Notes under the pieces: generated by a model
Database searches by the model: none
What the model saw: the letters and a program-made list of their open reading frames with translations, nothing else
What the model was told of the DNA's origin: nothing
Position numbers and translations under genes: made by a program
Shown here: piece after piece, positions 1 through 64,000 of the stretch
Layout of the letters: the number at the start of each line of letters is the position of its first letter
Numbering within the stretch: the first letter of the stretch is position 1
Origin: Thermoplasmata archaeon
GTDB lineage: Archaea; Thermoplasmatota; Thermoplasmata; Lutacidiplasmatales; UBA184
Direction: 5' to 3'
DNA length: 64,000 nucleotides
Assembly (NCBI GenBank): GCA_022750055.1
Contig: JAKIWL010000003.1
Coordinates: 243,300 to 307,299, forward strand

Positions 1-134
1 TAGGACGGTCCGTGTCCGCACTCTTCCTCTCCTTCTCCCATGTGTTCTCGTTCCCGGTCGCCTTGCGACCGAGTATCCTATCGGAAGGAGAGGGATATTG
101 AGCGAAGAACGGGGGACCCGGTCACGGGTCCGGG

Positions 135-716
135 CTAGTTCGCGAGATTCGGACGCTCGTCGCGGGAGAACCGGGTCAGGTCTTCGTCGGACGGGGTCCG
201 GGGGGTGTCGCGCACCGAGTCCAGGGCGCGGGCGAGGAGCGCATAGGCCGCGTCGTCCGCCTCGGGGCTCGTGGAATCGGCATCAGCGAGTACGCGAAGC
301 GTGCCCCGCCGGACCGAGAGCATCGCGTGCTCCGAGGTCGTCCCCAGGGTCCATACAAGCCACGGATCCCCGGGATGTTCGTAAACCCCAAGCCATCGGA
401 GCGGACCGAGCCAGCGACCGGCGAGGCGGCCGAGCAGGTCGTGGGCCGATACGTTCGGCGGCAACCGCACCGACGCGACCGTCCGTGCCCGAGGGGGCCC
501 CGAGGCAGCCCGCGGGGGCACCGGTTCCCGGAGCGCATACCCATTCTCGGATCGGAGGACCATGCCCTCACGCTCCAGCCGTCGGAGGGCGCGGACGAGA
601 GACTCCGGGTGGACCTTCAGAGTTCGTCGTAGCCCGTTGAACGCGAGCGTCCCCGAATTGCTGGCCAGCGCGCCGAGGACCCGTTCGTCCACCCGGGCAT
701 GAGGGCCGACCTCCAT
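135..716 (-). CDS. Winged-helix transcriptional regulator-like protein
   Basis: ORF 135..1115(-); likely start at ATG 716 (MEVGPHARVDERVLGALASNSGTLAFNGLRRTLKVHPESLVRALRRLEREGMV), a wHTH-like N-terminus. Confidence 0.6.
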   Translation of the reverse strand: MEVGPHARVDERVLGALASNSGTLAFNGLRRTLKVHPESLVRALRRLEREGMVLRSENGYALREPVPPRAASGPPRARTVASVRLPPNVSAHDLLGRLAGRWLGPLRWLGVYEHPGDPWLVWTLGTTSEHAMLSVRRGTLRVLADADSTSPEADDAAYALLARALDSVRDTPRTPSDEDLTRFSRDERPNLAN

Positions 717-835
717 GTCCCAGTCCTTCACGGACCCGGAATCGACGAGGACGGGTATAGACGCGTGGTTACCCGGACGTAGCCAAGTAGAGGGGCCGAT
801 CGAGAGGGGGTGCCGGGGTGAAGGCGAACCCGGGG

Positions 836-1480
836 CTACCTCGGGGGCGGCTGTCGGATCGCGCGCCGCTCGAGCAGGGCGCCATAGGCTGGGATCCGCC
901 CCCACCGGCCTCCCAGGAACTCGGTCCGCAGGAACTGGAACCGTTCCTCGAAGACCCCAGTCACCTCCGACACGGACGGCCGGTGGGACGGTCCGAGCGG
1001 GCGGGTGTATTCGCGTGCGACCCACGCGAGGGCGAGGCGACCCCCCGGTCGAAGGACCCGAGCGAGCTCCGACACGTAACGGGTACGGGATCGGATCGGG
1101 AGGGTGTGGAAGCAACCCACGTCGATGGCCCCCGCGAAGCGCGAGCGAGGGTACGGGAGGGCGAGCGCGTCGGCGACGCGGAAATCAGCCCGAGTCCGGA
1201 GGCGGCGAGCCCGTCCGGCCGCGGCCGAAATGGCCGAAGGGGCCACGTCGATCCCGCTCACTCGATATCCGGATCGGGCGAGGAACAGGGAGTTGGTCCC
1301 GGCTCCGCATCCGACGTCGAGGACCCGGCCCCCGTCGGCAAGCCAGTGTTGCGAGACCGATCGCCGGATCCACTCGAACGGTCGGGAAGAAAACCATGGG
1401 AGTTGCCGATAGGGAGTTTGTTCGTAGACCTGCCGCCACCGACGACGGGCCGGTTCGGGCAACCCTCGACGCCGGACCAT
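836..1480 (-). CDS. Class I SAM-dependent methyltransferase
   Basis: Motif I VLDVGCGAGTNSLFLARSGYRVSGIDVAPSAI; post-motif LRPGGRLALAWV. Confidence 0.8.
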   Translation of the reverse strand: MVRRRGLPEPARRRWRQVYEQTPYRQLPWFSSRPFEWIRRSVSQHWLADGGRVLDVGCGAGTNSLFLARSGYRVSGIDVAPSAISAAAGRARRLRTRADFRVADALALPYPRSRFAGAIDVGCFHTLPIRSRTRYVSELARVLRPGGRLALAWVAREYTRPLGPSHRPSVSEVTGVFEERFQFLRTEFLGGRWGRIPAYGALLERRAIRQPPPR

Positions 1481-1659
1481 CCCTGCACCCCCAAACGCCG
1501 TCGGGTCGACGACGGCTCCTTCGCCTTAAGCCTTCGTTCTCCGAAGGCGGGACGTCGGTCCGACGACCGGGCGGAAGGGGCCCGCCCGGCGTAGCTACGG
1601 TACTCGACCGGCCCGGGGGTGCGGTCCACCCGGGCGGGTATCGCCTGTCCCGCTCACAG

Positions 1660-1668
1660 TTTATTATA
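1660..1668 (+). promoter_or_regulatory. TATA-like element
   Basis: tttattata, ~26 bp upstream of ATG 1690. Confidence 0.5.
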
Positions 1669-1689
1669 GGGGTGACACTCGCATCGTCC

Positions 1690-1920
1690 ATGCCCGACAC
1701 CTCCTCCAAAAGCTCGACCGCTCAGGCCCCCGATTCGGCGATCGCCCAGATCGTTCAGATGAATCCACGACGCGTCACGGTCACGCTCACTCTGCCGGTC
1801 TCCGGCGGGGAAGGCCGACCCACGGTCACTCTCGAATGGTCCCGGGAAGACACGACGATGCCCCTCAGTGACCTCCTACTGCGGATCGAATCTTACGTGA
1901 GCCGTTTCGGCAGCAAGTAG
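1690..1920 (+). CDS. Small conserved-looking protein of unknown function
   Basis: ATG at 1690 in the frame of ORF 715..1920; TATA-like tttattata 26 bp upstream; MPDTSSKSSTAQAPDSAIAQIVQMNPRRVTVTLTLPVSGGEGRPTVTLEWSREDTT... Confidence 0.6.
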   Translation: MPDTSSKSSTAQAPDSAIAQIVQMNPRRVTVTLTLPVSGGEGRPTVTLEWSREDTTMPLSDLLLRIESYVSRFGSK

Positions 1921-2020
1921 GATCGGGCCGTCGATCGGTACTGTCAGAAGAGGCTCCTCTCGGGGCGTCACCACTGCGAGCGTTCCGAACGCCGGCGTGC
2001 CGTCGAGCCGCTGCGGGCCT

Positions 2021-2668
2021 CTACGCCCTTACGACCTTCAGGGCCACGTTGTAGTTCCCGAGTGCCCCGGCGATCCGCACCCAAAGCGGCACCCACGCCT
2101 CCAGCCAGACCGCTTCCTTCAGTCCGCCGAGATCGATCACCCCGGTCCATCCGAACGAAGTCAGGATCTCCTTCGTCCTCTTCTTCGCTCCCTCGTCGTC
2201 GCCGCACAGGAGCATATCCGGAGCGCCTTCCTTCGTCTTCGGGTTGACCATTAGGCTGTTCGGGACGACGTTGAAACACTTCACGACCTTGGCACCGGGC
2301 AGCTTGCGCTGGATCCTCTCCGAGAGCGACTGCTTGCCGTCGGTAAAGAGCCCAGGAGGCATCCCTCTCGAGAAATCGAGCGCATTCGTCGTATCGATGA
2401 CCAGCTTCCCGGTAAAGTGCTCCGCCCCGGCGAGCTCGATCGCCGCCTCGACCGCCTGCCCGTTGGTCGCGACGACGAGCACCTCCCCGAACGCGGCGCT
2501 CTGCCCGAAGGTCCCGGTCCTTCCCCGCGCCCCGACCTCCGCTATCCAATCCGTCAGCCCGGAGCTCTCGGGCGTCCGGGAACCGATCATGACGGAATCC
2601 CCGCGGGCCACAAAGCCTCGTCCCAGTGCCTTTCCGACATCTCCGCTTCCGAGTATTCCCACGTTCAT
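2021..2668 (-). CDS. NADPH-dependent F420 reductase-like / NAD(P)-binding oxidoreductase
   Basis: MNVGILGSGDVGKALGRGFVARGDSVMIGSRTPES Rossmann fold; VIDTTNAL and KVVKCFNVV motifs of the F420:NADP oxidoreductase-like family. Confidence 0.8.
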   Translation of the reverse strand: MNVGILGSGDVGKALGRGFVARGDSVMIGSRTPESSGLTDWIAEVGARGRTGTFGQSAAFGEVLVVATNGQAVEAAIELAGAEHFTGKLVIDTTNALDFSRGMPPGLFTDGKQSLSERIQRKLPGAKVVKCFNVVPNSLMVNPKTKEGAPDMLLCGDDEGAKKRTKEILTSFGWTGVIDLGGLKEAVWLEAWVPLWVRIAGALGNYNVALKVVRA

Positions 2669-2697
2669 CGCTCGACTTCCACGTCCATTTTTTTTGA

Positions 2698-2778
2698 TGG
2701 GGGACCGGGACTTGAACCCTTGCTTACCCCCGCGCCAGAACGGGCTTGGCGAGAACGACGGGAGCCGAGACGCCCCCC
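2698..2778 (-). other. tRNA-like 3'-half (T-arm plus acceptor-like sequence); intact tRNA not demonstrated
   Basis: Minus strand reads AAGGGTTCAAGTCCCGGTCCCCCA, a TTCAAGTC T-loop with G-C rich acceptor-like tail; GGGGGGC 75 nt upstream can pair with GTCCCCC, but no D-arm or anticodon arm is recognisable. Confidence 0.25.
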
Positions 2779-2938
2779 TCTCTTTCCTTGGATCGGCCCT
2801 GAGTCCGGTCCGGCCAGCGCTCCGATGCCCGCAGCCACGAGGGGAGACGCGACTCCTCCCGATCCGGCGGATCCCACGAACCTCCTACTCCGCCATCCTC
2901 ATCCTGCATGGAGCCTTCGTATCGGGGAGGGAGCGCCG

Positions 2939-3487
2939 ATGTCCGACCCATCGAAACTGGCCCCACCGCATCGTTGGCGTCTGCGAACTTCCACGCAAGT
3001 CGAGTGGCGGGGACCCGAATCGGAGCGGTATGTCGACGGAAGCATCGAGATCGACGTTTCGATGACCAAGCGGTACCTCTCGGTCACTCCGGTACCGGTG
3101 GAGTATGTTCCGTCGGCACGCCTCGCCCGGTGGATGCGGTCCCGATCGGGTTTCCGTCTTCTCGGGAGGATCTCCGCGCATATCGTTTGGTCGGCGCTTC
3201 CCTCGGCGGACCCCGACGTCCCCCTCATTTTCGTCGAGATCGCCGATCGCCCATATCTCATCGACGGCCACCACCGGCTCGAGCGCGGACGCCGCCTCGG
3301 CCGTCCGGAATTCCCGGTCGTGGTGATCCGCGATACGGCGATCGTCCAACGGGCGATGAGGGAATCGAGTGCGCCCGTGGTCTACTGGTGGACCTGGTCA
3401 GTGGAGCGCCGGCTCCGGTCCTGGTGGAGAAGGCGAGGGCGAAGGAGCGCGATCCAGTTGCCTTCCGCCCCGTCAAGGTCCGCGTAA
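2939..3487 (+). CDS. ParB/Srx-like domain protein
   Basis: ATG 2939 in frame; contains VPLIFVEIADRPYLIDGHHRLERGRRLGRPEFPVVVI, a ParB-like GHHR motif. Confidence 0.6.
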   Translation: MSDPSKLAPPHRWRLRTSTQVEWRGPESERYVDGSIEIDVSMTKRYLSVTPVPVEYVPSARLARWMRSRSGFRLLGRISAHIVWSALPSADPDVPLIFVEIADRPYLIDGHHRLERGRRLGRPEFPVVVIRDTAIVQRAMRESSAPVVYWWTWSVERRLRSWWRRRGRRSAIQLPSAPSRSA

Positions 3488-3512
3488 GCCTGGCGCGCGG
3501 GGCTGCGCAACC

Positions 3513-3896
3513 CTACCGGAGCCAACCGGGGGCGCCCGTGTATCGGTAGTGCCCGTCGAGCTCGTGGGCGTACATCTCGTGGTACAACGCATGGTACCGT
3601 TTCAGGTGGTCCACTCCCTGGACCGTGATCCGGACGTCGTAGCCGTGCTCGTCCCCCCGGACGGTCGCGTACCCCTGCTCGACCAGGTAGGCGAGGACCT
3701 TGTCGGTCATGTGCGAATTGGACCGGATCGCATGGAGGATCTCCTCCTTCGAGACCCGCTCGGCGGCGTTCTCGATCCGCGCGGGAGCCTGCTCGAACAG
3801 GTCCGGCTGTTGGAGGTCGAGGTCCAAGGCGTGGAACAGCCGCGCGAGGGCGATGTACGCGTACACACGGTACCCCCGGTAGGGTCGCGCGGTCAC
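3513..3896 (-). CDS. Winged-helix DNA-binding protein
   Basis: EEILHAIRSNSHMTDKVLAYLVEQGYATVRGDEHGYDVRITVQGVDHLKRYHALY; archaeal wHTH pattern. Confidence 0.55.
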   Translation of the reverse strand: MTARPYRGYRVYAYIALARLFHALDLDLQQPDLFEQAPARIENAAERVSKEEILHAIRSNSHMTDKVLAYLVEQGYATVRGDEHGYDVRITVQGVDHLKRYHALYHEMYAHELDGHYRYTGAPGWLR

Positions 3897-3938
3897 CGAA
3901 CCCCTCGCTCGCTTCCCTGGAGCCGAACTCGCAAGAAC

Positions 3939-4739
3939 CTACGGGACGCCGAGGACGTGCGGAATGAGGTCGTAGGTCCCGTCCGCCTGTTCGGTCACGA
4001 TCTCGATCGCGACCTTCCCGCCGGGAACCGAGACCGGGTGGCCCACCGCGAAATCGTGGACATCCTCGGAGATCGGCTCGGACTTCGTGCGAACCAGGAG
4101 GGCCCGGGCGACCCGGGCCGGGAGCCACTTGGAGGCCCGGAGCACTTCGTCAGCGAATCTATCCAGGTCGGCCACCGTCGGGGAGTCCGGTCCGAGGCGG
4201 GCGAGCAGGGCGAACCCCGGGTCACCGATTCGCAGCCATCGGTACGCGAGGCCCGTCGGGGAGACGATCGTCAAGTCGAACGTGAGGGGCGGGGTCCCGT
4301 TTCCCAACCGCACCCGGTAACGCAGCGACTCCGGATGTTCGTGCAGGAGCGTCGCCACGCGGGGATTCGACTGAGCGAGGTATCGGACGAGCCGCTGCAT
4401 CGGCGTGCGACCGGCCGGGACGTTCGGGGAGGGCTCGGCATCCTGCAGCAGCTTGATGCGACGATACCGTTCTGCGAACGTCCGGTAGAACCGGTCCGTT
4501 TCGACGAGCAGACTGAGCGCGATGAAACCGAAGACGATCGCCACGAGGGCGAGCACGGCGAAGGCGAGGTTCCCCGAGAGTCCGACGAGCAGGAGGACGA
4601 CCATGATGACCAAATACAGTACGATCACGGTCGCCGTGTAGCGGTACATGCGTCGTATCGTCGGGGCCATCTCGGAGGCCCGGTCGGTGAGCTCGAAGAT
4701 CGACGAGATCGGGTCCTCGATTCCGGAGGGGACGGTCAT
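3939..4739 (-). CDS. Membrane protein, two predicted TM helices, unknown function
   Basis: TM segments VIVLYLVIMVVLLLVGL and LAFAVLALVAIVFGFIALSLL; TATA-like TTTTAAGTAG about 27 bp upstream. Confidence 0.6.
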   Translation of the reverse strand: MTVPSGIEDPISSIFELTDRASEMAPTIRRMYRYTATVIVLYLVIMVVLLLVGLSGNLAFAVLALVAIVFGFIALSLLVETDRFYRTFAERYRRIKLLQDAEPSPNVPAGRTPMQRLVRYLAQSNPRVATLLHEHPESLRYRVRLGNGTPPLTFDLTIVSPTGLAYRWLRIGDPGFALLARLGPDSPTVADLDRFADEVLRASKWLPARVARALLVRTKSEPISEDVHDFAVGHPVSVPGGKVAIEIVTEQADGTYDLIPHVLGVP

Positions 4740-4847
4740 CGTCGGCGCTCCGTTCCCGGCCTACTTAAAACCCCCCGAATGAGTCGGCCGACCTTCTGTT
4801 GAGCCGGAGGGGAAGGTAGCCCACGCGTTGGTCCCCGTGGTGGTCGA

Positions 4848-6401
4848 ATGAACCCTCACGGAACCCCGAAGAGTACCCGACCCGGCCGCGCAGCGACGAC
4901 CCGACCTCGGCTCCCCCTCCCGACCCTCCTGCCTGCGTTCGCTTTGGCGCTCGCCGCCTTCGCGATCCTTCCGGCGGCGGGGGCGGCCCCCCTCGCGACG
5001 GCCCACGCCGTGTCGCCCATGGTCGCCGCTTCCACCGGTGTGTGGGCGTGGGGCGCCTTCGAGAACGCGAGCTACCAGACCGAGGTGTTTGGCGCGTATG
5101 CCGACTCCCTGAACCTGACGAGCGGCAACCTGTCCCACTCCACGGCCGTCGTCGGCGAGTTCGCCGCGGACCGGGCCCTCTATGGCGCCTATACGGTGGT
5201 CAACGCGACCGCTCCGACTCCCTCGACCCGTCAGGTCGAGGTGACGTCGATCGCGATCGCCAACTACAGCGCGATCGTCGAGGTCGTCGGGAACCTGCCT
5301 GCGACCGGGACCTACGCGCCGGGAGCCTCCGTCCCCCTCGTCAACGTCACGGGGGTCTACTACGCCTCGATCGTCGACGTGAGCGCGTACGTCGCGTTCA
5401 CGAACTACACGCTATCGAACGGGACCCTCGCCTTGGCGAACGAACACGTCGAGGTGTGGAATGCCGCCAACGAGACGGTCATCCTCTACCACTGGCCCGG
5501 TTACACCAACGATGCCAACGGATCCACCACGGTGACGTCCACCACGGCGGGCGCCATCGCACTCGCGTGGGTCGCGGAGTCGTTCTCCGCCTCGTTCACA
5601 CCCGCGGTCCCGATCGCCGAGGCGCCGCTGTCCGTCGGGGAGACCTGGCACGCGAACACCACCGCGACGATCGTCGGATGGGCGGCGGACGCGTCGGCGA
5701 GCGCCTACCAGAACGGGAAGACGAACACGAGCGCCAGCAACTCCGGCGGATGGTCGCTCAACACCACCGTGGCACTGGGGTTCTCCTTCGCGGTCGTCGG
5801 CACCCAGAACGTGGTTTTCCCCAATGGGACGACAGGGACGGGCTACACGATCGTCTCGACGGAAAACGGGACGGGCACCTCGGCCTACACCCTCTGGGAT
5901 GGCCTCGCGGTCCTACCGGCGGGCCAAGTCCCCTCCACCCCGCCGTCGGCCCCCGCGGCCGCCTCGGCCGTGAGCCGCGATGCGCCGGTCGGCGTCGCGT
6001 CCTCGACGAGCTCACAGGCGGTGGTTTCCGCTTCGGGGTTCCCGGTCGCGACCAACTCGCGCGTTTCGGCGGGGGCGACCCTGCTGACGGCGCCGCTCAG
6101 TCCGGGCCAGGCCCGCGTTGCGATCCAGGGCACCGTGACTCCGAGCGCCCCCAAGCAGGCCGTCGCACCGGTCGTCCACGGCCCGCCGACGCTCGCCGGC
6201 ACGACCCCGGTCCAGACCACGCCGACCCCCGGTACGAAGCCGACCCCGCCCACCCCCACTCCGTCGAAGAACGCGACGCCCGCGCCGTCCACGAAGGGCC
6301 ACTCAAGTCCGCTCAGCCCCTGGATCCTCGGGGCGGGCGTGGTGGGCATCGCCCTCGTGTTTCTCGGGGTCGAGCTCGCCCTTCGACGCCGGACCGCCTG
6401 A
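4848..6401 (+). CDS. Secreted or surface protein with C-terminal TM anchor
   Basis: N-terminal signal-like hydrophobic segment, Ser/Thr/Asn-rich ectodomain, Pro/Thr-rich stalk, C-terminal WILGAGVVGIALVFLGVELALRRRTA. Confidence 0.75.
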   Translation: MNPHGTPKSTRPGRAATTRPRLPLPTLLPAFALALAAFAILPAAGAAPLATAHAVSPMVAASTGVWAWGAFENASYQTEVFGAYADSLNLTSGNLSHSTAVVGEFAADRALYGAYTVVNATAPTPSTRQVEVTSIAIANYSAIVEVVGNLPATGTYAPGASVPLVNVTGVYYASIVDVSAYVAFTNYTLSNGTLALANEHVEVWNAANETVILYHWPGYTNDANGSTTVTSTTAGAIALAWVAESFSASFTPAVPIAEAPLSVGETWHANTTATIVGWAADASASAYQNGKTNTSASNSGGWSLNTTVALGFSFAVVGTQNVVFPNGTTGTGYTIVSTENGTGTSAYTLWDGLAVLPAGQVPSTPPSAPAAASAVSRDAPVGVASSTSSQAVVSASGFPVATNSRVSAGATLLTAPLSPGQARVAIQGTVTPSAPKQAVAPVVHGPPTLAGTTPVQTTPTPGTKPTPPTPTPSKNATPAPSTKGHSSPLSPWILGAGVVGIALVFLGVELALRRRTA

Positions 6402-6611
6402 GACCGAGCCATCGTCCGTCCAACCTCTTCCGCCCCGGGGGACCCCCCCGGGGCCGTCGTCGATCGGTTTCCCCCTGCCGTGGCGGGGTCGGCCGTGCCG
6501 ACGCCGCGTAGGAACCCGGACCTCCGACCGCGAGGGCGTTCCGATTTCAGCGATCCGGAGCCCAGAGGACGGACTTAAGACCGGGTCGCATTCCCGCACC
6601 CGAGGGGCCGG

Positions 6612-7055
6612 TTGTTCGACAAGATCCTGGTGGCGTACGATGGCCGAAGCCAGAGCCAGTACGCCCTCAAGACCGCGACCGAAGTAGCCCTGCGATTCGG
6701 CTCGACCCTGACGATCGCGACCGTCAGCGCGGGCCCGAGCGATTCCTCCGACCCGGAGCTCGCCCGTCTGGTACCGGTCAGCGAAGACGAGCGACCCCTC
6801 GGCTCCCTCCTGGAGGAAGGTCGGGCCCAGGCGATCGAAAAGGGCGTACGATCGGTCGAGGTGGTATTCCTTCGCGGCGAGGCGACGCCCGCGATCGTGC
6901 GGTACTTGACCCAGTCTCCCCACGACCTGCTCGTCGTCGGGACGCGGGGTCTCCCTAGGGCGCACCGGATCCTGCTCGGAAGCGTCTCCGCCTCCCTGGT
7001 GAACGCCGCGCCGTGCACGACCCTGGTCGTTCGGCCCCCGCGCCGGCGCGCCTGA
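6612..7055 (+). CDS. Universal stress protein (UspA family)
   Basis: MFDKILVAYDGRSQSQYALKTATEVA... DLLVVGTRGLPRAHRILLGSVSASLVNAAPCTTLVVR; TTG start. Confidence 0.9.
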   Translation: MFDKILVAYDGRSQSQYALKTATEVALRFGSTLTIATVSAGPSDSSDPELARLVPVSEDERPLGSLLEEGRAQAIEKGVRSVEVVFLRGEATPAIVRYLTQSPHDLLVVGTRGLPRAHRILLGSVSASLVNAAPCTTLVVRPPRRRA

Positions 7056-7154
7056 CCGCCCCGGACTTCACGGCCTTGGGCCGGGCCCCCTATCAAGGGC
7101 TTCGACTCTTCACCCCTCGGGCCGCGGGCGAAACCGGCCCCACCCGAGCGGGCA

Positions 7155-8006
7155 GTGAAGCGATACCGGGTCGAACCGCAGGAGAAGGTCGACCTCGAGA
7201 AGTGGGGTCCGGCCGACGTCTCGGGTGTAGACGGCTCGCAGGAAAAGGCCGAACGAGATTCGGCCCGCTGGACCCGCCAGCTCGAGCGCCTCCAGGAGGT
7301 GCTACACGCCGAGCACCGCCACGCGATCCTCGTCGTGCTACAGGGAATGGACGCGGCCGGTAAGGACGGAACGATCCGTCGGGTCTTCGAAGGGGTCAAT
7401 CCCCAGGGAGTCCGGGTGGTCGGGTTCAAGCAACCGACCCCTCTCGAGCGCGACCACGATTTTCTATGGCGCGTGCACGCCGTCCTCCCGGCCCTCGGAG
7501 AGATGGTGATCTTCAACCGCAGCCACTACGAGGACGTCCTCGCGGCCCGGATCCACAAGCTCGCCCCCAAGAAGGTGATCCGGCATCGGTTCGATGAGAT
7601 CAACGAGTTTGAGCGGACCCTGACCGACGAAGGCACGACGATCCTGAAGTTCTTCCTCCACATCTCCTCGGGCGAGCAGATCCGCCGCCTCCGGGACCGA
7701 TTGACGGACCCCGCGAAACGCTGGAAGTTCAGTGGGACCGACCTCGCTGAGCGACGATTCTGGGAGAAGTATCAGAAGGCGTACGAAGAGGTCCTCGAGC
7801 GGACGAGCACCTCCTGGGCACCCTGGTTCGTTGTTCCGTCGAACTCGAAATGGTACCGGGATTGGGTCGTTTCCGGGACGATCGTCCGGGCCCTCGAGGG
7901 CCTCGGCATGCACGTACCCGGGCTCTCCGACGAGGCGCGAGAGTCCTTGAAGGGGGAGCCCTGGGCGGCGGCGGCCCTGCGGCGCCAGGCGACGGAACCG
8001 CGATAG
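7155..8006 (+). CDS. ppk2: Polyphosphate kinase 2 family protein
   Basis: AILVVLQGMDAAGKDGTIRRVFEGVNPQGVRVVGFKQPTPLERDHDFLWRVH and NRSHYEDVL are PPK2 hallmarks. Confidence 0.9.
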   Translation: MKRYRVEPQEKVDLEKWGPADVSGVDGSQEKAERDSARWTRQLERLQEVLHAEHRHAILVVLQGMDAAGKDGTIRRVFEGVNPQGVRVVGFKQPTPLERDHDFLWRVHAVLPALGEMVIFNRSHYEDVLAARIHKLAPKKVIRHRFDEINEFERTLTDEGTTILKFFLHISSGEQIRRLRDRLTDPAKRWKFSGTDLAERRFWEKYQKAYEEVLERTSTSWAPWFVVPSNSKWYRDWVVSGTIVRALEGLGMHVPGLSDEARESLKGEPWAAAALRRQATEPR

Positions 8007-8039
8007 AGGACTGCCCCGGGCGGCCCGGGTTGAGGAGGT

Positions 8040-8046
8040 TCTATAT
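8040..8046 (+). promoter_or_regulatory. TATA-like element
   Basis: tctatat, ~27 bp upstream of ATG 8071. Confidence 0.5.
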
Positions 8047-8070
8047 GCGCCCCGCCCCCGTTTATTCACG

Positions 8071-10530
8071 ATGACGCACTGCCCTTCCGCGGCTCGCCCG
8101 CCTCCGGGGGTCCGGGCCCGGAGCGGTCGTTCTCGGGCCGCCGCACGCTCGGTCCTGGTCATCGGGGTCGCGCTCGGGTTCCTGTTCTTGCTCGGCCCGG
8201 TCGGGCCTCGTACTTCCCACTCGGGACCGCCCCATGAGCTACCCAGGGAGGTGACGCTGAGAGAGACCCTTCCCGTCGGTCGGATCGGCCATCTTCCCGC
8301 CGCCCTGCCTCGTCCTCAGGCCTCGAACGAGTTCTACACCCAGATCGGGGCCACCCTGTCCGAGGTCAACAACACCTTCGCGATCGGGGGCCTCACCCAC
8401 CTCGCCGAATCGATCCCGCTCGTGGTCAGCCCGTACCCCACCGGATACGAGCTCAACCTGTTGTCCGACACGGGGGACTGGTATCAGGTAGTGATCGGCG
8501 ACAACTGGCCCGGATGCAATTCCGGGTTCGAGGAGATCATCGAGGTTTGGGACTCCCAGGGCGGGTCGGGCCCCGTGACGTGCGACCCTGCGGTCTCCCT
8601 CGCCAAGGGGAACGTGATCGTCCTCAACGGATCGTTGCCGAGCCGAACGAACGCCTGCCTCGGCCTCGATGACCTGACGACCCACCGCTCCCATGTGGTC
8701 TGCCAGGCCCAGCCCGACGCCGGCGGATCCGAGTTTATCTTTCTCGGCAGCGCCGCGAACGGAGATGGGTACTACACCGGTACGATGACGGAGATCGTGA
8801 ACCTCTCGGCAACCTCGTGCCCGGACTACCGATTGATCCCCACCGTTACGTTCGACTTCCCCCCGTGGGCCCACTTCACCGAGTTCGTCCCTTGGTCGGA
8901 CGAATGGGATAACGTTCCATCCGGGGTCTTCTGCTATTCGAGCTCGGGTCCCGTCGTCTACCTGCCGGGCCCCTCCCCCCAGAGCCACTACGAGGACGCC
9001 ACGGGCGGGGCGACGGACGGTCCTCAGGAGATCCAGGGCCAGAATGACACGACGCTGAACGCGAGCGTCGGGTTCCGATTTCAGAGCGATCCCCGTCCGA
9101 TCGCCTCCGAGACGCTGAACGCATCAGCGACCCACGTGAGCGCGGGTGGGACGGTGACCCTCCAGTCGAGTACGACCGGCGGCCGCGCACCCTACGGTAC
9201 GCTGTGGGAGTTCGACGGGAGCTTCACGAGCGGCCAGACCGGGAGCGACTGGAACTTCAGCACCCTGACACCGGGCAACTACAGCTTTGTGGCCTTCGGC
9301 ACCGATGCCCAGGGCAACGCCCTCGGTTCGCCGAAGGTCACGATCGTGGTCCCGTTCCCGCTCACGGTCGGACCGTTGACGGCGAGCACAGGGGGCGGCG
9401 CGGACGCCGGCCAGTCCGTCACGTTCTCCGCGAGGGCGACCGGCGGCCTACTCCCGCTTTCGTTCGCCTGGACCGGATTGCCGGCCGGATGCGCGAGCTC
9501 GAACGGGTCGTCCCTGACGTGCGTGCCGACGGTCGCTGGGACGAGCACGGTCGCGCTGACTGCGACCGATGCGAACGGTTCGCAGAGGCAAGCGAACGGC
9601 CTCGCATTCACCGTCTCACCGACCCTGTCGGTCGCCCTGGTCGCAAGCCGCACGGTCGGGGACGTCGGCCAGAGCGTCCTCTACCGCGCCGTTCCCACGG
9701 GCGGTTCGGGAGGACTCGGCTTCATCTGGTCTCAGCTGCCGGGCGGGTGCGCCAGCACCTCCATGCAGGCCGCCTGCGCCCTGCGCACGACCGGGGAGTC
9801 CGTGGTCACGGTCGCAGCCTCGGATACGAACCGAATGACGGCGACGTCTCCCTCGAGCGTCCTATGGGTCTTCCCGACGATGACGAGCCGTCTCAGTGTT
9901 TCGAGCTCGGGGATCGACCTCGATCATCCGGTCACCTTCTCGGCCACGGTCGTCGGCGGAGCAGGCGGAGCCCACTTCGACTGGAACGGGCTTCCCGGGG
10001 GTTGCACGTCGGCCGATACGGCGACGCTATCGTGCACTCCGTCGAACGCCTCCACCTTCTCCGTGGGCGCGACGGTGGCGGACCGGGCGAACGCCTCGGT
10101 CCCGGCCGCACCGGTCGACCTCCTCGTTTACCCGGCCCTCACCCTTTCGCTCTCGCCTAGCACGCGCGACGCGGTCGCGCCCGCCTCGCTGTCGATCTCC
10201 CCGACGGTACTGGGCGGGTCCGGTCTCGTCAACATCAGCTGGCTGACGCTTCCGACCGGTTGCCTAGCCCAGGGATTGCACCCGGTGGTCTGTACGGCGC
10301 TCGACATCGGGAACTATACAGTCAAGCTGCGGGTCGACGATGTGGGGCACGGCAACGCGACGGCCCAACTCCACTTCTCCGTCGGGTCGCCCGCATCTCC
10401 CGGACCGACCCCGCTCTCGGAGGTGCCCGGAGGAGAGCCGCTCCTGTTCGGGATCGTCCTGGTCCTGATCGTGGCCGCCGCGATCGGTCTTGCCCTTCGA
10501 CGGCGCTCCCGAGCCTCGCCGCCCCGCTAG
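8071..10530 (+). CDS. Large secreted Ig/PKD-like surface protein with C-terminal TM anchor
   Basis: Signal peptide, repeated Ig-like segments (FxWTGLPAGC..., FIWSQLPGGC..., FDWNGLPGGC...), C-terminal PLLFGIVLVLIVAAAIGLALRRRSR; TATA box at 8040 (27 bp upstream). Confidence 0.75.
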   Translation: MTHCPSAARPPPGVRARSGRSRAAARSVLVIGVALGFLFLLGPVGPRTSHSGPPHELPREVTLRETLPVGRIGHLPAALPRPQASNEFYTQIGATLSEVNNTFAIGGLTHLAESIPLVVSPYPTGYELNLLSDTGDWYQVVIGDNWPGCNSGFEEIIEVWDSQGGSGPVTCDPAVSLAKGNVIVLNGSLPSRTNACLGLDDLTTHRSHVVCQAQPDAGGSEFIFLGSAANGDGYYTGTMTEIVNLSATSCPDYRLIPTVTFDFPPWAHFTEFVPWSDEWDNVPSGVFCYSSSGPVVYLPGPSPQSHYEDATGGATDGPQEIQGQNDTTLNASVGFRFQSDPRPIASETLNASATHVSAGGTVTLQSSTTGGRAPYGTLWEFDGSFTSGQTGSDWNFSTLTPGNYSFVAFGTDAQGNALGSPKVTIVVPFPLTVGPLTASTGGGADAGQSVTFSARATGGLLPLSFAWTGLPAGCASSNGSSLTCVPTVAGTSTVALTATDANGSQRQANGLAFTVSPTLSVALVASRTVGDVGQSVLYRAVPTGGSGGLGFIWSQLPGGCASTSMQAACALRTTGESVVTVAASDTNRMTATSPSSVLWVFPTMTSRLSVSSSGIDLDHPVTFSATVVGGAGGAHFDWNGLPGGCTSADTATLSCTPSNASTFSVGATVADRANASVPAAPVDLLVYPALTLSLSPSTRDAVAPASLSISPTVLGGSGLVNISWLTLPTGCLAQGLHPVVCTALDIGNYTVKLRVDDVGHGNATAQLHFSVGSPASPGPTPLSEVPGGEPLLFGIVLVLIVAAAIGLALRRRSRASPPR

Positions 10531-10550
10531 GGCAGCCGGACCGGCCCCGT

Positions 10551-10904
10551 CTACCCCGGCCGATGGTCGAAGAGGTACCAGTGGTTCCCATCGGGGTCGT
10601 CGAAGAGGGCGATGCGTCGCGGGCCGGCCCTCAGGATCCGCCCCACTCCAACGCCTCTCGCCGCGAGGGTGGCCGCCGCGGACTCGATATTTTTGACTCC
10701 CAGCCCGACCGCCGAACTTCCCGAGCCCGAGGTCGGGATCTCTTTCCGTCGCCGATGGATCCGCAATCGGATCCCGGGACCGGAGAACTCAGCGGTCTCC
10801 CCGTCCGACGGGCCCTCCGGGCCGAACTCGAGTGTCTCGCGGTAGAACCGTACCGACCGGGCGACGTCATCGACCATCAGCGTGACGAGGGCGCCGGTGA
10901 ACAC
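10551..10904 (-). CDS. VOC/glyoxalase-family protein
   Basis: MFTGALVTLMVDDVARSVRFYRETLEFG ... VGRILRAGPRRIALFDDPDGNHWYLFDHRP. Confidence 0.85.
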   Translation of the reverse strand: MFTGALVTLMVDDVARSVRFYRETLEFGPEGPSDGETAEFSGPGIRLRIHRRRKEIPTSGSGSSAVGLGVKNIESAAATLAARGVGVGRILRAGPRRIALFDDPDGNHWYLFDHRPG

Positions 10905-10996
10905 GCCTCGTTCAACGACCGAGGGCAGGTCAGTCTTTCGGAGGGGCCCTAGCGCCCTGGTCGGGGAACTCCTTCAAAGCCTCACGACCCCTGCGC

Positions 10997-12106
10997 GTGG
11001 GAGTGATGTATCTCTCCGTCTTCGGAGGCGTCCGAACGGCACCCCGCCGATGGACCTTCCGGGGCGTCCTGGGAGCGGGACTCGTCCTCGCCGTCCTCCT
11101 CGTCACGGTCGGAGTCGTACCCGCAATTTCCGGTTCGCCGACCTCCCAGACACTCATCGGGCGCTCGAGCCCGGCAATGGCACCGTCCACCGATGCTCGG
11201 CTCTCCGAGGCGAACTCACTCCCCCTTCCGAAAGTCGTCGGTCCGGTCGCGCTCGGTTCCCACGCGGTTCAATTCGGGCTTCGCACGGCGCTCCTCTCGG
11301 CCGTCTACGTTCCCCGTGTGTCGATCGCCAACGGGAGCCTCCCCTCGGGGAACGGCTCCCGGGCGACGGTTCGATTCTCGGGAACCAGCGCGACGATCTC
11401 GCTCACCCTGCTCGGCCTGGCGCCGGCCGACGTGACCCTTCCCGCGCTCGGCGTCCAGGAGGCGGCGGTCCCCGGGTTGAACTACTCCGTCGCCGGTGTC
11501 CCTCTCTCGATCTACATCGACCTGACCGGCGCCGTGAACGGAACTTCCTTCGTGGGTCCGAACGGGACCGGCGGCGGGGTCGCCTTCTCCTGGACCGCGC
11601 CCGGGAACCTCTCGATCCCGTTCACCGCGACCGGCCCCGCGCCGAGCCGAGTGGAGGTCGGCGTGGCTAACCTCTCCTATGTCCTGAGCGTCGCCGTCGT
11701 CGCCAGAGGCACGGCGGCCGGAATCCCGGTCTCGGTCGACCTGATCTCACCCGTGGCGCTTCCGGCTGCCACCGGCACGCCCGCGAACGTGGCCGGCGTG
11801 TTCGAGATCCTCGCTCTCGGCCCGGGCGCTCATCCCCGCGACTCCTCTCCGTCGTTGCCCCTCCCTGGGGGCCTGTGGCTCGTGGCGGCGGCCATCCTAG
11901 CTGCCCTGACCCTCGGTACCTTCGTCGGATGGCGGCTCCGTCACCGGTCCCTGGCGCGACCCGCGTCACCCCGAGTCTGCGCCTACTGCGGGGCTCCGGC
12001 GCCGTGGGAGGCCTCGTTCTGCGCGAGTTGCGCCCGACCGCTCCGTCCGGCCCCGACCGCCCCGGGTCCGCGGTCTCGTAACGATGGACCGCCACCCGAC
12101 GCTTGA
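10997..12106 (+). CDS. Surface protein with TM helix and cytosolic C-terminal zinc ribbon
   Basis: N-terminal signal/TM, Asn-rich ectodomain, TM GLWLVAAAILAALTLGTFVGW followed by RVCAYCGAPAPWEASFCASCARPLRP. Confidence 0.7.
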   Translation: MGVMYLSVFGGVRTAPRRWTFRGVLGAGLVLAVLLVTVGVVPAISGSPTSQTLIGRSSPAMAPSTDARLSEANSLPLPKVVGPVALGSHAVQFGLRTALLSAVYVPRVSIANGSLPSGNGSRATVRFSGTSATISLTLLGLAPADVTLPALGVQEAAVPGLNYSVAGVPLSIYIDLTGAVNGTSFVGPNGTGGGVAFSWTAPGNLSIPFTATGPAPSRVEVGVANLSYVLSVAVVARGTAAGIPVSVDLISPVALPAATGTPANVAGVFEILALGPGAHPRDSSPSLPLPGGLWLVAAAILAALTLGTFVGWRLRHRSLARPASPRVCAYCGAPAPWEASFCASCARPLRPAPTAPGPRSRNDGPPPDA

Positions 12107-12128
12107 CGACCGGCTTTCAGGACCGCCC

Positions 12129-14420
12129 CTACAGGGTTCGCTGCGCGCGCTGCTCGGGAGAGCGGAGCCGGGGACGAACGACCGGGGCGCCCACCTTCCA
12201 TCGCTCGCAGAGCGTCGGGTACGGGAATCCGAGCGGGGAGAGCAGCGTATCGGCGCCCCGCGCGAGCAGCTCGACGTACGCGACCGGGTCGTAGCGGTCG
12301 TCCTCGGGAAGCCGCTCGGCGACCGTGACCCGGTCCCGGAACGAGCGCGACGAGCGGTCCCGCAGGACGTAGCGGACCGACTGGCCGGCCTCCCGGTGGA
12401 CCCCGAGCGCTTCGAGCTGACGGAGCGCGGCGACCGACTCCGTGAAGACGACGTAGCGCGACGGGTCCTGGCCCACCCGGTGGGTCATCACGAGCTCGTC
12501 GATGGGCCAGGCGCCGGAGCGGACCCGCTCGGCGATCGCGTCGAGGCGTTCGACCGCCTCCGGGACCGCGCGCTGGACCCCGTCGGGGCCGCGTTCCTCG
12601 GCGAAGCGGTCGAGGACGGCGCGCTCGGCCTTTTCGAGGAGGACGGGCGTGTCACCCCGCCGGGACCGGACCCCCCGCAGCTTGAACTCCCCCGTCTCGT
12701 ACAGGCCGTAGTATCGGTTCGGGACCCCGAGGCCGTGGGTCACCGAGGGCAGGAAGACGATCCACCGGTAGCGGCCCTCGTAGCCGAGCGGCAGGTCGAA
12801 CTCTTCGCTCATCCGCACGGCGTAGCGCTCCGGGTCCGGCGGGTGGGTCGGGTCCGACGGCGCGAGCCAGAGCGAATCGACGATCCCGTGGAGGACGCGG
12901 TATCCCTCTGCCTCGGAGCGGGGGATCAACCGCGCGATCAGGTCGCGCGCGTAGGCGTTGATCGCCTCGTGGCACTCGATCCGGCCGAACCGGGCGTTCC
13001 GGTAGCCCTGGTAGCCGAAGGAGGTCACGAGGATCCACTTGAGCATCTTCGTGCGGCGGGCGTAGCGGTCCCGCTCCGCCTCCGAGAGGCTCGGGTCCTT
13101 GAGCCGCGTCTTGTAGGCGAGCCGGCGCGCGATGAGCGGGGAGAGGGTCCGGGGGATGAGGCCGGGGCGCTTGGTGCACGACCGGTACCCGAGCCCCGGC
13201 GCCCGGTAGGGGCTTCCGGGGCAGCATCGGCAGTCGAGGGTCTCGGTCGACAGGTTGTGGCGGACCATGATGTGCGGGTAGAGGCTCGAGAAATCGAACT
13301 CCTCGACGCCACCGTGGACGCCGACCGGCGGCAGGAAGATCACGCCCCCTCGGTCGGCCTGGAGGAGCCGGTCGAGCGACTTGAACTCCTCCGGGCGGTT
13401 CTTCTTCCACGGTACGTGCACGCCCCCGGTGAGGGCGTGGGCCATCTCCATCGCCGTGAAGCAGGTCCCGGGCGACTGGCGGGCGATGCTCTGCAGGGAG
13501 AGCCTCGAGAGGCGCGCGGCGTCGATCATCCCCTCGAACGAGGCGTCGCCGTAGAGGAAGGAGTCCCGTCCGTCGACGTGGAAGCGGCCGGGGATCGAGA
13601 ACGCCGTGTCGCGGTGGTAGATCCGGCCGTAGCTCTCGTAGGAGCTCGACCGGCGGATCGGCCGGAACGCCGCGGGCTCCCGACCGAGGAAGAACGCCTC
13701 CTCGTCGAGGCCGAGTGCCTGGGCCCGCTCGAACAGCCTCGGGAGGTCGAGCGCGTCCCCGCCGTCCGTCAAGAGGAGGTCCGGGTCCTGGGTCGCGAGC
13801 GCGCGAACGAGGGCGAGGAGCGTCGCCGCCTCGGACTCCTCCTTCACCTCGACGGGCCCGACCCGGACCGATTCCACCGCCGCCCCGGGGGGAATGACCC
13901 CACCGCGCCGGGCCCCGTCGAACCGGGTCTCGAGCGGGACCCAGCGGATCGGCACCGGGGCGTAGTCGATCGTCTCGGGCGGTTCGGTCGCCCGGACCCC
14001 CGCCCCGTCCCAGACGACGGGGGCGAACGGGTAGAGGTCGTGGGCGAGATGGTAGAGCTGGGGCGCCGACAGGTCGACGTCGTAGAGCGTGAGCGCCCGG
14101 TACCCGCCGAGGGCATCGATGGCCGTCGCGAGGCGCCGGCGCGCGAAGTTCGTGCGGGCCGTCACCGCGAGGACGCGTCGGAGCCGGCGGTCGAATAGCG
14201 ACGGCCGCTCGGTGCGCCGCTCGATCCGCTCGACCGCCGGGTCCGGGGCGAAGGTGCGCTCGACCCGATCGAGGAGCGAGGACGGCCCGTCGACCAGGAA
14301 CGGGGGCCGCCACGGGAGGCGACGGGTGTCGACGCGGCCCGTCGAGCGCTCCTTGAGCCACAGCACGACCCCGGTCCCGGGGGCGGAGTCGGTGATGTCG
14401 ATCAGCCACCCGTCCGGCAT
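12129..14420 (-). CDS. Divergent B-family DNA polymerase (PolB2-like)
   Basis: Motif A EEFDFSSLYPHIMVRHNLSTETL; motif B KMLKWILVTSFGYQGYRNARFG; motif C VLHGIVDSLWL (altered from YxDTDS); no recognisable DxE Exo I. Confidence 0.85.
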   Translation of the reverse strand: MPDGWLIDITDSAPGTGVVLWLKERSTGRVDTRRLPWRPPFLVDGPSSLLDRVERTFAPDPAVERIERRTERPSLFDRRLRRVLAVTARTNFARRRLATAIDALGGYRALTLYDVDLSAPQLYHLAHDLYPFAPVVWDGAGVRATEPPETIDYAPVPIRWVPLETRFDGARRGGVIPPGAAVESVRVGPVEVKEESEAATLLALVRALATQDPDLLLTDGGDALDLPRLFERAQALGLDEEAFFLGREPAAFRPIRRSSSYESYGRIYHRDTAFSIPGRFHVDGRDSFLYGDASFEGMIDAARLSRLSLQSIARQSPGTCFTAMEMAHALTGGVHVPWKKNRPEEFKSLDRLLQADRGGVIFLPPVGVHGGVEEFDFSSLYPHIMVRHNLSTETLDCRCCPGSPYRAPGLGYRSCTKRPGLIPRTLSPLIARRLAYKTRLKDPSLSEAERDRYARRTKMLKWILVTSFGYQGYRNARFGRIECHEAINAYARDLIARLIPRSEAEGYRVLHGIVDSLWLAPSDPTHPPDPERYAVRMSEEFDLPLGYEGRYRWIVFLPSVTHGLGVPNRYYGLYETGEFKLRGVRSRRGDTPVLLEKAERAVLDRFAEERGPDGVQRAVPEAVERLDAIAERVRSGAWPIDELVMTHRVGQDPSRYVVFTESVAALRQLEALGVHREAGQSVRYVLRDRSSRSFRDRVTVAERLPEDDRYDPVAYVELLARGADTLLSPLGFPYPTLCERWKVGAPVVRPRLRSPEQRAQRTL

Positions 14421-14465
14421 CGGCTCCCTCCGCGGCTCCCTCGGGCCGAGCGCGGCCGGGACCGG

Positions 14466-14747
14466 TCAGCCGCCCCGTGGGGAGGGCGATGTGCCGGCCG
14501 ATGGCGGCCCGGTTCCGGATCGCTTTGGAAGCTCTCGGGCGAGGTCGACGAGCGCCGACAGGAGGATCGACTCCAGGAGGTCGGGACTCCCCGCGTACGT
14601 CGCCTGGGCGATGTAGCGTCGGGTCCCCCGGCGGATCCGCTCGAACGCGGCCCGGTCCTCCGGGTCGGTCAGGAGCTGACCGAAGGAGTCCCAGCGCTTC
14701 AGCCGTTCCTCCAGGGCCTGCCGGTACGTGGGGGCGGTGCGTCCCAT
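14466..14747 (-). CDS. 93-aa protein of unknown function in polymerase cassette
   Basis: MGRTAPTYRQALEERLKRWDSFGQLLTDPEDRAAFERIRRGTRRYIAQATYAGSPDLLESILLSALVDLARE; overlaps the upstream gene's end, consistent with translational coupling. Confidence 0.7.
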   Translation of the reverse strand: MGRTAPTYRQALEERLKRWDSFGQLLTDPEDRAAFERIRRGTRRYIAQATYAGSPDLLESILLSALVDLARELPKRSGTGPPSAGTSPSPRGG

Positions 14748-15559
14748 CCGAGGATCACCTCCTGCGGGGCGATGCCGCCGAACTCCTCGAGGCCCCGCTG
14801 GCCCGAGGCACGCGGGACGAGGGTGAGGTAGGCGACCTCGCGGTACGATTCGAGGGCGAGCGCTCCCGACCGGGGCCGGCAGCGGACCACGTCGAAGAGC
14901 CGGGGGCCGCGGTCGGTGAGTCCCGGGAACGTCGCGGGCGCATCGGCGAGCGTGAGGAGCATCGGGAGTCCGCTCTCCTCGGCGAGGTCGCGGAGCGTCC
15001 CGGCGACGTGGGCCAGGAGCACCGAGCGCTCCTCGGGCGGGACCTCCTCGCTCTCGAACAGGTTCGATAGGCCGTGGGCGACGAGCAGGGTCGGGCGGTG
15101 CCGTCGGACCTCCCGGGCCCAACCGTCCACGAGGGCGACCAATTGGTAGGCCGTGAACGCCCGGGCGAGCCGCACCCGGCGCAGCACCTCCGCCGGGTCG
15201 GTCCCGACGAGCCGACCGGTCTCGGCGACCCGGTAGGGATGGATCCGGTTCGCGCCCTCGATGAGCGAGACCTGGCCGCCCGCCCGCGCGCTGCCCGCGT
15301 ACAGGAACTCGAGGAGGCGGCCGAGGACCGGTTCGCTCCCGATCCACGCGGTCGCCTCGCCCTCCGAGAACCGTCGCTCCAGCCACGGGAAGATCGCCGG
15401 GGCCTCCGGGAGGAGGGCCCGGGGCGTCCGGTCCGGGCGCGCGCTCGGTCGGCCGACCCGGACCCGGGGCGTCGCCCGGGCCCGGGGGCGGTCGCGACGC
15501 CGCGGGAGCGCGGGCTCGGCCGGGACGGGGGTGCGGACCTCGGAGAGCGAAGACATCAT
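14699..15559 (-). CDS. RecA/RadA-superfamily-like protein, predicted ATPase-defective
   Basis: RadA-like segment ATAWIGSEPVLGRLLEFLYAGSARAGGQVSLIEGANRIHPY...VRLARAFTAYQLVALVDGW; no GxxxxGK[ST]; strand B-like LLVAHGL lacks the usual Asp. Start at MMSSLSE (15559/15556). Confidence 0.6.
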   Translation of the reverse strand: MMSSLSEVRTPVPAEPALPRRRDRPRARATPRVRVGRPSARPDRTPRALLPEAPAIFPWLERRFSEGEATAWIGSEPVLGRLLEFLYAGSARAGGQVSLIEGANRIHPYRVAETGRLVGTDPAEVLRRVRLARAFTAYQLVALVDGWAREVRRHRPTLLVAHGLSNLFESEEVPPEERSVLLAHVAGTLRDLAEESGLPMLLTLADAPATFPGLTDRGPRLFDVVRCRPRSGALALESYREVAYLTLVPRASGQRGLEEFGGIAPQEVILGWDAPPPRTGRPWRNG

Positions 15560-15609
15560 CGGGGACCGTACGAGCGGCCCGGCCCTCCTTATCGCTCCCC
15601 GGGAGGGTG

Positions 15610-15636
15610 TGAAACGGTTCGGGGAACAGTGTTTCA
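15610..15636. promoter_or_regulatory. Imperfect inverted repeat upstream of the RecA-like/PolB cassette
   Basis: TGAAACGGTTCggggaacagtGTTTCA: TGAAAC...GTTTCA perfect 6-bp arms with inner GTTC-GGG-GAAC; lies just upstream of a TATA-like element at ~15586-15592. Confidence 0.4.
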
Positions 15637-15658
15637 ATCCCGAGAGGCGGGGACGGGA

Positions 15659-16429
15659 CTACAAGGCGTTGACCGCGAACCCCACGACGAAACCGACCAG
15701 GACGCCGAGGTAGACGATCCGGTTCCGACGGGAGGAGAGCTCCTTCGTCTCGAGCGGGCGGAACGCGGCCCGGAACATCGGGAGGATCACGTAGGCGATC
15801 GCCCCGATCGCCGCGGCGTCGAAGATCACGAGGAACAGCTCGCTGCTCCAGAAGTAGCCGATCGCCCCACCGAGGATCGTCGGGATGCCCCCGATGAGGA
15901 AGAGCCCCGTGATCGTGCCGATGCCCCGTCGCTCGGGGCTGGCGAGGAACGGGGAAGCGATCGGGAAGCCCTCCGAGATGTTCTGGAGGCAGAATCCGAC
16001 GAACACGACGGCCAGGATGCCGACGGCGCCGGCGGTCCAGTTGGCGCCGAAGACGAGCCCTTCGGTCAGGTTCTGCAGCCCGATCGCCAGCGCGATGATG
16101 AGCGCGGTCCGGCGCGGGCTCCCCTCGGTCGCTCCGGCCGCGCGCGAGGAGACGTTGTCGACGGCGAACAGAAGGAGGAAGGCGACGAGGAACACGGTGA
16201 CGAAGGCGATCGAGTACGACGCGACGGCGACGTAACCGTGAGGGTAGAGGATCGGACTCACGTTCGAGAAGATGTCGGCGAGCAGGAACACCAGGATGCC
16301 GATCGCGCCCGCGTTCAGGCCGGTCGCCCACCTTCCTTGGGCTCGCTTGTTGTAGACCACCGGCAGCGACAGAAAGATCGACAGGCCCATGACCGACGTG
16401 ACCGCCAGGAAGACCCAGAAGCCGTCCAC
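15659..16429 (-). CDS. ZIP-family metal transporter
   Basis: Multi-TM with LAIGLQNLTEGLVFGA and QNISEGFPIASP, ZIP TM4/TM5 signatures. Confidence 0.85.
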   Translation of the reverse strand: MDGFWVFLAVTSVMGLSIFLSLPVVYNKRAQGRWATGLNAGAIGILVFLLADIFSNVSPILYPHGYVAVASYSIAFVTVFLVAFLLLFAVDNVSSRAAGATEGSPRRTALIIALAIGLQNLTEGLVFGANWTAGAVGILAVVFVGFCLQNISEGFPIASPFLASPERRGIGTITGLFLIGGIPTILGGAIGYFWSSELFLVIFDAAAIGAIAYVILPMFRAAFRPLETKELSSRRNRIVYLGVLVGFVVGFAVNAL

Positions 16430-16646
16430 GCCTGCCGCCCTGTCGGGCCACGACGATTCCGCGCGAGTATAAGCCCATCGTTCGCGCCGGAGTCACGCCG
16501 GCTTCTCGTCGGAAGAGCCCGCCGGGCCCCCAGGTCGTTTCGGCCCCGATCCGGCGCGCTTCGACCTTCCTGGCCAGGGTCGCGTGACGAGGCGGCATGC
16601 GGGGACGGGGGACCCAACGGACGGAACGCGCCCTCCCGGCGCCTCG

Positions 16647-17414
16647 CTACACGGCGAGCCGCGCGGTCCAGGCCGGGGGCGGAAGGCCGAGCATCTCTTC
16701 GAGGGTCTGGCAGTTGCGCGCGGCATCGCCGCGAAAGTGGTTGTTGAAGAACCCGAGCACCGGACCGCCCGCCTCCGAGAGCGTCCGAACCCGGGGGACC
16801 CAGGCCCGAAGCTCCTCCGGGGAGTACCGGTAATCGTACCAGACCGGAGCCCCGTGGCCGTGCCAGCGGACGTAGGAAAACGGCGCCGTCGCCTCCAGGC
16901 GCACGGGGAGGAGGGGCTCGTCGACCACCACGTGGGCGAGCGCGAACTCCCTCAGCAGGTCGAACGACTCCGGCACGAGCCAGGAGCGCTCGCGGAACTC
17001 GACCGCCACCGGGCCGTCCTCCGACAGGCTCTCGTAGAACGCCCGGACCGCGGGGCGGTCGAACGAAAGGGTCGGAGGAAGCTGCAGGAGGGTCGCGGCG
17101 AGCTTTCCCGACTCGCGCATGGGCGCCATCGCTCGGCGGAATTCCGCGAGCTCCGGGCCCGCGCCGACCAGTCGGCGCTCGTGCGTCACCGCCCTCGGGA
17201 ACTTCGCCGTGAAGCGGAACCCCTCGGGCGTCCGGCGCACCCACGACGCGACGGTCGCGGCGGGGGGGGTCCGGTAGAACGTCGTGTTTACCTCGACGAC
17301 CGGGAAGAGGCGCGCGTAGTACGCGAGCCGGTCGGAGACCCCGCCCTTCGGATACACCCGGCCGGCCCATTCCGGGTAGTCCCACCCGCTCGTGCCGAGG
17401 AGTACCCTGCCCAC
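16647..17414 (-). CDS. DUF72 family protein
   Basis: MGRVLLGTSGWDYPEWAGRVYPKGG..LAYYARLFPVVEVNTTFYRTPPAATVASWVRRTPEGFRFTAKFPRAVTH. Confidence 0.9.
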   Translation of the reverse strand: MGRVLLGTSGWDYPEWAGRVYPKGGVSDRLAYYARLFPVVEVNTTFYRTPPAATVASWVRRTPEGFRFTAKFPRAVTHERRLVGAGPELAEFRRAMAPMRESGKLAATLLQLPPTLSFDRPAVRAFYESLSEDGPVAVEFRERSWLVPESFDLLREFALAHVVVDEPLLPVRLEATAPFSYVRWHGHGAPVWYDYRYSPEELRAWVPRVRTLSEAGGPVLGFFNNHFRGDAARNCQTLEEMLGLPPPAWTARLAV

Positions 17415-17471
17415 GCGGCTCGGAGGGCGGAGCGAACCAAAGCCCTTCGCCCTGTCCCCGGCGAGCGGGGC

Positions 17472-18152
17472 TCAGTAGCCGGTCCCGGGGGGTAGCGAGC
17501 CGATCAGGGCCCGGTCGAGGTCGAGGACGTTGACGAACTCGGACCCAAGGAACCCCAGGACCGCTTGGACGACATGGGCGTTGACGAGACCGCGAAGGAA
17601 CTCCTCCGACAGGTTCGAGTAGTGGGCGATCCGCGGGATCTGAACCAGGGCGGCGGCCGGCGTGATGTCCGGGTCGACCCCGCTCGCCGACGGCGCGACG
17701 AGGTCGATCGGGACGGTGTGGTTCTGAAGGCAGTCGACGGTGGCGTTTCCGCTCGTCCAATGGCAATAGTAGACGACGTAGTAGGCCGTCTCGTTGAGGA
17801 GGGCCGGGTCGGTGGGACCCGGCGGGACCTCGTTGCCCGGCCCGGTGCCGTTCCCGGCGAAGGTCTGGTAGTCGATCAACGACGCGCGGGGCCAGAACAG
17901 CGCCGGGTTCGTCACGTTCTCCCCGATCCATCGGGATCCGTAGGCCGTCCCGTTCGGGTACGTGAGCAGCGACCCGCCCGAGCTATTCGGCACGAGCGTG
18001 TGGGCGATCAGGCTCACCCCGCCCGGATAGAGTCCTCCGACGACGACGAGGAGCAGGACCAGGATCGTGCCCGACGCCCGGACCGCCCCGGGCACGGTCG
18101 GATCCGGCGGCGGGGGGTGGGGGTGAGGAGGCGGCGGGGGGTCCGTCGACAT
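17472..18152 (-). CDS. kdpC: Potassium-transporting ATPase subunit C
   Basis: LYPGGVSLIAHTLVPNSSGGSLL..GSRWIGENVTNPALFWPRASL..SASGVDPDITPAAALVQIPRIA; Pro/His-rich N-terminus. Confidence 0.9.
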   Translation of the reverse strand: MSTDPPPPPHPHPPPPDPTVPGAVRASGTILVLLLVVVGGLYPGGVSLIAHTLVPNSSGGSLLTYPNGTAYGSRWIGENVTNPALFWPRASLIDYQTFAGNGTGPGNEVPPGPTDPALLNETAYYVVYYCHWTSGNATVDCLQNHTVPIDLVAPSASGVDPDITPAAALVQIPRIAHYSNLSEEFLRGLVNAHVVQAVLGFLGSEFVNVLDLDRALIGSLPPGTGY

Positions 18153-18154
18153 CG

Positions 18155-20257
18155 CTAGCTCCCCAAGGCTTGGACGGCCAGGTGGACGAACGGGGCGAAC
18201 CACGGGCTTCCCACCAGGTAGAGCAGGGCGACGTAGACGAGCCAGATCCCGACGAACGCGCTGACGAAGCCCCCGACGCCGTAGACGAGGATGTTGTTCC
18301 GCAACAGGGCGACCGCCGTCCGGGGACGGAAGGGGGCCCCCCGGAGGGCGACCGGTATCATCAGGGGGATGATGAACGCGTTGAACAGGAGCGTCGCGAG
18401 CACGGCGATCGGGGGGTTGTGGAACCGCAGGACGTTCAGGAAGGTGACCCCGCCCACGCCGACGAAGATCGCCGGCAGGAGGGCGAAGTACTTCGCCACG
18501 TCGTTCGTCACCGAGAAGGTGGTCAGCCCTCCGCGGGTGATGAGGAGCTGCTTGCCGAGGGAGACGACCTCGATGATCTTGGTCGGATCGCTGTCGAGGT
18601 CGACCATGTTGCCGGCCTCCTTCGCGGCCGTGGTGCCACTGTTCATGGCGAGGCCGACGTCGGCCCGCGCCAGCGCCGGCGCGTCGTTCGTCCCGTCGCC
18701 GGTCATCGCGACCAGCCGACCGGCCGCCTTCTCCCGGTTCACGAGCTCGAGCTTCGTCTCGGGCTTCGCCTCGGCAACGAACTCGTCGACCCCGCTCTCG
18801 TGCGCGATCGCCCGGGCCGTGATGCGATTGTCCCCGGTGCACATGATCGTGCGGATCCCCATCAGCCGGAGCTCGCGGAGCCGGTCGGGGATGCCGGGCT
18901 TGACCACGTCCTTCAACAGGATGACGCCGAGTGCGGTCTTGTCCTGACACACGGCGAGCGGGGTCATGCCCTGGTCGGCGGCCCGGCGGGCGGCCTGGCC
19001 AAGCTCCGCTTCGAGTGGACCCGTCACGGACTCGATCGACGCCACCGCCCCCTTGAGCACTTCCCGGCCATCGGCCATGACGACCCCGGAGACGCGCCGT
19101 TCCGGAGTGAAGGGAAGGACACGGGCGATCTGCGGAGGGGGTCCCCCTCGGGCCGGAGAGCGCCGGAAGGCGAGGCGCAGGATCGAGCGGCCCTCCGGCG
19201 TGTCGTCGTAGGAGGAGGCCAGGGCCGCGGCCGCGGTCAGGTCGGTCTTGGAGACCCCTCGCGCCGGGATGAACTCGACCGCGATCCGGTTCCCCGTGGT
19301 GATCGTCCCGGTCTTGTCGAGGATCAGCACGTCGAGGTCCCCGGCGGCCTCCACCGCGCGACCGGACTTCGCGATGACGTTGGCATAGGACACTCGGTTG
19401 ACCGCGGCGATCCCGATCGCCGGCAGGAGTCCTCCGATCGTCGTGGGCATCAGGCAGACCAGGAGGGCGATGAGCGTCCCGAGGCTCACGACGATCGCCC
19501 CGGACGCCGTCAGCATGTAGTCGAACGTCAGGATCACGACGAGCAGGCTCACCGTGAACGCGGAGAGGAGGAGGGTGAGGGCGAGTTCGTTCGGGCTCTT
19601 CTCGCGCGTCGCGCTCTCCACGAGCCGGATCATGCGGTCGAGGAAGCCTCCTCCAGGGTCGACCGAGATCCGGACGAGGATCTTGCCCCGCAGGAGGCGG
19701 CTTCCGCCCAGGACGCTCGTTTTGTCCCCCCCGCTCTCTCGGATCACGGCGGCCGACTCCCCGGTCATCATCGATTCGTCGATCTCGGCGACGCCCTGGA
19801 ACACATCCCCGTCGAGCGGGATGATCTCCCCGGCGCCGATCCAGACCACATCGGTTTTGTGGAGCGCGTTCGAGTCGACGAACTCCGAGGAGCCGTCGGG
19901 CCGCATCCGGCGTGCCCGAGTACCGGTCCGGATCTGACGGAGGCTCTCGGCCTGGGCCTTCCCTTGGGCCTCGGCGATCGATTCGGAGAGGGTGGCGAAC
20001 CAGACCGTCAGGAACAGGATGAGGGTGATCGCGAGGAAGTACGATCGGCTGAAGCCCGGACCCGACAGGTCCGGAAAGGCGCTCGGCAGGAGCGTGATGA
20101 GGGCCGTGAAGATGGTGAAGACATACACGACGAACATCACAGGGTTCCGGGCCATCGTGCGCGGGCCGAACCGGATGAACGATTGCTTCAGCGCCCCCCC
20201 GAAGCTGATCCGGGGGGTCTTCCGAACCGCGAGGGCGGTCGCCGGGATCGTCGCCAC
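18155..20257 (-). CDS. kdpB: Potassium-transporting ATPase subunit B
   Basis: P-type ATPase DKTGTITTGNR, MTGDGTNDAPALARADVGLAMNSGT. Confidence 0.97.
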   Translation of the reverse strand: MATIPATALAVRKTPRISFGGALKQSFIRFGPRTMARNPVMFVVYVFTIFTALITLLPSAFPDLSGPGFSRSYFLAITLILFLTVWFATLSESIAEAQGKAQAESLRQIRTGTRARRMRPDGSSEFVDSNALHKTDVVWIGAGEIIPLDGDVFQGVAEIDESMMTGESAAVIRESGGDKTSVLGGSRLLRGKILVRISVDPGGGFLDRMIRLVESATREKSPNELALTLLLSAFTVSLLVVILTFDYMLTASGAIVVSLGTLIALLVCLMPTTIGGLLPAIGIAAVNRVSYANVIAKSGRAVEAAGDLDVLILDKTGTITTGNRIAVEFIPARGVSKTDLTAAAALASSYDDTPEGRSILRLAFRRSPARGGPPPQIARVLPFTPERRVSGVVMADGREVLKGAVASIESVTGPLEAELGQAARRAADQGMTPLAVCQDKTALGVILLKDVVKPGIPDRLRELRLMGIRTIMCTGDNRITARAIAHESGVDEFVAEAKPETKLELVNREKAAGRLVAMTGDGTNDAPALARADVGLAMNSGTTAAKEAGNMVDLDSDPTKIIEVVSLGKQLLITRGGLTTFSVTNDVAKYFALLPAIFVGVGGVTFLNVLRFHNPPIAVLATLLFNAFIIPLMIPVALRGAPFRPRTAVALLRNNILVYGVGGFVSAFVGIWLVYVALLYLVGSPWFAPFVHLAVQALGS

Positions 20258-21945
20258 TACGGCCCTCCCACCATCTGCGAGAACGGTCCGAGCGCGAGGA
20301 CGGGCAGGAACAGCAGGCCCGTCACGATCACGATGAACGCCACGAGGAAGAACCAGAACGTCACCGAGCGCGTCTTCAGGGTCCCCGGACCCGGTCGGTG
20401 CGGCTCCTGTTGGGCGAGGGATCCGGCGATGGCGAGCATCGCGACCGCCGGGAAATAGCGCCCGACGGCCATGACCAGGGCGCCGGCGACGTTGAAGAAC
20501 ATCGTTCCGTCGTTAATGGGACCCATGCCGCTACCGTTGTTGGCCGACTCGCTCGAGAACTCGTAGAGGAGAACGGTGAATCCGTGGGGGGTGTACCCCC
20601 CGATCGCCGATTGGAGGACGCCGGGGATCACCATGGCCAGGGCGGTCGGGATCAGGATCGAGAACGGGTGGGAGAGGATCGCCGCCGCGGCCCACTTCAC
20701 CTGGGGCATGCCGATCTTCTTACCCAGGTATTCCGGACTGCGTCCGACCATCAGCCCTCCCATGAAGACCGCGAGGACGACGTTGATGAGCAGGGTACCG
20801 AACCCCGTCCCGACGCCGCCGGGGGTGGATTGCATGAACATCCCGAACATCAGGACGGTCTGGGAGAGCGGCGTCAACGAACCGAGCGCCATGTTGGTCG
20901 CGCCGGTGTTCGAGTAGACCGAACTGAACTGGAAGAGGGCGCTCTCCGAGATGGAGAACCGGGTCTCCGCCCCGACGAGGTATCCGGCGCCCTGGTTGAC
21001 CGTGACCGGGAGGAAGTGATTGGACCCTTCGAAGACGAGGAAGACGATGAAGCCGGCCAGGAATATCGTGAGGATCGTCGCGAACAGGGGGGTCGCCTCG
21101 CCCGGGCGCCGGACTAGTCGGGCGAACGCGAAGGGGCTAGCGAGCGGGATCGAGAGCATGAGCAGGATGGCGACGAAGTTGGTCGCGCTGGTCGGGTCCT
21201 GGAACGGATGGGCCGCGTTCGCGGTGAAGAATCCCCCGCCGTTGGTTCCGAGGAATTCGATCGAGTCCCACGAGGCGACCGGACCGAGCGGGATCGATTC
21301 GTGTCCGCCGGTCAAGGGGAGGATCTGGGCCGTCTGCGTCAGGGTCTCGGGGACGCCCAGGAGGACGAGCGCGATCGCCCCGAGGACCGTCACCGGGACC
21401 AGGACGCGGGTCAGGGTCCGGACGAAATCGGAGTAGTAGTTGCCGAGGCGCCCGTCCTTTCGGGAGAATCCCCGGGCCATCGCGGCGAAGACGCACAGCC
21501 CGGTCGCGGGGGAGGTGAACATCAGCAGCTGAAGTCCGAAAAGGGAGCTCAGTAGCGAGGCCTGTTCCTCGGGGACGTAGTGCTGGAAATCGGTGTTCGT
21601 TCCGAACGCGATCGAGGTGTGGAAGGCGAGGTGCCAGCTCATGCTCGGCGCCCCGAGCGCGTTGTTCGGGAGACCCGACTGGAGCTGCAGCAGGACAAAG
21701 ACGAACCCGATCGCGATGCCGTCGGTCAGGAGCAGAGCCTTCGCGTACTGGCTCCAGGTCATCGGTCGCCGAGGGTCGACGCCCATGATCCAGAAGACGG
21801 CTCGTTCGACCCGCCCGACGATCGGGTCCCAGACCGATGGTCCATTCGAGTAGACGTTCGCGAGATACCGGCCGAAAAGGGGCGCGAGCGCAATGGCGAT
21901 CCCTAGGGTCAGGACGATCTCCGGTACAGTTCCGGTGGGGATCAT
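20257..21945 (-). CDS. kdpA: Potassium-transporting ATPase subunit A
   Basis: Multi-TM KdpA with NNALGAPSMSWHLAFHTSIAFGTNTDFQHY and FLGTNGGGFFTANAAHPFQDP. Confidence 0.97.
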   Translation of the reverse strand: MIPTGTVPEIVLTLGIAIALAPLFGRYLANVYSNGPSVWDPIVGRVERAVFWIMGVDPRRPMTWSQYAKALLLTDGIAIGFVFVLLQLQSGLPNNALGAPSMSWHLAFHTSIAFGTNTDFQHYVPEEQASLLSSLFGLQLLMFTSPATGLCVFAAMARGFSRKDGRLGNYYSDFVRTLTRVLVPVTVLGAIALVLLGVPETLTQTAQILPLTGGHESIPLGPVASWDSIEFLGTNGGGFFTANAAHPFQDPTSATNFVAILLMLSIPLASPFAFARLVRRPGEATPLFATILTIFLAGFIVFLVFEGSNHFLPVTVNQGAGYLVGAETRFSISESALFQFSSVYSNTGATNMALGSLTPLSQTVLMFGMFMQSTPGGVGTGFGTLLINVVLAVFMGGLMVGRSPEYLGKKIGMPQVKWAAAAILSHPFSILIPTALAMVIPGVLQSAIGGYTPHGFTVLLYEFSSESANNGSGMGPINDGTMFFNVAGALVMAVGRYFPAVAMLAIAGSLAQQEPHRPGPGTLKTRSVTFWFFLVAFIVIVTGLLFLPVLALGPFSQMVGGP

Positions 21946-22379
21946 ACCCGGGGCCTTGGTGCAGGAACCGCGGCTACGCCACGGGGAGGAACGTCCAAAG
22001 ACGCTGCGGCTGAGCCGTTGGAGCGAAGGTTCTCTCCATCTCGGGCCGTAGGTTCTCCGTGGGCCGCGGTTGACTCGAATGTCGGAATTTAAGCCATGAG
22101 GTCGATAGGCAGGTCGAGTACCGGGTGCGGCCCGTCCGTTCAGGCCATATACTCGTCGGGATGCAGCCCGCCCTTCGCGCCCCTCGAGGCGTGCAGGTCG
22201 CCTCGCGAGTCAAGGAAACGACGGGCGTTGGATTCGAGCCGATGCCACGAGGCGGTTCAACGTGCCGACGTCGGCCGGACTGCCCGGTTCCCTGCACAGA
22301 GGTACCGGGCCGGGCACGGCGATCCTCGTGAAAGGGACGGGCCATGGGGGTCAAGGCCCGGGCGCCCGCTGAACGATCC

Positions 22380-22892
22380 TCAACTCGGGAACCGTAGCCT
22401 GAGCCGACGGACCAGTTCCTCCCCCGCAGGGGTGAGCCGATAGACCTTGAGACGCATCATCCTGCCCTGGACGTGGGCTCGTTCGACGGACAGGATGTTG
22501 CCGACGACCAGACGGCCGAGGGTATTCGAAACCGCCCCTTGGCTTGCGCCGAGCGCCTTCGCCATCCCTGCCTGACTCAAGGCCGGTGGGGGCACCTCCT
22601 CCGGTCCGAACCGACCTTGCCGCCCGATGTGGAGCAGGATCCGGATGGAGATCCGGAGTTCCTGGGGGGTGGGCTCGGTGTCCTTGTCCCCGGCCGTGGG
22701 CGGACGCGGTCGAACGAGCACCTCCGCCTCGAGTCTCGTCGAGGACTCGCGGGACTCTTCCACCGGGTTCCCAGATCCGGGTATCCCGTCGTCGGACCCC
22801 GGGTCCTGTGAGTCGGGGTCGGGGTCACCGATCCACGGGTCGTTCGGACCGGACGCGGTTCGGTCCGACGCCCGCAGGATCCTGAACGCCAT
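22380..22892 (-). CDS. MarR-like winged-helix transcriptional regulator
   Basis: LSQAGMAKALGASQGAVSNTLGRLVVGNILSVERAHVQGRMMRLKVYRLTPAGEELVRRLR; Asp/Pro-rich N-terminal extension. Confidence 0.65.
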   Translation of the reverse strand: MAFRILRASDRTASGPNDPWIGDPDPDSQDPGSDDGIPGSGNPVEESRESSTRLEAEVLVRPRPPTAGDKDTEPTPQELRISIRILLHIGRQGRFGPEEVPPPALSQAGMAKALGASQGAVSNTLGRLVVGNILSVERAHVQGRMMRLKVYRLTPAGEELVRRLRLRFPS

Positions 22893-22951
22893 GGTCGGCA
22901 GCGATGGGCCCCGAAGCGACCCGCCCTGACTTCGCCCCCGCTCTCGATCCG

Positions 22952-25900
22952 TTATGGGGAGCCCCGCGGGGGGGCCGGCGGTGGCGTGTCGGACCCGGAA
23001 TCGAGGCCATCGGCCACCTGATAGAGGCGGTCGACCAAGACCCGAGCCCGCTCCCGCTCCTTCGTCCGATATCGGTACGCCGTGAGCGCGAGGCCCAGCG
23101 CCCCGATGGTGGCGATCGCCACGCCGAGCACGGTCCCGGAGAGGATCGAGCTCGGAGCGAAGAACTTGGGACTGGATGGAATAGACGGGATCGAGGCGAA
23201 GCTCACGACCAACGTCGGTGGGGAGGCCCCGGAGACGGTCACGGTACCGAAACTCGTGATGTAGCCTGCCGCCCCGGCGGAATACAGGAACTTGCCGTTC
23301 GAGACGTGGAAGACGACCGGCGTCCCACCGGGGGATGCGTGGGAGACGTTGGTCGACTGACCAGGTCCGTTGAGGTCGATGACCACGCTGTTCGTGCTGC
23401 TTCCTAGGTCGACGAACCAGGAGGCTCCCGCCCCCAATCCCGTCTCGGTGAAAGTCAACGTGTAGGGGGTGGGGGTGGTCACCTGGAACAGGACGGGATT
23501 CACGTTCGAGTTGGAGAAGCTGTCGGTCGCCGTCGCCGTATAGGGTCCGATGGGTACGGCGGGCACCAGGAAGGCACAGCCCAAGAAGCTCCCGTCGGGT
23601 CCCGTGGTGCAGGGGGCGAGGAGGGAAACCCGGTTCCCCCCGAAGGACACGACGATCGGAGAGATGGGGGCATATCCGTTCCCGCTCATGGACACGGTGG
23701 CTCCCACCGCCCCACTCGGCCCGGCCATCGAAAAGCTCGCTAAGATCTGGAACGGGGTGAACCCGCTCGTGGAGTTGTGGACGAGGCTCACCGTGTTGTC
23801 GTATTCGTTCGTCACGGCGGCCTCCGCAGCGCCCGAGTCGTACGCGACCGTCACCGGGACCACGCCGACCTGCACGTGGGCGACCACCGAATCGTTGGTG
23901 TCGTTGATCTCGACGAGGGAGCCTCGCACGTTCGGGAGCGGGACACCGGTCCCATTGTTCCCTCCGGCCCCCGATGCGTTCAGGTCGTTGACCAAGATCG
24001 CCCCCGCCGCGGGGTCGTAGGTGACCCCCGACAGGCCCGTGCCCGCGGCGATCGTGGCGACCACGGTGTTCGAGGAATCCGAGATCACGCTTACGTTCGT
24101 TCCATTGATCTGCGAAACGAACACTTGGCCCTTCGCCGCGTCGTACGCCACGCTCCAGGGGTCGTGCCCCACCGACACCGTGGCTACCACCGAGTTCGTG
24201 GAGTCCGAGATGATCGTCACGTTCCCGGTGTACGCGGTCACGAACAGTTCCCCTTTCTTCGCGTCATAGGCGATCCCCTCCGGTCCGCCAGCGACCGAAA
24301 CGGTCGCCACGACCTTGTTCGACGATCCTGAGATGGCGGTTACGGAGTTCGACCCGAAGTTCGTCACGTAGATCTCTCCTCGACCCGGGTCGTAAGCGAG
24401 TTCGAACGGGTCCGTTCCCACGGTCACGTTCGCGACCACCGAATTGGTCGAGTCGTTGATCACGCTCACGGTCCCGACGCCCCCGGGGTCATAGTTCGCC
24501 ACCAGGACCTCGCCCAGGGCCGGGGCGTAGACGACCCCGTGTGGGCGATAGCCGACCGACACCGAGGTCCGAATTGAGTTCGTGGAATCATTGATCACGT
24601 CGATCGAGGCGGTGTTCAGGTCCGACACGAACAGCTCCCCCTTGGCCGAGTCGTACGCGATTCCCCAAGGACCCGATCCCGCGGCGATCGTGTTCTGCGG
24701 CGCGCCGCTCCCATACCCGATCACGCTCACGGTGTTGTCGTACTGATTCGCCACGAACGCCTGGCCGGTGCCCGAGTCGTAGACGACCGCCACCGGGACG
24801 CCCCCGACGGCCACTTGGGCGACTACCGAGTCGTTCGAATCGTTGATCTCGACGAGCCACCCAGGGTTGCCCGGAAGGGGGACCCCGTTTCCGTTGTTGC
24901 CGCCGGCTCCTGTGGCGTTCAAGACGTTCACCAGCATCGATCCGGCCGCGGGGTCATAGGTCACCCCGGTGGGGCCCGGAGCGGTGGTCACGGCAGCGAC
25001 GACCGAGTTCGACGAGTCCGAGATGACGCTCACCTTCGTGCCGTTAACCTGGGTCACGAAGAGTTCGCCCTGGGCGGCGTCGTACGCCACGGCCCACGGA
25101 TCGTTCCCGACCGTCACGGTGGTCAGGACCGCGTTCGTTGAGTCCGAGATCACGCTCACGCTACCGCCGTAGGCCGTCACAAAGAGCTCGCCCTTCCCGC
25201 TGTCGTACGCGATCCCTTGCGGGCTCGCGGGGACGGAAACGGTCGCCACCACGGAGTTCGTCGTGTCGTTGATCACGCTGACGCTGCTAGAACCGAAGTT
25301 CGTCACGAAGACCTCGCCCCGGCCCGCGTCGTACGCGAGCTCGAACGGATCGCTCCCTACGGTCACACTCGCGACCACAGAGTTCGTGGTCGCGTTGATC
25401 ACGCTGACCGACCCGGGGCCCCCGGGGTCGTAGTTCGCGACGAACAATTCCGCCCGGCCCGAATCGTAGACGACCCCGTGTGGGCGATTCCCGACAGAGA
25501 TCGACCCCGTCACCGAAAGCGTCGAGTCGTTGATCACCTCGACCGAGTTGGTGTTGATATCGGCTACGTACACCGCTCCTTTCGTCGGGGCGTAGGCGGC
25601 CCCCCAGGGTCCGGACCCGGCGGCGAGGGTCTCGATCGCAGCGAGGGTATGGTTGGAGGAGCTGGTGGATGAGGCGGCCGAGACCACCAGCGTTCGCGGC
25701 CCGTGCGGGGCCGCAGGGACGGTGAAACGGCACGCGAACGCGCCCGCCGCGCTCGCTTGGACTTTGAGACCCGCGCCGGCCAGGGTGCCAACCGAGCAAT
25801 CCGTGAACGCGAGCAGTCGTCCGCCGAGCGTGGCAGTGAGAAGCTCATGCGGCTGGTAACCAGAGGCCTGAGCGGTCACGACACTCCCGACCGTTCCTGC

Positions 25901-26272
25901 CGAAGGAGACAGGACCACCCCGGCGAGGGCGGAGGAATGCCCTTCAGGGGAGAACGCATCCGTGCTCAACCCGCCTTGAGAGAGGGGTTGCACGGACGGC
26001 CCGGGCGCCCGAGACACCGGCGATCGCGGGTCGTGGCCGAGGGGAGGCCCGCCCCCGCGTTCCGGGCTGATCGGGAGGGAGTACGGAGCCCCCATCAGGA
26101 ACATCGTACCGACCACGAGCAGTAGCATGGCGAGATGGAAACCGGTCCCCTTCGATCGACGCTTCCTAGGCCGGGAGGAACTCCGGATTCCGGTCGGAGA
26201 CGTTGGTTCGAGGGGGGGCGGTTCAACGGGTGGACCCAGGTCGACACACGACGGCGCACCAGAACGCAGCAT
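22952..26272 (-). CDS. Surface-anchored YVTN-family beta-propeller protein (tandem duplicated propeller) with C-terminal Ig-like domain and TM
   Basis: Start MLRSGAPS at 26272 with TATA TTTATTA about 26 bp upstream; many '[IV]AYDSxKGELFVTxxxxxxVSVISDSTNSVVATVxVG' repeats; YTLTFTETGLGAGASW module; C-terminal TM. Confidence 0.85.
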   Translation of the reverse strand: MLRSGAPSCVDLGPPVEPPPLEPTSPTGIRSSSRPRKRRSKGTGFHLAMLLLVVGTMFLMGAPYSLPISPERGGGPPLGHDPRSPVSRAPGPSVQPLSQGGLSTDAFSPEGHSSALAGVVLSPSAGTVGSVVTAQASGYQPHELLTATLGGRLLAFTDCSVGTLAGAGLKVQASAAGAFACRFTVPAAPHGPRTLVVSAASSTSSSNHTLAAIETLAAGSGPWGAAYAPTKGAVYVADINTNSVEVINDSTLSVTGSISVGNRPHGVVYDSGRAELFVANYDPGGPGSVSVINATTNSVVASVTVGSDPFELAYDAGRGEVFVTNFGSSSVSVINDTTNSVVATVSVPASPQGIAYDSGKGELFVTAYGGSVSVISDSTNAVLTTVTVGNDPWAVAYDAAQGELFVTQVNGTKVSVISDSSNSVVAAVTTAPGPTGVTYDPAAGSMLVNVLNATGAGGNNGNGVPLPGNPGWLVEINDSNDSVVAQVAVGGVPVAVVYDSGTGQAFVANQYDNTVSVIGYGSGAPQNTIAAGSGPWGIAYDSAKGELFVSDLNTASIDVINDSTNSIRTSVSVGYRPHGVVYAPALGEVLVANYDPGGVGTVSVINDSTNSVVANVTVGTDPFELAYDPGRGEIYVTNFGSNSVTAISGSSNKVVATVSVAGGPEGIAYDAKKGELFVTAYTGNVTIISDSTNSVVATVSVGHDPWSVAYDAAKGQVFVSQINGTNVSVISDSSNTVVATIAAGTGLSGVTYDPAAGAILVNDLNASGAGGNNGTGVPLPNVRGSLVEINDTNDSVVAHVQVGVVPVTVAYDSGAAEAAVTNEYDNTVSLVHNSTSGFTPFQILASFSMAGPSGAVGATVSMSGNGYAPISPIVVSFGGNRVSLLAPCTTGPDGSFLGCAFLVPAVPIGPYTATATDSFSNSNVNPVLFQVTTPTPYTLTFTETGLGAGASWFVDLGSSTNSVVIDLNGPGQSTNVSHASPGGTPVVFHVSNGKFLYSAGAAGYITSFGTVTVSGASPPTLVVSFASIPSIPSSPKFFAPSSILSGTVLGVAIATIGALGLALTAYRYRTKERERARVLVDRLYQVADGLDSGSDTPPPAPPRGSP

Positions 26273-26294
26273 CGACGGTGGGCTCGGCTGCCGT

Positions 26295-26302
26295 CGTAAT
26301 AA
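26295..26302 (-). promoter_or_regulatory. TATA-like element
   Basis: Minus-strand TTTATTA, ~26 bp upstream of ATG 26272. Confidence 0.45.
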
Positions 26303-26629
26303 ATCCTCGGCGAGGATACACGGAAAAACCCACACCGGTCAAGCTCGCGAACCGCCCCAGAGTGCGTTTGACGACCGCCGGAATCCGAGGGTCAGGGAGG
26401 CGTGCGGGCAGGGGAGCACGGGATTTCCCGTCGACTCGACGGGTTCCGGCGTAGCGTTCTGGTTAGGACTCTTGAGCTGTGGAGTTGCAAGGTGCGAACC
26501 GATCCGGCCGTCGTGGCGGTCCTTAGTCGGCCCTTCCGTTCCGCCCGCCCATCGCTTGAAAAAACGGTGAGGACTCCGTGGAAATCGCAAGAAAGGCTTT
26601 ACTCCAGTTCTGAGCTGGTCTTTCACCTA

Positions 26630-27181
26630 ATGGCTCGGGTGGGAGGGCGGCATATCCTGGCGGCCTTCGCCGCGGGCCTGGCAGGGGGTGCGAGCGTTCT
26701 CATCCTTGCCTCGGCATACTCGGTAGAGGAGGGGTTCGGGTTCCTCAGCCCATACCAAGGGATTGGGCGCGTTCTGGGCTTTTCAGGCACGACGGGGCTG
26801 GCCGTAGGTTTCCTGGTCGACTTCCTGATTCCGATTGTCGTGGCGCTGGTCATGGTCCTTACACTTGCGGTTCTTTCGTTGACCCGATGGAGAGTCCTTG
26901 AATTCACCGATCCCTTCCGTGCTTCCGGGGAGGGCGGCTTGGTTGGGATGGTTGTGTTCGCCGTGTTCTATATCCCCGTCATCGAGCTACTGACTCACTA
27001 TCCCCCACTCCCCGCCCTAAGGGATTCGTTACTGTTCGGGTTCGCGGAACATCTGATTTTCGGGGCGGTCATCGGTTTAGTTCTATTCCTGGTGGGTGGA
27101 CCAGTTCGATTCCGTTCGCCTTCACTCTACCTTCCCGGGGGGGCTCCGACCACCGAGCGGGAATACTCGGGTGGGCCTTAG
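26630..27181 (+). CDS. Multi-pass membrane protein of unknown function
   Basis: ATG 26630; hydrophobic segments ILAAFAAGLAGGASVLILASAYS, GLAVGFLVDFLIPIVVALVMVLTLAVL, GMVVFAVFYIPVIELL, LIFGAVIGLVLFLVGG. Confidence 0.6.
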   Translation: MARVGGRHILAAFAAGLAGGASVLILASAYSVEEGFGFLSPYQGIGRVLGFSGTTGLAVGFLVDFLIPIVVALVMVLTLAVLSLTRWRVLEFTDPFRASGEGGLVGMVVFAVFYIPVIELLTHYPPLPALRDSLLFGFAEHLIFGAVIGLVLFLVGGPVRFRSPSLYLPGGAPTTEREYSGGP

Positions 27182-27437
27182 AAGGCTCGCCCTGCCTGGG
27201 GGTCGGACCGGTGGAACCAGGGCTCACGCTTCCTCGTTCCGGGTCACCGACCAGCCGCCTATCCTTCGAACCGACCCGCAGAAGATTCCGAGTTCGCATC
27301 GGGCCCAGAAACACCCCGCCCCCCCATCCCAGCGGGGCGCGAAAAAACCCACTCGTATCCCCGGGGGTTATGGGAGCCCGGGGTTCCACACGATAGGGCG
27401 GGAACGCCGCAGGGCAAGTTAAGGCGTGGGAAAAACG

Positions 27438-28178
27438 CTAGGTCCGCTTCTTCGAGGCTGCTCGTAGGAGGGCTTTCGGGGGTTCGATTTCATCCGCACC
27501 GAGCCAGACTTCGGGCGTCGATACAAACGCAGTGGTTTGGTCTCCGGCCGTGATGACCTCAACCACGTACCTCTCCGGGTCTCGGCGGAGCCGCTTCAGG
27601 ATGGACTCGAGCACACGACACGCGGACCCTTTTGCAAATATCACCACGGTTCCGGGCCCGTGAGCGATCAAACGCATTCGTACTTTCCCCAAGGTTTGTT
27701 CGACGGGGTTGCCAGCCACCACAAACAGAACGAATCGGTCGACATTCCGCAGGAATCCCTCAAGACGAGACTGGACATCGGCCGAGGTCGACTCCTCTCT
27801 GACGAGGAGTTTGAGGTAGGCAGTTATGACACCGTTTGCCACAAGTTCGGCGACATGGTGACCTGCGGCACCGAACCGGCGCTGCAGGTTCCCTCTCAGC
27901 GATTCCCGCACATCGCGAAGCCCGGGTTTCGATTGTAGCCTCCTTAACGCAAGACCAAGTTGAACTTGGATCCGAAGTTCTCGGTCGGTGACGTATGCTT
28001 TGAAGAAATTGAATTCCGGTGCCTGCCGCTCCTCCTTGATCAGCGAGATGACCGCAGGGTCTGTGGCGCCTCCGACTTCCCTGTTTCTTACGCGCTCGAT
28101 GAATCGAGCGGCTCCTTCCGCGAGAAGCTTTGCCAGTCCGTATGCAGTGCTTGCGAACGGGTCTGGAGGGACATCCAT
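27438..28178 (-). CDS. Orphan protein, second gene of a two-gene unit
   Basis: MDVPPDPFASTAYGLAKLLAEGAARFIERVRNREVGGATDPAVISLIKEER..RFVLFVVAGNPVEQTLGKVRMRLIAHGPGTVVIFAKGS; overlaps the upstream ORF by 1 nt. Confidence 0.55.
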   Translation of the reverse strand: MDVPPDPFASTAYGLAKLLAEGAARFIERVRNREVGGATDPAVISLIKEERQAPEFNFFKAYVTDRELRIQVQLGLALRRLQSKPGLRDVRESLRGNLQRRFGAAGHHVAELVANGVITAYLKLLVREESTSADVQSRLEGFLRNVDRFVLFVVAGNPVEQTLGKVRMRLIAHGPGTVVIFAKGSACRVLESILKRLRRDPERYVVEVITAGDQTTAFVSTPEVWLGADEIEPPKALLRAASKKRT

Positions 28179-28423
28179 CAGAGGATATCCCCGTGCACCT
28201 CCAGATACCAGGCGATGCTCACCGGATTGTTGTCCAACAGGACAACGCTGCCAGGGAGGACCGCGATATTGTCGAGCCGAAGAGGCTCCTTGGAATATGG
28301 ATCGAGTGCACGCTCACCCGCCTTTACGAGGTGGATTCCATCCGAGTCGACCTCGCAACCGAGCTCCTTCGCGACCCCGACCCGAAAGTCGAGTGGTGTG
28401 TCCTTTAGGGATACAATCTGCAT
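28178..28423 (-). CDS. Small orphan protein (81 aa), first gene of a two-gene unit
   Basis: MQIVSLKDTPLDFRVGVAKELGCEVDSDGIHLVKAGERALDPYSKEPLRLDNIAVLPGSVVLLDNNPVSIAWYLEVHGDIL; stop overlaps the next start. Confidence 0.5.
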   Translation of the reverse strand: MQIVSLKDTPLDFRVGVAKELGCEVDSDGIHLVKAGERALDPYSKEPLRLDNIAVLPGSVVLLDNNPVSIAWYLEVHGDIL

Positions 28424-28639
28424 GTTCGTCGGCTTCTAGAAGGCCGCAAGGGGCGCATAATGCCACCTCCCATAAACCCTGTTTGAGTACGTAGATATGG
28501 GTACGTTAGGGCCGGCGAGCGACGTAATCCCCACCGGGGAAGCTCACTCAAAATCGAGGAGGACCCGGAGTCGATTGTTGGGAGGGCCGAGCAAGGAATC
28601 CCCCGGGGAGAAGCTAGTGGTTTTGAACCGAGGTAGGTA

Positions 28640-28800
28640 TGGGAGCACGGGGATTTGAACCCCGATATGCGGGTCTCTCCGCGCGCTCCAGTCACTCGTC
28701 ATGGGGGCCGCCGAAGCCCCTCCGCTGACCCGATGTCCCAGGTCGACGGTTCGTCGACCTGACTGGAGCCCGCCGGTCTGCCAGGTTAGCCTATGCTCCC
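28640..28800 (-). tRNA. tRNA-Trp (anticodon CCA) with 88-nt intron after position 37
   Basis: Acceptor GGGAGCA/TGCTCCC+A; D-arm region TAGGCTAACCTGGCAGACC; anticodon stem GCGGG/CCCGC with loop CT-CCA-G; T-arm CGGGGTTCAAATCCCCG. Intron 28675-28762 with GCTCCAGTC/GACTGGAGC pairing around the anticodon (BHB-like). Confidence 0.92.
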
Positions 28801-28847
28801 TCGAAGGAGGGCGAGTCCTACGCCAACATAACCATTCGCGTCGACAT

Positions 28848-30932
28848 TCAGGCGGTCGGACGGGTGCCCCCCCGTCGGGCCGCCTTCCGATGGGCGGTCA
28901 GTCCTGCGGACTCCTCGAGCGCATGGATCCGATCCCGGATCCGTGCCGCCTCCTCGAAGTCGAGGCGCTCGGCGGCGAGGCGCATCTCCTCTTCGAGATT
29001 GGCGAGCAGCATCGGAAGGCGGGACTTCCATTTCTTCCCGAGCCCCGAGACCGACAGGTCCCCGGAAGGGGCGGACTCCTCCGCCGCGAGCAGGGCCCGG
29101 ACCTCCTTGCGGATCGTCGACGGGACGATGCCGTGCTCGGCGTTGTACGCGACCTGGGCGGCGCGCCGCCGGTTCATCTCCGCGATCGCGCGATCCATCG
29201 AGCCGGTGCGTCGGTCGGCATACAACAGAACCTTCCCGAGCACGTTGCGCGACGCCCGGCCGCTCGTCTGGATGAGCGAGGTCTCGCTCCGAAGGTACCC
29301 TTCCTTGTCCGCGTCCAGGATCGCCACGAGGCTCACCTCGGGCAGGTCGAGGCCCTCCCGCAAGAGGTTGATGCCGACGAGGACGTCGAACCGCCCGAGG
29401 CGCAGGTCCCGGAGGATCTCGATTCGTTTGAGCGTCTCTATCTCGGAATGGAGATAGCGGACCTTCAGCCCGAGGTCGGCCAGGTAGCGGGCCAGGTCCT
29501 CGGAGGTGGCCTTCGTCAGGGTCGTGACGAGCGCGCGATCCCCCCGGGCAATGACCGTCTTGAGCTCGCCGACGAGGTCGACGATCTGGCCCTTCGTGGG
29601 CCGGATCTCGATCTCGGGGTCGACGAGGCCGGTCGGACGGATGATCTGCTCGACGAGGCCGTCGGAGTGCTTGCGTTCGAACGGGCCGGGCGTGGCCGAT
29701 ACGAAGACCGCGTTGGGGACGTGGGCGAGAAACTCCGTGAACTTCAGCGGCCGGTTGTCGCGGCAGGAAGGAAGGCGCCATCCGAACTCCACGAGGGTGT
29801 CCTTTCGGGACCGGTCCCCAAGGTACATGCCGCCGAGCTGGGGCACGGTGACGTGGGACTCGTCGATGAAAACGAGGAAGTCCTTCGGGAAGAAATCAAG
29901 GAGCGTGTAGGGGGCCTCCCCGGGCTTGCGACCGGCGAAGTAGCGGGCGTAGTTCTCGATCCCGGAACAGTAGCCCGTCTCGCGGATCATCTCGACGTCG
30001 TACTCGGTCCGGCTGCGCAGCCGTTGCGCCTCGACGACCCGTTCCTTCCGGAGGAGCTCCTGGACTCGGTCCTCCTTCTCTGCCTGGATCTGGGCCAAGA
30101 TGGATTGCATGCGCTCGTCGACCGTCAGGAAGTGGGTGGCCGGGAACAGCATCAGTCGGTCGAGCTCGCGCTTCTCTTCCCCCGTGACGGGGTCGAGCTC
30201 CGAGATCGACTCGAGGGTGCTCCCGTCGAGCACGATCCGGTTCACCGTCTCCCCGGCGCCCATCACGTCGATCGTCCCCCCGCGCACGCGGAAGCGACCG
30301 CGCTTGAGCTCGAGGTCGTTGCGGTCGTACTTCATCCGCACGAGCTTTGCGAGGAGCTCCTGGCGACCGATCGATTCCCCCCGTACCAACTCGACGACCG
30401 AGGCGCGATAGTCCTCCGGGGAGCCGAGACCGAAGATACAACTGACCGACGCGACGATCAGGGTGTCGCGACGCGTGAGCAGCGCCTGGGTGGCCCGATG
30501 CCGGAGCCGGTCGATCTCCTCGTTGATCGATGCGTCCTTCTCGACGAACAGGTCGATCTGCGGGACATACGCCTCGGGCTGATAGTAATCGTAGTAGCTC
30601 ACAAAGTATTCGACGGCGCTACGAGGGAACAGGGCACGGAATTCGCTCACCAGCTGCGCCGCGAGGGTCTTGTTCGGGGAGATGACCAGGGTCGGCCGCT
30701 GGAGAGCCTGGATCGCATGGGCCATCGTGAACGTCTTTCCGGAGCCGGTCACGCCGAGCAGCGTCACGAAACGTTCGTCGGCACGGACCCGCCGGACGAT
30801 CTCGGCAATCGCGGCGGGTTGATCTCCCTGCGGGACGAGTTCCGTGTCGAGCTCGAATCGACCGGTCAACGGCTCGGCGACCGCGGCCGGCTCGGCCTTC
30901 GGTTGGGCCTCGGTCATGCGCTCGGCCGCCAC
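28848..30932 (-). CDS. uvrB: Excinuclease ABC subunit B
   Basis: TLLGVTGSGKTFTMAHAIQALQRPTLVISPNKTLAAQL, YYQPEAYVPQIDLFVEKDASINEEIDRLR, UVR motif at C-terminus. Confidence 0.98.
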   Translation of the reverse strand: MAAERMTEAQPKAEPAAVAEPLTGRFELDTELVPQGDQPAAIAEIVRRVRADERFVTLLGVTGSGKTFTMAHAIQALQRPTLVISPNKTLAAQLVSEFRALFPRSAVEYFVSYYDYYQPEAYVPQIDLFVEKDASINEEIDRLRHRATQALLTRRDTLIVASVSCIFGLGSPEDYRASVVELVRGESIGRQELLAKLVRMKYDRNDLELKRGRFRVRGGTIDVMGAGETVNRIVLDGSTLESISELDPVTGEEKRELDRLMLFPATHFLTVDERMQSILAQIQAEKEDRVQELLRKERVVEAQRLRSRTEYDVEMIRETGYCSGIENYARYFAGRKPGEAPYTLLDFFPKDFLVFIDESHVTVPQLGGMYLGDRSRKDTLVEFGWRLPSCRDNRPLKFTEFLAHVPNAVFVSATPGPFERKHSDGLVEQIIRPTGLVDPEIEIRPTKGQIVDLVGELKTVIARGDRALVTTLTKATSEDLARYLADLGLKVRYLHSEIETLKRIEILRDLRLGRFDVLVGINLLREGLDLPEVSLVAILDADKEGYLRSETSLIQTSGRASRNVLGKVLLYADRRTGSMDRAIAEMNRRRAAQVAYNAEHGIVPSTIRKEVRALLAAEESAPSGDLSVSGLGKKWKSRLPMLLANLEEEMRLAAERLDFEEAARIRDRIHALEESAGLTAHRKAARRGGTRPTA

Positions 30933-31762
30933 CGGTACCCGTGGGGGTCGAGGATCACGGAGCCGAACCCCAGGGTGGCCAGCTCCTCGCGTACCTCGGA
31001 GGCGATCGGGTCCGACAACAGACGACTCGTTTCGGTCGGGTCGACCTCGACCCGCGCGTTGGCTCCCTCGACCCGGACCCGGACCCGGCGGAACCCGAGG
31101 CGGCGCAGGACCGCCTCGGACCGATCGACCGTCCGGAGCAGATCGGCGGTGATCAGCTGGCCATGACGGACCCGGGAGGCCAGGCAGGCGTCGGAGGGCT
31201 GGTCGGCATTCGGTAGGCCGATGGAGCCTCCGAACGCACGGACCTCTGCCTTCCCCCAGCGGGCGTCGACGAGCGGATGGCGGAACCCCGCCTCCTCCAT
31301 CGCCCGGATCCCGGGTCGGTCCTCGCCGAGGTCATCCGATTGAACCCCATCGTAGAATCGAGAGATTCCCCGTGCCTGACCCCAGGACGAGACGGCAGAG
31401 GTCTCGACCCGTCGACAGAAGTAGCACCGATTCGCGGGATTGGACCGATACTCCGCAGAGGCGAGCGGGTCCACCGGGACGAGTTCGTGGTGGATCCCGA
31501 GGAATCGGGCCACTTCGACGGCCCGTTCGACCTCGGTCGGGGCCACGGCCGGACCCGATAGCGTGACGGCGTGGGCCCGATCGGCCAACGCCCGAACTAG
31601 GAGCGCCGCCACGACCGAGGAATCCACGCCCCCCGACATGGCCACGACCGCCGGGCCGGAAGCCCGCAGCGACCGGATCAGCCGTTCCGGCTCCCAACTG
31701 TCGATCGCTGGCGTCCGATCCAACGGCGGCGGGTCCATCGCGATTCTCAGAGAGGCCGTCAT
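30914..31762 (-). CDS. larE: ATP-dependent sacrificial sulfur transferase LarE-like (PP-loop)
   Basis: PP-loop AMSGGVDSSVVAALL and NRCYFCRR; DGVQSDDLGEDRPGIRAMEE. Overlaps uvrB start by 19 nt. Start codon uncertain. Confidence 0.85.
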   Translation of the reverse strand: MTASLRIAMDPPPLDRTPAIDSWEPERLIRSLRASGPAVVAMSGGVDSSVVAALLVRALADRAHAVTLSGPAVAPTEVERAVEVARFLGIHHELVPVDPLASAEYRSNPANRCYFCRRVETSAVSSWGQARGISRFYDGVQSDDLGEDRPGIRAMEEAGFRHPLVDARWGKAEVRAFGGSIGLPNADQPSDACLASRVRHGQLITADLLRTVDRSEAVLRRLGFRRVRVRVEGANARVEVDPTETSRLLSDPIASEVREELATLGFGSVILDPHGYRWRPSA

Positions 31763-31906
31763 GATTACCGTTGCTGACGAAGGGCGCGGCGGGACCATGA
31801 CGGAGCCACCCGATGGGGTCCCCGTCCGGCCGCGGTCTCGGCCGGGGAGAGCGCAACTCGCGACGGGGAGGACGAGCCCATAAGGTCCGGTCCGTACGCC
31901 CTACTC

Positions 31907-32380
31907 ATGCAGGCCGTGAACGAAGGGGACCGATGGATGCTCCGGCTCGAGCCGGGTGAGGAGATCCTCGACGCGTTGGGTCGATTCGCCCAGGATCACC
32001 GCCTTCGGGCCGCCGCCATCGGGATGGGGATCGGGCAGTTTCGTTCCGCGACCCTCGGCTATTGGAACGGACAAGAGTACGAGACCCACGAGGTCGCGGA
32101 GCCCACGGAGCTCATCTCGCTCGCGGGTTCGATCGCCGAAGCCGACGGTCGTCCCTCGGTCCACTTGCACGCTTCGGTCGGACTGCGCACCCACGCGACG
32201 GTATCGGGCCACGTATTGCGCGCGATAGTCGGTCTCCTCGCCGAGGTTCGGGTCGACGCGTTCCCGACTCGAGTCTTCTCCCGACCGATGGATGAGAGCC
32301 TCGGGCTTCGCACCCTTCGATTGGAGCCCGACGCTCCAGAACTCAGAGCGCGACCGCCGGGCGGCCCGTCGGCCCGGTAG
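31907..32380 (+). CDS. PPC/DUF296 domain protein
   Basis: MLRLEPGEEILDALGRFAQDHRLRAAAIGMGIGQFRSATLGYW..HLHASVGLRTHATVSGHVLRAIV. Confidence 0.85.
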   Translation: MQAVNEGDRWMLRLEPGEEILDALGRFAQDHRLRAAAIGMGIGQFRSATLGYWNGQEYETHEVAEPTELISLAGSIAEADGRPSVHLHASVGLRTHATVSGHVLRAIVGLLAEVRVDAFPTRVFSRPMDESLGLRTLRLEPDAPELRARPPGGPSAR

Positions 32381-32412
32381 GGCTATCCCCCCGCTCCACG
32401 TCGTTGGGGGTC

Positions 32413-35253
32413 ATGTCGAGCGCTGCGGCTGGCCCCCGCGCCCGGCTCGACGCTCGGCTTCGGGAGGTCGTGGTCCGACGCGGGTGGGCCGAACCCACGG
32501 AGATCCAACGGCTGGCGGCCGGCCTGCTCGACACCCGGGCTGACGCCTTGCTTGTCTCTCCCACGGGAACGGGCAAGACCGAGGCGGTGCTCCTGCCGCT
32601 CCTCTCCCAGCAGCTCGCCGACCCGCCTCCGCCGGTGAGTCTCCTGTACGTCACCCCGCTACGAGCGCTCAACCGGGACCTCGAGCACCGACTGGTGACC
32701 TTGGTCGAAGAGGTCGGCCTGCGCGCAGCCGTACGCCACGGGGATACCTCGGCGGCCGCTCGCCTCAGCCAGTCGAAGCGGCCGCCCGATCTGCTCCTGA
32801 CCACTCCCGAAACGCTGCCTCTCCTCCTGATGGGAAAGCGGCTGAGGGAAGGACTTCGCCACGTTCGCGCGGTCATCGTCGACGAGGTCCACGAGCTGGT
32901 CTCGAACGACCGCGGGGCCCAGCTCGCGCTGACCCTCGAGCGGCTGGACGAGTGGGTGGGAAGACCCATCCGTCGCATCGGTCTCTCCGCGACCGTCGGG
33001 AATCCCCGGGAGGTGGCTCGATATCTTTCCCCGGCGCCGCGCGCGGTCGAAGTGACGAGCGCCTCCACGGCGCGGAAGGTCCGCTTGACCGCCCGGGTTC
33101 CCACCGAGGGCCTGACGCCCCTTCCGACCGACCTCGACCGCGAGCTCAAGGCGGACCCCGTCTTCCTGGCGGCGCTGAGAACGGTCGCGGAGGAGATCCG
33201 CGCTCACGAGACCACGCTCATCTTCGTCAACACCCGTCCGACCGCCGAAGGCCTGGCGGCTCGACTCCGTCTGCTCGCGCCCGACCTCCCGATCGCGGTC
33301 CATCACGGTTCGCTCTCCCGCGAGGTTCGGGAGGAGGCGGAGCGCCAGTTCCGCGACGGGGCACTGCGCGCCCTCGTGGCCACGTCGTCGCTCGAGCTCG
33401 GGATCGACATCGGGTCGGTCGATTTCGTAGTTCACTTCGGGTCCCCCCACCAGGCCGGCCGATTGTTACAGCGGGTCGGCCGGTCCGGACACCGCGTCGG
33501 CCGCGAGATCCGGGGCACGGTCCTCGCGCTCGATGATGAGGACTTGGAGGAAGCCGCGGTCCTCGCCCGGCGGGCCGCCTCCGGGGAGGTCGAACCGAGC
33601 CGGTGGCGCACGGCGAATCGGATGGCGGCCGCCCAACAGATGGTCGCGGCCGTGCGCGCCGACGGCTCCCGCCGGACGTCCGACCTCATCGGCACGCTCC
33701 GCCGGGCGGCCGCGGTCTCCACGCTCGACGACGCCGACTGGGCAAGGCTCACCGAATACTTGGAAGGACTCGGCTCGCTGCGTCGCGAGGGGAACGAGGT
33801 CCGATCCGGCCGCTCGACCCTCGAGCGCTTCTACTCGACCCTGTCCCTCATCCCGGACGAGCGTACCTACCGCCTCCGAGACATCGCGACGCGCAAGCCG
33901 ATCGGCGTGCTGGACGAGCGGTTCGTCGTAACCCGCGTCCTGGCCGAGCCCGATCACCTGTTCCTGCTCCACGGCCGGACCTGGAAGGTGGTCGAGTTCC
34001 GGGAGGGGGAGCTGCTGGTGGAGGGCGTCCGGGAGATCGGACAAGAACCCCGATGGGTCGGGGAGGACCTCCCCGTTCCGTTCGACGTCGCCCAGGAGAT
34101 CGGCCGACTCCGGCGGGACCGGACGCTCGATGCCTACCCCCTCGAGGCCGCCGCGCAGCGTCGACTCGCCGCCCGGTTGGCCGCCCTCCCCGAGGGGGAA
34201 TCGAGGCCGGACGACCGGACCATCACGGTGACGGTGAACGGGCGGACCGCCGTCTTCGGCGCCGCGTTCGGCAATAGGACGAACCTGACGCTCGCGACGG
34301 TCGCCGCCGGACTCCTCGCCGCTCGCCTCGGCGCCCGGGTCGAGGTGCAGGCGGTGGAGCCGACGTGGTTCATCCTGCTCCTCCCCGTTGCCCTCGATGG
34401 GGCCGCCCTCTCCCAATCCCTCGCGGTCCCCGCCGATACCCTCGATGGGCTGCTCGAAAAACTGGTCCCGGCGGGCCTCGAGTACCGCTGGACCTTCCTG
34501 ACGGTCGCGAGGAAGTTCGGAGCACTGCCGGCTTCGGCCGACCCGCGCGACCTGCGACTGATCGAGCCCCTTCTCGAGGCGGCCCGTGCCTCGCCGCTAG
34601 GGGAGGAGGCGCTGGAGAAGACGCTGTTCGAGCGGCACGACGTGGAGCATGCACGCGAGGTCCTCGAGCGCATCGGTCGCGGGGATATCGCGCTGCGGAC
34701 GGTCGCGCCGTCGGGGTGGACCGAACTCCCGCTCTCCCGGCTCGCCTGGCGGGAGCTCCCGGACGTTCCCCCCCCGACGCTGTTGAAGGCCGTGAGCGAC
34801 CGCCTCCGGGACGAGGCGCTCACGCTCGTCTGCCTTCGGTGCGGCTTCACCCGGACGACCACGGCGGCGCGCTACGAATCCGAGGGGGGGAGCGACTGTC
34901 GGATCTGCCATGGCTCTCTCTCGGCGGTGGTCGCTCCGAACCGGGAGGCGGACGTCGCCAACCTCGCGCGCTACGCCAAGAAGAAATGGTCCGCCCGCCG
35001 GGCGTCGACACGGACGAAGGATCGCCGCCGTCTGCCGGAATCGCTCCCGGCGCTCGTCCGGCAAGGATACACCACGGCCGAGCTCCTGGCCCATCACGGT
35101 GCGAACGCGCTGCTGTGCCTGGCCGCCCGCGGCATCGGACCGGAAACGGCCCGCAGGATCCTCGCTCGACCCTATCGGAACCCGAACGACCTCGTCGGCG
35201 AGATACTGAAGGCCGAGCGCCGCTACGCTAGGAACCGGGCCTTCTGGGATTGA
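32413..35253 (+). CDS. Lhr-type ATP-dependent DNA/RNA helicase with zinc-binding C-terminal segment
   Basis: LLVSPTGTGKTEAVLLPLL, VIVDEVHEL, LVATSSLELGIDIGSVDFVVHFGSPHQAGRLLQRVGRSGHR; C-terminal LVCLRCGFTRTT..DCRICHG. Confidence 0.95.
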   Translation: MSSAAAGPRARLDARLREVVVRRGWAEPTEIQRLAAGLLDTRADALLVSPTGTGKTEAVLLPLLSQQLADPPPPVSLLYVTPLRALNRDLEHRLVTLVEEVGLRAAVRHGDTSAAARLSQSKRPPDLLLTTPETLPLLLMGKRLREGLRHVRAVIVDEVHELVSNDRGAQLALTLERLDEWVGRPIRRIGLSATVGNPREVARYLSPAPRAVEVTSASTARKVRLTARVPTEGLTPLPTDLDRELKADPVFLAALRTVAEEIRAHETTLIFVNTRPTAEGLAARLRLLAPDLPIAVHHGSLSREVREEAERQFRDGALRALVATSSLELGIDIGSVDFVVHFGSPHQAGRLLQRVGRSGHRVGREIRGTVLALDDEDLEEAAVLARRAASGEVEPSRWRTANRMAAAQQMVAAVRADGSRRTSDLIGTLRRAAAVSTLDDADWARLTEYLEGLGSLRREGNEVRSGRSTLERFYSTLSLIPDERTYRLRDIATRKPIGVLDERFVVTRVLAEPDHLFLLHGRTWKVVEFREGELLVEGVREIGQEPRWVGEDLPVPFDVAQEIGRLRRDRTLDAYPLEAAAQRRLAARLAALPEGESRPDDRTITVTVNGRTAVFGAAFGNRTNLTLATVAAGLLAARLGARVEVQAVEPTWFILLLPVALDGAALSQSLAVPADTLDGLLEKLVPAGLEYRWTFLTVARKFGALPASADPRDLRLIEPLLEAARASPLGEEALEKTLFERHDVEHAREVLERIGRGDIALRTVAPSGWTELPLSRLAWRELPDVPPPTLLKAVSDRLRDEALTLVCLRCGFTRTTTAARYESEGGSDCRICHGSLSAVVAPNREADVANLARYAKKKWSARRASTRTKDRRRLPESLPALVRQGYTTAELLAHHGANALLCLAARGIGPETARRILARPYRNPNDLVGEILKAERRYARNRAFWD

Positions 35254-35346
35254 CCGGGCTCGGTCGTCCACCGGCTCGGTGAGCGCCGACGGCTGAGCGC
35301 ATCCGCGCGGGGCGATCCAGCGGTGGTGACCTACCGCCGCCGCCGT

Positions 35347-36258
35347 CTACGCGGACCGGGTAGCCTCGCCGGTCACGCCGAGCAATCCGTCCATGGAAGC
35401 TCCGATCGCCAACCGCAGCACTCCGAACGGGTGGCCGGATCGCAGCGTCGCGCTCCCGAGACGGTTGAGCGTGGTCCAGGTGATGGGGGCCACGCCTCCC
35501 GGAAATTGCCACGCGTAGGAGCGGCCCAACCGGACGAGCTCGCGGATCGCATAGTAGAGGCGGACGCTCCCCAGGGGGGGGCCACGGACGAAGTTGTGCT
35601 CCACCGAAGCTTCGGGAACGTGGAACACGGCGTACCCTTGACGCGCGAGGCGCAGCGAAAACTCGTAGTCCACGAAGTCCACAAAGTAGCGCTCGTCGAA
35701 CCCGCCCACGGATTCAAACACGGCTCGGGGGATGAGCGCGCCGGAGTTGAGGAGCAGCAATCCCTGAAAGGAGGACGGGCCCGAGTACCCCCCTCGGCGC
35801 GCGTAGTAGTCTCTGCGACGCGAATCGAGCGGGATCCTCCCCCCCGGCTCGCGATTGGCCGACTGGAGCGCGCCGACGCGGTAGTTCTTCGAAAGGGCAT
35901 CGTGCTCCCGAACGAGTCGGTCCACGGAGCCGGCGCGGACGATGGAGTCCTGGTCCAGGAGAAAGATGAAGTCGAATCCGGACGGGTCCCCCGCCGCGAC
36001 GGCCTGGTTGAAGGCCACGGCCACTCCTTCGTTTCGACCATTCTCGATCACGGCGAAGCGGCGGGTCGGGCTCGGTCCGGACCCGGAGAACGATCCGAGA
36101 GCTTGGTGGACCACTTCGCGACTGGCCAGGGTCGACGCATTGTCCACGATGACGAGGTGGTCTACCTCTCCCAGTGCGGCCGCCACGACCTTCGGGAGCG
36201 CCTCCGAGTCCGGCCGGTAGGTTACGATGGCGCCCAGAACCCTTGCGGCGCGCACCAT
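35347..36258 (-). CDS. Family 2 glycosyltransferase (rhamnosyltransferase-like)
   Basis: MVRAARVLGAIVTYRPDSEALPKVVAAALGEVDHLVIVDNAS..FIFLLDQDSIVRAGSVDRL..FDERYFVDFVDYEFSLRL. Confidence 0.85.
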   Translation of the reverse strand: MVRAARVLGAIVTYRPDSEALPKVVAAALGEVDHLVIVDNASTLASREVVHQALGSFSGSGPSPTRRFAVIENGRNEGVAVAFNQAVAAGDPSGFDFIFLLDQDSIVRAGSVDRLVREHDALSKNYRVGALQSANREPGGRIPLDSRRRDYYARRGGYSGPSSFQGLLLLNSGALIPRAVFESVGGFDERYFVDFVDYEFSLRLARQGYAVFHVPEASVEHNFVRGPPLGSVRLYYAIRELVRLGRSYAWQFPGGVAPITWTTLNRLGSATLRSGHPFGVLRLAIGASMDGLLGVTGEATRSA

Positions 36259-36419
36259 GCAGGCCCTTCCCAGCGGTCGTTCGGACAAAAGCCTGCGCGG
36301 GCGCCCAGCTCGGGCTCCCGAACGACGGATATCGACGACCCACGACTCAGACGGTCTGCCCAATGCGACGTCTCGATCCCCGATCTGGCCCCGACGCGCT
36401 CCTGCTCCGGCGGACCCGA

Positions 36420-37457
36420 TCACCCAGCCTCGGGACGCGTCCGGGACGCAGGCTCCGCCACTTCCCGCGCCACCTTCGCCACTTCGGCCCTCGGCGCCGT
36501 GGTCCGGAACCCCCCCGCTCTCACGTGGGTGCGAGCCGTCGGCCAACCTCGTTCGCTCAACCGCCGGATCATCTCATCGACCCGCGGCGGAGATGCCAGG
36601 GCCTCTTCCCGGGCGAGCTCGTTCGCCTCGAAGAAGAACATGGCCTCCACCCTCGCCTCCCCCTGGAGGAGTTCGAGGAGCCGAGCCGCCTCCCGAGGCC
36701 GAGCGGCGGAACGCGGGACCTCGAGAAGGTCGACGAACGCGGGGTCGACCAACGCCGAGGTCCACAGCGGCCCGACCGGTGTGGTACCGCCGATCGAGGG
36801 TCCGGTGAAGTCGCGGGGGTCGACCGTCGACACGAAGAAGTCGCGGTCCGCGGCTTCGTCGAAGAGCTCGACGTACGCCCTCAGGTAATGTCCCCCCACG
36901 TACGCGAGGAGGGGTCGCAGCCCGACCCCGCGCGACCGGGCCTGGCGCGCGAGCCAGCCGAGCAGGATCCGCAGGCCCCCTTCCGGCGCCAGCCGCCCCC
37001 GTAGAGGACGTGCGCCGTACCGCCGCTCGCAGGCCGTCGGGTCGGCGCCCGCGAGGACGCGCAGGTCGGTCGCCGTGACGGCCAACACCGAGGGGATACG
37101 GGCGGAATCGAAGCACGACGATACGAACGGAGCAGGCGACCCATACGGGTCGAGGTCGATGAAATCGAAGGGGGCGTCGGGGGGTGGCGACCTCGCGTTG
37201 CGAAGGAGGGCGCGTGCCCGCTCCGGCCCGAAACGCGCGACGTTCGCCTCCAGCACTCGGTACGCCGACGGGTTCGCCTCCGTCAGGAGAACCGAGGAGA
37301 ATAGTCCGCTCTCGTTCAAGACCCGCAGGGCGCGGACTCCGGTCGCCGCCAACATCTCCCACGCGGCCCACGAGCGGGGCCCAGCCCTCGAGGCAAGGGC
37401 ATTGGCGACGGCCACGGAGAGGTCCCGGTCGAGCGCCATGGCGCCATTGTAGAACAC
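36420..37457 (-). CDS. trm1: tRNA (guanine(26)-N2)-dimethyltransferase
   Basis: MFYNGAMALDRDLSVAVANAL, FDFIDLDPYGSPAPFV, VTATDLRVLAG, YGARPLRG: Trm1 signatures. Confidence 0.93.
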   Translation of the reverse strand: MFYNGAMALDRDLSVAVANALASRAGPRSWAAWEMLAATGVRALRVLNESGLFSSVLLTEANPSAYRVLEANVARFGPERARALLRNARSPPPDAPFDFIDLDPYGSPAPFVSSCFDSARIPSVLAVTATDLRVLAGADPTACERRYGARPLRGRLAPEGGLRILLGWLARQARSRGVGLRPLLAYVGGHYLRAYVELFDEAADRDFFVSTVDPRDFTGPSIGGTTPVGPLWTSALVDPAFVDLLEVPRSAARPREAARLLELLQGEARVEAMFFFEANELAREEALASPPRVDEMIRRLSERGWPTARTHVRAGGFRTTAPRAEVAKVAREVAEPASRTRPEAG

Positions 37458-37543
37458 GGGGCGCCGCCGCCCCGGCCCCTTCTCCCCGACCGATTCAGGG
37501 AGCCAGAGGTCGGTGGCCCCTTCGCGACCGGATCGGACCCCGG

Positions 37544-38101
37544 TCAGTGGGAGCGGCCCGTCAGCAGTCGGACGATCTTGAACGCGAGGAGGTTCTTGTT
37601 GACCGGCGTGACCTCGAGCAGGCGTAGTTCGTCCCTCCGCCGGATGTCCTGCAGGAGCGGATTCCTCGACTTCTTATGAAGCGTCATTACGATCGACTTG
37701 TTCCCGTCGAGCGTATCGACCACCGATTTCGTGAACGCCTCGCTCTCGACCTCCATCTTGCCGACCTCGTCGATCACGATCACGTCGGCGGCGGCCCGAG
37801 CCTCGGCGAGCGAGCGCGCCCCAAGCCCTTCGAGCGCCTCGACGTTGATCCCGAACTTGCCCGAATGGACCCGGGACTTCAACCCCTCGTGCGCGAAGAC
37901 CTCGTGTTCCTTCGTCATCCAGTTCGTGATCTGGAACCCGGAGCGGCGGTGCTTCTCGATGATCGGCTCCGTCACCATCCCGCCGACCCGGACCCCCTCC
38001 TGTTCCAGGAGCTGGATGATGCGAAGCAACGTCTGGGTCTTGCCCGAACCGGGCATGCCGGTAATCCCAATCTTGATAGGTCCGGTCACCCGACGAGCCA
38101 T
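37544..38101 (-). CDS. THEP1-type nucleoside-triphosphatase
   Basis: KIGITGMPGSGKTQTLLRIIQLLEQEGVRVGGMVTEPI..VIVIDEVGKMEVESEAF. Confidence 0.9.
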   Translation of the reverse strand: MARRVTGPIKIGITGMPGSGKTQTLLRIIQLLEQEGVRVGGMVTEPIIEKHRRSGFQITNWMTKEHEVFAHEGLKSRVHSGKFGINVEALEGLGARSLAEARAAADVIVIDEVGKMEVESEAFTKSVVDTLDGNKSIVMTLHKKSRNPLLQDIRRRDELRLLEVTPVNKNLLAFKIVRLLTGRSH

Positions 38102-38124
38102 GAAGGAACGATTCCCTCCTACGC

Positions 38125-38958
38125 ATGGTGAGATTGGAGAAAAAGGCATCTCCCGCCGCTCGGCCAGGCGTGACGCGGTCGCGCACGCCACCTCCTGAGA
38201 AAGGGACCGAGCAGCCGGTCTATCCCGTCCGGGAGGACACGCTCCTCCTGCTCCCGTTCGCGACCGCTCCATCGGACGGCTGGCTCGTTGAGGTCGGGTG
38301 CGGCGAGGGCCTGGCCTCCCTCGCGGCGGCTCGCCGGGGCTGGAGGGTGATCGCGACCGACCGGAACCCCGACGCCCTCCGACGGCTCCGACGACGGGCC
38401 CGCGCGGAGGGTCTCCCGGTCCATCCGGTCCGGACCGACCTCGCCTTCGGGTTGGGCAGGGTCGCCCGCGTCCTCGCCAATCCGCCGTACCTCCCGACTC
38501 CGCCCGGGGCTCGGGACCCGGACCCGTGGGCGGACCTCGCATTGAACGGGGGCCCGGACGGATGCCGGACGACCGCCCGGTTCCTCCGAGACCTGGCCGG
38601 TCACCTTCGGCCGGGCGGACGCGCCTTCCTCCTGACCTCTTCGCTCCAAGACCGCCGTCATCTCGACCGGCTGTTCCGCCGCTGGGAGCTCGAAGGCGGA
38701 ACGCGATCCGCCGTCGCCCGGCGGGTACTGGAAGGGGAGGTCCTCGAGGTGGTCGAACTCTCTCGGCGGACTCGACCGCGCGGGTCGCCGACCGCTATCC
38801 GGTCCGTTCGGCCGCGGACAACACCGCGTCGAGAAAGCGGGACCCATCGCCCGGCCCGCTCGACGACGAGGAGCGCGTCCAATCCGGTGCCAGCGACCGG
38901 TCGAACGCCCGCTCGGGGTGGGGCATCAGTCCGAACACGTTCCCTTGGCGGTTCGTAA
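38125..38958 (+). CDS. HemK/PrmC-like (N5-glutamine) methyltransferase
   Basis: WLVEVGCGEGLASLAAARRGWRVIATDRNPDAL..VARVLANPPYLPT. The C-terminal ~60 aa are low complexity and antisense to purQ. Confidence 0.8.
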   Translation: MVRLEKKASPAARPGVTRSRTPPPEKGTEQPVYPVREDTLLLLPFATAPSDGWLVEVGCGEGLASLAAARRGWRVIATDRNPDALRRLRRRARAEGLPVHPVRTDLAFGLGRVARVLANPPYLPTPPGARDPDPWADLALNGGPDGCRTTARFLRDLAGHLRPGGRAFLLTSSLQDRRHLDRLFRRWELEGGTRSAVARRVLEGEVLEVVELSRRTRPRGSPTAIRSVRPRTTPRRESGTHRPARSTTRSASNPVPATGRTPARGGASVRTRSLGGS

Positions 38959-39625
38959 GCCCGGCTACGTCGCCCTCCGACCCGTTCGGATTCCATGGGT
39001 ACTGAGCCGTCGAGCCGTCGGGGCTCGTCCAACGGAAGAGGATCTGCCCGGAACGCCGCAGGGCCGCGAGACGGTCGCCGGGCGGACCCGAGAGGATGAG
39101 CTTTCCCTCGCCGTGACCCGACGGGAACAGAAAGCGCGTCCCAACCGGGAATCCCGAGAGAGGGCCGAAGCACCCGCCGCCCCACTCGACCCAGGTGGGC
39201 CGGCACTCATAGTGGCCGGAGTCGTTCGTCACCAGGGCAGCCTCCGGGCTGCCGAGGCCCCTCCCCGGACGCCCGGGAAGCAGGCCGAGTTCGGTCAGGA
39301 CCTGGAACCCATTGCAGATTCCTCCGACCTGACGCCCCGAGCGGACGAAGGCCTCGAGTTGCGGGCCGATGGCTGCACGGATCCGGGCGGCGAAGATCGC
39401 CCCGGCCCGGACGTAGTCACCGGAGGAGAAGCCGCCCGGTATGAGGAGGAGGGAGAATTGGTCGAGGTCCCGAAACCGGTTCGGCTCCACGTCGCGATGC
39501 TCGAACTGTTTGAGATGCACGACCTCCGGGTTCGCCCCGAGCGCCGCCACGGCGCGGCCGAGCTCGGCATCGCAGTTGGTTCCTTCGATCGTCAGAAGGG
39601 CGACCCGGACATCGGAACGCCGCAC
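38795..39625 (-). CDS. purQ: Phosphoribosylformylglycinamidine synthase, glutaminase subunit
   Basis: VALLTIEGTNCDAELGRAVAALGA..LLLIPGGFSSGDYVRAGAIFA..GGICNGFQVLTELGLLPG..LMPHPERAF. Confidence 0.96.
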   Translation of the reverse strand: MRRSDVRVALLTIEGTNCDAELGRAVAALGANPEVVHLKQFEHRDVEPNRFRDLDQFSLLLIPGGFSSGDYVRAGAIFAARIRAAIGPQLEAFVRSGRQVGGICNGFQVLTELGLLPGRPGRGLGSPEAALVTNDSGHYECRPTWVEWGGGCFGPLSGFPVGTRFLFPSGHGEGKLILSGPPGDRLAALRRSGQILFRWTSPDGSTAQYPWNPNGSEGDVAGLTNRQGNVFGLMPHPERAFDRSLAPDWTRSSSSSGPGDGSRFLDAVLSAAERTG

Positions 39626-39663
39626 GGTGGTCGGATGGGTCCGAGCGGTTTAACCATTCTCGG

Positions 39664-40686
39664 TCAGGACGAGACCGGCCGAGCCGGGACCATCGGCAAG
39701 GGGCTGCCCTCGGCGAGCGCCTCTTCGCGGCCCAGAGGGGCCGGCGACGGAGTCTCTGGCCCGACGAAGAACGGTCGACGCCGAGCGATGGCCCGTTCGA
39801 ACGCGGCGACGAGCGCCTCCTCGGGGGCGTCCGACCGAAGCAGCGACCGGAGGTCCAATAGCCCGTCGTTCGTCATCAGACAGCCCTTGAGGCGGCCGTC
39901 CGACGTCAGTCGGAGCCGGTGACAGGCCATGCAGAACGCCGGGTTCTCCACGGGCTGGACGACCTCGACCGTCACCGGGCGTCCGCCCGATTCGAAGGTA
40001 TACCGGGGTCGGTCGTGCAGGGGATTGTGATCGACCCGGAAGGCGCGGGCCGCTGCCTCCTCGGAGAGGCGACCCAGCTCGGAGTGGAGGGCTCGGTACA
40101 CCTTCGGGTCGACCCGGCCGGAGACGTTCTCGAACTCGATCACCTGCACCCAGGCCCCCACGTCCTGGGCGAACGCCACGAGCCGGTCCACTGACTCCGG
40201 ACGCGCGCTCATCCCGTAGAGCGCGACGACGTTGAGTTTGACCGGAGTGAGACCCGCCCGAACGGCCGCCCGGATCCCTTCGACGGTCCGGGCGACCCCG
40301 TCGACCCCGGTCAGCCGCTGATAGGCGTCCGGGTCGAGGCTCGGAAGGCTCACGTTCACCCGGTCGAGTCCGGCCTCCGAGAGCGGCCCGGCCAGCTCAC
40401 GCAGCTTGAGGCCGTTGGTCGTCATCGAGACCTCGCGGAGGTGGGGACGGATCCGCCGTACGATCTCGACGATATCGGTGCGCAGGGTGGGTTCGCCACC
40501 GGTCAGCTTGACCCGATCGATGCCCACTCGGGCGCCCGCCCGGACGACCCGCTCGATCTCGGAGGGGGAGAGCTCCTCGGTGGAGACGGGCTGGCCCTCC
40601 ATATGGCAGAAGACACAGCGGAGGTTGCAGCGCTGGGTGAGCGAGATCCGAAGGTCCGAGACCTCCCTCCCGTAGCGGTCCTGCAC
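39664..40686 (-). CDS. moaA: GTP 3',8-cyclase, molybdenum cofactor biosynthesis
   Basis: Radical SAM LRISLTQRCNLRCVFCHMEG; C-terminal FCMACHRLRLTSDGRLKGCLM; GTG start. Confidence 0.93.
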   Translation of the reverse strand: MQDRYGREVSDLRISLTQRCNLRCVFCHMEGQPVSTEELSPSEIERVVRAGARVGIDRVKLTGGEPTLRTDIVEIVRRIRPHLREVSMTTNGLKLRELAGPLSEAGLDRVNVSLPSLDPDAYQRLTGVDGVARTVEGIRAAVRAGLTPVKLNVVALYGMSARPESVDRLVAFAQDVGAWVQVIEFENVSGRVDPKVYRALHSELGRLSEEAAARAFRVDHNPLHDRPRYTFESGGRPVTVEVVQPVENPAFCMACHRLRLTSDGRLKGCLMTNDGLLDLRSLLRSDAPEEALVAAFERAIARRRPFFVGPETPSPAPLGREEALAEGSPLPMVPARPVSS

Positions 40687-40742
40687 GCCGTGGACAACGA
40701 CCGACCCTCGGATATGCTTTGGGCCCTGAGGGTCCCGCCGGC

Positions 40743-41975
40743 CTAGGCGGGCCCGAGCGGCGGCCGCAGGACGTGGGCCTCGAGACGGCGACCCCGCCCC
40801 GGTGCGGGTGCCCCGGGGGGCCAGAGAGCGAATGCATTCGCTCCGCCGAGGCTCGCGATCGCGCTCGACCCCCGGAAGGTGGGCGTCGCGCGGGCCCCCC
40901 GAACCTTCAACGGGATGACGGTCGCGAACCCGGACGTCGGGAGTTCGACCGGGCCGGTCAGGCGAACCGGGGTGTCCCGCCATCCGTCCCCGGGCAAGTG
41001 GGCGAGCCGCCGTAGGAGCGGTAGAAGGAGCCAGAACCCGTTCGAAAGACAGGAGGTCGGATGGCCCGGCATGCCGATGACGACCACCCCGCCGGATCGG
41101 ACCGCGAGGGTCGGCTTGCCGGGGCGGATGGCGATCCCGTGGAAGCGAAGTCGGCCCAGTTTCGGGAAGACCTCCGGAAGGAAGTCTCGCTCCCCGACCG
41201 AACTCCCACCGGTGACGAGGACAAGATCGCTCGCGCGGATCGCCCGACGGATCGCGGACTCGATCTGGCGAGGGTCGTCGCGAACCGGGGTCGTCGTCCG
41301 GGCGACCCCGCCACTCGCCTCGATCAGGGCCGAGAGGGTCGCGTTGTTCGATTCGTAGATCGCACCCCGTCGGAGTCGTCGCCCAGGAATGACGAGCTCG
41401 TTGCCGTTCGGAACGATCGTGACGACCGGCCGCGCCCAGACCTCGACATCCGGCCACCCCGTGATCGACAGGGCGCCGAGGTCGGCGGGCGCGAGGACCG
41501 CCCCGCGATCGACGATCACCGACCCGCGTTGGAGGTCCTCCCCCGCGCGGGCGATGTGGTCCCCTCGGGGGACCGGGGCGTGGACTCGGATGGCCCGTTC
41601 CTCCTCCGTCACGTCTTCGAACAGGACCACGGCGTCGGCGCCCCGCGGCAGGGCGCCGCCCGTCGCGATAGCGACCGCCTGGTTCGCGCCCACCGATCCA
41701 CGGAAGTCCCCTTCGGCGAAGACCTCCCCGACCACCGACAACCGGAGGGGAGCGACCCGCCCGGCGCCTCGGGTCGACCGGGACCGCAGGGCATACCCGT
41801 CCCAGGTCGCCCGGTCGAACGGGGGCACGGCCGAGCGGGCCCGGTACTCGCGCGCCGCGACGCGGCCGACCGCATGGGCCACGGGAACCCGTTCCCGCCG
41901 GCCAACGGGCCGAACGTCGCGCTCCAGCCGTCGAAGGGCCTCCCCCCAAGGGAGGAGCCGGCGGAACGGACGCAT
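40743..41975 (-). CDS. moeA: Molybdopterin molybdenumtransferase
   Basis: VPPFDRATWDGYALRS, VAIATGGALPRGADAVV, LVLVTGGSSVGERDFLPEVF, GMPGHPTSCL. Confidence 0.93.
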   Translation of the reverse strand: MRPFRRLLPWGEALRRLERDVRPVGRRERVPVAHAVGRVAAREYRARSAVPPFDRATWDGYALRSRSTRGAGRVAPLRLSVVGEVFAEGDFRGSVGANQAVAIATGGALPRGADAVVLFEDVTEEERAIRVHAPVPRGDHIARAGEDLQRGSVIVDRGAVLAPADLGALSITGWPDVEVWARPVVTIVPNGNELVIPGRRLRRGAIYESNNATLSALIEASGGVARTTTPVRDDPRQIESAIRRAIRASDLVLVTGGSSVGERDFLPEVFPKLGRLRFHGIAIRPGKPTLAVRSGGVVVIGMPGHPTSCLSNGFWLLLPLLRRLAHLPGDGWRDTPVRLTGPVELPTSGFATVIPLKVRGARATPTFRGSSAIASLGGANAFALWPPGAPAPGRGRRLEAHVLRPPLGPA

Positions 41976-41977
41976 CT

Positions 41978-42901
41978 TCAACGACGACGACTCCTCGGCG
42001 GGTTCGGAGCGACAACGGGGCGCCCGGTACCGCCCAGCCAGGCCCGAGCGGCTCGGACCCCCGCGGTCAGGCACCCTCGGAGCGGTTGTCCGGAAAACCA
42101 ACCCGCATAGAAGCCGCCCCGGAAGGCGTCGCCGGCTCCGGTGACATGCCGGGGTCGGAGCGATCGACCGGCCCGGACCGTGTGAGATCCCGTTCGGGTC
42201 AGCGCCGTGACCCCGCGAGCACCGAGGGTGATCACGACGATCGGAACCCGCCCCAGCAGTTCTTCCGGGCGAAGCAGGCCGAGCCGGGAGCACACCGCCT
42301 GGATCTCGGCGGCATTCCCGAAGAGGATCTCCGACCCCTCGACCAGGGTCTGAAGCTCGCGACGCCCCCAGCGATAGTGAACTTCCTGGGCGGGGTCGGC
42401 CGAGACGGGCCGACCGAGTCGGCGCGCCTCCGCGAGGACCTTGAGCTGGTAGGGGGGATCCCCCGTCGTCAGGTGGACCCACCGACTCCTGGCGATCAAG
42501 CGTGTAGGAAGGGGTGCCTTCGATCCGTCCGCCATCGCCCCCTGGTCGATGACGGTCATCTGGGCCCCTCGCCCGTCCTCGAGGATCAGGCAGGAGGGGG
42601 TCCGGGTACCGGCGACCCTCGTCAGACCCGAGCGGCTGACGTGCGCGGCCAAGAGCTCGGCGCGGAACCTCGCTGGAAAATCGTCACCGACGAGGCTCGC
42701 GAGCCCAACCCGTACCCCGTAGCGCGCCGCCGAGATCGCGATGGTTGCAGCCGTCCCCCCGAGCGACTCGTGCGAGCTCAGCACCGGGACGGTCCGGTCC
42801 CGGCCCGGGAGTTGGGCGACGTCGAGGAACCGGTCGATGTTCGTGTGACCGACGACCAATAGGTCAAGCCCCAAGGACCGCTCACCCGCGCCGTAGGGCA
42901 T
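41978..42901 (-). CDS. PfkB-family carbohydrate/nucleoside kinase
   Basis: LLVVGHTNIDRFLDV..SLGGTAATIAISAARYGVRVGLASLVGDDF..VTGAGDAFRGGFYAGW. Confidence 0.9.
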   Translation of the reverse strand: MPYGAGERSLGLDLLVVGHTNIDRFLDVAQLPGRDRTVPVLSSHESLGGTAATIAISAARYGVRVGLASLVGDDFPARFRAELLAAHVSRSGLTRVAGTRTPSCLILEDGRGAQMTVIDQGAMADGSKAPLPTRLIARSRWVHLTTGDPPYQLKVLAEARRLGRPVSADPAQEVHYRWGRRELQTLVEGSEILFGNAAEIQAVCSRLGLLRPEELLGRVPIVVITLGARGVTALTRTGSHTVRAGRSLRPRHVTGAGDAFRGGFYAGWFSGQPLRGCLTAGVRAARAWLGGTGRPVVAPNPPRSRRR

Positions 42902-43051
42902 GCCGTCGGGGGACGGTCTTGATGGGATATCGGCTTCGCCCCTGGTTCGGCTCCCCCTCGGATTCGGGGTCGAGCGCCCGGGCCACAGGGACGACCCTCT
43001 CGACTCGGTCAACCCTTACATACGCCGCTCGGTCCTCTCAGGACCACGGCC

Positions 43052-44143
43052 GTGATCGTCGAAGGGGCCATCGTCGACGCCGACGGCCCCCGCGCCGCTT
43101 ACGTCCGATTCCAGGGCGAGCGAGTCGCCGAGGTCGGCAAGATCGGAACTGACTCCACCCACGGGTCTGAACGTCGGATCCGAGGGATCGTGATCCCCCC
43201 ACCCGTGAACGGCCACATCCACCTCGGTGACGCCGTTTCGACTCGGGAACCCCCGACCGGTCCTCTCGAGCGACTCGTCAAACCACCGGATGGCTGGAAG
43301 TTCACCCTACTCCGCTCGGCCACCGCGTCGGCCAAGCGACGGGCCATCGCCGCCGCCGTCGCTCGGATGGGGCGAGAAGGGATCGCCGCCGCGATTGATT
43401 TCCGGGAGGAGGGAGAGGAGGGGCTGCGCCTGCTCCGACGCGCCACCCGAGGATCGCGGGTACGGATCGTCGCGCTGGGTCGCCCGCTCGAGCGTCCGAT
43501 CCTCCCCGAGGAGGTCGAACGCGTCCTCGAACTGTCCGACGGCATCGGGTTGAGCTCCGCGCGCGAAGAAAGTCACGGCGACCGGGCCCGGATCGGCACG
43601 GCTTGCAAGAAGGCTCGAAAACTGTTCGGGATGCACGCGAGCGAGAACGTCCGGGAGGACCCCGACGTCTACCTCGACCCGCGTCCGGACCTCCTCGTGC
43701 ACTTGACGGAAGCGACCGATGCCGACCTCGAACAGGTGGCTCGCGCCGGGGTCACCGTCGCGGTCTGCCCCCGTTCGAACGCTCTGTTCGGCCGGCGCCC
43801 GAGGCTTTCGGCCCTCGAGCGGATCGGGGTGCCGACGGTGCTCGGAACGGACAACGTGATGTTCCACGCGCCGTCGATCTGGCGGGAGCTCGAGTTCGCG
43901 TACGTCTCCAACCGGCTCGCCGGGGAGCGGGTCTCTCCGGAGTTTCTCGTTCGGGCCGCCTGCGTGACGCCGTGGAATCTGCTCGGGGAGCCGGAGCAGG
44001 CGCGGGTCCAGGCCGATGGGCCGTCGCGACCAATCGTCGTGCGCTTGCCTCCGGACGATCCCGCCTATCAGCTCGTGGGTCGGGCGACCGAACATCTTAT
44101 CGTGCGGCCGGCGAGCGCGAAGGGAGGGAAGGGACCGGGATGA
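43052..44143 (+). CDS. Amidohydrolase-family (cytosine/adenosine deaminase-like) protein
   Basis: PVNGHIHLGDA, FGMHASENVRED, LLVHLTEATDADL, TVLGTDNVMFHAPSIW. Confidence 0.85.
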   Translation: MIVEGAIVDADGPRAAYVRFQGERVAEVGKIGTDSTHGSERRIRGIVIPPPVNGHIHLGDAVSTREPPTGPLERLVKPPDGWKFTLLRSATASAKRRAIAAAVARMGREGIAAAIDFREEGEEGLRLLRRATRGSRVRIVALGRPLERPILPEEVERVLELSDGIGLSSAREESHGDRARIGTACKKARKLFGMHASENVREDPDVYLDPRPDLLVHLTEATDADLEQVARAGVTVAVCPRSNALFGRRPRLSALERIGVPTVLGTDNVMFHAPSIWRELEFAYVSNRLAGERVSPEFLVRAACVTPWNLLGEPEQARVQADGPSRPIVVRLPPDDPAYQLVGRATEHLIVRPASAKGGKGPG

Positions 44144-45645
44144 AATCGGAGGAGCTCTTCGCGCTGCTCCGTCGCCGCGGCTACCTGTGGCCGTCGGCGG
44201 AGCCCTACGGAGGCCTCCAAGGGTTCTACGACTACGGTCCGCTCGGCACGGCCCTCAAGCGCCAGGTCGAGGAGGCTTGGGCGACCTGGTTCCTCGGGCT
44301 CTCACCGGATTACCATCGGATCGAGCCGGCGGAGGTCCTGCCGGAGGCGGTCGTCAGGGCCTCGGGACATCTTGAGAACTTCACCGACCCGGAGGTGCGG
44401 TGCGGCCAGTGCGGGAACGCGTTCCGGGCGGAGACGGTACTGGAGAGCGTCCGGCCGCAGGGCCTGGATGGGGTCCCGCCCGCCGAGATCGCGGAGATCC
44501 TGGCCAGTTCCGGGGCCCGGTGCCCGAGATGTGGCTCCAAGTCCCTGTCGGTACCGCGCCCGTTCAACCTGATGTTCGGTCTCGACCTCGGTGCCGAAGG
44601 CAAGGAGCGCGGCTACCTGCGGCCCGAGACCGCCCAATCGAGCTTCCTTTCGTTCGACCGGATGCTCGACGTCGGCCGAAAGGCGATGCCCCTCGGGATC
44701 GCGGTCGTCGGGCGGGCCTACCGAAACGAGATCGCCCCTCGACAGGTCTTGTTCCGGATGCGGGCCTTCACGCAGGCCGAGCTCCAGGTCTTCTTCGACC
44801 CCTCCGGGTTCCCGGTCGACTTTGCGTCCGTGTCCCAGTCGACGATACCCGTCCTGCGGGTCGCCGATCGGGACCGCGGAGAGGGTTCGCCCTCGAGCGT
44901 GCCCGCGTCCGACCTCGTGGGTGCCGGGGGCCTCCCGGAGTTCTACGTCTACCACCTCGCCCAGACCCTGCGGTTCTATCGGGAGTCGCTGGGGTATCCG
45001 GAGTCCGTCCTCCGCTTCTACGAGAAGTCCGACTCAGAGCGGGCGTTCTACAACCGGATCCAGTTCGACGTCGAGGTGCGACTGGATTCGCTCGGGGGAT
45101 ATCGCGAGGTGGGGGCGGTGCACTACCGCGGGGACTACGACCTGACGCGCCACGGCGAGGGATCGCGGCACGACCCGAAGGTCCTCCTGCCGTCCGGCGT
45201 GCGCGCCGTGCCTCACGTCCTCGAGATCACCTTCGGCGTGGACCGGAATCTTTGGGCGCTCGCCGACCTAGGGCTCGCGAACGCCGACGACCGCGTACTT
45301 TGGCGCATCCCCTCTCACCTCGCCCCGGTGACCGTCGGAGTCTTCCCGCTTCTCCCGAAGGAGCACGGGGCCGCCGCGCTCGGCGTCTATGAGCGTCTCC
45401 TCTCGGAAGGACTGCGGGCGAGATACGATGCCGCCGGAACGATCGGCAAGCGGTATGCTCGGATGGACGAGGCCGGAACCCCGTTCTGCGTCACCGTCGA
45501 CGGCGAAAGCCTCCTCAACGGGGCGGTTCGGACCGTCACCCTGAGGGACCGGGACTCCAGGGCCCAAGAACGCGTCGAGCTGGATCGTCTGATCGAGACA
45601 GTGCGCGCAGCGATCCGGTTTCCCCGACCCCGTCGCGCCGGCTAG
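44140..45645 (+). CDS. glyS: Glycyl-tRNA synthetase
   Basis: [62 protein letters not shown]; class II aaRS of the archaeal/eukaryotic dimeric type. Confidence 0.97.
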
Positions 45646-46427
45646 CCGAACCGGCCCTGGACGTAGTTCTCGGTCAACGCCTCTTTCGGATGGTCGAACA
45701 CGGCCGAAGTCCGGTCGAACTCGACCACCTTGCCGAGGTAGAAGAACGCGGTGCGGTCGGAGACCCGACGGGCCTGGGGGAGGTTATGCGTCACGATGAC
45801 GATCGTGTAGCGCTCCTTGAGCTCGGCGATGAGCCGCTCCACCTTCGCGGTCGCGATCGGGTCGAGCGCGGAGCAGGGTTCGTCCATGAGCAGCACCTCC
45901 GGTTCGACCGCGATCGCTCGGGCGATGCACAGGCGTTGCTGCTGACCCCCGGAGAGGCTCGTGCCCAAGGCATCGACGTCGTCGCGCACCTCCTCCCAGA
46001 GCCCGGCCCGCACGAGACTCGCCCAGACCGCCCGGTCGAGGTCCTCGCGCCGGTGGAGACCGAGGAGTCGGGGCCCGGCGGCGACGTTCTCGTAGATCGA
46101 CATGTGCGAGAACGGGGTCGGCTTCTGGAAGACCATGCCGATCCGGGCGCGCACCTCGGTCGCCTCCAGCCGACGGACGTCCGTGCCGTCGAGAAGGACG
46201 CGCCCGTCGACCCGGGCGCCGGGGAGCTCGTCGTGGAGGCGGTTCAGACACCGCAGGAAGGTGGTCTTGCCGCATCCCGAGGGGCCAATGACGGCCGTCA
46301 CGCCGCTTTCGGGCAGGTCGAGGGTGAGGTCGTAGAGCACCTGTTGGCGACCGTACCAGGCGTTGAGCCCGTCCACGTTCAGCTTGCCGCTCATGAGATC
46401 ACGCCTCCGGGTCGGGGCGAGTGGCAC
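45642..46427 (-). CDS. pstB: Phosphate ABC transporter ATP-binding protein
   Basis: [60 protein letters not shown]. Confidence 0.97.
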
Positions 46428-48429
46428 CGCGCGCCATCAGGCGGGCGGCGACGCTCACTCCGAGCATCAACACGAGTAGAACGAGCGCGGCCCCCCATGC
46501 ATCCGCCTGCCAATTCGAGTAGGACGATTGAGATCCCTGCTCGAAGATCACCAAGGTCAGGGAGGAGACCGGGTGGTTCAGACCCGCGAACCAATACGGG
46601 CTTCCGAACGCGGTCAAGACCACGGCCGCCGTCTCGCCTCCGGCGCGGGCGACCGCGAGGAAGATCCCCGTGATGAGGCCGTAGCGGGCCGAGGGGAGGA
46701 CCACCCGGATGGTGGCGCGGTGACGGGGGAACCCGAGCGCGAGGGCCGCCTCCCGAGCGGCCTGCGGCACGGCCTTCAGGGCCTCTTCGGTCGCACGGGT
46801 CACGATCGGGACCATCAGTACGCCGAGCGCGAGCGCTCCCGCGAGGGCGGTGTTGTCGAGCGCCGGCGCCCCCTGTAACAGGACAACGACGACGAACAGG
46901 CCGATCAGCACCGAGGGGATCCCGACGAGAAGGTCGGCCGCGAGCCGGACGATCGAGGTCCCTCGGCCTCGACCGTACTCGGAAAGGTACACCCCGGCGA
47001 GGATTCCAACCGGCACGGCGACGAGGGATGCCAGTCCGACGAGCAGAAGCGTTCCCTGGATCGCCGGGCCGATCCCCCCGATCGGGCAGGAGGCCTGAGC
47101 GATTGCCGGGCAGGCGGCAGGAAGCTCGCTCGTGTAGAAGGAGGGGTGCACGGCCGCGACACCCCCGAAGGAGATGGCCGTGCCGAGCACGCTGACGAGG
47201 GGCAGGAGAGCCAACGTCGTGGCGGCCCCGGTGAGCGCGACCGCGGCGATCCCCCTCGCCCGCCGCACGATGCGACGATGCCCCGGGCGGGTTCGTGGGT
47301 GAGGGCGCCGTCCCGGAGCCGCCGGAGCACCGGGCCCGGGGTCGGGCGGAAGACCTCCTGATCCGAACTCGCGCAAGATCCGGGTCGCTCGCCCGGACCG
47401 GTCGGAACCGAAACGGGGACGGCTCGCTTCGGCCCAGCGAACGATACCTCGCGCGGCGAGCTGCACGAGCACCGTGACGACCAGCAGAAGGAGGCCCAGC
47501 TCGACGAGAGCGCTCCGCTCCGGCGGGAGCCCCGAATTGAGGTCGTTAAGGATCTCGCCGGCGATGGTCTGGCCCTGGGCGAAGAGGGATGTGGGCAACG
47601 CGTAGACGTTCCCGATCAGGCCCACCACGATGACCGCCTCCCCGGCGGCTCGCCCGAACCCGAGTAGGATGCCGGCGACGATCCCAGAGCGAGCGGGTCG
47701 CAGGACGGAGAGCCATGCCGCTTCCGAGCGGGTCGCGCCCAACGAGAGCGCCGCCTCGCGCTGGCTCCTCGGCACGGCCCCGAGCGCCGACCGGCTGATC
47801 GCGGAGATTGTCGGAAGCACCATGATCGCCAGGACGACACTGGCGCTCAGGACGTCGAATCCGGTCGGTGGTCGGGCGAACGGCCCCGCTCCGCCCGTCC
47901 AGCGGGCGAGCACGGGCTCGACGCTGTGTCCGACGAAGGGTGCGACGACCAAGATGGCCCAGAACCCCCAGACCACCGAGGGAACCGCCGCCGAGAGGTC
48001 GACCAGCGCGGCGATCGGTTCCCGAAGTCGGCGGGGGACGAATTCCGTCAAGAAGATCGCGACACCGATGGCGACCGGGACGGCAAAGAGAAGTGCGAGG
48101 CCGCTCGTCGCGATCGTCCCAGAGATCGCCGGGAGAGCGCCGTAGACGTTGTGCACCGGGTCCCAGGTCTGACCCACTAGGAAAGCCGGCCCGGTTCTGG
48201 CGGAGGAGCCACCGGACGCCTCCAAGAGGACCAGCACGACCGCGCCGAGGAGGGCGACGACCCCCGCTGCGGTCGCGATCGCGAGGCCATGGAACGCCCG
48301 ACCGATCCGGTTCAGTCCTACGAGCCGCAGCCTCCGGTCGGACTGACGCCCCGCCGGGGTCGGTGGCCGGCCCGCCGGGTCGTACGGCGGGGCCTCAGTG
48401 CAATCCGCAGGAGACTGTGTTGCCGTCAA
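46399..48429 (-). CDS. Fused phosphate ABC transporter permease PstC-PstA
   Basis: Two full permease domains with EAA-type loops: [26 protein letters not shown] (N-half) and [25 protein letters not shown] (C-half) in one 676-aa ORF. Confidence 0.92.
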
Positions 48430-49654
48430 ACGTGATGGTCCCGATGGCGGCCTCGTCGAGCGCTACGAGGTTGGAGGGGAGGGTCGCGTAGTCCAGGCCG
48501 CCGGAGAGGGCCTGCCCCGCCTGGAGGACCCAATGGAGCCATTGTTGGATCGCGTCGGTCCTGGCGAGACTCGAATGGAGGCCCAGTTCGGCAGTCTGGA
48601 ACGTGAGAAAGTACGACAGCGTCGCGAGCGGGTAGTCGCCTGGCGCCGGCGAGTTCACCATGCTGATGTTCGACCAGGATCCGGAGGCGGAGGGGAAGGT
48701 CGTGTTCCTCGACCGGTCCGCGATCGCCGAGGCGGTGTCTAACGCAGTCGGCAACACGAAGTTCTGGGCCGGGTTCTCCATCCTCGCGTACTGTAGCCCC
48801 GGCGTGCCCAGCACATCGGTGAGGTCGGCGTATCCGACCGAGTACGGGGTCGCCGCGACGTACTGCACCACCTTGGAGTTGCCCTGCTCCGCGTGCTGCT
48901 CGGGAGACGACGGCCAGCTCGGCTGGAGACCCGTTCCGGGTCCCTCCTTCCACGTCGAGCTGTCCTCCGATAGATAGTCCGTCAACACATAGGTCGTACC
49001 GGCCGCATCGGAACGGTGTACCGTGATGATCGTTTGAGAGGGGAGCACGACCCCGGGATTCAGGGAACGGATCGCCGAGTCGTCCCATCGGGCGACGGTC
49101 CCGAGGTAGACGTTGGCGAGAACATCGCCGCTAAGCTCGAGCGGAGCGACGACCCCCGGCAGATGGTACACGATCGCCAGCGCACCCCCGGTCACAGGGA
49201 GCGTGAGCACGGTCCCTGGCATGCCTTTGTATTCGCTCGCGGAAAGAGGTTCGTCCGTCGCCGCGAAATCCACGGCGCGCGCCGAGAGGCTCGAAATGGC
49301 GGCACCGGCTCCTGCCGGATTGTAGTTGACCGCGTCCGAGCCGTTCGCGCGGAATGCGCCTTCCCATTCGCTCATGAGCGGGAGGAGGAGGCTCGCTCCC
49401 TCTCCATCGAGCGTCACGCCGCTCGAACAGTTGCTCGGCGGGTAGGAGAACCATCCGAGGGGCAACCCCGCCCCGATGACGGCCACGATGACGGCCAGCG
49501 CGCCGATCATCGCCCACCGTAACGAACGGTCCCTGTCTCGATGTCGGAAGGGGGGCATCGGACCCAGGTCGTCGGGTGGCCGACGCACCGCGGGATCGTC
49601 GCCCGCGCGACCCGTCATGACCGCCCCCCCGCCGGGCGACCGAATGGAGGGCAC
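48395..49654 (-). CDS. pstS: Phosphate ABC transporter substrate-binding protein
   Basis: TLDGEGASLLLPLMSEWEGAFRAN..VNYNPAGAGAAISSLSARAVDFAATDEPLS..VHRSDAAGTTYVLTDYLS. Confidence 0.95.
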   Translation of the reverse strand: MPSIRSPGGGAVMTGRAGDDPAVRRPPDDLGPMPPFRHRDRDRSLRWAMIGALAVIVAVIGAGLPLGWFSYPPSNCSSGVTLDGEGASLLLPLMSEWEGAFRANGSDAVNYNPAGAGAAISSLSARAVDFAATDEPLSASEYKGMPGTVLTLPVTGGALAIVYHLPGVVAPLELSGDVLANVYLGTVARWDDSAIRSLNPGVVLPSQTIITVHRSDAAGTTYVLTDYLSEDSSTWKEGPGTGLQPSWPSSPEQHAEQGNSKVVQYVAATPYSVGYADLTDVLGTPGLQYARMENPAQNFVLPTALDTASAIADRSRNTTFPSASGSWSNISMVNSPAPGDYPLATLSYFLTFQTAELGLHSSLARTDAIQQWLHWVLQAGQALSGGLDYATLPSNLVALDEAAIGTITFDGNTVSCGLH

Positions 49655-49775
49655 CCGCCGCTGGATGCGAGTCGACCGAAACGAGGTCCCAGCCCGTGAC
49701 GGCTCCCGACCCCGTGCCGCCCATGGGTCCCGTGCGGTCTCATCGAGGGAACTAGACCGGAGGGCCGCTTAAACG

Positions 49776-50789
49776 TTAAGGACTGGTCCAATAATAACCA
49801 GCTGTATTCGGACGCGAAGCCGAGCGGGTGCGGATCTCGTCCGCGGTCGCGGTCCAGATGAACGGGCCTTGGGATCCATCGAGGGTGCCAAAATACCGCT
49901 TTACCGCCCCGTGAAGACGCGCGGCGCTCTCCGGGGTGGCCGGCCGTATCCGTTTCCTCGTGAACTCCCGAAGCAGGCGGTCGATCAAATTCGGGGGCGA
50001 TCGTCCGGAGGGGAGCAGGTGGAGGTAGAACCGCGGGTGCCCGACGAGCCAACGACGGACGGACGGCGCGGAGGCGGTGAGGCGGCTGTCCACGAGGAGA
50101 TGAACGTCCAGCAGCTTCGGGGTCTCCCGGTCGACGGCCTGAAGGAAGGTTCGAAACTCGAGCGCCGGGTCCCTTGGGGGAGATCCGCTGGCGGTACGGG
50201 CCGGTCGAACCGGGGCCGGCTCCCGGGTCCGTTCATCCACCGAGAAGGCCATCGCGCGTTCGGGCGGATTGAGGTAGAGGCCGACGAAATCGCTGACCTT
50301 GTCCGCGAACACGGGTGTGGGGGCGGGTCCGACCGGGGGTCCCGGTGCCGACCGCGAGATCCGGTGAGCCTTCCAGACTCGCAGGACCGTTGTCTTGCTT
50401 ACGCCGAATGACTTCGCCAACCGACGCGCAGACCACTGCGCGGCAGCGTCGGAGGAGCGGCCGTGGCTCGCTCGAACGATGAGTTGGATCGTGGAGGTGG
50501 GAATGAACGGCGGTCGGCCGGGTCTTGGGGCGTCCTTCTCAATGCCCGGGATCCGCTGCATCAAGAACCGCTTCCGCCAGACCCCGACGGTCCCGGAACT
50601 GGACCGGAGTTCCTTCGCGATCAGACGATTTTCTAGCCCGTCGGCGGCCATCAGGACGACGCGGGCCCGGAATGCGATCCGACTCGGGGTCGCGTGAGCG
50701 CGGACGAGGCTTACCAGGCGACGACGCTCCTGCCCCACTAGATGGACCGCCGGGGCGCGCCGCATCAGGAAGGGTAAGCCCGCGGGCAC
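49776..50789 (-). CDS. IS630-family-like transposase
   Basis: HTH LIAKELRSSSGTVGVWRKRFLMQRIPGIEKDAPRPGRPP; FSVDERTREPA; HLLVDSRLTASAPSVRRWLVGHPRFYLHLLPSGRSPPNLIDRLLREFTRKRIR. GTG start. Confidence 0.85.
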   Translation of the reverse strand: MPAGLPFLMRRAPAVHLVGQERRRLVSLVRAHATPSRIAFRARVVLMAADGLENRLIAKELRSSSGTVGVWRKRFLMQRIPGIEKDAPRPGRPPFIPTSTIQLIVRASHGRSSDAAAQWSARRLAKSFGVSKTTVLRVWKAHRISRSAPGPPVGPAPTPVFADKVSDFVGLYLNPPERAMAFSVDERTREPAPVRPARTASGSPPRDPALEFRTFLQAVDRETPKLLDVHLLVDSRLTASAPSVRRWLVGHPRFYLHLLPSGRSPPNLIDRLLREFTRKRIRPATPESAARLHGAVKRYFGTLDGSQGPFIWTATADEIRTRSASRPNTAGYYWTSP

Positions 50790-50822
50790 TTAATTAACTT
50801 GATTATTGGACCGGCCAGCCTA
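49777..50822. mobile_element. IS630-like insertion sequence (~1.04 kb)
   Basis: Perfect 11-bp inverted core GGTCCAATAAT at 49785-49795 and its complement at 50802-50812, with TA dinucleotides close outside both ends; encloses the transposase. Exact ends uncertain. Confidence 0.75.
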
Positions 50823-51176
50823 TCCCACTCACCGGGCCGCCCGTTAGGACACCCTGCACCCCGAGGTCGCATCCCGACGGTGGGAGATCGGGCGGCCCTC
50901 GGCCCATTCCGATGCAAGCGTTCAAGCCGTCCGGAGAGCGTGGTTGAGATCGCGTTGAACCGTTCCCGGGAACGCGTTCCCCTCCCGTTCGTTGCCGTAG
51001 GGCCAGCTCGCCCGGTTCGCCTGCCCTCGGGTCGGGGGCTCTTGCGCTGCGTCTTGTCCGGGGTTCAGCAGTGCCTAGTCGTCTCCGGTCGCCTGAGCGA
51101 AGCGGAGGCCGCGCCGGATCGCAGATCCCTCGATTCGAATGCCGGCTGGCTCCGACCCCGCCCCGAAGGGCGGCTA

Positions 51177-51677
51177 TCAAGCCGGAGGAGAGGGAGGTTT
51201 CGAGCCAGCTCCGACCCAGGCTTGGGTTGGCGCCTTCGATCCAGGGCGGCTCGTAAGGAGGAGAGTGAGTCCGAGGAGGAAGGTGATGAGGTAGACCGCG
51301 AGGATCGCATCGTAGAGGTAGCGCACATCTCCGCCGTAGTAGGTGATTTCAAACAGGTAGTTCGCAAACGAGGTGGCCGACCCGAAGCCCCCCTGGCTGT
51401 AAGTGAAGATATCGCCGACCCAGATCGCGAAGAGAGGGCCCGACCCCAACACGCCCAGCTTCACTGAGGTCCGAGACCGGGTGGCTAGAAGCAGTCCCGG
51501 TCCGACCAAGTCCGCGAGGCCCATGACTAGGACGACATACCAGTGCGAGTAGTACCCGCTCTGGATGGCACCGAAATCGATCCGTAGGTTCGTGTCTGTA
51601 AGCAGCATTACCGCAGAAAGCCCGAAAGCTAGGAGGAACGGCAGGCTGTAGTACGCAGGGTTGACCCCCTTCATCAT
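51177..51677 (-). CDS. Membrane protein of unknown function
   Basis: Four hydrophobic segments incl. YYSLPFLLAFGLSAVMLLT, WYVVLVMGLADLVGPGLLLAT, AILAVYLITFLLGLTLLL. Confidence 0.6.
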   Translation of the reverse strand: MMKGVNPAYYSLPFLLAFGLSAVMLLTDTNLRIDFGAIQSGYYSHWYVVLVMGLADLVGPGLLLATRSRTSVKLGVLGSGPLFAIWVGDIFTYSQGGFGSATSFANYLFEITYYGGDVRYLYDAILAVYLITFLLGLTLLLTSRPGSKAPTQAWVGAGSKPPSPPA

Positions 51678-51787
51678 CCGCGCCCCTTTGGGGGGCCGGG
51701 GAGGCCTATATTATCGAGCAGTCTCCGGGAAACCCCCCGCGACCTGGGCCGGTGAACCCTAAACATGAACACAATCCAAGGGGAACG

Positions 51788-52381
51788 ATGAACTCGGTGT
51801 CCGCACCGGCCGCGACCACTCCGGCCCCGCCGAGCGTCGGGTCGGAGGGATTCGTGGTCTGGATCGAAGGACTTCCCGGCGCGGGAAAGACCACCCTCTC
51901 CAACGCCGTGGCCCAGCGCCTGGCCAGGACGCCGGGAGGCGCGGAGGTCCTCGATGGGCAACAGGTGCGCGAAGCGTTCTTCCCGGAGCTCGGTTACTCC
52001 CGAAGGGATCGAGAGACCCACGCCCGACGAGTGAGCCAGCTGGCGCGCATCCTCTCCCGCCATGGCGTGAGGGTCCTCGTCGCAATGATCACCCCGTATG
52101 AAACGAGCCGCCAAGCCGCCCGAGCGGCGTGCGGGGCGCGGTTTGTCGAGGTGTGGCTGAGCTGCCCGATCGACGTCTGTGAGAAACGGGAACCGCGGGG
52201 CCTCTATCGGCAGGGTCACGCGGGATCGCTCGCGCACCTGACGGGTCTCGATGACCCGTTCGAAGAACCGCTGAACCCGGACCTGACACTGGACACGGCT
52301 CGCATCTCGGCCGACGCTGCTACGGACCGGGTCCTCGCGCACCTCATCGCCCACCATTTCGTCGACGCGATTCCCCCGTAG
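51788..52381 (+). CDS. cysC: Adenylylsulfate kinase (APS kinase)-like
   Basis: FVVWIEGLPGAGKTTLSNAVAQRL..VLDGQQVREAFFPELGYSRRDRETHARRVSQLARILSRHGVRVLVAMITPYE. Confidence 0.9.
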   Translation: MNSVSAPAATTPAPPSVGSEGFVVWIEGLPGAGKTTLSNAVAQRLARTPGGAEVLDGQQVREAFFPELGYSRRDRETHARRVSQLARILSRHGVRVLVAMITPYETSRQAARAACGARFVEVWLSCPIDVCEKREPRGLYRQGHAGSLAHLTGLDDPFEEPLNPDLTLDTARISADAATDRVLAHLIAHHFVDAIPP

Positions 52382-52468
52382 TCCTCGGCGTTCAGCGGCT
52401 TGCCGTTCGGACGGACCCGGTCCGACGCGCGGAACGGTTTTATTCCCCGCTCCCTCATACATCCGTTC

Positions 52469-53083
52469 ATGGCGACCCCGGGCGGTACTCCCGGTCCCGG
52501 CGCCCCCTCCCCCACGATGCACCGGGAATCCCGATGGCTCGGCCAAGGGTATGCGGACATCACGAAGCTTCGGGAGGTCGCGGCCAAGCACGACCGACAG
52601 TCTTCCAGGGCGCAACAGCGGGCCGCCCGGATCCAGACCCGGATCGAGCGGCTCCGTCACGGAGCGACGATCCTGAGGGAGAAGTCGCAGCAGGTGCTCG
52701 AGAAGGTGCCCGAGGTGCAGCAGGAGATCACCCAGCTCGAGCGCGATATTCAGACCGGCCGCCAACGAGCGGTGGGCATCGCCCTCAGTTCGGATATCAC
52801 GAGCCTGCAGGTGAGAATGCGCAAGCTCCAGCAGAAGATCATCAACCTGCAGCACAAGTCCCGCACGCTCGAGCACCGGGCGGCCCAGCGGACTCAGAAG
52901 AGCGCCGAACTCAAGGTCAAGGTCGACCGGCTTCTCGAGATATCGCGCCTCGAGGAGCAGGAGGCCTCGAGCTTCCGACAACGCGCGGACCGTCTCCAAT
53001 TGGCTACGGAAGGCGAGGTCTCGGCGCGGGTGGGCCCCTCGGCGCCTCCGAACGAGCCCAGTCGTCCGCCGGGCCCGGCATGA
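52469..53083 (+). CDS. Coiled-coil protein
   Basis: ATG 52469 with TATA-like gttttatt 27 bp upstream; long heptad-rich helices throughout (KHDRQSSRAQQRAARIQTRIERLRHG...). Confidence 0.65.
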   Translation: MATPGGTPGPGAPSPTMHRESRWLGQGYADITKLREVAAKHDRQSSRAQQRAARIQTRIERLRHGATILREKSQQVLEKVPEVQQEITQLERDIQTGRQRAVGIALSSDITSLQVRMRKLQQKIINLQHKSRTLEHRAAQRTQKSAELKVKVDRLLEISRLEEQEASSFRQRADRLQLATEGEVSARVGPSAPPNEPSRPPGPA

Positions 53084-53622
53084 AACTGATCGTCTCGGTC
53101 GGCATGCCCGGGTCGGGCAAGGACGAGCTCCTCGAGATCGCCGGACGCCTCGGCCTTGCGACCCTGAAAATGGGGGACCTCGTGCGGGACGAGACCCGCC
53201 GTCGGGGCTTCCCCATCAACAACGCCAACATCGCCCGGGTCGCCAACGAGGAGCGCGAGAAGCACGGTCCCGGGGTCTGGGCCCAGCGCGCCGTCCCCAA
53301 GCTCATCGAGACGAAGATGCTGGTCGACGGGTGTCGGTCGGACGCCGAGGTGACGGTGTTCCGCCACCATTTCGGGGACCTGTTCGTGCTCGGCATCTAC
53401 TCGGCGCCAGAGACCCGGTACGAGCGGCTGATCCGCCGCGCCCGCGGCGACGACGGACAGAACCTGCAAGAGTTCTACGACCGGGACCGTCGGGAACTCA
53501 AGTGGGGGATCGGCAACGCCTTCACCCTCGCCGACGGGATGCTCACGAACGAGGGGACGCTCGAGGAGTTCCGGACTGCCGGCCGGACGATGCTCGAACG
53601 CATCCTCTCCCGCGAATCCTGA
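53080..53622 (+). CDS. Dephospho-CoA kinase-like NTPase (UPF0200-like)
   Basis: MKLIVSVGMPGSGKDELLEIAGRLGLATLKMGDLVRDETRRRG; overlaps the upstream stop by 4 nt. Confidence 0.85.
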   Translation: MKLIVSVGMPGSGKDELLEIAGRLGLATLKMGDLVRDETRRRGFPINNANIARVANEEREKHGPGVWAQRAVPKLIETKMLVDGCRSDAEVTVFRHHFGDLFVLGIYSAPETRYERLIRRARGDDGQNLQEFYDRDRRELKWGIGNAFTLADGMLTNEGTLEEFRTAGRTMLERILSRES

Positions 53623-53623
53623 A

Positions 53624-54283
53624 CTAACCGGGCACCGAGCTCCGCCCCGTCCCCTCGGAGCGCTGAAGAAGCCCAACGACGCCATCGAAGCGCTCCCGGT
53701 CGACGATGACGGCGATGCGCCCTCCCCGGGTCGCGAACCGCCGCACGGCACCGACCGCCGCCGCGTCGCGGGCCGCGGCCAGACGGGCGGACCCCCCCTT
53801 CGAAGAGATCCGGGCAGACCACTCGAGCGCGAACTCGTCCGGCGTAGGCGGGGTCGGCGGGCGGCGGGTCAGGGACCGCTCTCGGAGCGTTCGTCGTACG
53901 AGCTCGGGGTAGCCGATATGGTCCGTGAACATGGTCGCATACGTCTCGTCAGACGGGTCGACGGGCTCAACCGGTACACCGCGCTCGAGGCCCCACGCGA
54001 TCGTCGCGGCCCAGGTGGGGTTCGGCACTCGGACCTCCCCGTACCGAGCGAGCCCCCGGATCTCGGCGACCTCGTTCCCGGTCAACGAGACGAGCGGTTC
54101 GACCGCGGGAACGACGAAGTACTCTCGGATCCCCCGGTATTCGTCCTCGGAGAGAGCGAGCGCGACGAGCACCGGACGGAACCCATCGAGCGCAGGCCCG
54201 ATCCGGGCCGCATCGGCCGCGAGCCCTCGAACGGCGCCGAGGACGAGGTACTCCGCCCCACTCGTGACGCGGGCGTCGATCAC
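53624..54283 (-). CDS. Conserved archaeal-type hypothetical protein
   Basis: MIDARVTSGAEYLVLGAVRGLAADAARIGPALDGFRPVLVALALSEDEYRGI; 4-nt overlap with the upstream regulator gene. Confidence 0.6.
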   Translation of the reverse strand: MIDARVTSGAEYLVLGAVRGLAADAARIGPALDGFRPVLVALALSEDEYRGIREYFVVPAVEPLVSLTGNEVAEIRGLARYGEVRVPNPTWAATIAWGLERGVPVEPVDPSDETYATMFTDHIGYPELVRRTLRERSLTRRPPTPPTPDEFALEWSARISSKGGSARLAAARDAAAVGAVRRFATRGGRIAVIVDRERFDGVVGLLQRSEGTGRSSVPG

Positions 54284-55311
54284 GCGCTTTCGCGTTCGGT
54301 GAGGTCGTCCATGAGCTCCTGGGGGTCCCGGTGACGTCGGAGCTCATGCATGGTCAGGATCGGGAGCCCTTCGATCGACCGGCGCGTCGGGCTCCCGCCG
54401 ACGATGAACAGGGCGTGGCCCTCCGCGACTCGAGCGATCTGCTGGAGGAGGTCGGCCCGGTGCTGGGCGCTTCGGAGAGATCCCACCGCAGTGATCAGGA
54501 TCTCCTCCTCGCCGCGCATCGAACCGGAACTGAAGGCATCGAACGGGCAGCGAACCGTGACCACCACATCCCATCCCATGCCGTCCAGCTTCTGCAAGAC
54601 CGTGTCTCGGAACGGGTCGCCGGTGCGAAGCCGATGCGCGTCTCGTTCGGGCGCCGGGCCGGTCCCTCGGCTGCCCTCCTCGGATGACTTCGATGGGCCG
54701 CGCCCGCCCCGAACTCCCGGCCGGGCTGGGTGGAAGAAGTCGATAGGCATCGCGATCGGCTCGCCCATGTACCGTTCGATCCGTTCCACGATCGAGGTCT
54801 CGGCTCCGCCTCCCTCCTCGTACAGTTGGATCGTGCGTCGGCTGACCCCCGCGATCGTCGCGAGGGCACCGAGGGAAAGTCGGTGGAGGTCCCGGAGCTC
54901 TCGCAACCGGGTCCCATCGATCCGGGCGAAGATTCCGCCTGGGCTAGAGAATAGGAACGGTGGCACTCCTTTCGCGAAGTACTCCTCGAGGCTCTCCTCG
55001 ACGAGGATCGGGATGTCGTATCGGCTGTAGACGACCCCGGGCTCGAGCGGCGTGGCCCCTGAGTTCTTGCCGACGAGGATCACGGTCGCCGCGAAGAGGG
55101 ACGCGAGATCGTGGAGGCGCTTCGCCTCGGAGGAGTCGAGCGCGTCGATGTTCTTCAGAATCTTGAGGATGAGAAGGAGGGAGTCCCGGCGGGCCATCAG
55201 GTCGAACGCGGTCGGCCGGATGTGGTGGGCGTCCGAGACGTAGAACCCGGACGTCTCCAGGCGGGTGCGGATCCGCTCGATCGTCCGCTCGCGCTCCCGG
55301 TCCTTCGGCAT
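54280..55311 (-). CDS. Archaeal HTH-type transcriptional regulator (COG1395-like)
   Basis: GFYVSDAHHIRPTAFDLMARRDSLLLILKILKNIDAL..HRLSLGALATIAGVSRRTIQLYEEG; TATA ATTTATATAGA about 30 bp upstream. Confidence 0.85.
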   Translation of the reverse strand: MPKDRERERTIERIRTRLETSGFYVSDAHHIRPTAFDLMARRDSLLLILKILKNIDALDSSEAKRLHDLASLFAATVILVGKNSGATPLEPGVVYSRYDIPILVEESLEEYFAKGVPPFLFSSPGGIFARIDGTRLRELRDLHRLSLGALATIAGVSRRTIQLYEEGGGAETSIVERIERYMGEPIAMPIDFFHPARPGVRGGRGPSKSSEEGSRGTGPAPERDAHRLRTGDPFRDTVLQKLDGMGWDVVVTVRCPFDAFSSGSMRGEEEILITAVGSLRSAQHRADLLQQIARVAEGHALFIVGGSPTRRSIEGLPILTMHELRRHRDPQELMDDLTERESA

Positions 55312-55335
55312 GGCTCCGACGATTTCATGGCGCCG

Positions 55336-55346
55336 TCTATATAAAT
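55336..55346 (-). promoter_or_regulatory. TATA-like element
   Basis: Minus-strand ATTTATATAGA, ~30 bp upstream of ATG 55311. Confidence 0.55.
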
Positions 55347-55424
55347 GAACATGTATGCCCCGCGCGGCGCCCGGCTCGCCCTCCGGTTCGGAACGGTGAA
55401 GGGACCACGCCGCTCGAGCGCCCT

Positions 55425-56204
55425 GTGCCGCCGGCGCGATTGACTCCGATTCCGCAATCCCCTATCCTGCGGCTGGACGGACCTCGAGCACACCCCGCTC
55501 TGCTCCTCGCGGACCTCCACCTCGGGCTCGGCGGGAACGAGCGTCTCGGCCGCGGCCCGCCCGAGGCCTCCGCGCTCATCCTGGTCCAGACGTTGCTCGA
55601 TTGCGCCCGGAAGTTCGACGCCGCTCAGATCGTCATCGCCGGCGACGTCAAACACCCCATCGTCGGTACTCCCAGAGCCCTTCGACCGGTGGTGTTCGAG
55701 TTCTTCGCCCAGCTCCTGTCGGAGGGACTCGAGGTCGATGTGGTGCTCGGGAATCACGACGTGGGCCTCGTTCCGTTCCTGCCCCGCGAGGTCGTCGTGC
55801 ACCCGGCCAGCGGAGCCATCATCGATGGCGTGGGGGTCTTTCACGGGCATCGATGGCCGAGCGATGAGGTGCTCCGCTCCCAGTATCTCGTCGCCGGCCA
55901 CCTTCATCCGGGATACCGGCTTGCCCCCTCGGCGGACGACGCGAAGGGCAAGCAGCGGTGTTGGGTCCGGGTCTCCTTCCCGAAGGCGGGGCCCCCACCC
56001 AAGCGACCGCCCCGCCACGCGCCGATCGAGGCGCGGGAGATGATCGTAGTTCCGGCGTTCAACCCGATCGCGGGGACCGAGGCGCTCAATCGTCGACGGC
56101 CGAGCCCCGGACGGTCGTTCCTGTTCTCGCGCTTCCTATCGCGCGGGGTGGCCCGCGCCTACCTGCTCGACGGCACGGACCTCGGAACGCTGCCTATCCG
56201 GTAG
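55425..56204 (+). CDS. Metallophosphoesterase
   Basis: LLLADLHLGLGGNERLG, IVIAGDVKH, VVLGNHDVGL, VFHGHRWP, VAGHLHPGY; GTG start. Confidence 0.88.
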   Translation: MPPARLTPIPQSPILRLDGPRAHPALLLADLHLGLGGNERLGRGPPEASALILVQTLLDCARKFDAAQIVIAGDVKHPIVGTPRALRPVVFEFFAQLLSEGLEVDVVLGNHDVGLVPFLPREVVVHPASGAIIDGVGVFHGHRWPSDEVLRSQYLVAGHLHPGYRLAPSADDAKGKQRCWVRVSFPKAGPPPKRPPRHAPIEAREMIVVPAFNPIAGTEALNRRRPSPGRSFLFSRFLSRGVARAYLLDGTDLGTLPIR

Positions 56205-58320
56205 GCCGGTCTGCCTCTTCGATCGCCGTACGGAGTGCCGCGGGATCGGAGATGGGCGCCAGGCATCGCTGTCCGAAGCAGACGAGGGCCCGCGCGGCGC
56301 CGGCTTCTCGATTCCCGGCTCGAAGCTCCTCGGGAAGAGAGAACGGTTCGGGAGGAAGACCTCGAAAGACCCACAGGTTGGGGTGCCAGGTGCGGTTCGC
56401 CGCCCGGACCAGGGCGTCCGACTCGGGCCCCGAGCCTTCGACGACGATACGCGCCGAAGGGGTCGATAGAAGCCCAAGGGCGAGCGCCGCACCGGAGCCG
56501 AACAGCCCCGCGCCGTCCAAGCGCGGGGCCAACGCGGCGAGGAGGGAGCGCGCCCGGTCGAACGGCTTCTCCGGCTGGGTGAGGGAGCCGTATCGGAGGA
56601 GCGCAAGGGCCGCGGTCGAGTTCGGGGACAGGTGCGGGGTGTCCTCGACCGGATAGACCCGGTCCTCGAGCGCACCGACCATCGGCCCGTCGTAGAGAGT
56701 CGGGGCGATGTCGGAAAGCAGGCCGGAGTCAGACCGAAAGGCCTTGTCGATCAGGTCGAGGATCGCCCCGGCTGCGCTCGCGTAGCGGGCCTCGGCCGTC
56801 GCTCCCGCGAGCTCGACGAGCCCGTAGGCGAACGCCGCGTTGTCTTCAAGCCGGCCAAAACCGAACGCACCTTCGGAGTCCAATCGATGCGCGATGCCCC
56901 GTTCCGGTTCGTACGCCCGATCGAGGAAGGTGTCAGCTGCCCGTCGCGCCGTGGCGAGCATCGATGGGTCGTCGAGGGCCCGGCTCGCTTGAGCGAGCGC
57001 CCCGAGTATCGGACCGTTGATGCTCGCATAGCGGGCACGGTCGACGGCTGGGGTGGGTCGCCGTTGACGGGCCCGCTTCAGCACGCCGACCGCGCGGGCC
57101 AGTCGTGGGAGGGCCCCGAGATCGCCGAGGTCGAGTCCTTGGGCGGCCTCCTCGATGGGTACCAGGCGGAATAGGACGTTCTGCTCCGGGTCGTGATGCA
57201 TCCTTCCTTCGGTACCGACCCCGAAGAACCGCGCGACGAGCTTGCGGTCGACCGGCTCGAGGACCTCCTTGAGCTCCGGTCGAGTCCAGGTGAAGTAGCG
57301 GCCGTCGTCGCCCGGCGCATTGTCGGCATCCTGGCTCGATCCAAAGCCACCGCTCGGATCTTCGAGAACCTCGCGGATCCATCCGACCGTTCCTCGGACC
57401 GTTTCGACGAACCGGGGTTCGTCAAACCGACGCGCGCCCTCTGTGTAGGCCGAGAGGAGGGCCGCGTTGTCGATTCCCATCTTCTCGAAGTGGGGAATGT
57501 GCCAGCCCTCGTCGACCGAATACCGGTGGAAGCCGCCCCCCAACTGGTCATACATTCCTCCGTCCGCCATTCGGAGGAGGGTCTCTCCGGCGCGCACGAC
57601 CGATCGATTTTCCCCGGTCGCGAAGCCGTCCCAAAGGAGGAAGGAGACGGCGGTGGGGTGGGGGAACTTGGGGGCGTGGCCGAACCCCCCATGGACCGGG
57701 TCGTAGGAACTCGACAGGTTCTCCCGGACCTGGGCGACGAGCGAGACACCGGCGTTCGGGCGTTTCGATCCCCCACCGAACGAGCGTAGGCGTTCTAGGG
57801 ATTCCGAGACGGCCTGGGTATTCTGTCGGACCTGGTCCGGCTCCTCCCTCCAAAGCCGGTCGACCTCCCCGAGGACTCGACGGAATCCCGGTCGTCCGTG
57901 GCCCTCGTCGGGAGGGAAATACGTCCCGCCGAGGAACGTCTCTCCCGAGGGCGTTAGGAATCCGGTGAGCGGCCATCCGCCCTCCCCGGAGAGCGCCCCC
58001 ACTTGCCGCTGGTACCGTCGGTCGACCTCGGGATGCTCATCCCGGTCGACCTTGACCGCGATGAAGTGTTCGTTGATCAGGCGGACGACCTCTGAGTCGG
58101 AGTAGGTCCCTTCGTCCATTACGTGGCACCAATGGCACCACGCGGCGCCGATGTCGAGGAGGACGGGGCGGTTCAGTTGCTTTGCGAGCTCGAAGGGCTC
58201 CGGACCCCAGGGGTACCATTCGATCCCCTGCTCAGCCGCCGATCGGAGGTAGACGGATCGCGCGTCCGCGAGCCGACGGCCGCCGGTCGCGGCCGCTCCG
58301 GATCCCTCGTTCGAGCTCAC
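56194..58320 (-). CDS. Thioredoxin-domain protein of the YyaL/DUF255 family
   Basis: VLLDIGAAWCHWCHVMDEGTYSDSEVVRLINEHFIAVKVDRDEHPEVDRRYQ..GGWPLTGFLTPSGETFLGGTYFP. Confidence 0.95.
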   Translation of the reverse strand: MSSNEGSGAAATGGRRLADARSVYLRSAAEQGIEWYPWGPEPFELAKQLNRPVLLDIGAAWCHWCHVMDEGTYSDSEVVRLINEHFIAVKVDRDEHPEVDRRYQRQVGALSGEGGWPLTGFLTPSGETFLGGTYFPPDEGHGRPGFRRVLGEVDRLWREEPDQVRQNTQAVSESLERLRSFGGGSKRPNAGVSLVAQVRENLSSSYDPVHGGFGHAPKFPHPTAVSFLLWDGFATGENRSVVRAGETLLRMADGGMYDQLGGGFHRYSVDEGWHIPHFEKMGIDNAALLSAYTEGARRFDEPRFVETVRGTVGWIREVLEDPSGGFGSSQDADNAPGDDGRYFTWTRPELKEVLEPVDRKLVARFFGVGTEGRMHHDPEQNVLFRLVPIEEAAQGLDLGDLGALPRLARAVGVLKRARQRRPTPAVDRARYASINGPILGALAQASRALDDPSMLATARRAADTFLDRAYEPERGIAHRLDSEGAFGFGRLEDNAAFAYGLVELAGATAEARYASAAGAILDLIDKAFRSDSGLLSDIAPTLYDGPMVGALEDRVYPVEDTPHLSPNSTAALALLRYGSLTQPEKPFDRARSLLAALAPRLDGAGLFGSGAALALGLLSTPSARIVVEGSGPESDALVRAANRTWHPNLWVFRGLPPEPFSLPEELRAGNREAGAARALVCFGQRCLAPISDPAALRTAIEEADRPTG

Positions 58321-58399
58321 GCCCCGGCACCCACCGACGTCGACTTGAGCGTGCGGGGGGAGGCCGCGTAGGCTACCTCGGCGTAATCCCTGCGGGACC

Positions 58400-58407
58400 G
58401 CTTATAT
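58400..58407 (+). promoter_or_regulatory. TATA-like element for the proteasome/exosome superoperon
   Basis: gcttatat ~45-50 bp upstream of psmA ATG 58451, in an otherwise GC-rich region. Confidence 0.45.
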
Positions 58408-58450
58408 GGTGACCGTTAGTGCCCCGTCCGCTCCGGAGGGAATCTAGCCC

Positions 58451-59200
58451 ATGGAAATGCAACCCGGCCAGATGGCCTACGACCGCGCCATCACGGTGTT
58501 CTCGCCCGACGGAAGGCTGTTCCAGGTCGAGTACGCCCGCGAGGCGGTCCGACGGGGCGCGACAACCGCGGGAGTGGTCTACGCCGACGGCGTCGCCCTC
58601 GTCGCAGACCGGCGGATACCGAACCCGGGTCTCGCCGAGCTCGCGAGCCTTGAGAAGATCCACCTCATCGATGAGCACATCGCGTGCGCGACCGCCGGGC
58701 TCGTCGCCGACGCCCGAGTCCTGGTCGACTACGCCCGGCTGGCCGCCCAGATCAACCGGGTGACCTATTCTGAGCCCATCAGCGTCGAGCTCATGGCCCG
58801 GCGGATCTGCGACTACAAGCAACAATACACCCAGTTCGGCGGAGTCCGTCCGTTCGGGACCGCCCTCCTCGTGGGCGGGTTCGACGAGGGGGGCGTGCGC
58901 CTCTTCGAAACCGAGCCGTCCGGCTCGCTCACCAGCTTTCGAGCGACGAGCACCGGCGGCAACAAGGGCCCCGCGATGGAGCTCTTCGAGCAGAAGTACC
59001 GCCCGAACCTTGACTCGGAGGATGCGGTGCTCCTCGCGCTTGAGGGACTCCGACGCTCGCTCGAGGACACTACGAACCTGGGACAGGTCGAGGTCCTGAC
59101 GATCGACCGGGAGCGGGGAGCCCGGCGGCTTGGGGCCGAGGAAATCCAGAAGTACGTTGCCCGACTTCCCCCGATCGGGGCGAAGCCCGGTCGCGCCTAG
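58451..59200 (+). CDS. psmA: Proteasome subunit alpha
   Basis: AYDRAITVFSPDGRLFQVEYAREAVRRGATTAGVVYADGVALVADRR. Confidence 0.97.
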   Translation: MEMQPGQMAYDRAITVFSPDGRLFQVEYAREAVRRGATTAGVVYADGVALVADRRIPNPGLAELASLEKIHLIDEHIACATAGLVADARVLVDYARLAAQINRVTYSEPISVELMARRICDYKQQYTQFGGVRPFGTALLVGGFDEGGVRLFETEPSGSLTSFRATSTGGNKGPAMELFEQKYRPNLDSEDAVLLALEGLRRSLEDTTNLGQVEVLTIDRERGARRLGAEEIQKYVARLPPIGAKPGRA

Positions 59201-59236
59201 GCCGGAGGGCCGACCCCGTCTCGGGGCGAGTGAACG

Positions 59237-59932
59237 ATGGTCGACGTCGAGGATGCGGTGGTCGCTCGCTGGGAGACGCAAGGCTCGAAGTTCGAGGTCC
59301 TGGTCGACCCCGAGGCCGTCCAGGCGATCAAGGACGGTCGCAAGGTCGACCTCTCCGACAAGCTCGCGCTCGACCAGGTCTTCAAGGACGTGAAGAAGGG
59401 CGACAAGGTCTCGGTGGAACACCTCGACAAGACGTTCCATACCCACGACGTCGCGGCGATCGCGCTCCAGATCATCCTGCACGGGGAGGTCCAGGTCACC
59501 ACCGAACAGCGGCACACGCTTCAGGAGGCGAAACGCCGGCAGATCGTCGCCGCGATCGCTCGCAACGCCTTGAACCCGCAGACGGGAGCGCCCCACCCTC
59601 CCAATCGGATCGAGGCGGCCATGACCGAAGCGAAGGTGCACATCGACCCGTTCCGACCGGCCGACCAGCAGGTTCAGGAGGTGCTCGCCTTGCTCCGCCC
59701 GATCCTGCCGATCCGCCTCGACGTGGTCCGCGTCCGGATCAAGGTTCCGGCACAGCATTATCCCCGCGTGATTGGAGACCTCAAGGGCATGGGCCGGATG
59801 TACGACGAGCAGTGGCTCCCCGACGGCGCCTGGTCTGCCGTGCTCGAGATCCCCGGCGGAGTTCAGACGGAATTGTACGAGAAGCTCAACGCGAAGACGA
59901 AGGGCGCCGCCGAGACCACCCTTGTTAAATAG
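59237..59932 (+). CDS. Ribosome maturation protein SBDS homolog
   Basis: DAVVARWETQGSKFEVLVDPEAVQAIKDGRKVDLSDKLALDQVFKDVKKGDKVS; position in exosome superoperon. Confidence 0.95.
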   Translation: MVDVEDAVVARWETQGSKFEVLVDPEAVQAIKDGRKVDLSDKLALDQVFKDVKKGDKVSVEHLDKTFHTHDVAAIALQIILHGEVQVTTEQRHTLQEAKRRQIVAAIARNALNPQTGAPHPPNRIEAAMTEAKVHIDPFRPADQQVQEVLALLRPILPIRLDVVRVRIKVPAQHYPRVIGDLKGMGRMYDEQWLPDGAWSAVLEIPGGVQTELYEKLNAKTKGAAETTLVK

Positions 59933-59967
59933 AGTACGCCGGTCGGCGGCCCGGTGTACGCAGTACA

Positions 59968-60816
59968 ATGGGTAACGGACATCGACCGGGCCACCCCGGA
60001 CGTGGCCGCGAGGGTGCGCCCTCGCCGTCGGATGAGGAACGAGAACTAGTTCTGCCCGGCGAGGAGATCGCCGCGGCAGGTCTGAAGCCGGGTCCCGGGA
60101 CCTATCGGGTCCAGGGTCACACGTACGCGAGCGTTCTCGGGTTTGTCTCGAAACGGCCGCCGATCGTCCGGGTCGTTGCCCTCTCCGGCCGCTACATCCC
60201 CCAGACCAACGACGTGGTCGTCGGGACCGTCACGGACGTCCAAGGGACGTTCTGGCTGCTCGACATCGGGGCGCCCCGCTGGGCCCCACTGCACATGACC
60301 GGCACCCCGTGGAAGATCGATTTCGGCGAGACCGAGCAGTACCTCAAGGTCGGCGACTCGGTCGTCGTCGCGGTCGAGAACCTCGACGCGACGGGCCGTA
60401 TCGGCGTCACCATGAACGGCGAGGGACTGGGCAAGCTCGAAGGGGGGACCATCGTGACGGTCTCTCCGGCGCGCGTGCCGCGGATCATCGGGCGCGCCGG
60501 GTCGATGATCTCGACCTTGACCCGCCACACGGGCGCCAAGATCGCCGTGGGGCAGAACGGACGGATCTGGGTCGACGGCACCGAGGACGCGATCCATCGG
60601 GTGCAGGAGAGCCTGCGCCTGATCGAGGAAGAGGGCCAACGCCGGGGCCTGACCGAGCGGGTCACGAGCTACCTGCGCTCCACCGAGCTTCCAGACGGAG
60701 AGCGGCCCATCCAGGCCGAGGGACCTCCAGCGGGTCCGGGTAAGGACGACTGGGTTGCCCGGGACGGCGAAGGTCCGAGTTCCGACGGGGTCGACGACGC
60801 CCCCCGCGACGAGTGA
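59968..60816 (+). CDS. rrp4: Exosome complex RNA-binding protein Rrp4
   Basis: S1 plus KH domains: [57 protein letters not shown]. Confidence 0.93.
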
Positions 60817-60835
60817 CGGTCCAAGGAGAATCAAT

Positions 60836-61600
60836 ATGGGAAGCGTAGGAGCGAAGGAAGTGCCCGTCTTGCTCGGCCCGGACGGCCGACGTATCGACGG
60901 ACGAAAGGTCGACGAACTGCGCCCGATCGCGATCACCGCCGGACCGCTGCACCAGGCGGATGGATCGGCGTTCGTCGAGTGGGGACAGAACAAGGTCATG
61001 GCGGCCGTCTACGGACCCAGGGAGGTGCATCCACGTCACCTCCAGGAGAACAACAAGGCGATCGTCCAGTGTCGCTACAATATGGCAGCCTTCTCCGTCG
61101 ATGAGCGAAAACGGCCCGGACTCGATCGACGGTCCCAGGAGATCTCCAAGGTGATCGCCGAGGCCTTCGAGTCGGTCATCTTCGTCGAGGAGTACCCTCG
61201 AACGTCGATCGACGTCTATATCGAGGTCCTCCAGGCGAACGCGGGCACGCGCTGTGCGGGCGTCGTGGCCGCCTCGGTGGCCCTCGCCGACGCTGGCATC
61301 CCGATGGTCGACCTCGTTCCAGCGGTCGCGGTCGGGAAGGTCGGCGACGCCGTCGTGCTCGACCTGAAGAAGGAGGAGGACAACTTCGGCTCCGCCGACC
61401 TCCCGATGGCACTCGTTCCTCAATCCGGTCGGCTCGTCCTGCTCCAGATGGAAGGGCATCTGAGTCGCGACGAGCTCGCGCGAGCCCTGGACCTCGGGGT
61501 CGTGGGGTGTCGGAAGATCTACGAGGTCATGAAGCAGGCACTGCGAGATCGGTACCGAACCGACGGGCCAGGGCCCGCCGCAGAGGGAATGGCGGCATGA
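60836..61600 (+). CDS. rrp41: Exosome complex exonuclease Rrp41
   Basis: [51 protein letters not shown]; RNase PH fold. Confidence 0.96.
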
Positions 61601-62379
61601 GCGAGAGCGTCACCGCCGAAATCCTCACGAACCACATCCTCGACCTCGCGCGGCGCCAGAAGCGGCTCGACGGGCGGGGCCCCGACGACTACCGCAAGGC
61701 GAGCGTCGAGCCCGGGTTCGCCTCGTCGGCCGATGGGTCTGCCCTGGCACGGATCGGCGCGACCACGGCGCTCTGCGGCGTCAAGCTCGAGCCGGGCAAA
61801 CCCTATCCGGACACTCCGAACGCCGGGACGCTGACGACGAACGCCGAGCTCATCCCCCTCTCCTCGCCGATGTTCGAGCCGGGGCCCCCCCATCCGAGGG
61901 CGATCGAGGTCTCCCGGGTCGTCGACCGGGCGATCCGGGCCGCCGAGACGATCGACCTCACCAAGCTGTGCGTGACCGCCGGGGAGAAGTGCTGGACCTG
62001 TTTCGTCGACATCCACATCCTCGACCACTCCGGCAATCTGATCGACGCGGCGTCCCTCGCGGCGCTCGGCGCCCTCACCCACGCGACGGTCCCGAACGTG
62101 CGGTTCGGGATCGGCCCCGCCGACCTCCCGCTCGAGGTCAACCACTTCCCGGTGGAGGTGACGTTCTGCCGCCTCGGCGAGACCCTCGTCGTCGACCCGA
62201 CGGTCGAGGAGGAGAGCGCGGCCCATGGACGCCTCACGATCGCTACCGACGAGCGGGGGGAGGTCGTTGCGATGCAGAAGGGATTGATCGGGGCGTTCTC
62301 GCCCGATGACGTTAAATCGCTCGTGGACCGGGCGATAACCCACGGCGACCGCCTCCGTCGGATCGCCCGAGGGTCGTAG
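61597..62379 (+). CDS. rrp42: Exosome complex subunit Rrp42
   Basis: [47 protein letters not shown]; overlaps rrp41 by 4 nt. Confidence 0.95.
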
Positions 62380-62661
62380 ATGAGCAAGCGGACGAAGAAA
62401 GTAGGCAACACCGGCTGGATGGGTCCGCGATACGGGATCCGGATCCGCCGGAGGGTCCTCGAGCTCGACCGGGCCCGCGAGCTCGACTCGGCCTGCCCGA
62501 AGTGCTCCACAGTAACGGTCTCGCGGATCGCGAGCGGCGTCTTCGAATGCAGTCGCTGCCACGTGAAGTTCGCGTCGGGCGCGTACCTGTTCACGCCGGC
62601 ACCCCCGATCACCCGCTCCGAGAAGGACGCGGCGGCCCTGGCCGCATCCGAGAGCGCCTGA
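62380..62661 (+). CDS. rpl37ae: 50S ribosomal protein L37Ae
   Basis: MSKRTKKVGNTGWMGPRYGIRIRRRVLELDRARELDSACPKCSTVTVSRIASGVFECSRCHVKFASGAY. Confidence 0.95.
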   Translation: MSKRTKKVGNTGWMGPRYGIRIRRRVLELDRARELDSACPKCSTVTVSRIASGVFECSRCHVKFASGAYLFTPAPPITRSEKDAAALAASESA

Positions 62662-62693
62662 TCGGGTCGGTCGATAGGGGGGATCGGGTCGGC

Positions 62694-62828
62694 ATGTTCC
62701 GTTGCATACGTTGTGGGGAGGCGCTCCCGAGCGATGCGAACCTCTTCGGGGTGCGATGCGACAACTGCGGTGGGAAGATCTTCACGAAGGAGCATCCCAA
62801 CGTCAAGAAGGTCCTGAAGGCCCGCTAG
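62694..62828 (+). CDS. rpoP: DNA-directed RNA polymerase subunit P
   Basis: MFRCIRCGEALPSDANLFGVRCDNCGGKIFTKEHPNVKKVLKAR. Confidence 0.9.
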   Translation: MFRCIRCGEALPSDANLFGVRCDNCGGKIFTKEHPNVKKVLKAR

Positions 62829-62859
62829 GCCGCCCTGCGCGGTCCGGAGAGGGCGCGTC

Positions 62860-64000
62860 TCACCAGGTGATAGGCCGGCCCGCGACGGGGGAGATCACGC
62901 GCACGGCGGCGCCTCGCGCGCGCAGCAGCTCCTCGTAGCGCTGCGGCTTCTGGATCGTGTGGACCGGGACGATCGATCGGGGACCGGCACGGACGATCAA
63001 CTCGACGAGCTCGGCCTCGGTCGCATGGCCGCTCGCATGGTGGCCTACGTCCTCGGGATGACCGAAGGAAAGCTGCGCTTCGCCGGAGGGGCCCGTTACG
63101 TACCGAAACCCGACCTGACGCATACCGGCCCATCGGATCCAGTTTTGCAATCGAAGGAAGTCGAACTCCTGTTCCTCTCCATGGGCCTCACTCGATGAAT
63201 ACAGCCACAGTCCTCCCTCGGTGGCGCCCTCCTTCTTCAGGTCGACGAGATCGTTGCAGTCAAAGAAGCTGAAACACAGGATGTACCGTCCCCGGCCCGC
63301 GGCGATGTCGCGGGGGTTGAGGAAGGCGTCTGGGTGGCGTCGGAGGACCCCTTGGAGCCACCCCCGCTCGGGTCCAACGGACGGCTCCTCGAGGATCCGC
63401 ATCCCCCCGGCCCCGACATCGACCTCAACGGAGGGGTCGGCGCTGTGGAGCACGTGGAGCAGGAAGGCATCTTTCGGGGTGAGCACGAGGGAACGGCCGG
63501 TTCCCGCGGCGATCCGACGGAACCGACGGAGCCGTTCGACGTTCCGCGGCCCGAAGTCGGCCACGACCAGGCGTCCTTCCGCTCGCTCGACCTCGCCGCG
63601 GCAGGTTCGCTCGACGTCGTCCTCCGTCAGTATCGGTTGCTCGCGCTCCTCCCCGGGCCCTCGTAGACGGGTGCCCTCCACGACGAGGACCTCCGGATGG
63701 CGCGCCTCGAGCATCCGGACGAACGCCTCGGTCCGCGCCCCCCGCTCCCCGTGGAAGCGAAGGTCCCCCGAGTAGGCGACCGCGCCCCCGTCCGTCTCCA
63801 GGAGAAAGCCCGCGGCGCCGTAGACCGAATGGTCGACTTCCTGAGTATGGAATGCGACATCACCGAGGCGCGGACCGGCGGGGGTCGGCTCCGAAGGCTC
63901 GTATTCGATGCGGCCGCCGAACGGCGAACGGACGATCTCGGACCGAAGGGCTCCGGGGAACTCCCCGACCAGCTGGAACGGCCGACCTCGCTTGGGCGCT
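62860..64000 (-). CDS. Metallo-beta-lactamase/beta-CASP fold hydrolase (RNase J-like), 5' end outside the window
   Basis: Frame open to window edge: VDHSVYGAAGFLLETDGGAVAYSGDLRFHGERGART..EVLVVEGTRL..GHHASGHATEAELVELIVRAGPRSIVPVHT. Confidence 0.85.
   Translation of the reverse strand, partial: APKRGRPFQLVGEFPGALRSEIVRSPFGGRIEYEPSEPTPAGPRLGDVAFHTQEVDHSVYGAAGFLLETDGGAVAYSGDLRFHGERGARTEAFVRMLEARHPEVLVVEGTRLRGPGEEREQPILTEDDVERTCRGEVERAEGRLVVADFGPRNVERLRRFRRIAAGTGRSLVLTPKDAFLLHVLHSADPSVEVDVGAGGMRILEEPSVGPERGWLQGVLRRHPDAFLNPRDIAAGRGRYILCFSFFDCNDLVDLKKEGATEGGLWLYSSSEAHGEEQEFDFLRLQNWIRWAGMRQVGFRYVTGPSGEAQLSFGHPEDVGHHASGHATEAELVELIVRAGPRSIVPVHTIQKPQRYEELLRARGAAVRVISPVAGRPITW

Follow-up and report, generated by a model that had tools for sequence, protein, structure and literature searches.

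The operon that is closest to the locus studied here was described in 2014 (Makarova 2014, PMC4104785), and its three products, PolB2, PPB2 and iRadA, were modelled as the "PolB2 mutasome" in 2025 (Timinskas 2025, PMC11791011). In the latter work, PPB2 is a predicted trimer whose asymmetrically inserted MGRT arm touches both partners, clamp (PCNA-binding) motifs are reported C-terminally in many iRadA members, and DUF72 genes are enriched "to some degree" near the mutasome. The published marks of PolB2 are the usual replacement of the first Asp of DxD, the loss of the exonuclease site and a D(K/R) motif contacting PPB2, and the system was compared with Pol V, UmuC-UmuD'2-RecA (PMC11791011). 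Dpo2 of Sulfolobus, likewise a PolB2 and the damage-induced polymerase there, has the same type of DxD replacement; it is active, has no exonuclease, extends primers past lesions, and is accurate on undamaged DNA, acting as a mismatch and lesion extender (PMC8764526). Sulfolobus PolB2 is induced by damage, and targeted mutagenesis there depends on it alone (PMC7390963). The DNA-damage response element (DDRE) of Sulfolobus Orc1-2 is an ANTTTC hexamer, reported in a paper whose text does not include ribonucleotide reductase (RNR) (PMC9738581).

The cassette analysed here lies in a window of 64,000 nucleotides, the whole stretch of DNA that was studied, from a 1.52-Mb archaeal assembly of the order Ca. 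Lutacidiplasmatales. The nearest named relatives of the host were Thermoplasmata MAGs, including UBA184 and Ca. Lutacidiplasma, which belong to this order (PMC9287336); the Lutacidiplasmatales are a group of soil archaea. The cassette is an ordinary member of the known PolB2 mutasome system, and the core idea is already published. As in the PolB2 mutasome of archaea and some bacteria, the same three families occur in the order iRadA-PPB2-PolB2, with the MGRT arm, IVD or IID in place of DxD, lost exonuclease and ATPase sites, a DUF72 neighbour and, tentatively, a PIP-like motif in iRadA. Unlike the published system, the locus shows a very strong DUF72 linkage and an operator-like palindrome common to RNR. 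Neither is described in the main texts of PMC11791011 and PMC4104785, and these two features are what looks new beside the published system. A literature search found no description of the palindrome, which is weak evidence of absence.

The first-pass annotation had proposed an archaeal analogue of the bacterial ImuA-ImuB-DnaE2 mutasome, in which a RecA-like non-ATPase partners an error-prone polymerase. The mutasome part of this proposal stands as the best reading, and the three genes form one conserved unit; however, the cassette contains neither ImuB (Y family) nor DnaE2 (C family), and the likeness holds as a loose analogy only. "Error-prone" also needs revision, as the studied relative Dpo2 is an accurate polymerase on undamaged DNA. 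Pol V and ImuA-ImuB-DnaE2 likewise combine a bypass polymerase with a RecA-family protein and an accessory protein, but the catalytic subunit here is of the B family instead of the Y or C family, iRadA is without ATPase motifs, and PPB2 showed no sequence match to the UmuD or ImuB families in the Pfam search. The cassette adds one lineage to a complex that is known so far from modelling and still awaits biochemical proof. Of more use is the operator-like site, a testable sequence handle on how an archaeal order outside Sulfolobales may control mutagenic repair jointly with dNTP supply.

Layout of the locus and its three proteins

The following features were identified at the locus:

15559-14699, minus strand: ORF of iRadA, 286 aa, ATG start, predicted RadA/Rad51 fold without ATPase motifs
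14747-14466, minus strand: ORF of PPB2 (arCOG07300-type), 93 aa, predicted helical, N-terminal MGRT arm
14420-12129, minus strand: ORF of the PolB2 polymerase, 763 aa, with D376, IVD (D515) and the exonuclease site lost
14699-14747, minus strand: iRadA/PPB2 coding overlap of 49 nt, from the ORF coordinates
15611-15635, no strand: operator-like inverted repeat GAAAC-N15-GTTTC, 52-76 nt 5' of the iRadA start codon
15587-15593, minus strand: possible TATA element GATAAGG (tentative, read from the sequence), downstream of the palindrome
16647-17414, minus strand: DUF72 TIM-barrel protein, 255 aa (Pfam DUF72, 2.3e-66)

The ORF coordinates agree with the compact minus-strand array of the first-pass annotation, in which the first two genes overlap and the polymerase follows after a gap of 45 nt. 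The array is real and not due to chance, because the polymerase family matches (8.7e-18 and 5e-125), the Rad51/RadA matches and the conserved 93-aa protein all fall within it. In the window, DUF72 and iRadA share a strand and are separated by a single membrane-protein gene, DUF72 being the upstream gene at a distance of 1.1 kb. Just upstream of DUF72, kdpC and a gene for a KdpB-like P-type ATPase (17472-20257) were found on the same strand. A sigma-70 promoter scan gave no promoter-like site, a terminator scan gave terminators at chance level, and a tRNA scan gave none near the cassette. Neither orc1/cdc6 nor lexA was noted beside the operon in the window.

The 763-aa protein matched Pfam DNA_pol_B (8.7e-18) and the NCBIfam type-B polymerase model (5e-125, below that model's cut-off), and its palm and thumb aligned with Pyrococcus Pol. 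Among aligned relatives, D376, the Asp of motif A, was kept in 90/90 and D515, the second one of motif C, in 88/88, and K461 was invariant too (88-90 aligned sequences). DxD reads IVD, the first Asp being replaced by Ile, and position 513 was I, L and M in 74, 9 and 5 of 88 relatives, respectively. The Exo I DxE was not kept at residues 160-166, so that the exonuclease site is lost. Ahead of the palm, the D(K/R) motif D356-R357-G-G was invariant (90/90). Judged by these residues, the protein carries the published marks of PolB2 and is the divergent B-family polymerase that had been proposed. With Ile as the first residue of motif C, polymerase activity would be expected by analogy with Dpo2. 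The same genome also encodes a Y-family polymerase, and PolB2 as the only bypass polymerase of the genome was rejected for this reason.

The 286-aa protein alone matched Pfam Rad51 at 4.5e-5, and the iRadA family profile matched RadA in the PDB at 5.5e-10. Its AlphaFold2 model (pLDDT 84.5) had RadA/Rad51 as the best Foldseek matches in the PDB (E 7e-12). The Walker A region reads GSEPVLGRL, with no GxxxxGK, and the Walker B region reads LLVAHGL, with no Walker B Asp; these residues were absent throughout the family. The protein is an iRadA with a predicted RadA/Rad51 fold that has lost its ATPase motifs, in line with the ATPase-defective RecA/RadA-like protein of the first reading. A PIP-like motif, QRGLEEF, was located at residues 254-260, about 30 residues from the C-terminus. 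Its pattern, Q-x-x-[LIM]-E-x-[FY], was near-invariant (Q254 in 72/75, L/I/M257 in 75/75 and F/Y260 in 73/75) and resembles a PCNA-binding motif minus the last aromatic residue, the second aromatic being absent. Furthermore, Trp272 was invariant (75/75), because the overlapping PPB2 start, ATG-GG, gives TGG in the reading frame of iRadA.

The 93-aa protein had no Pfam match and is PPB2 (arCOG07300). MGRT (positions 1-4) and PTYR (positions 6-9) were invariant among 32 aligned orthologues, and the AlphaFold2 model was all helical (pLDDT 77). When its sequence was compared with the PDB, the top matches were designed helical repeats, which were taken as composition matches and rejected, and the fold search gave nothing significant, with the SigE N-terminal domain at rank 22 (E 4.8). 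PPB2 was found in 89/106 genomes of the order, so that a small helical protein conserved with the pair is confirmed; it is not, as had been thought, the least described part of the cassette, having already been described as PPB2 with an MGRT arm predicted to contact both partners.

Conservation of the operon and linkage to DUF72

The comparison set consisted of 106 genomes of the order with 92 PolB2 hits; these genomes are related, mostly draft MAGs and not independent samples, and the same loci enter several counts. Both partners were present within 2 kb and on the same strand beside 79/92 PolB2 hits, always in the order iRadA-PPB2-PolB2, and the expected co-occurrence of the trio in other genomes was thereby borne out. 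The iRadA/PPB2 overlap between aligned ends was 45 nt in 51/79, 42 nt in 12/79 and 24-45 nt in 76/79 operons. The exceptions among the 92 hits included contig-edge fragments, split operons (G009, G019 and G051) and genus g2. In genus g2 (L034, L035, L036 and L037) the ORF order was RadA-like, divergent DUF72-like, PPB2, PolB2 and DUF72; the divergent DUF72-like protein matched Pfam at 2.3e-12 and 2.8e-17, while the RadA-like protein, which matched no Pfam family, was named from its position alone. At L120:2565-6001, about 3.4 kb of DNA lies between PPB2 and PolB2. One contig (L053:5029-11402, G068) ends in two tail-to-tail PolB2 operons, which is either a real inverted duplication or an assembly artefact.

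Distances between DUF72 and iRadA were determined in the 62 genomes having both on one contig. A same-strand DUF72 gene preceded iRadA by no more than 10 kb in 60/62, by no more than 2.5 kb in 52/62 and by no more than 300 nt in 35/62 genomes. The DUF72 link is much stronger in this clade than the published enrichment. Three g6 genomes carried a stand-alone DUF72-PPB2' pair (L044:6741-7986, L045:7770-9001 and L047:3087-4379). PPB2' is without MGRT yet under purifying selection (dN/dS about 0.05-0.18), and the orphan PPB2' genes are likewise preceded by a palindrome. The pair in L045 is followed by a HEAT-repeat gene.

The palindrome upstream of the operon and of ribonucleotide reductase

The site in the window, GAAACACTGTTCCCCGAACCGTTTC at 15611-15635, is an inverted repeat upstream of iRadA, and the general form of the palindrome is GRAAC-N14..20-GTTTC. 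At distinct loci upstream of iRadA, the GAAAC-N-GTTTC palindrome was exact in 40/72 and present in relaxed form, with one arm position variable, in 62/72; control tiles of real DNA contained 2/1054 exact and 5/1054 relaxed sites. In split operons each unit had its own palindrome (iRadA and PPB2 in L038; PolB2 in L039, L046 and L120). The exact-site scan took in 14 genomes, and the main target beyond the operon was one gene, the B12-dependent RNR (NCBIfam 2.5e-201). Upstream of RNR genes the palindrome was exact in 16/25 and relaxed in 21/25, and nearly all of these sites had a fixed length of 27 bp (for example L185:1501-1527). The spacer was partly palindromic, with a mean complementarity of 0.57 (RNR) and 0.44 (iRadA) versus 0.30-0.31 in shuffles. 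The palindrome was recognised by inspecting data that overlap in part with those used for the counts, and the RNR genes and split operons are the nearest to an independent test. The host genome contained 8 exact sites against 0 in the reversed control; several of the 8 are expected by chance and their number is not above chance, so the evidence for the palindrome is its recurrence at the same genes.

A TATA-like element follows the palindrome at a distance of about 20 nt, and relatives have CTTTAGA or CTTAAG at a similar position to GATAAGG in the window. In other classes of the phylum and in genus g2, the palindrome was absent from PolB2 loci or gave isolated weak matches there, and it is therefore clade-specific. 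TTTC is common to the palindrome and the DDRE; however, the DDRE consists of one asymmetric hexamer, whereas the palindrome is a dyad with the arms GRAAC and (C/T)GTTTC, in which the first A of the hexamer is absent. These properties fit a candidate regulator-binding site common to bypass synthesis and dNTP supply, and its presence at both the operon and RNR suggests an SOS-like regulon. DNA damage would be the trigger, as inferred from the gene content and by analogy with Sulfolobus.

Proposed mechanism and alternative explanations

The cassette very probably encodes a PolB2 translesion-synthesis mutasome, whose expression would be switched via the palindrome together with RNR. Family membership, the kept catalytic Asp, the lost ATPase and exonuclease sites and the conserved operon were observed here; polymerase activity and extender behaviour would follow from papers on relatives, and the architecture of the complex is an AlphaFold prediction in those papers. 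PolB2, without proofreading, would extend primer ends past lesions. iRadA, a dead RadA paralogue, would hold PolB2 by its RadA oligomer interface and may bring PCNA via the QxxLxxF motif, and the PPB2 trimer would put its MGRT arm between PolB2 and iRadA. A factor binding the GAAAC/GTTTC palindrome would switch the operon and RNR, most likely after DNA damage.

We consider it very improbable that the polymerase is catalytically dead and that the complex serves to regulate replication or the choice of origin, which was the 2008/2014 view of PolB2. The IVD in place of DxD and the lost exonuclease site would agree with the inactivation proposed in 2014 (PMC4104785), but all 88-90 aligned sequences retain D376, K461 and D515, and Dpo2 is active with a similar IID replacement (PMC11791011, PMC8764526). 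It is least probable of all that the palindrome, rather than being a regulon operator, is a feature common to core promoters in this GC-rich clade. Its position upstream of TATA-like boxes would suit such a feature; however, the few exact sites in the 1.52-Mb host genome, the rarity of the exact site in control tiles and the restriction of recurrent targets to the PolB2 operon, RNR and one further locus argue against it.

NrdR boxes are a different 16-bp sequence and occur in pairs. Control of dNTP supply or of S phase (e.g., NrdR-like), with no damage response and with the mutasome merely co-expressed with replication, is an unlikely explanation of the palindrome, if one with some weight: RNR is the best target outside the operon and NrdR is present in some archaea, but the palindrome forms one dyad of 27 bp whose ends are GAAAC/GTTTC, unlike paired NrdR boxes, and PolB2 is damage-induced in Sulfolobus (PMC7390963). 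The translesion-synthesis mutasome remains the preferred reading.

Bypass or repair is paired with dNTP supply also in bacterial SOS and eukaryotic checkpoint responses. We give an even chance to a broader model, an SOS-like regulon of the Lutacidiplasmatales in which the palindrome of about 27 bp, GRAAC...GTTTC, switches the PolB2 mutasome and the B12 RNR, possibly also a structured RNA adjacent to an HxlR gene, and in which DUF72 is a functionally linked fourth component. A relaxed scan with GGAAC gave mostly scattered single matches, and only RNR, the PolB2 operon and the HxlR locus were recurrent. This third site occurs in four genomes (L210:1501-1528, L217:1501-1528, L262:1501-1528 and L263:1501-1528), directly 3' of a gene for an HxlR/RrpB-like regulator; downstream of the site follows a conserved RNA hairpin of about 75 nt. 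The RNA is apparently non-coding, with compensatory changes at five pairs among four sequences, which are few, and an Rfam search of the element gave no real match; site and hairpin are a lead only. Not seen in the other genomes scanned, one exact palindrome (L201:1501-1528, G063) has a topoisomerase I gene on one side and a creatininase-like and uvrA gene pair on the other.
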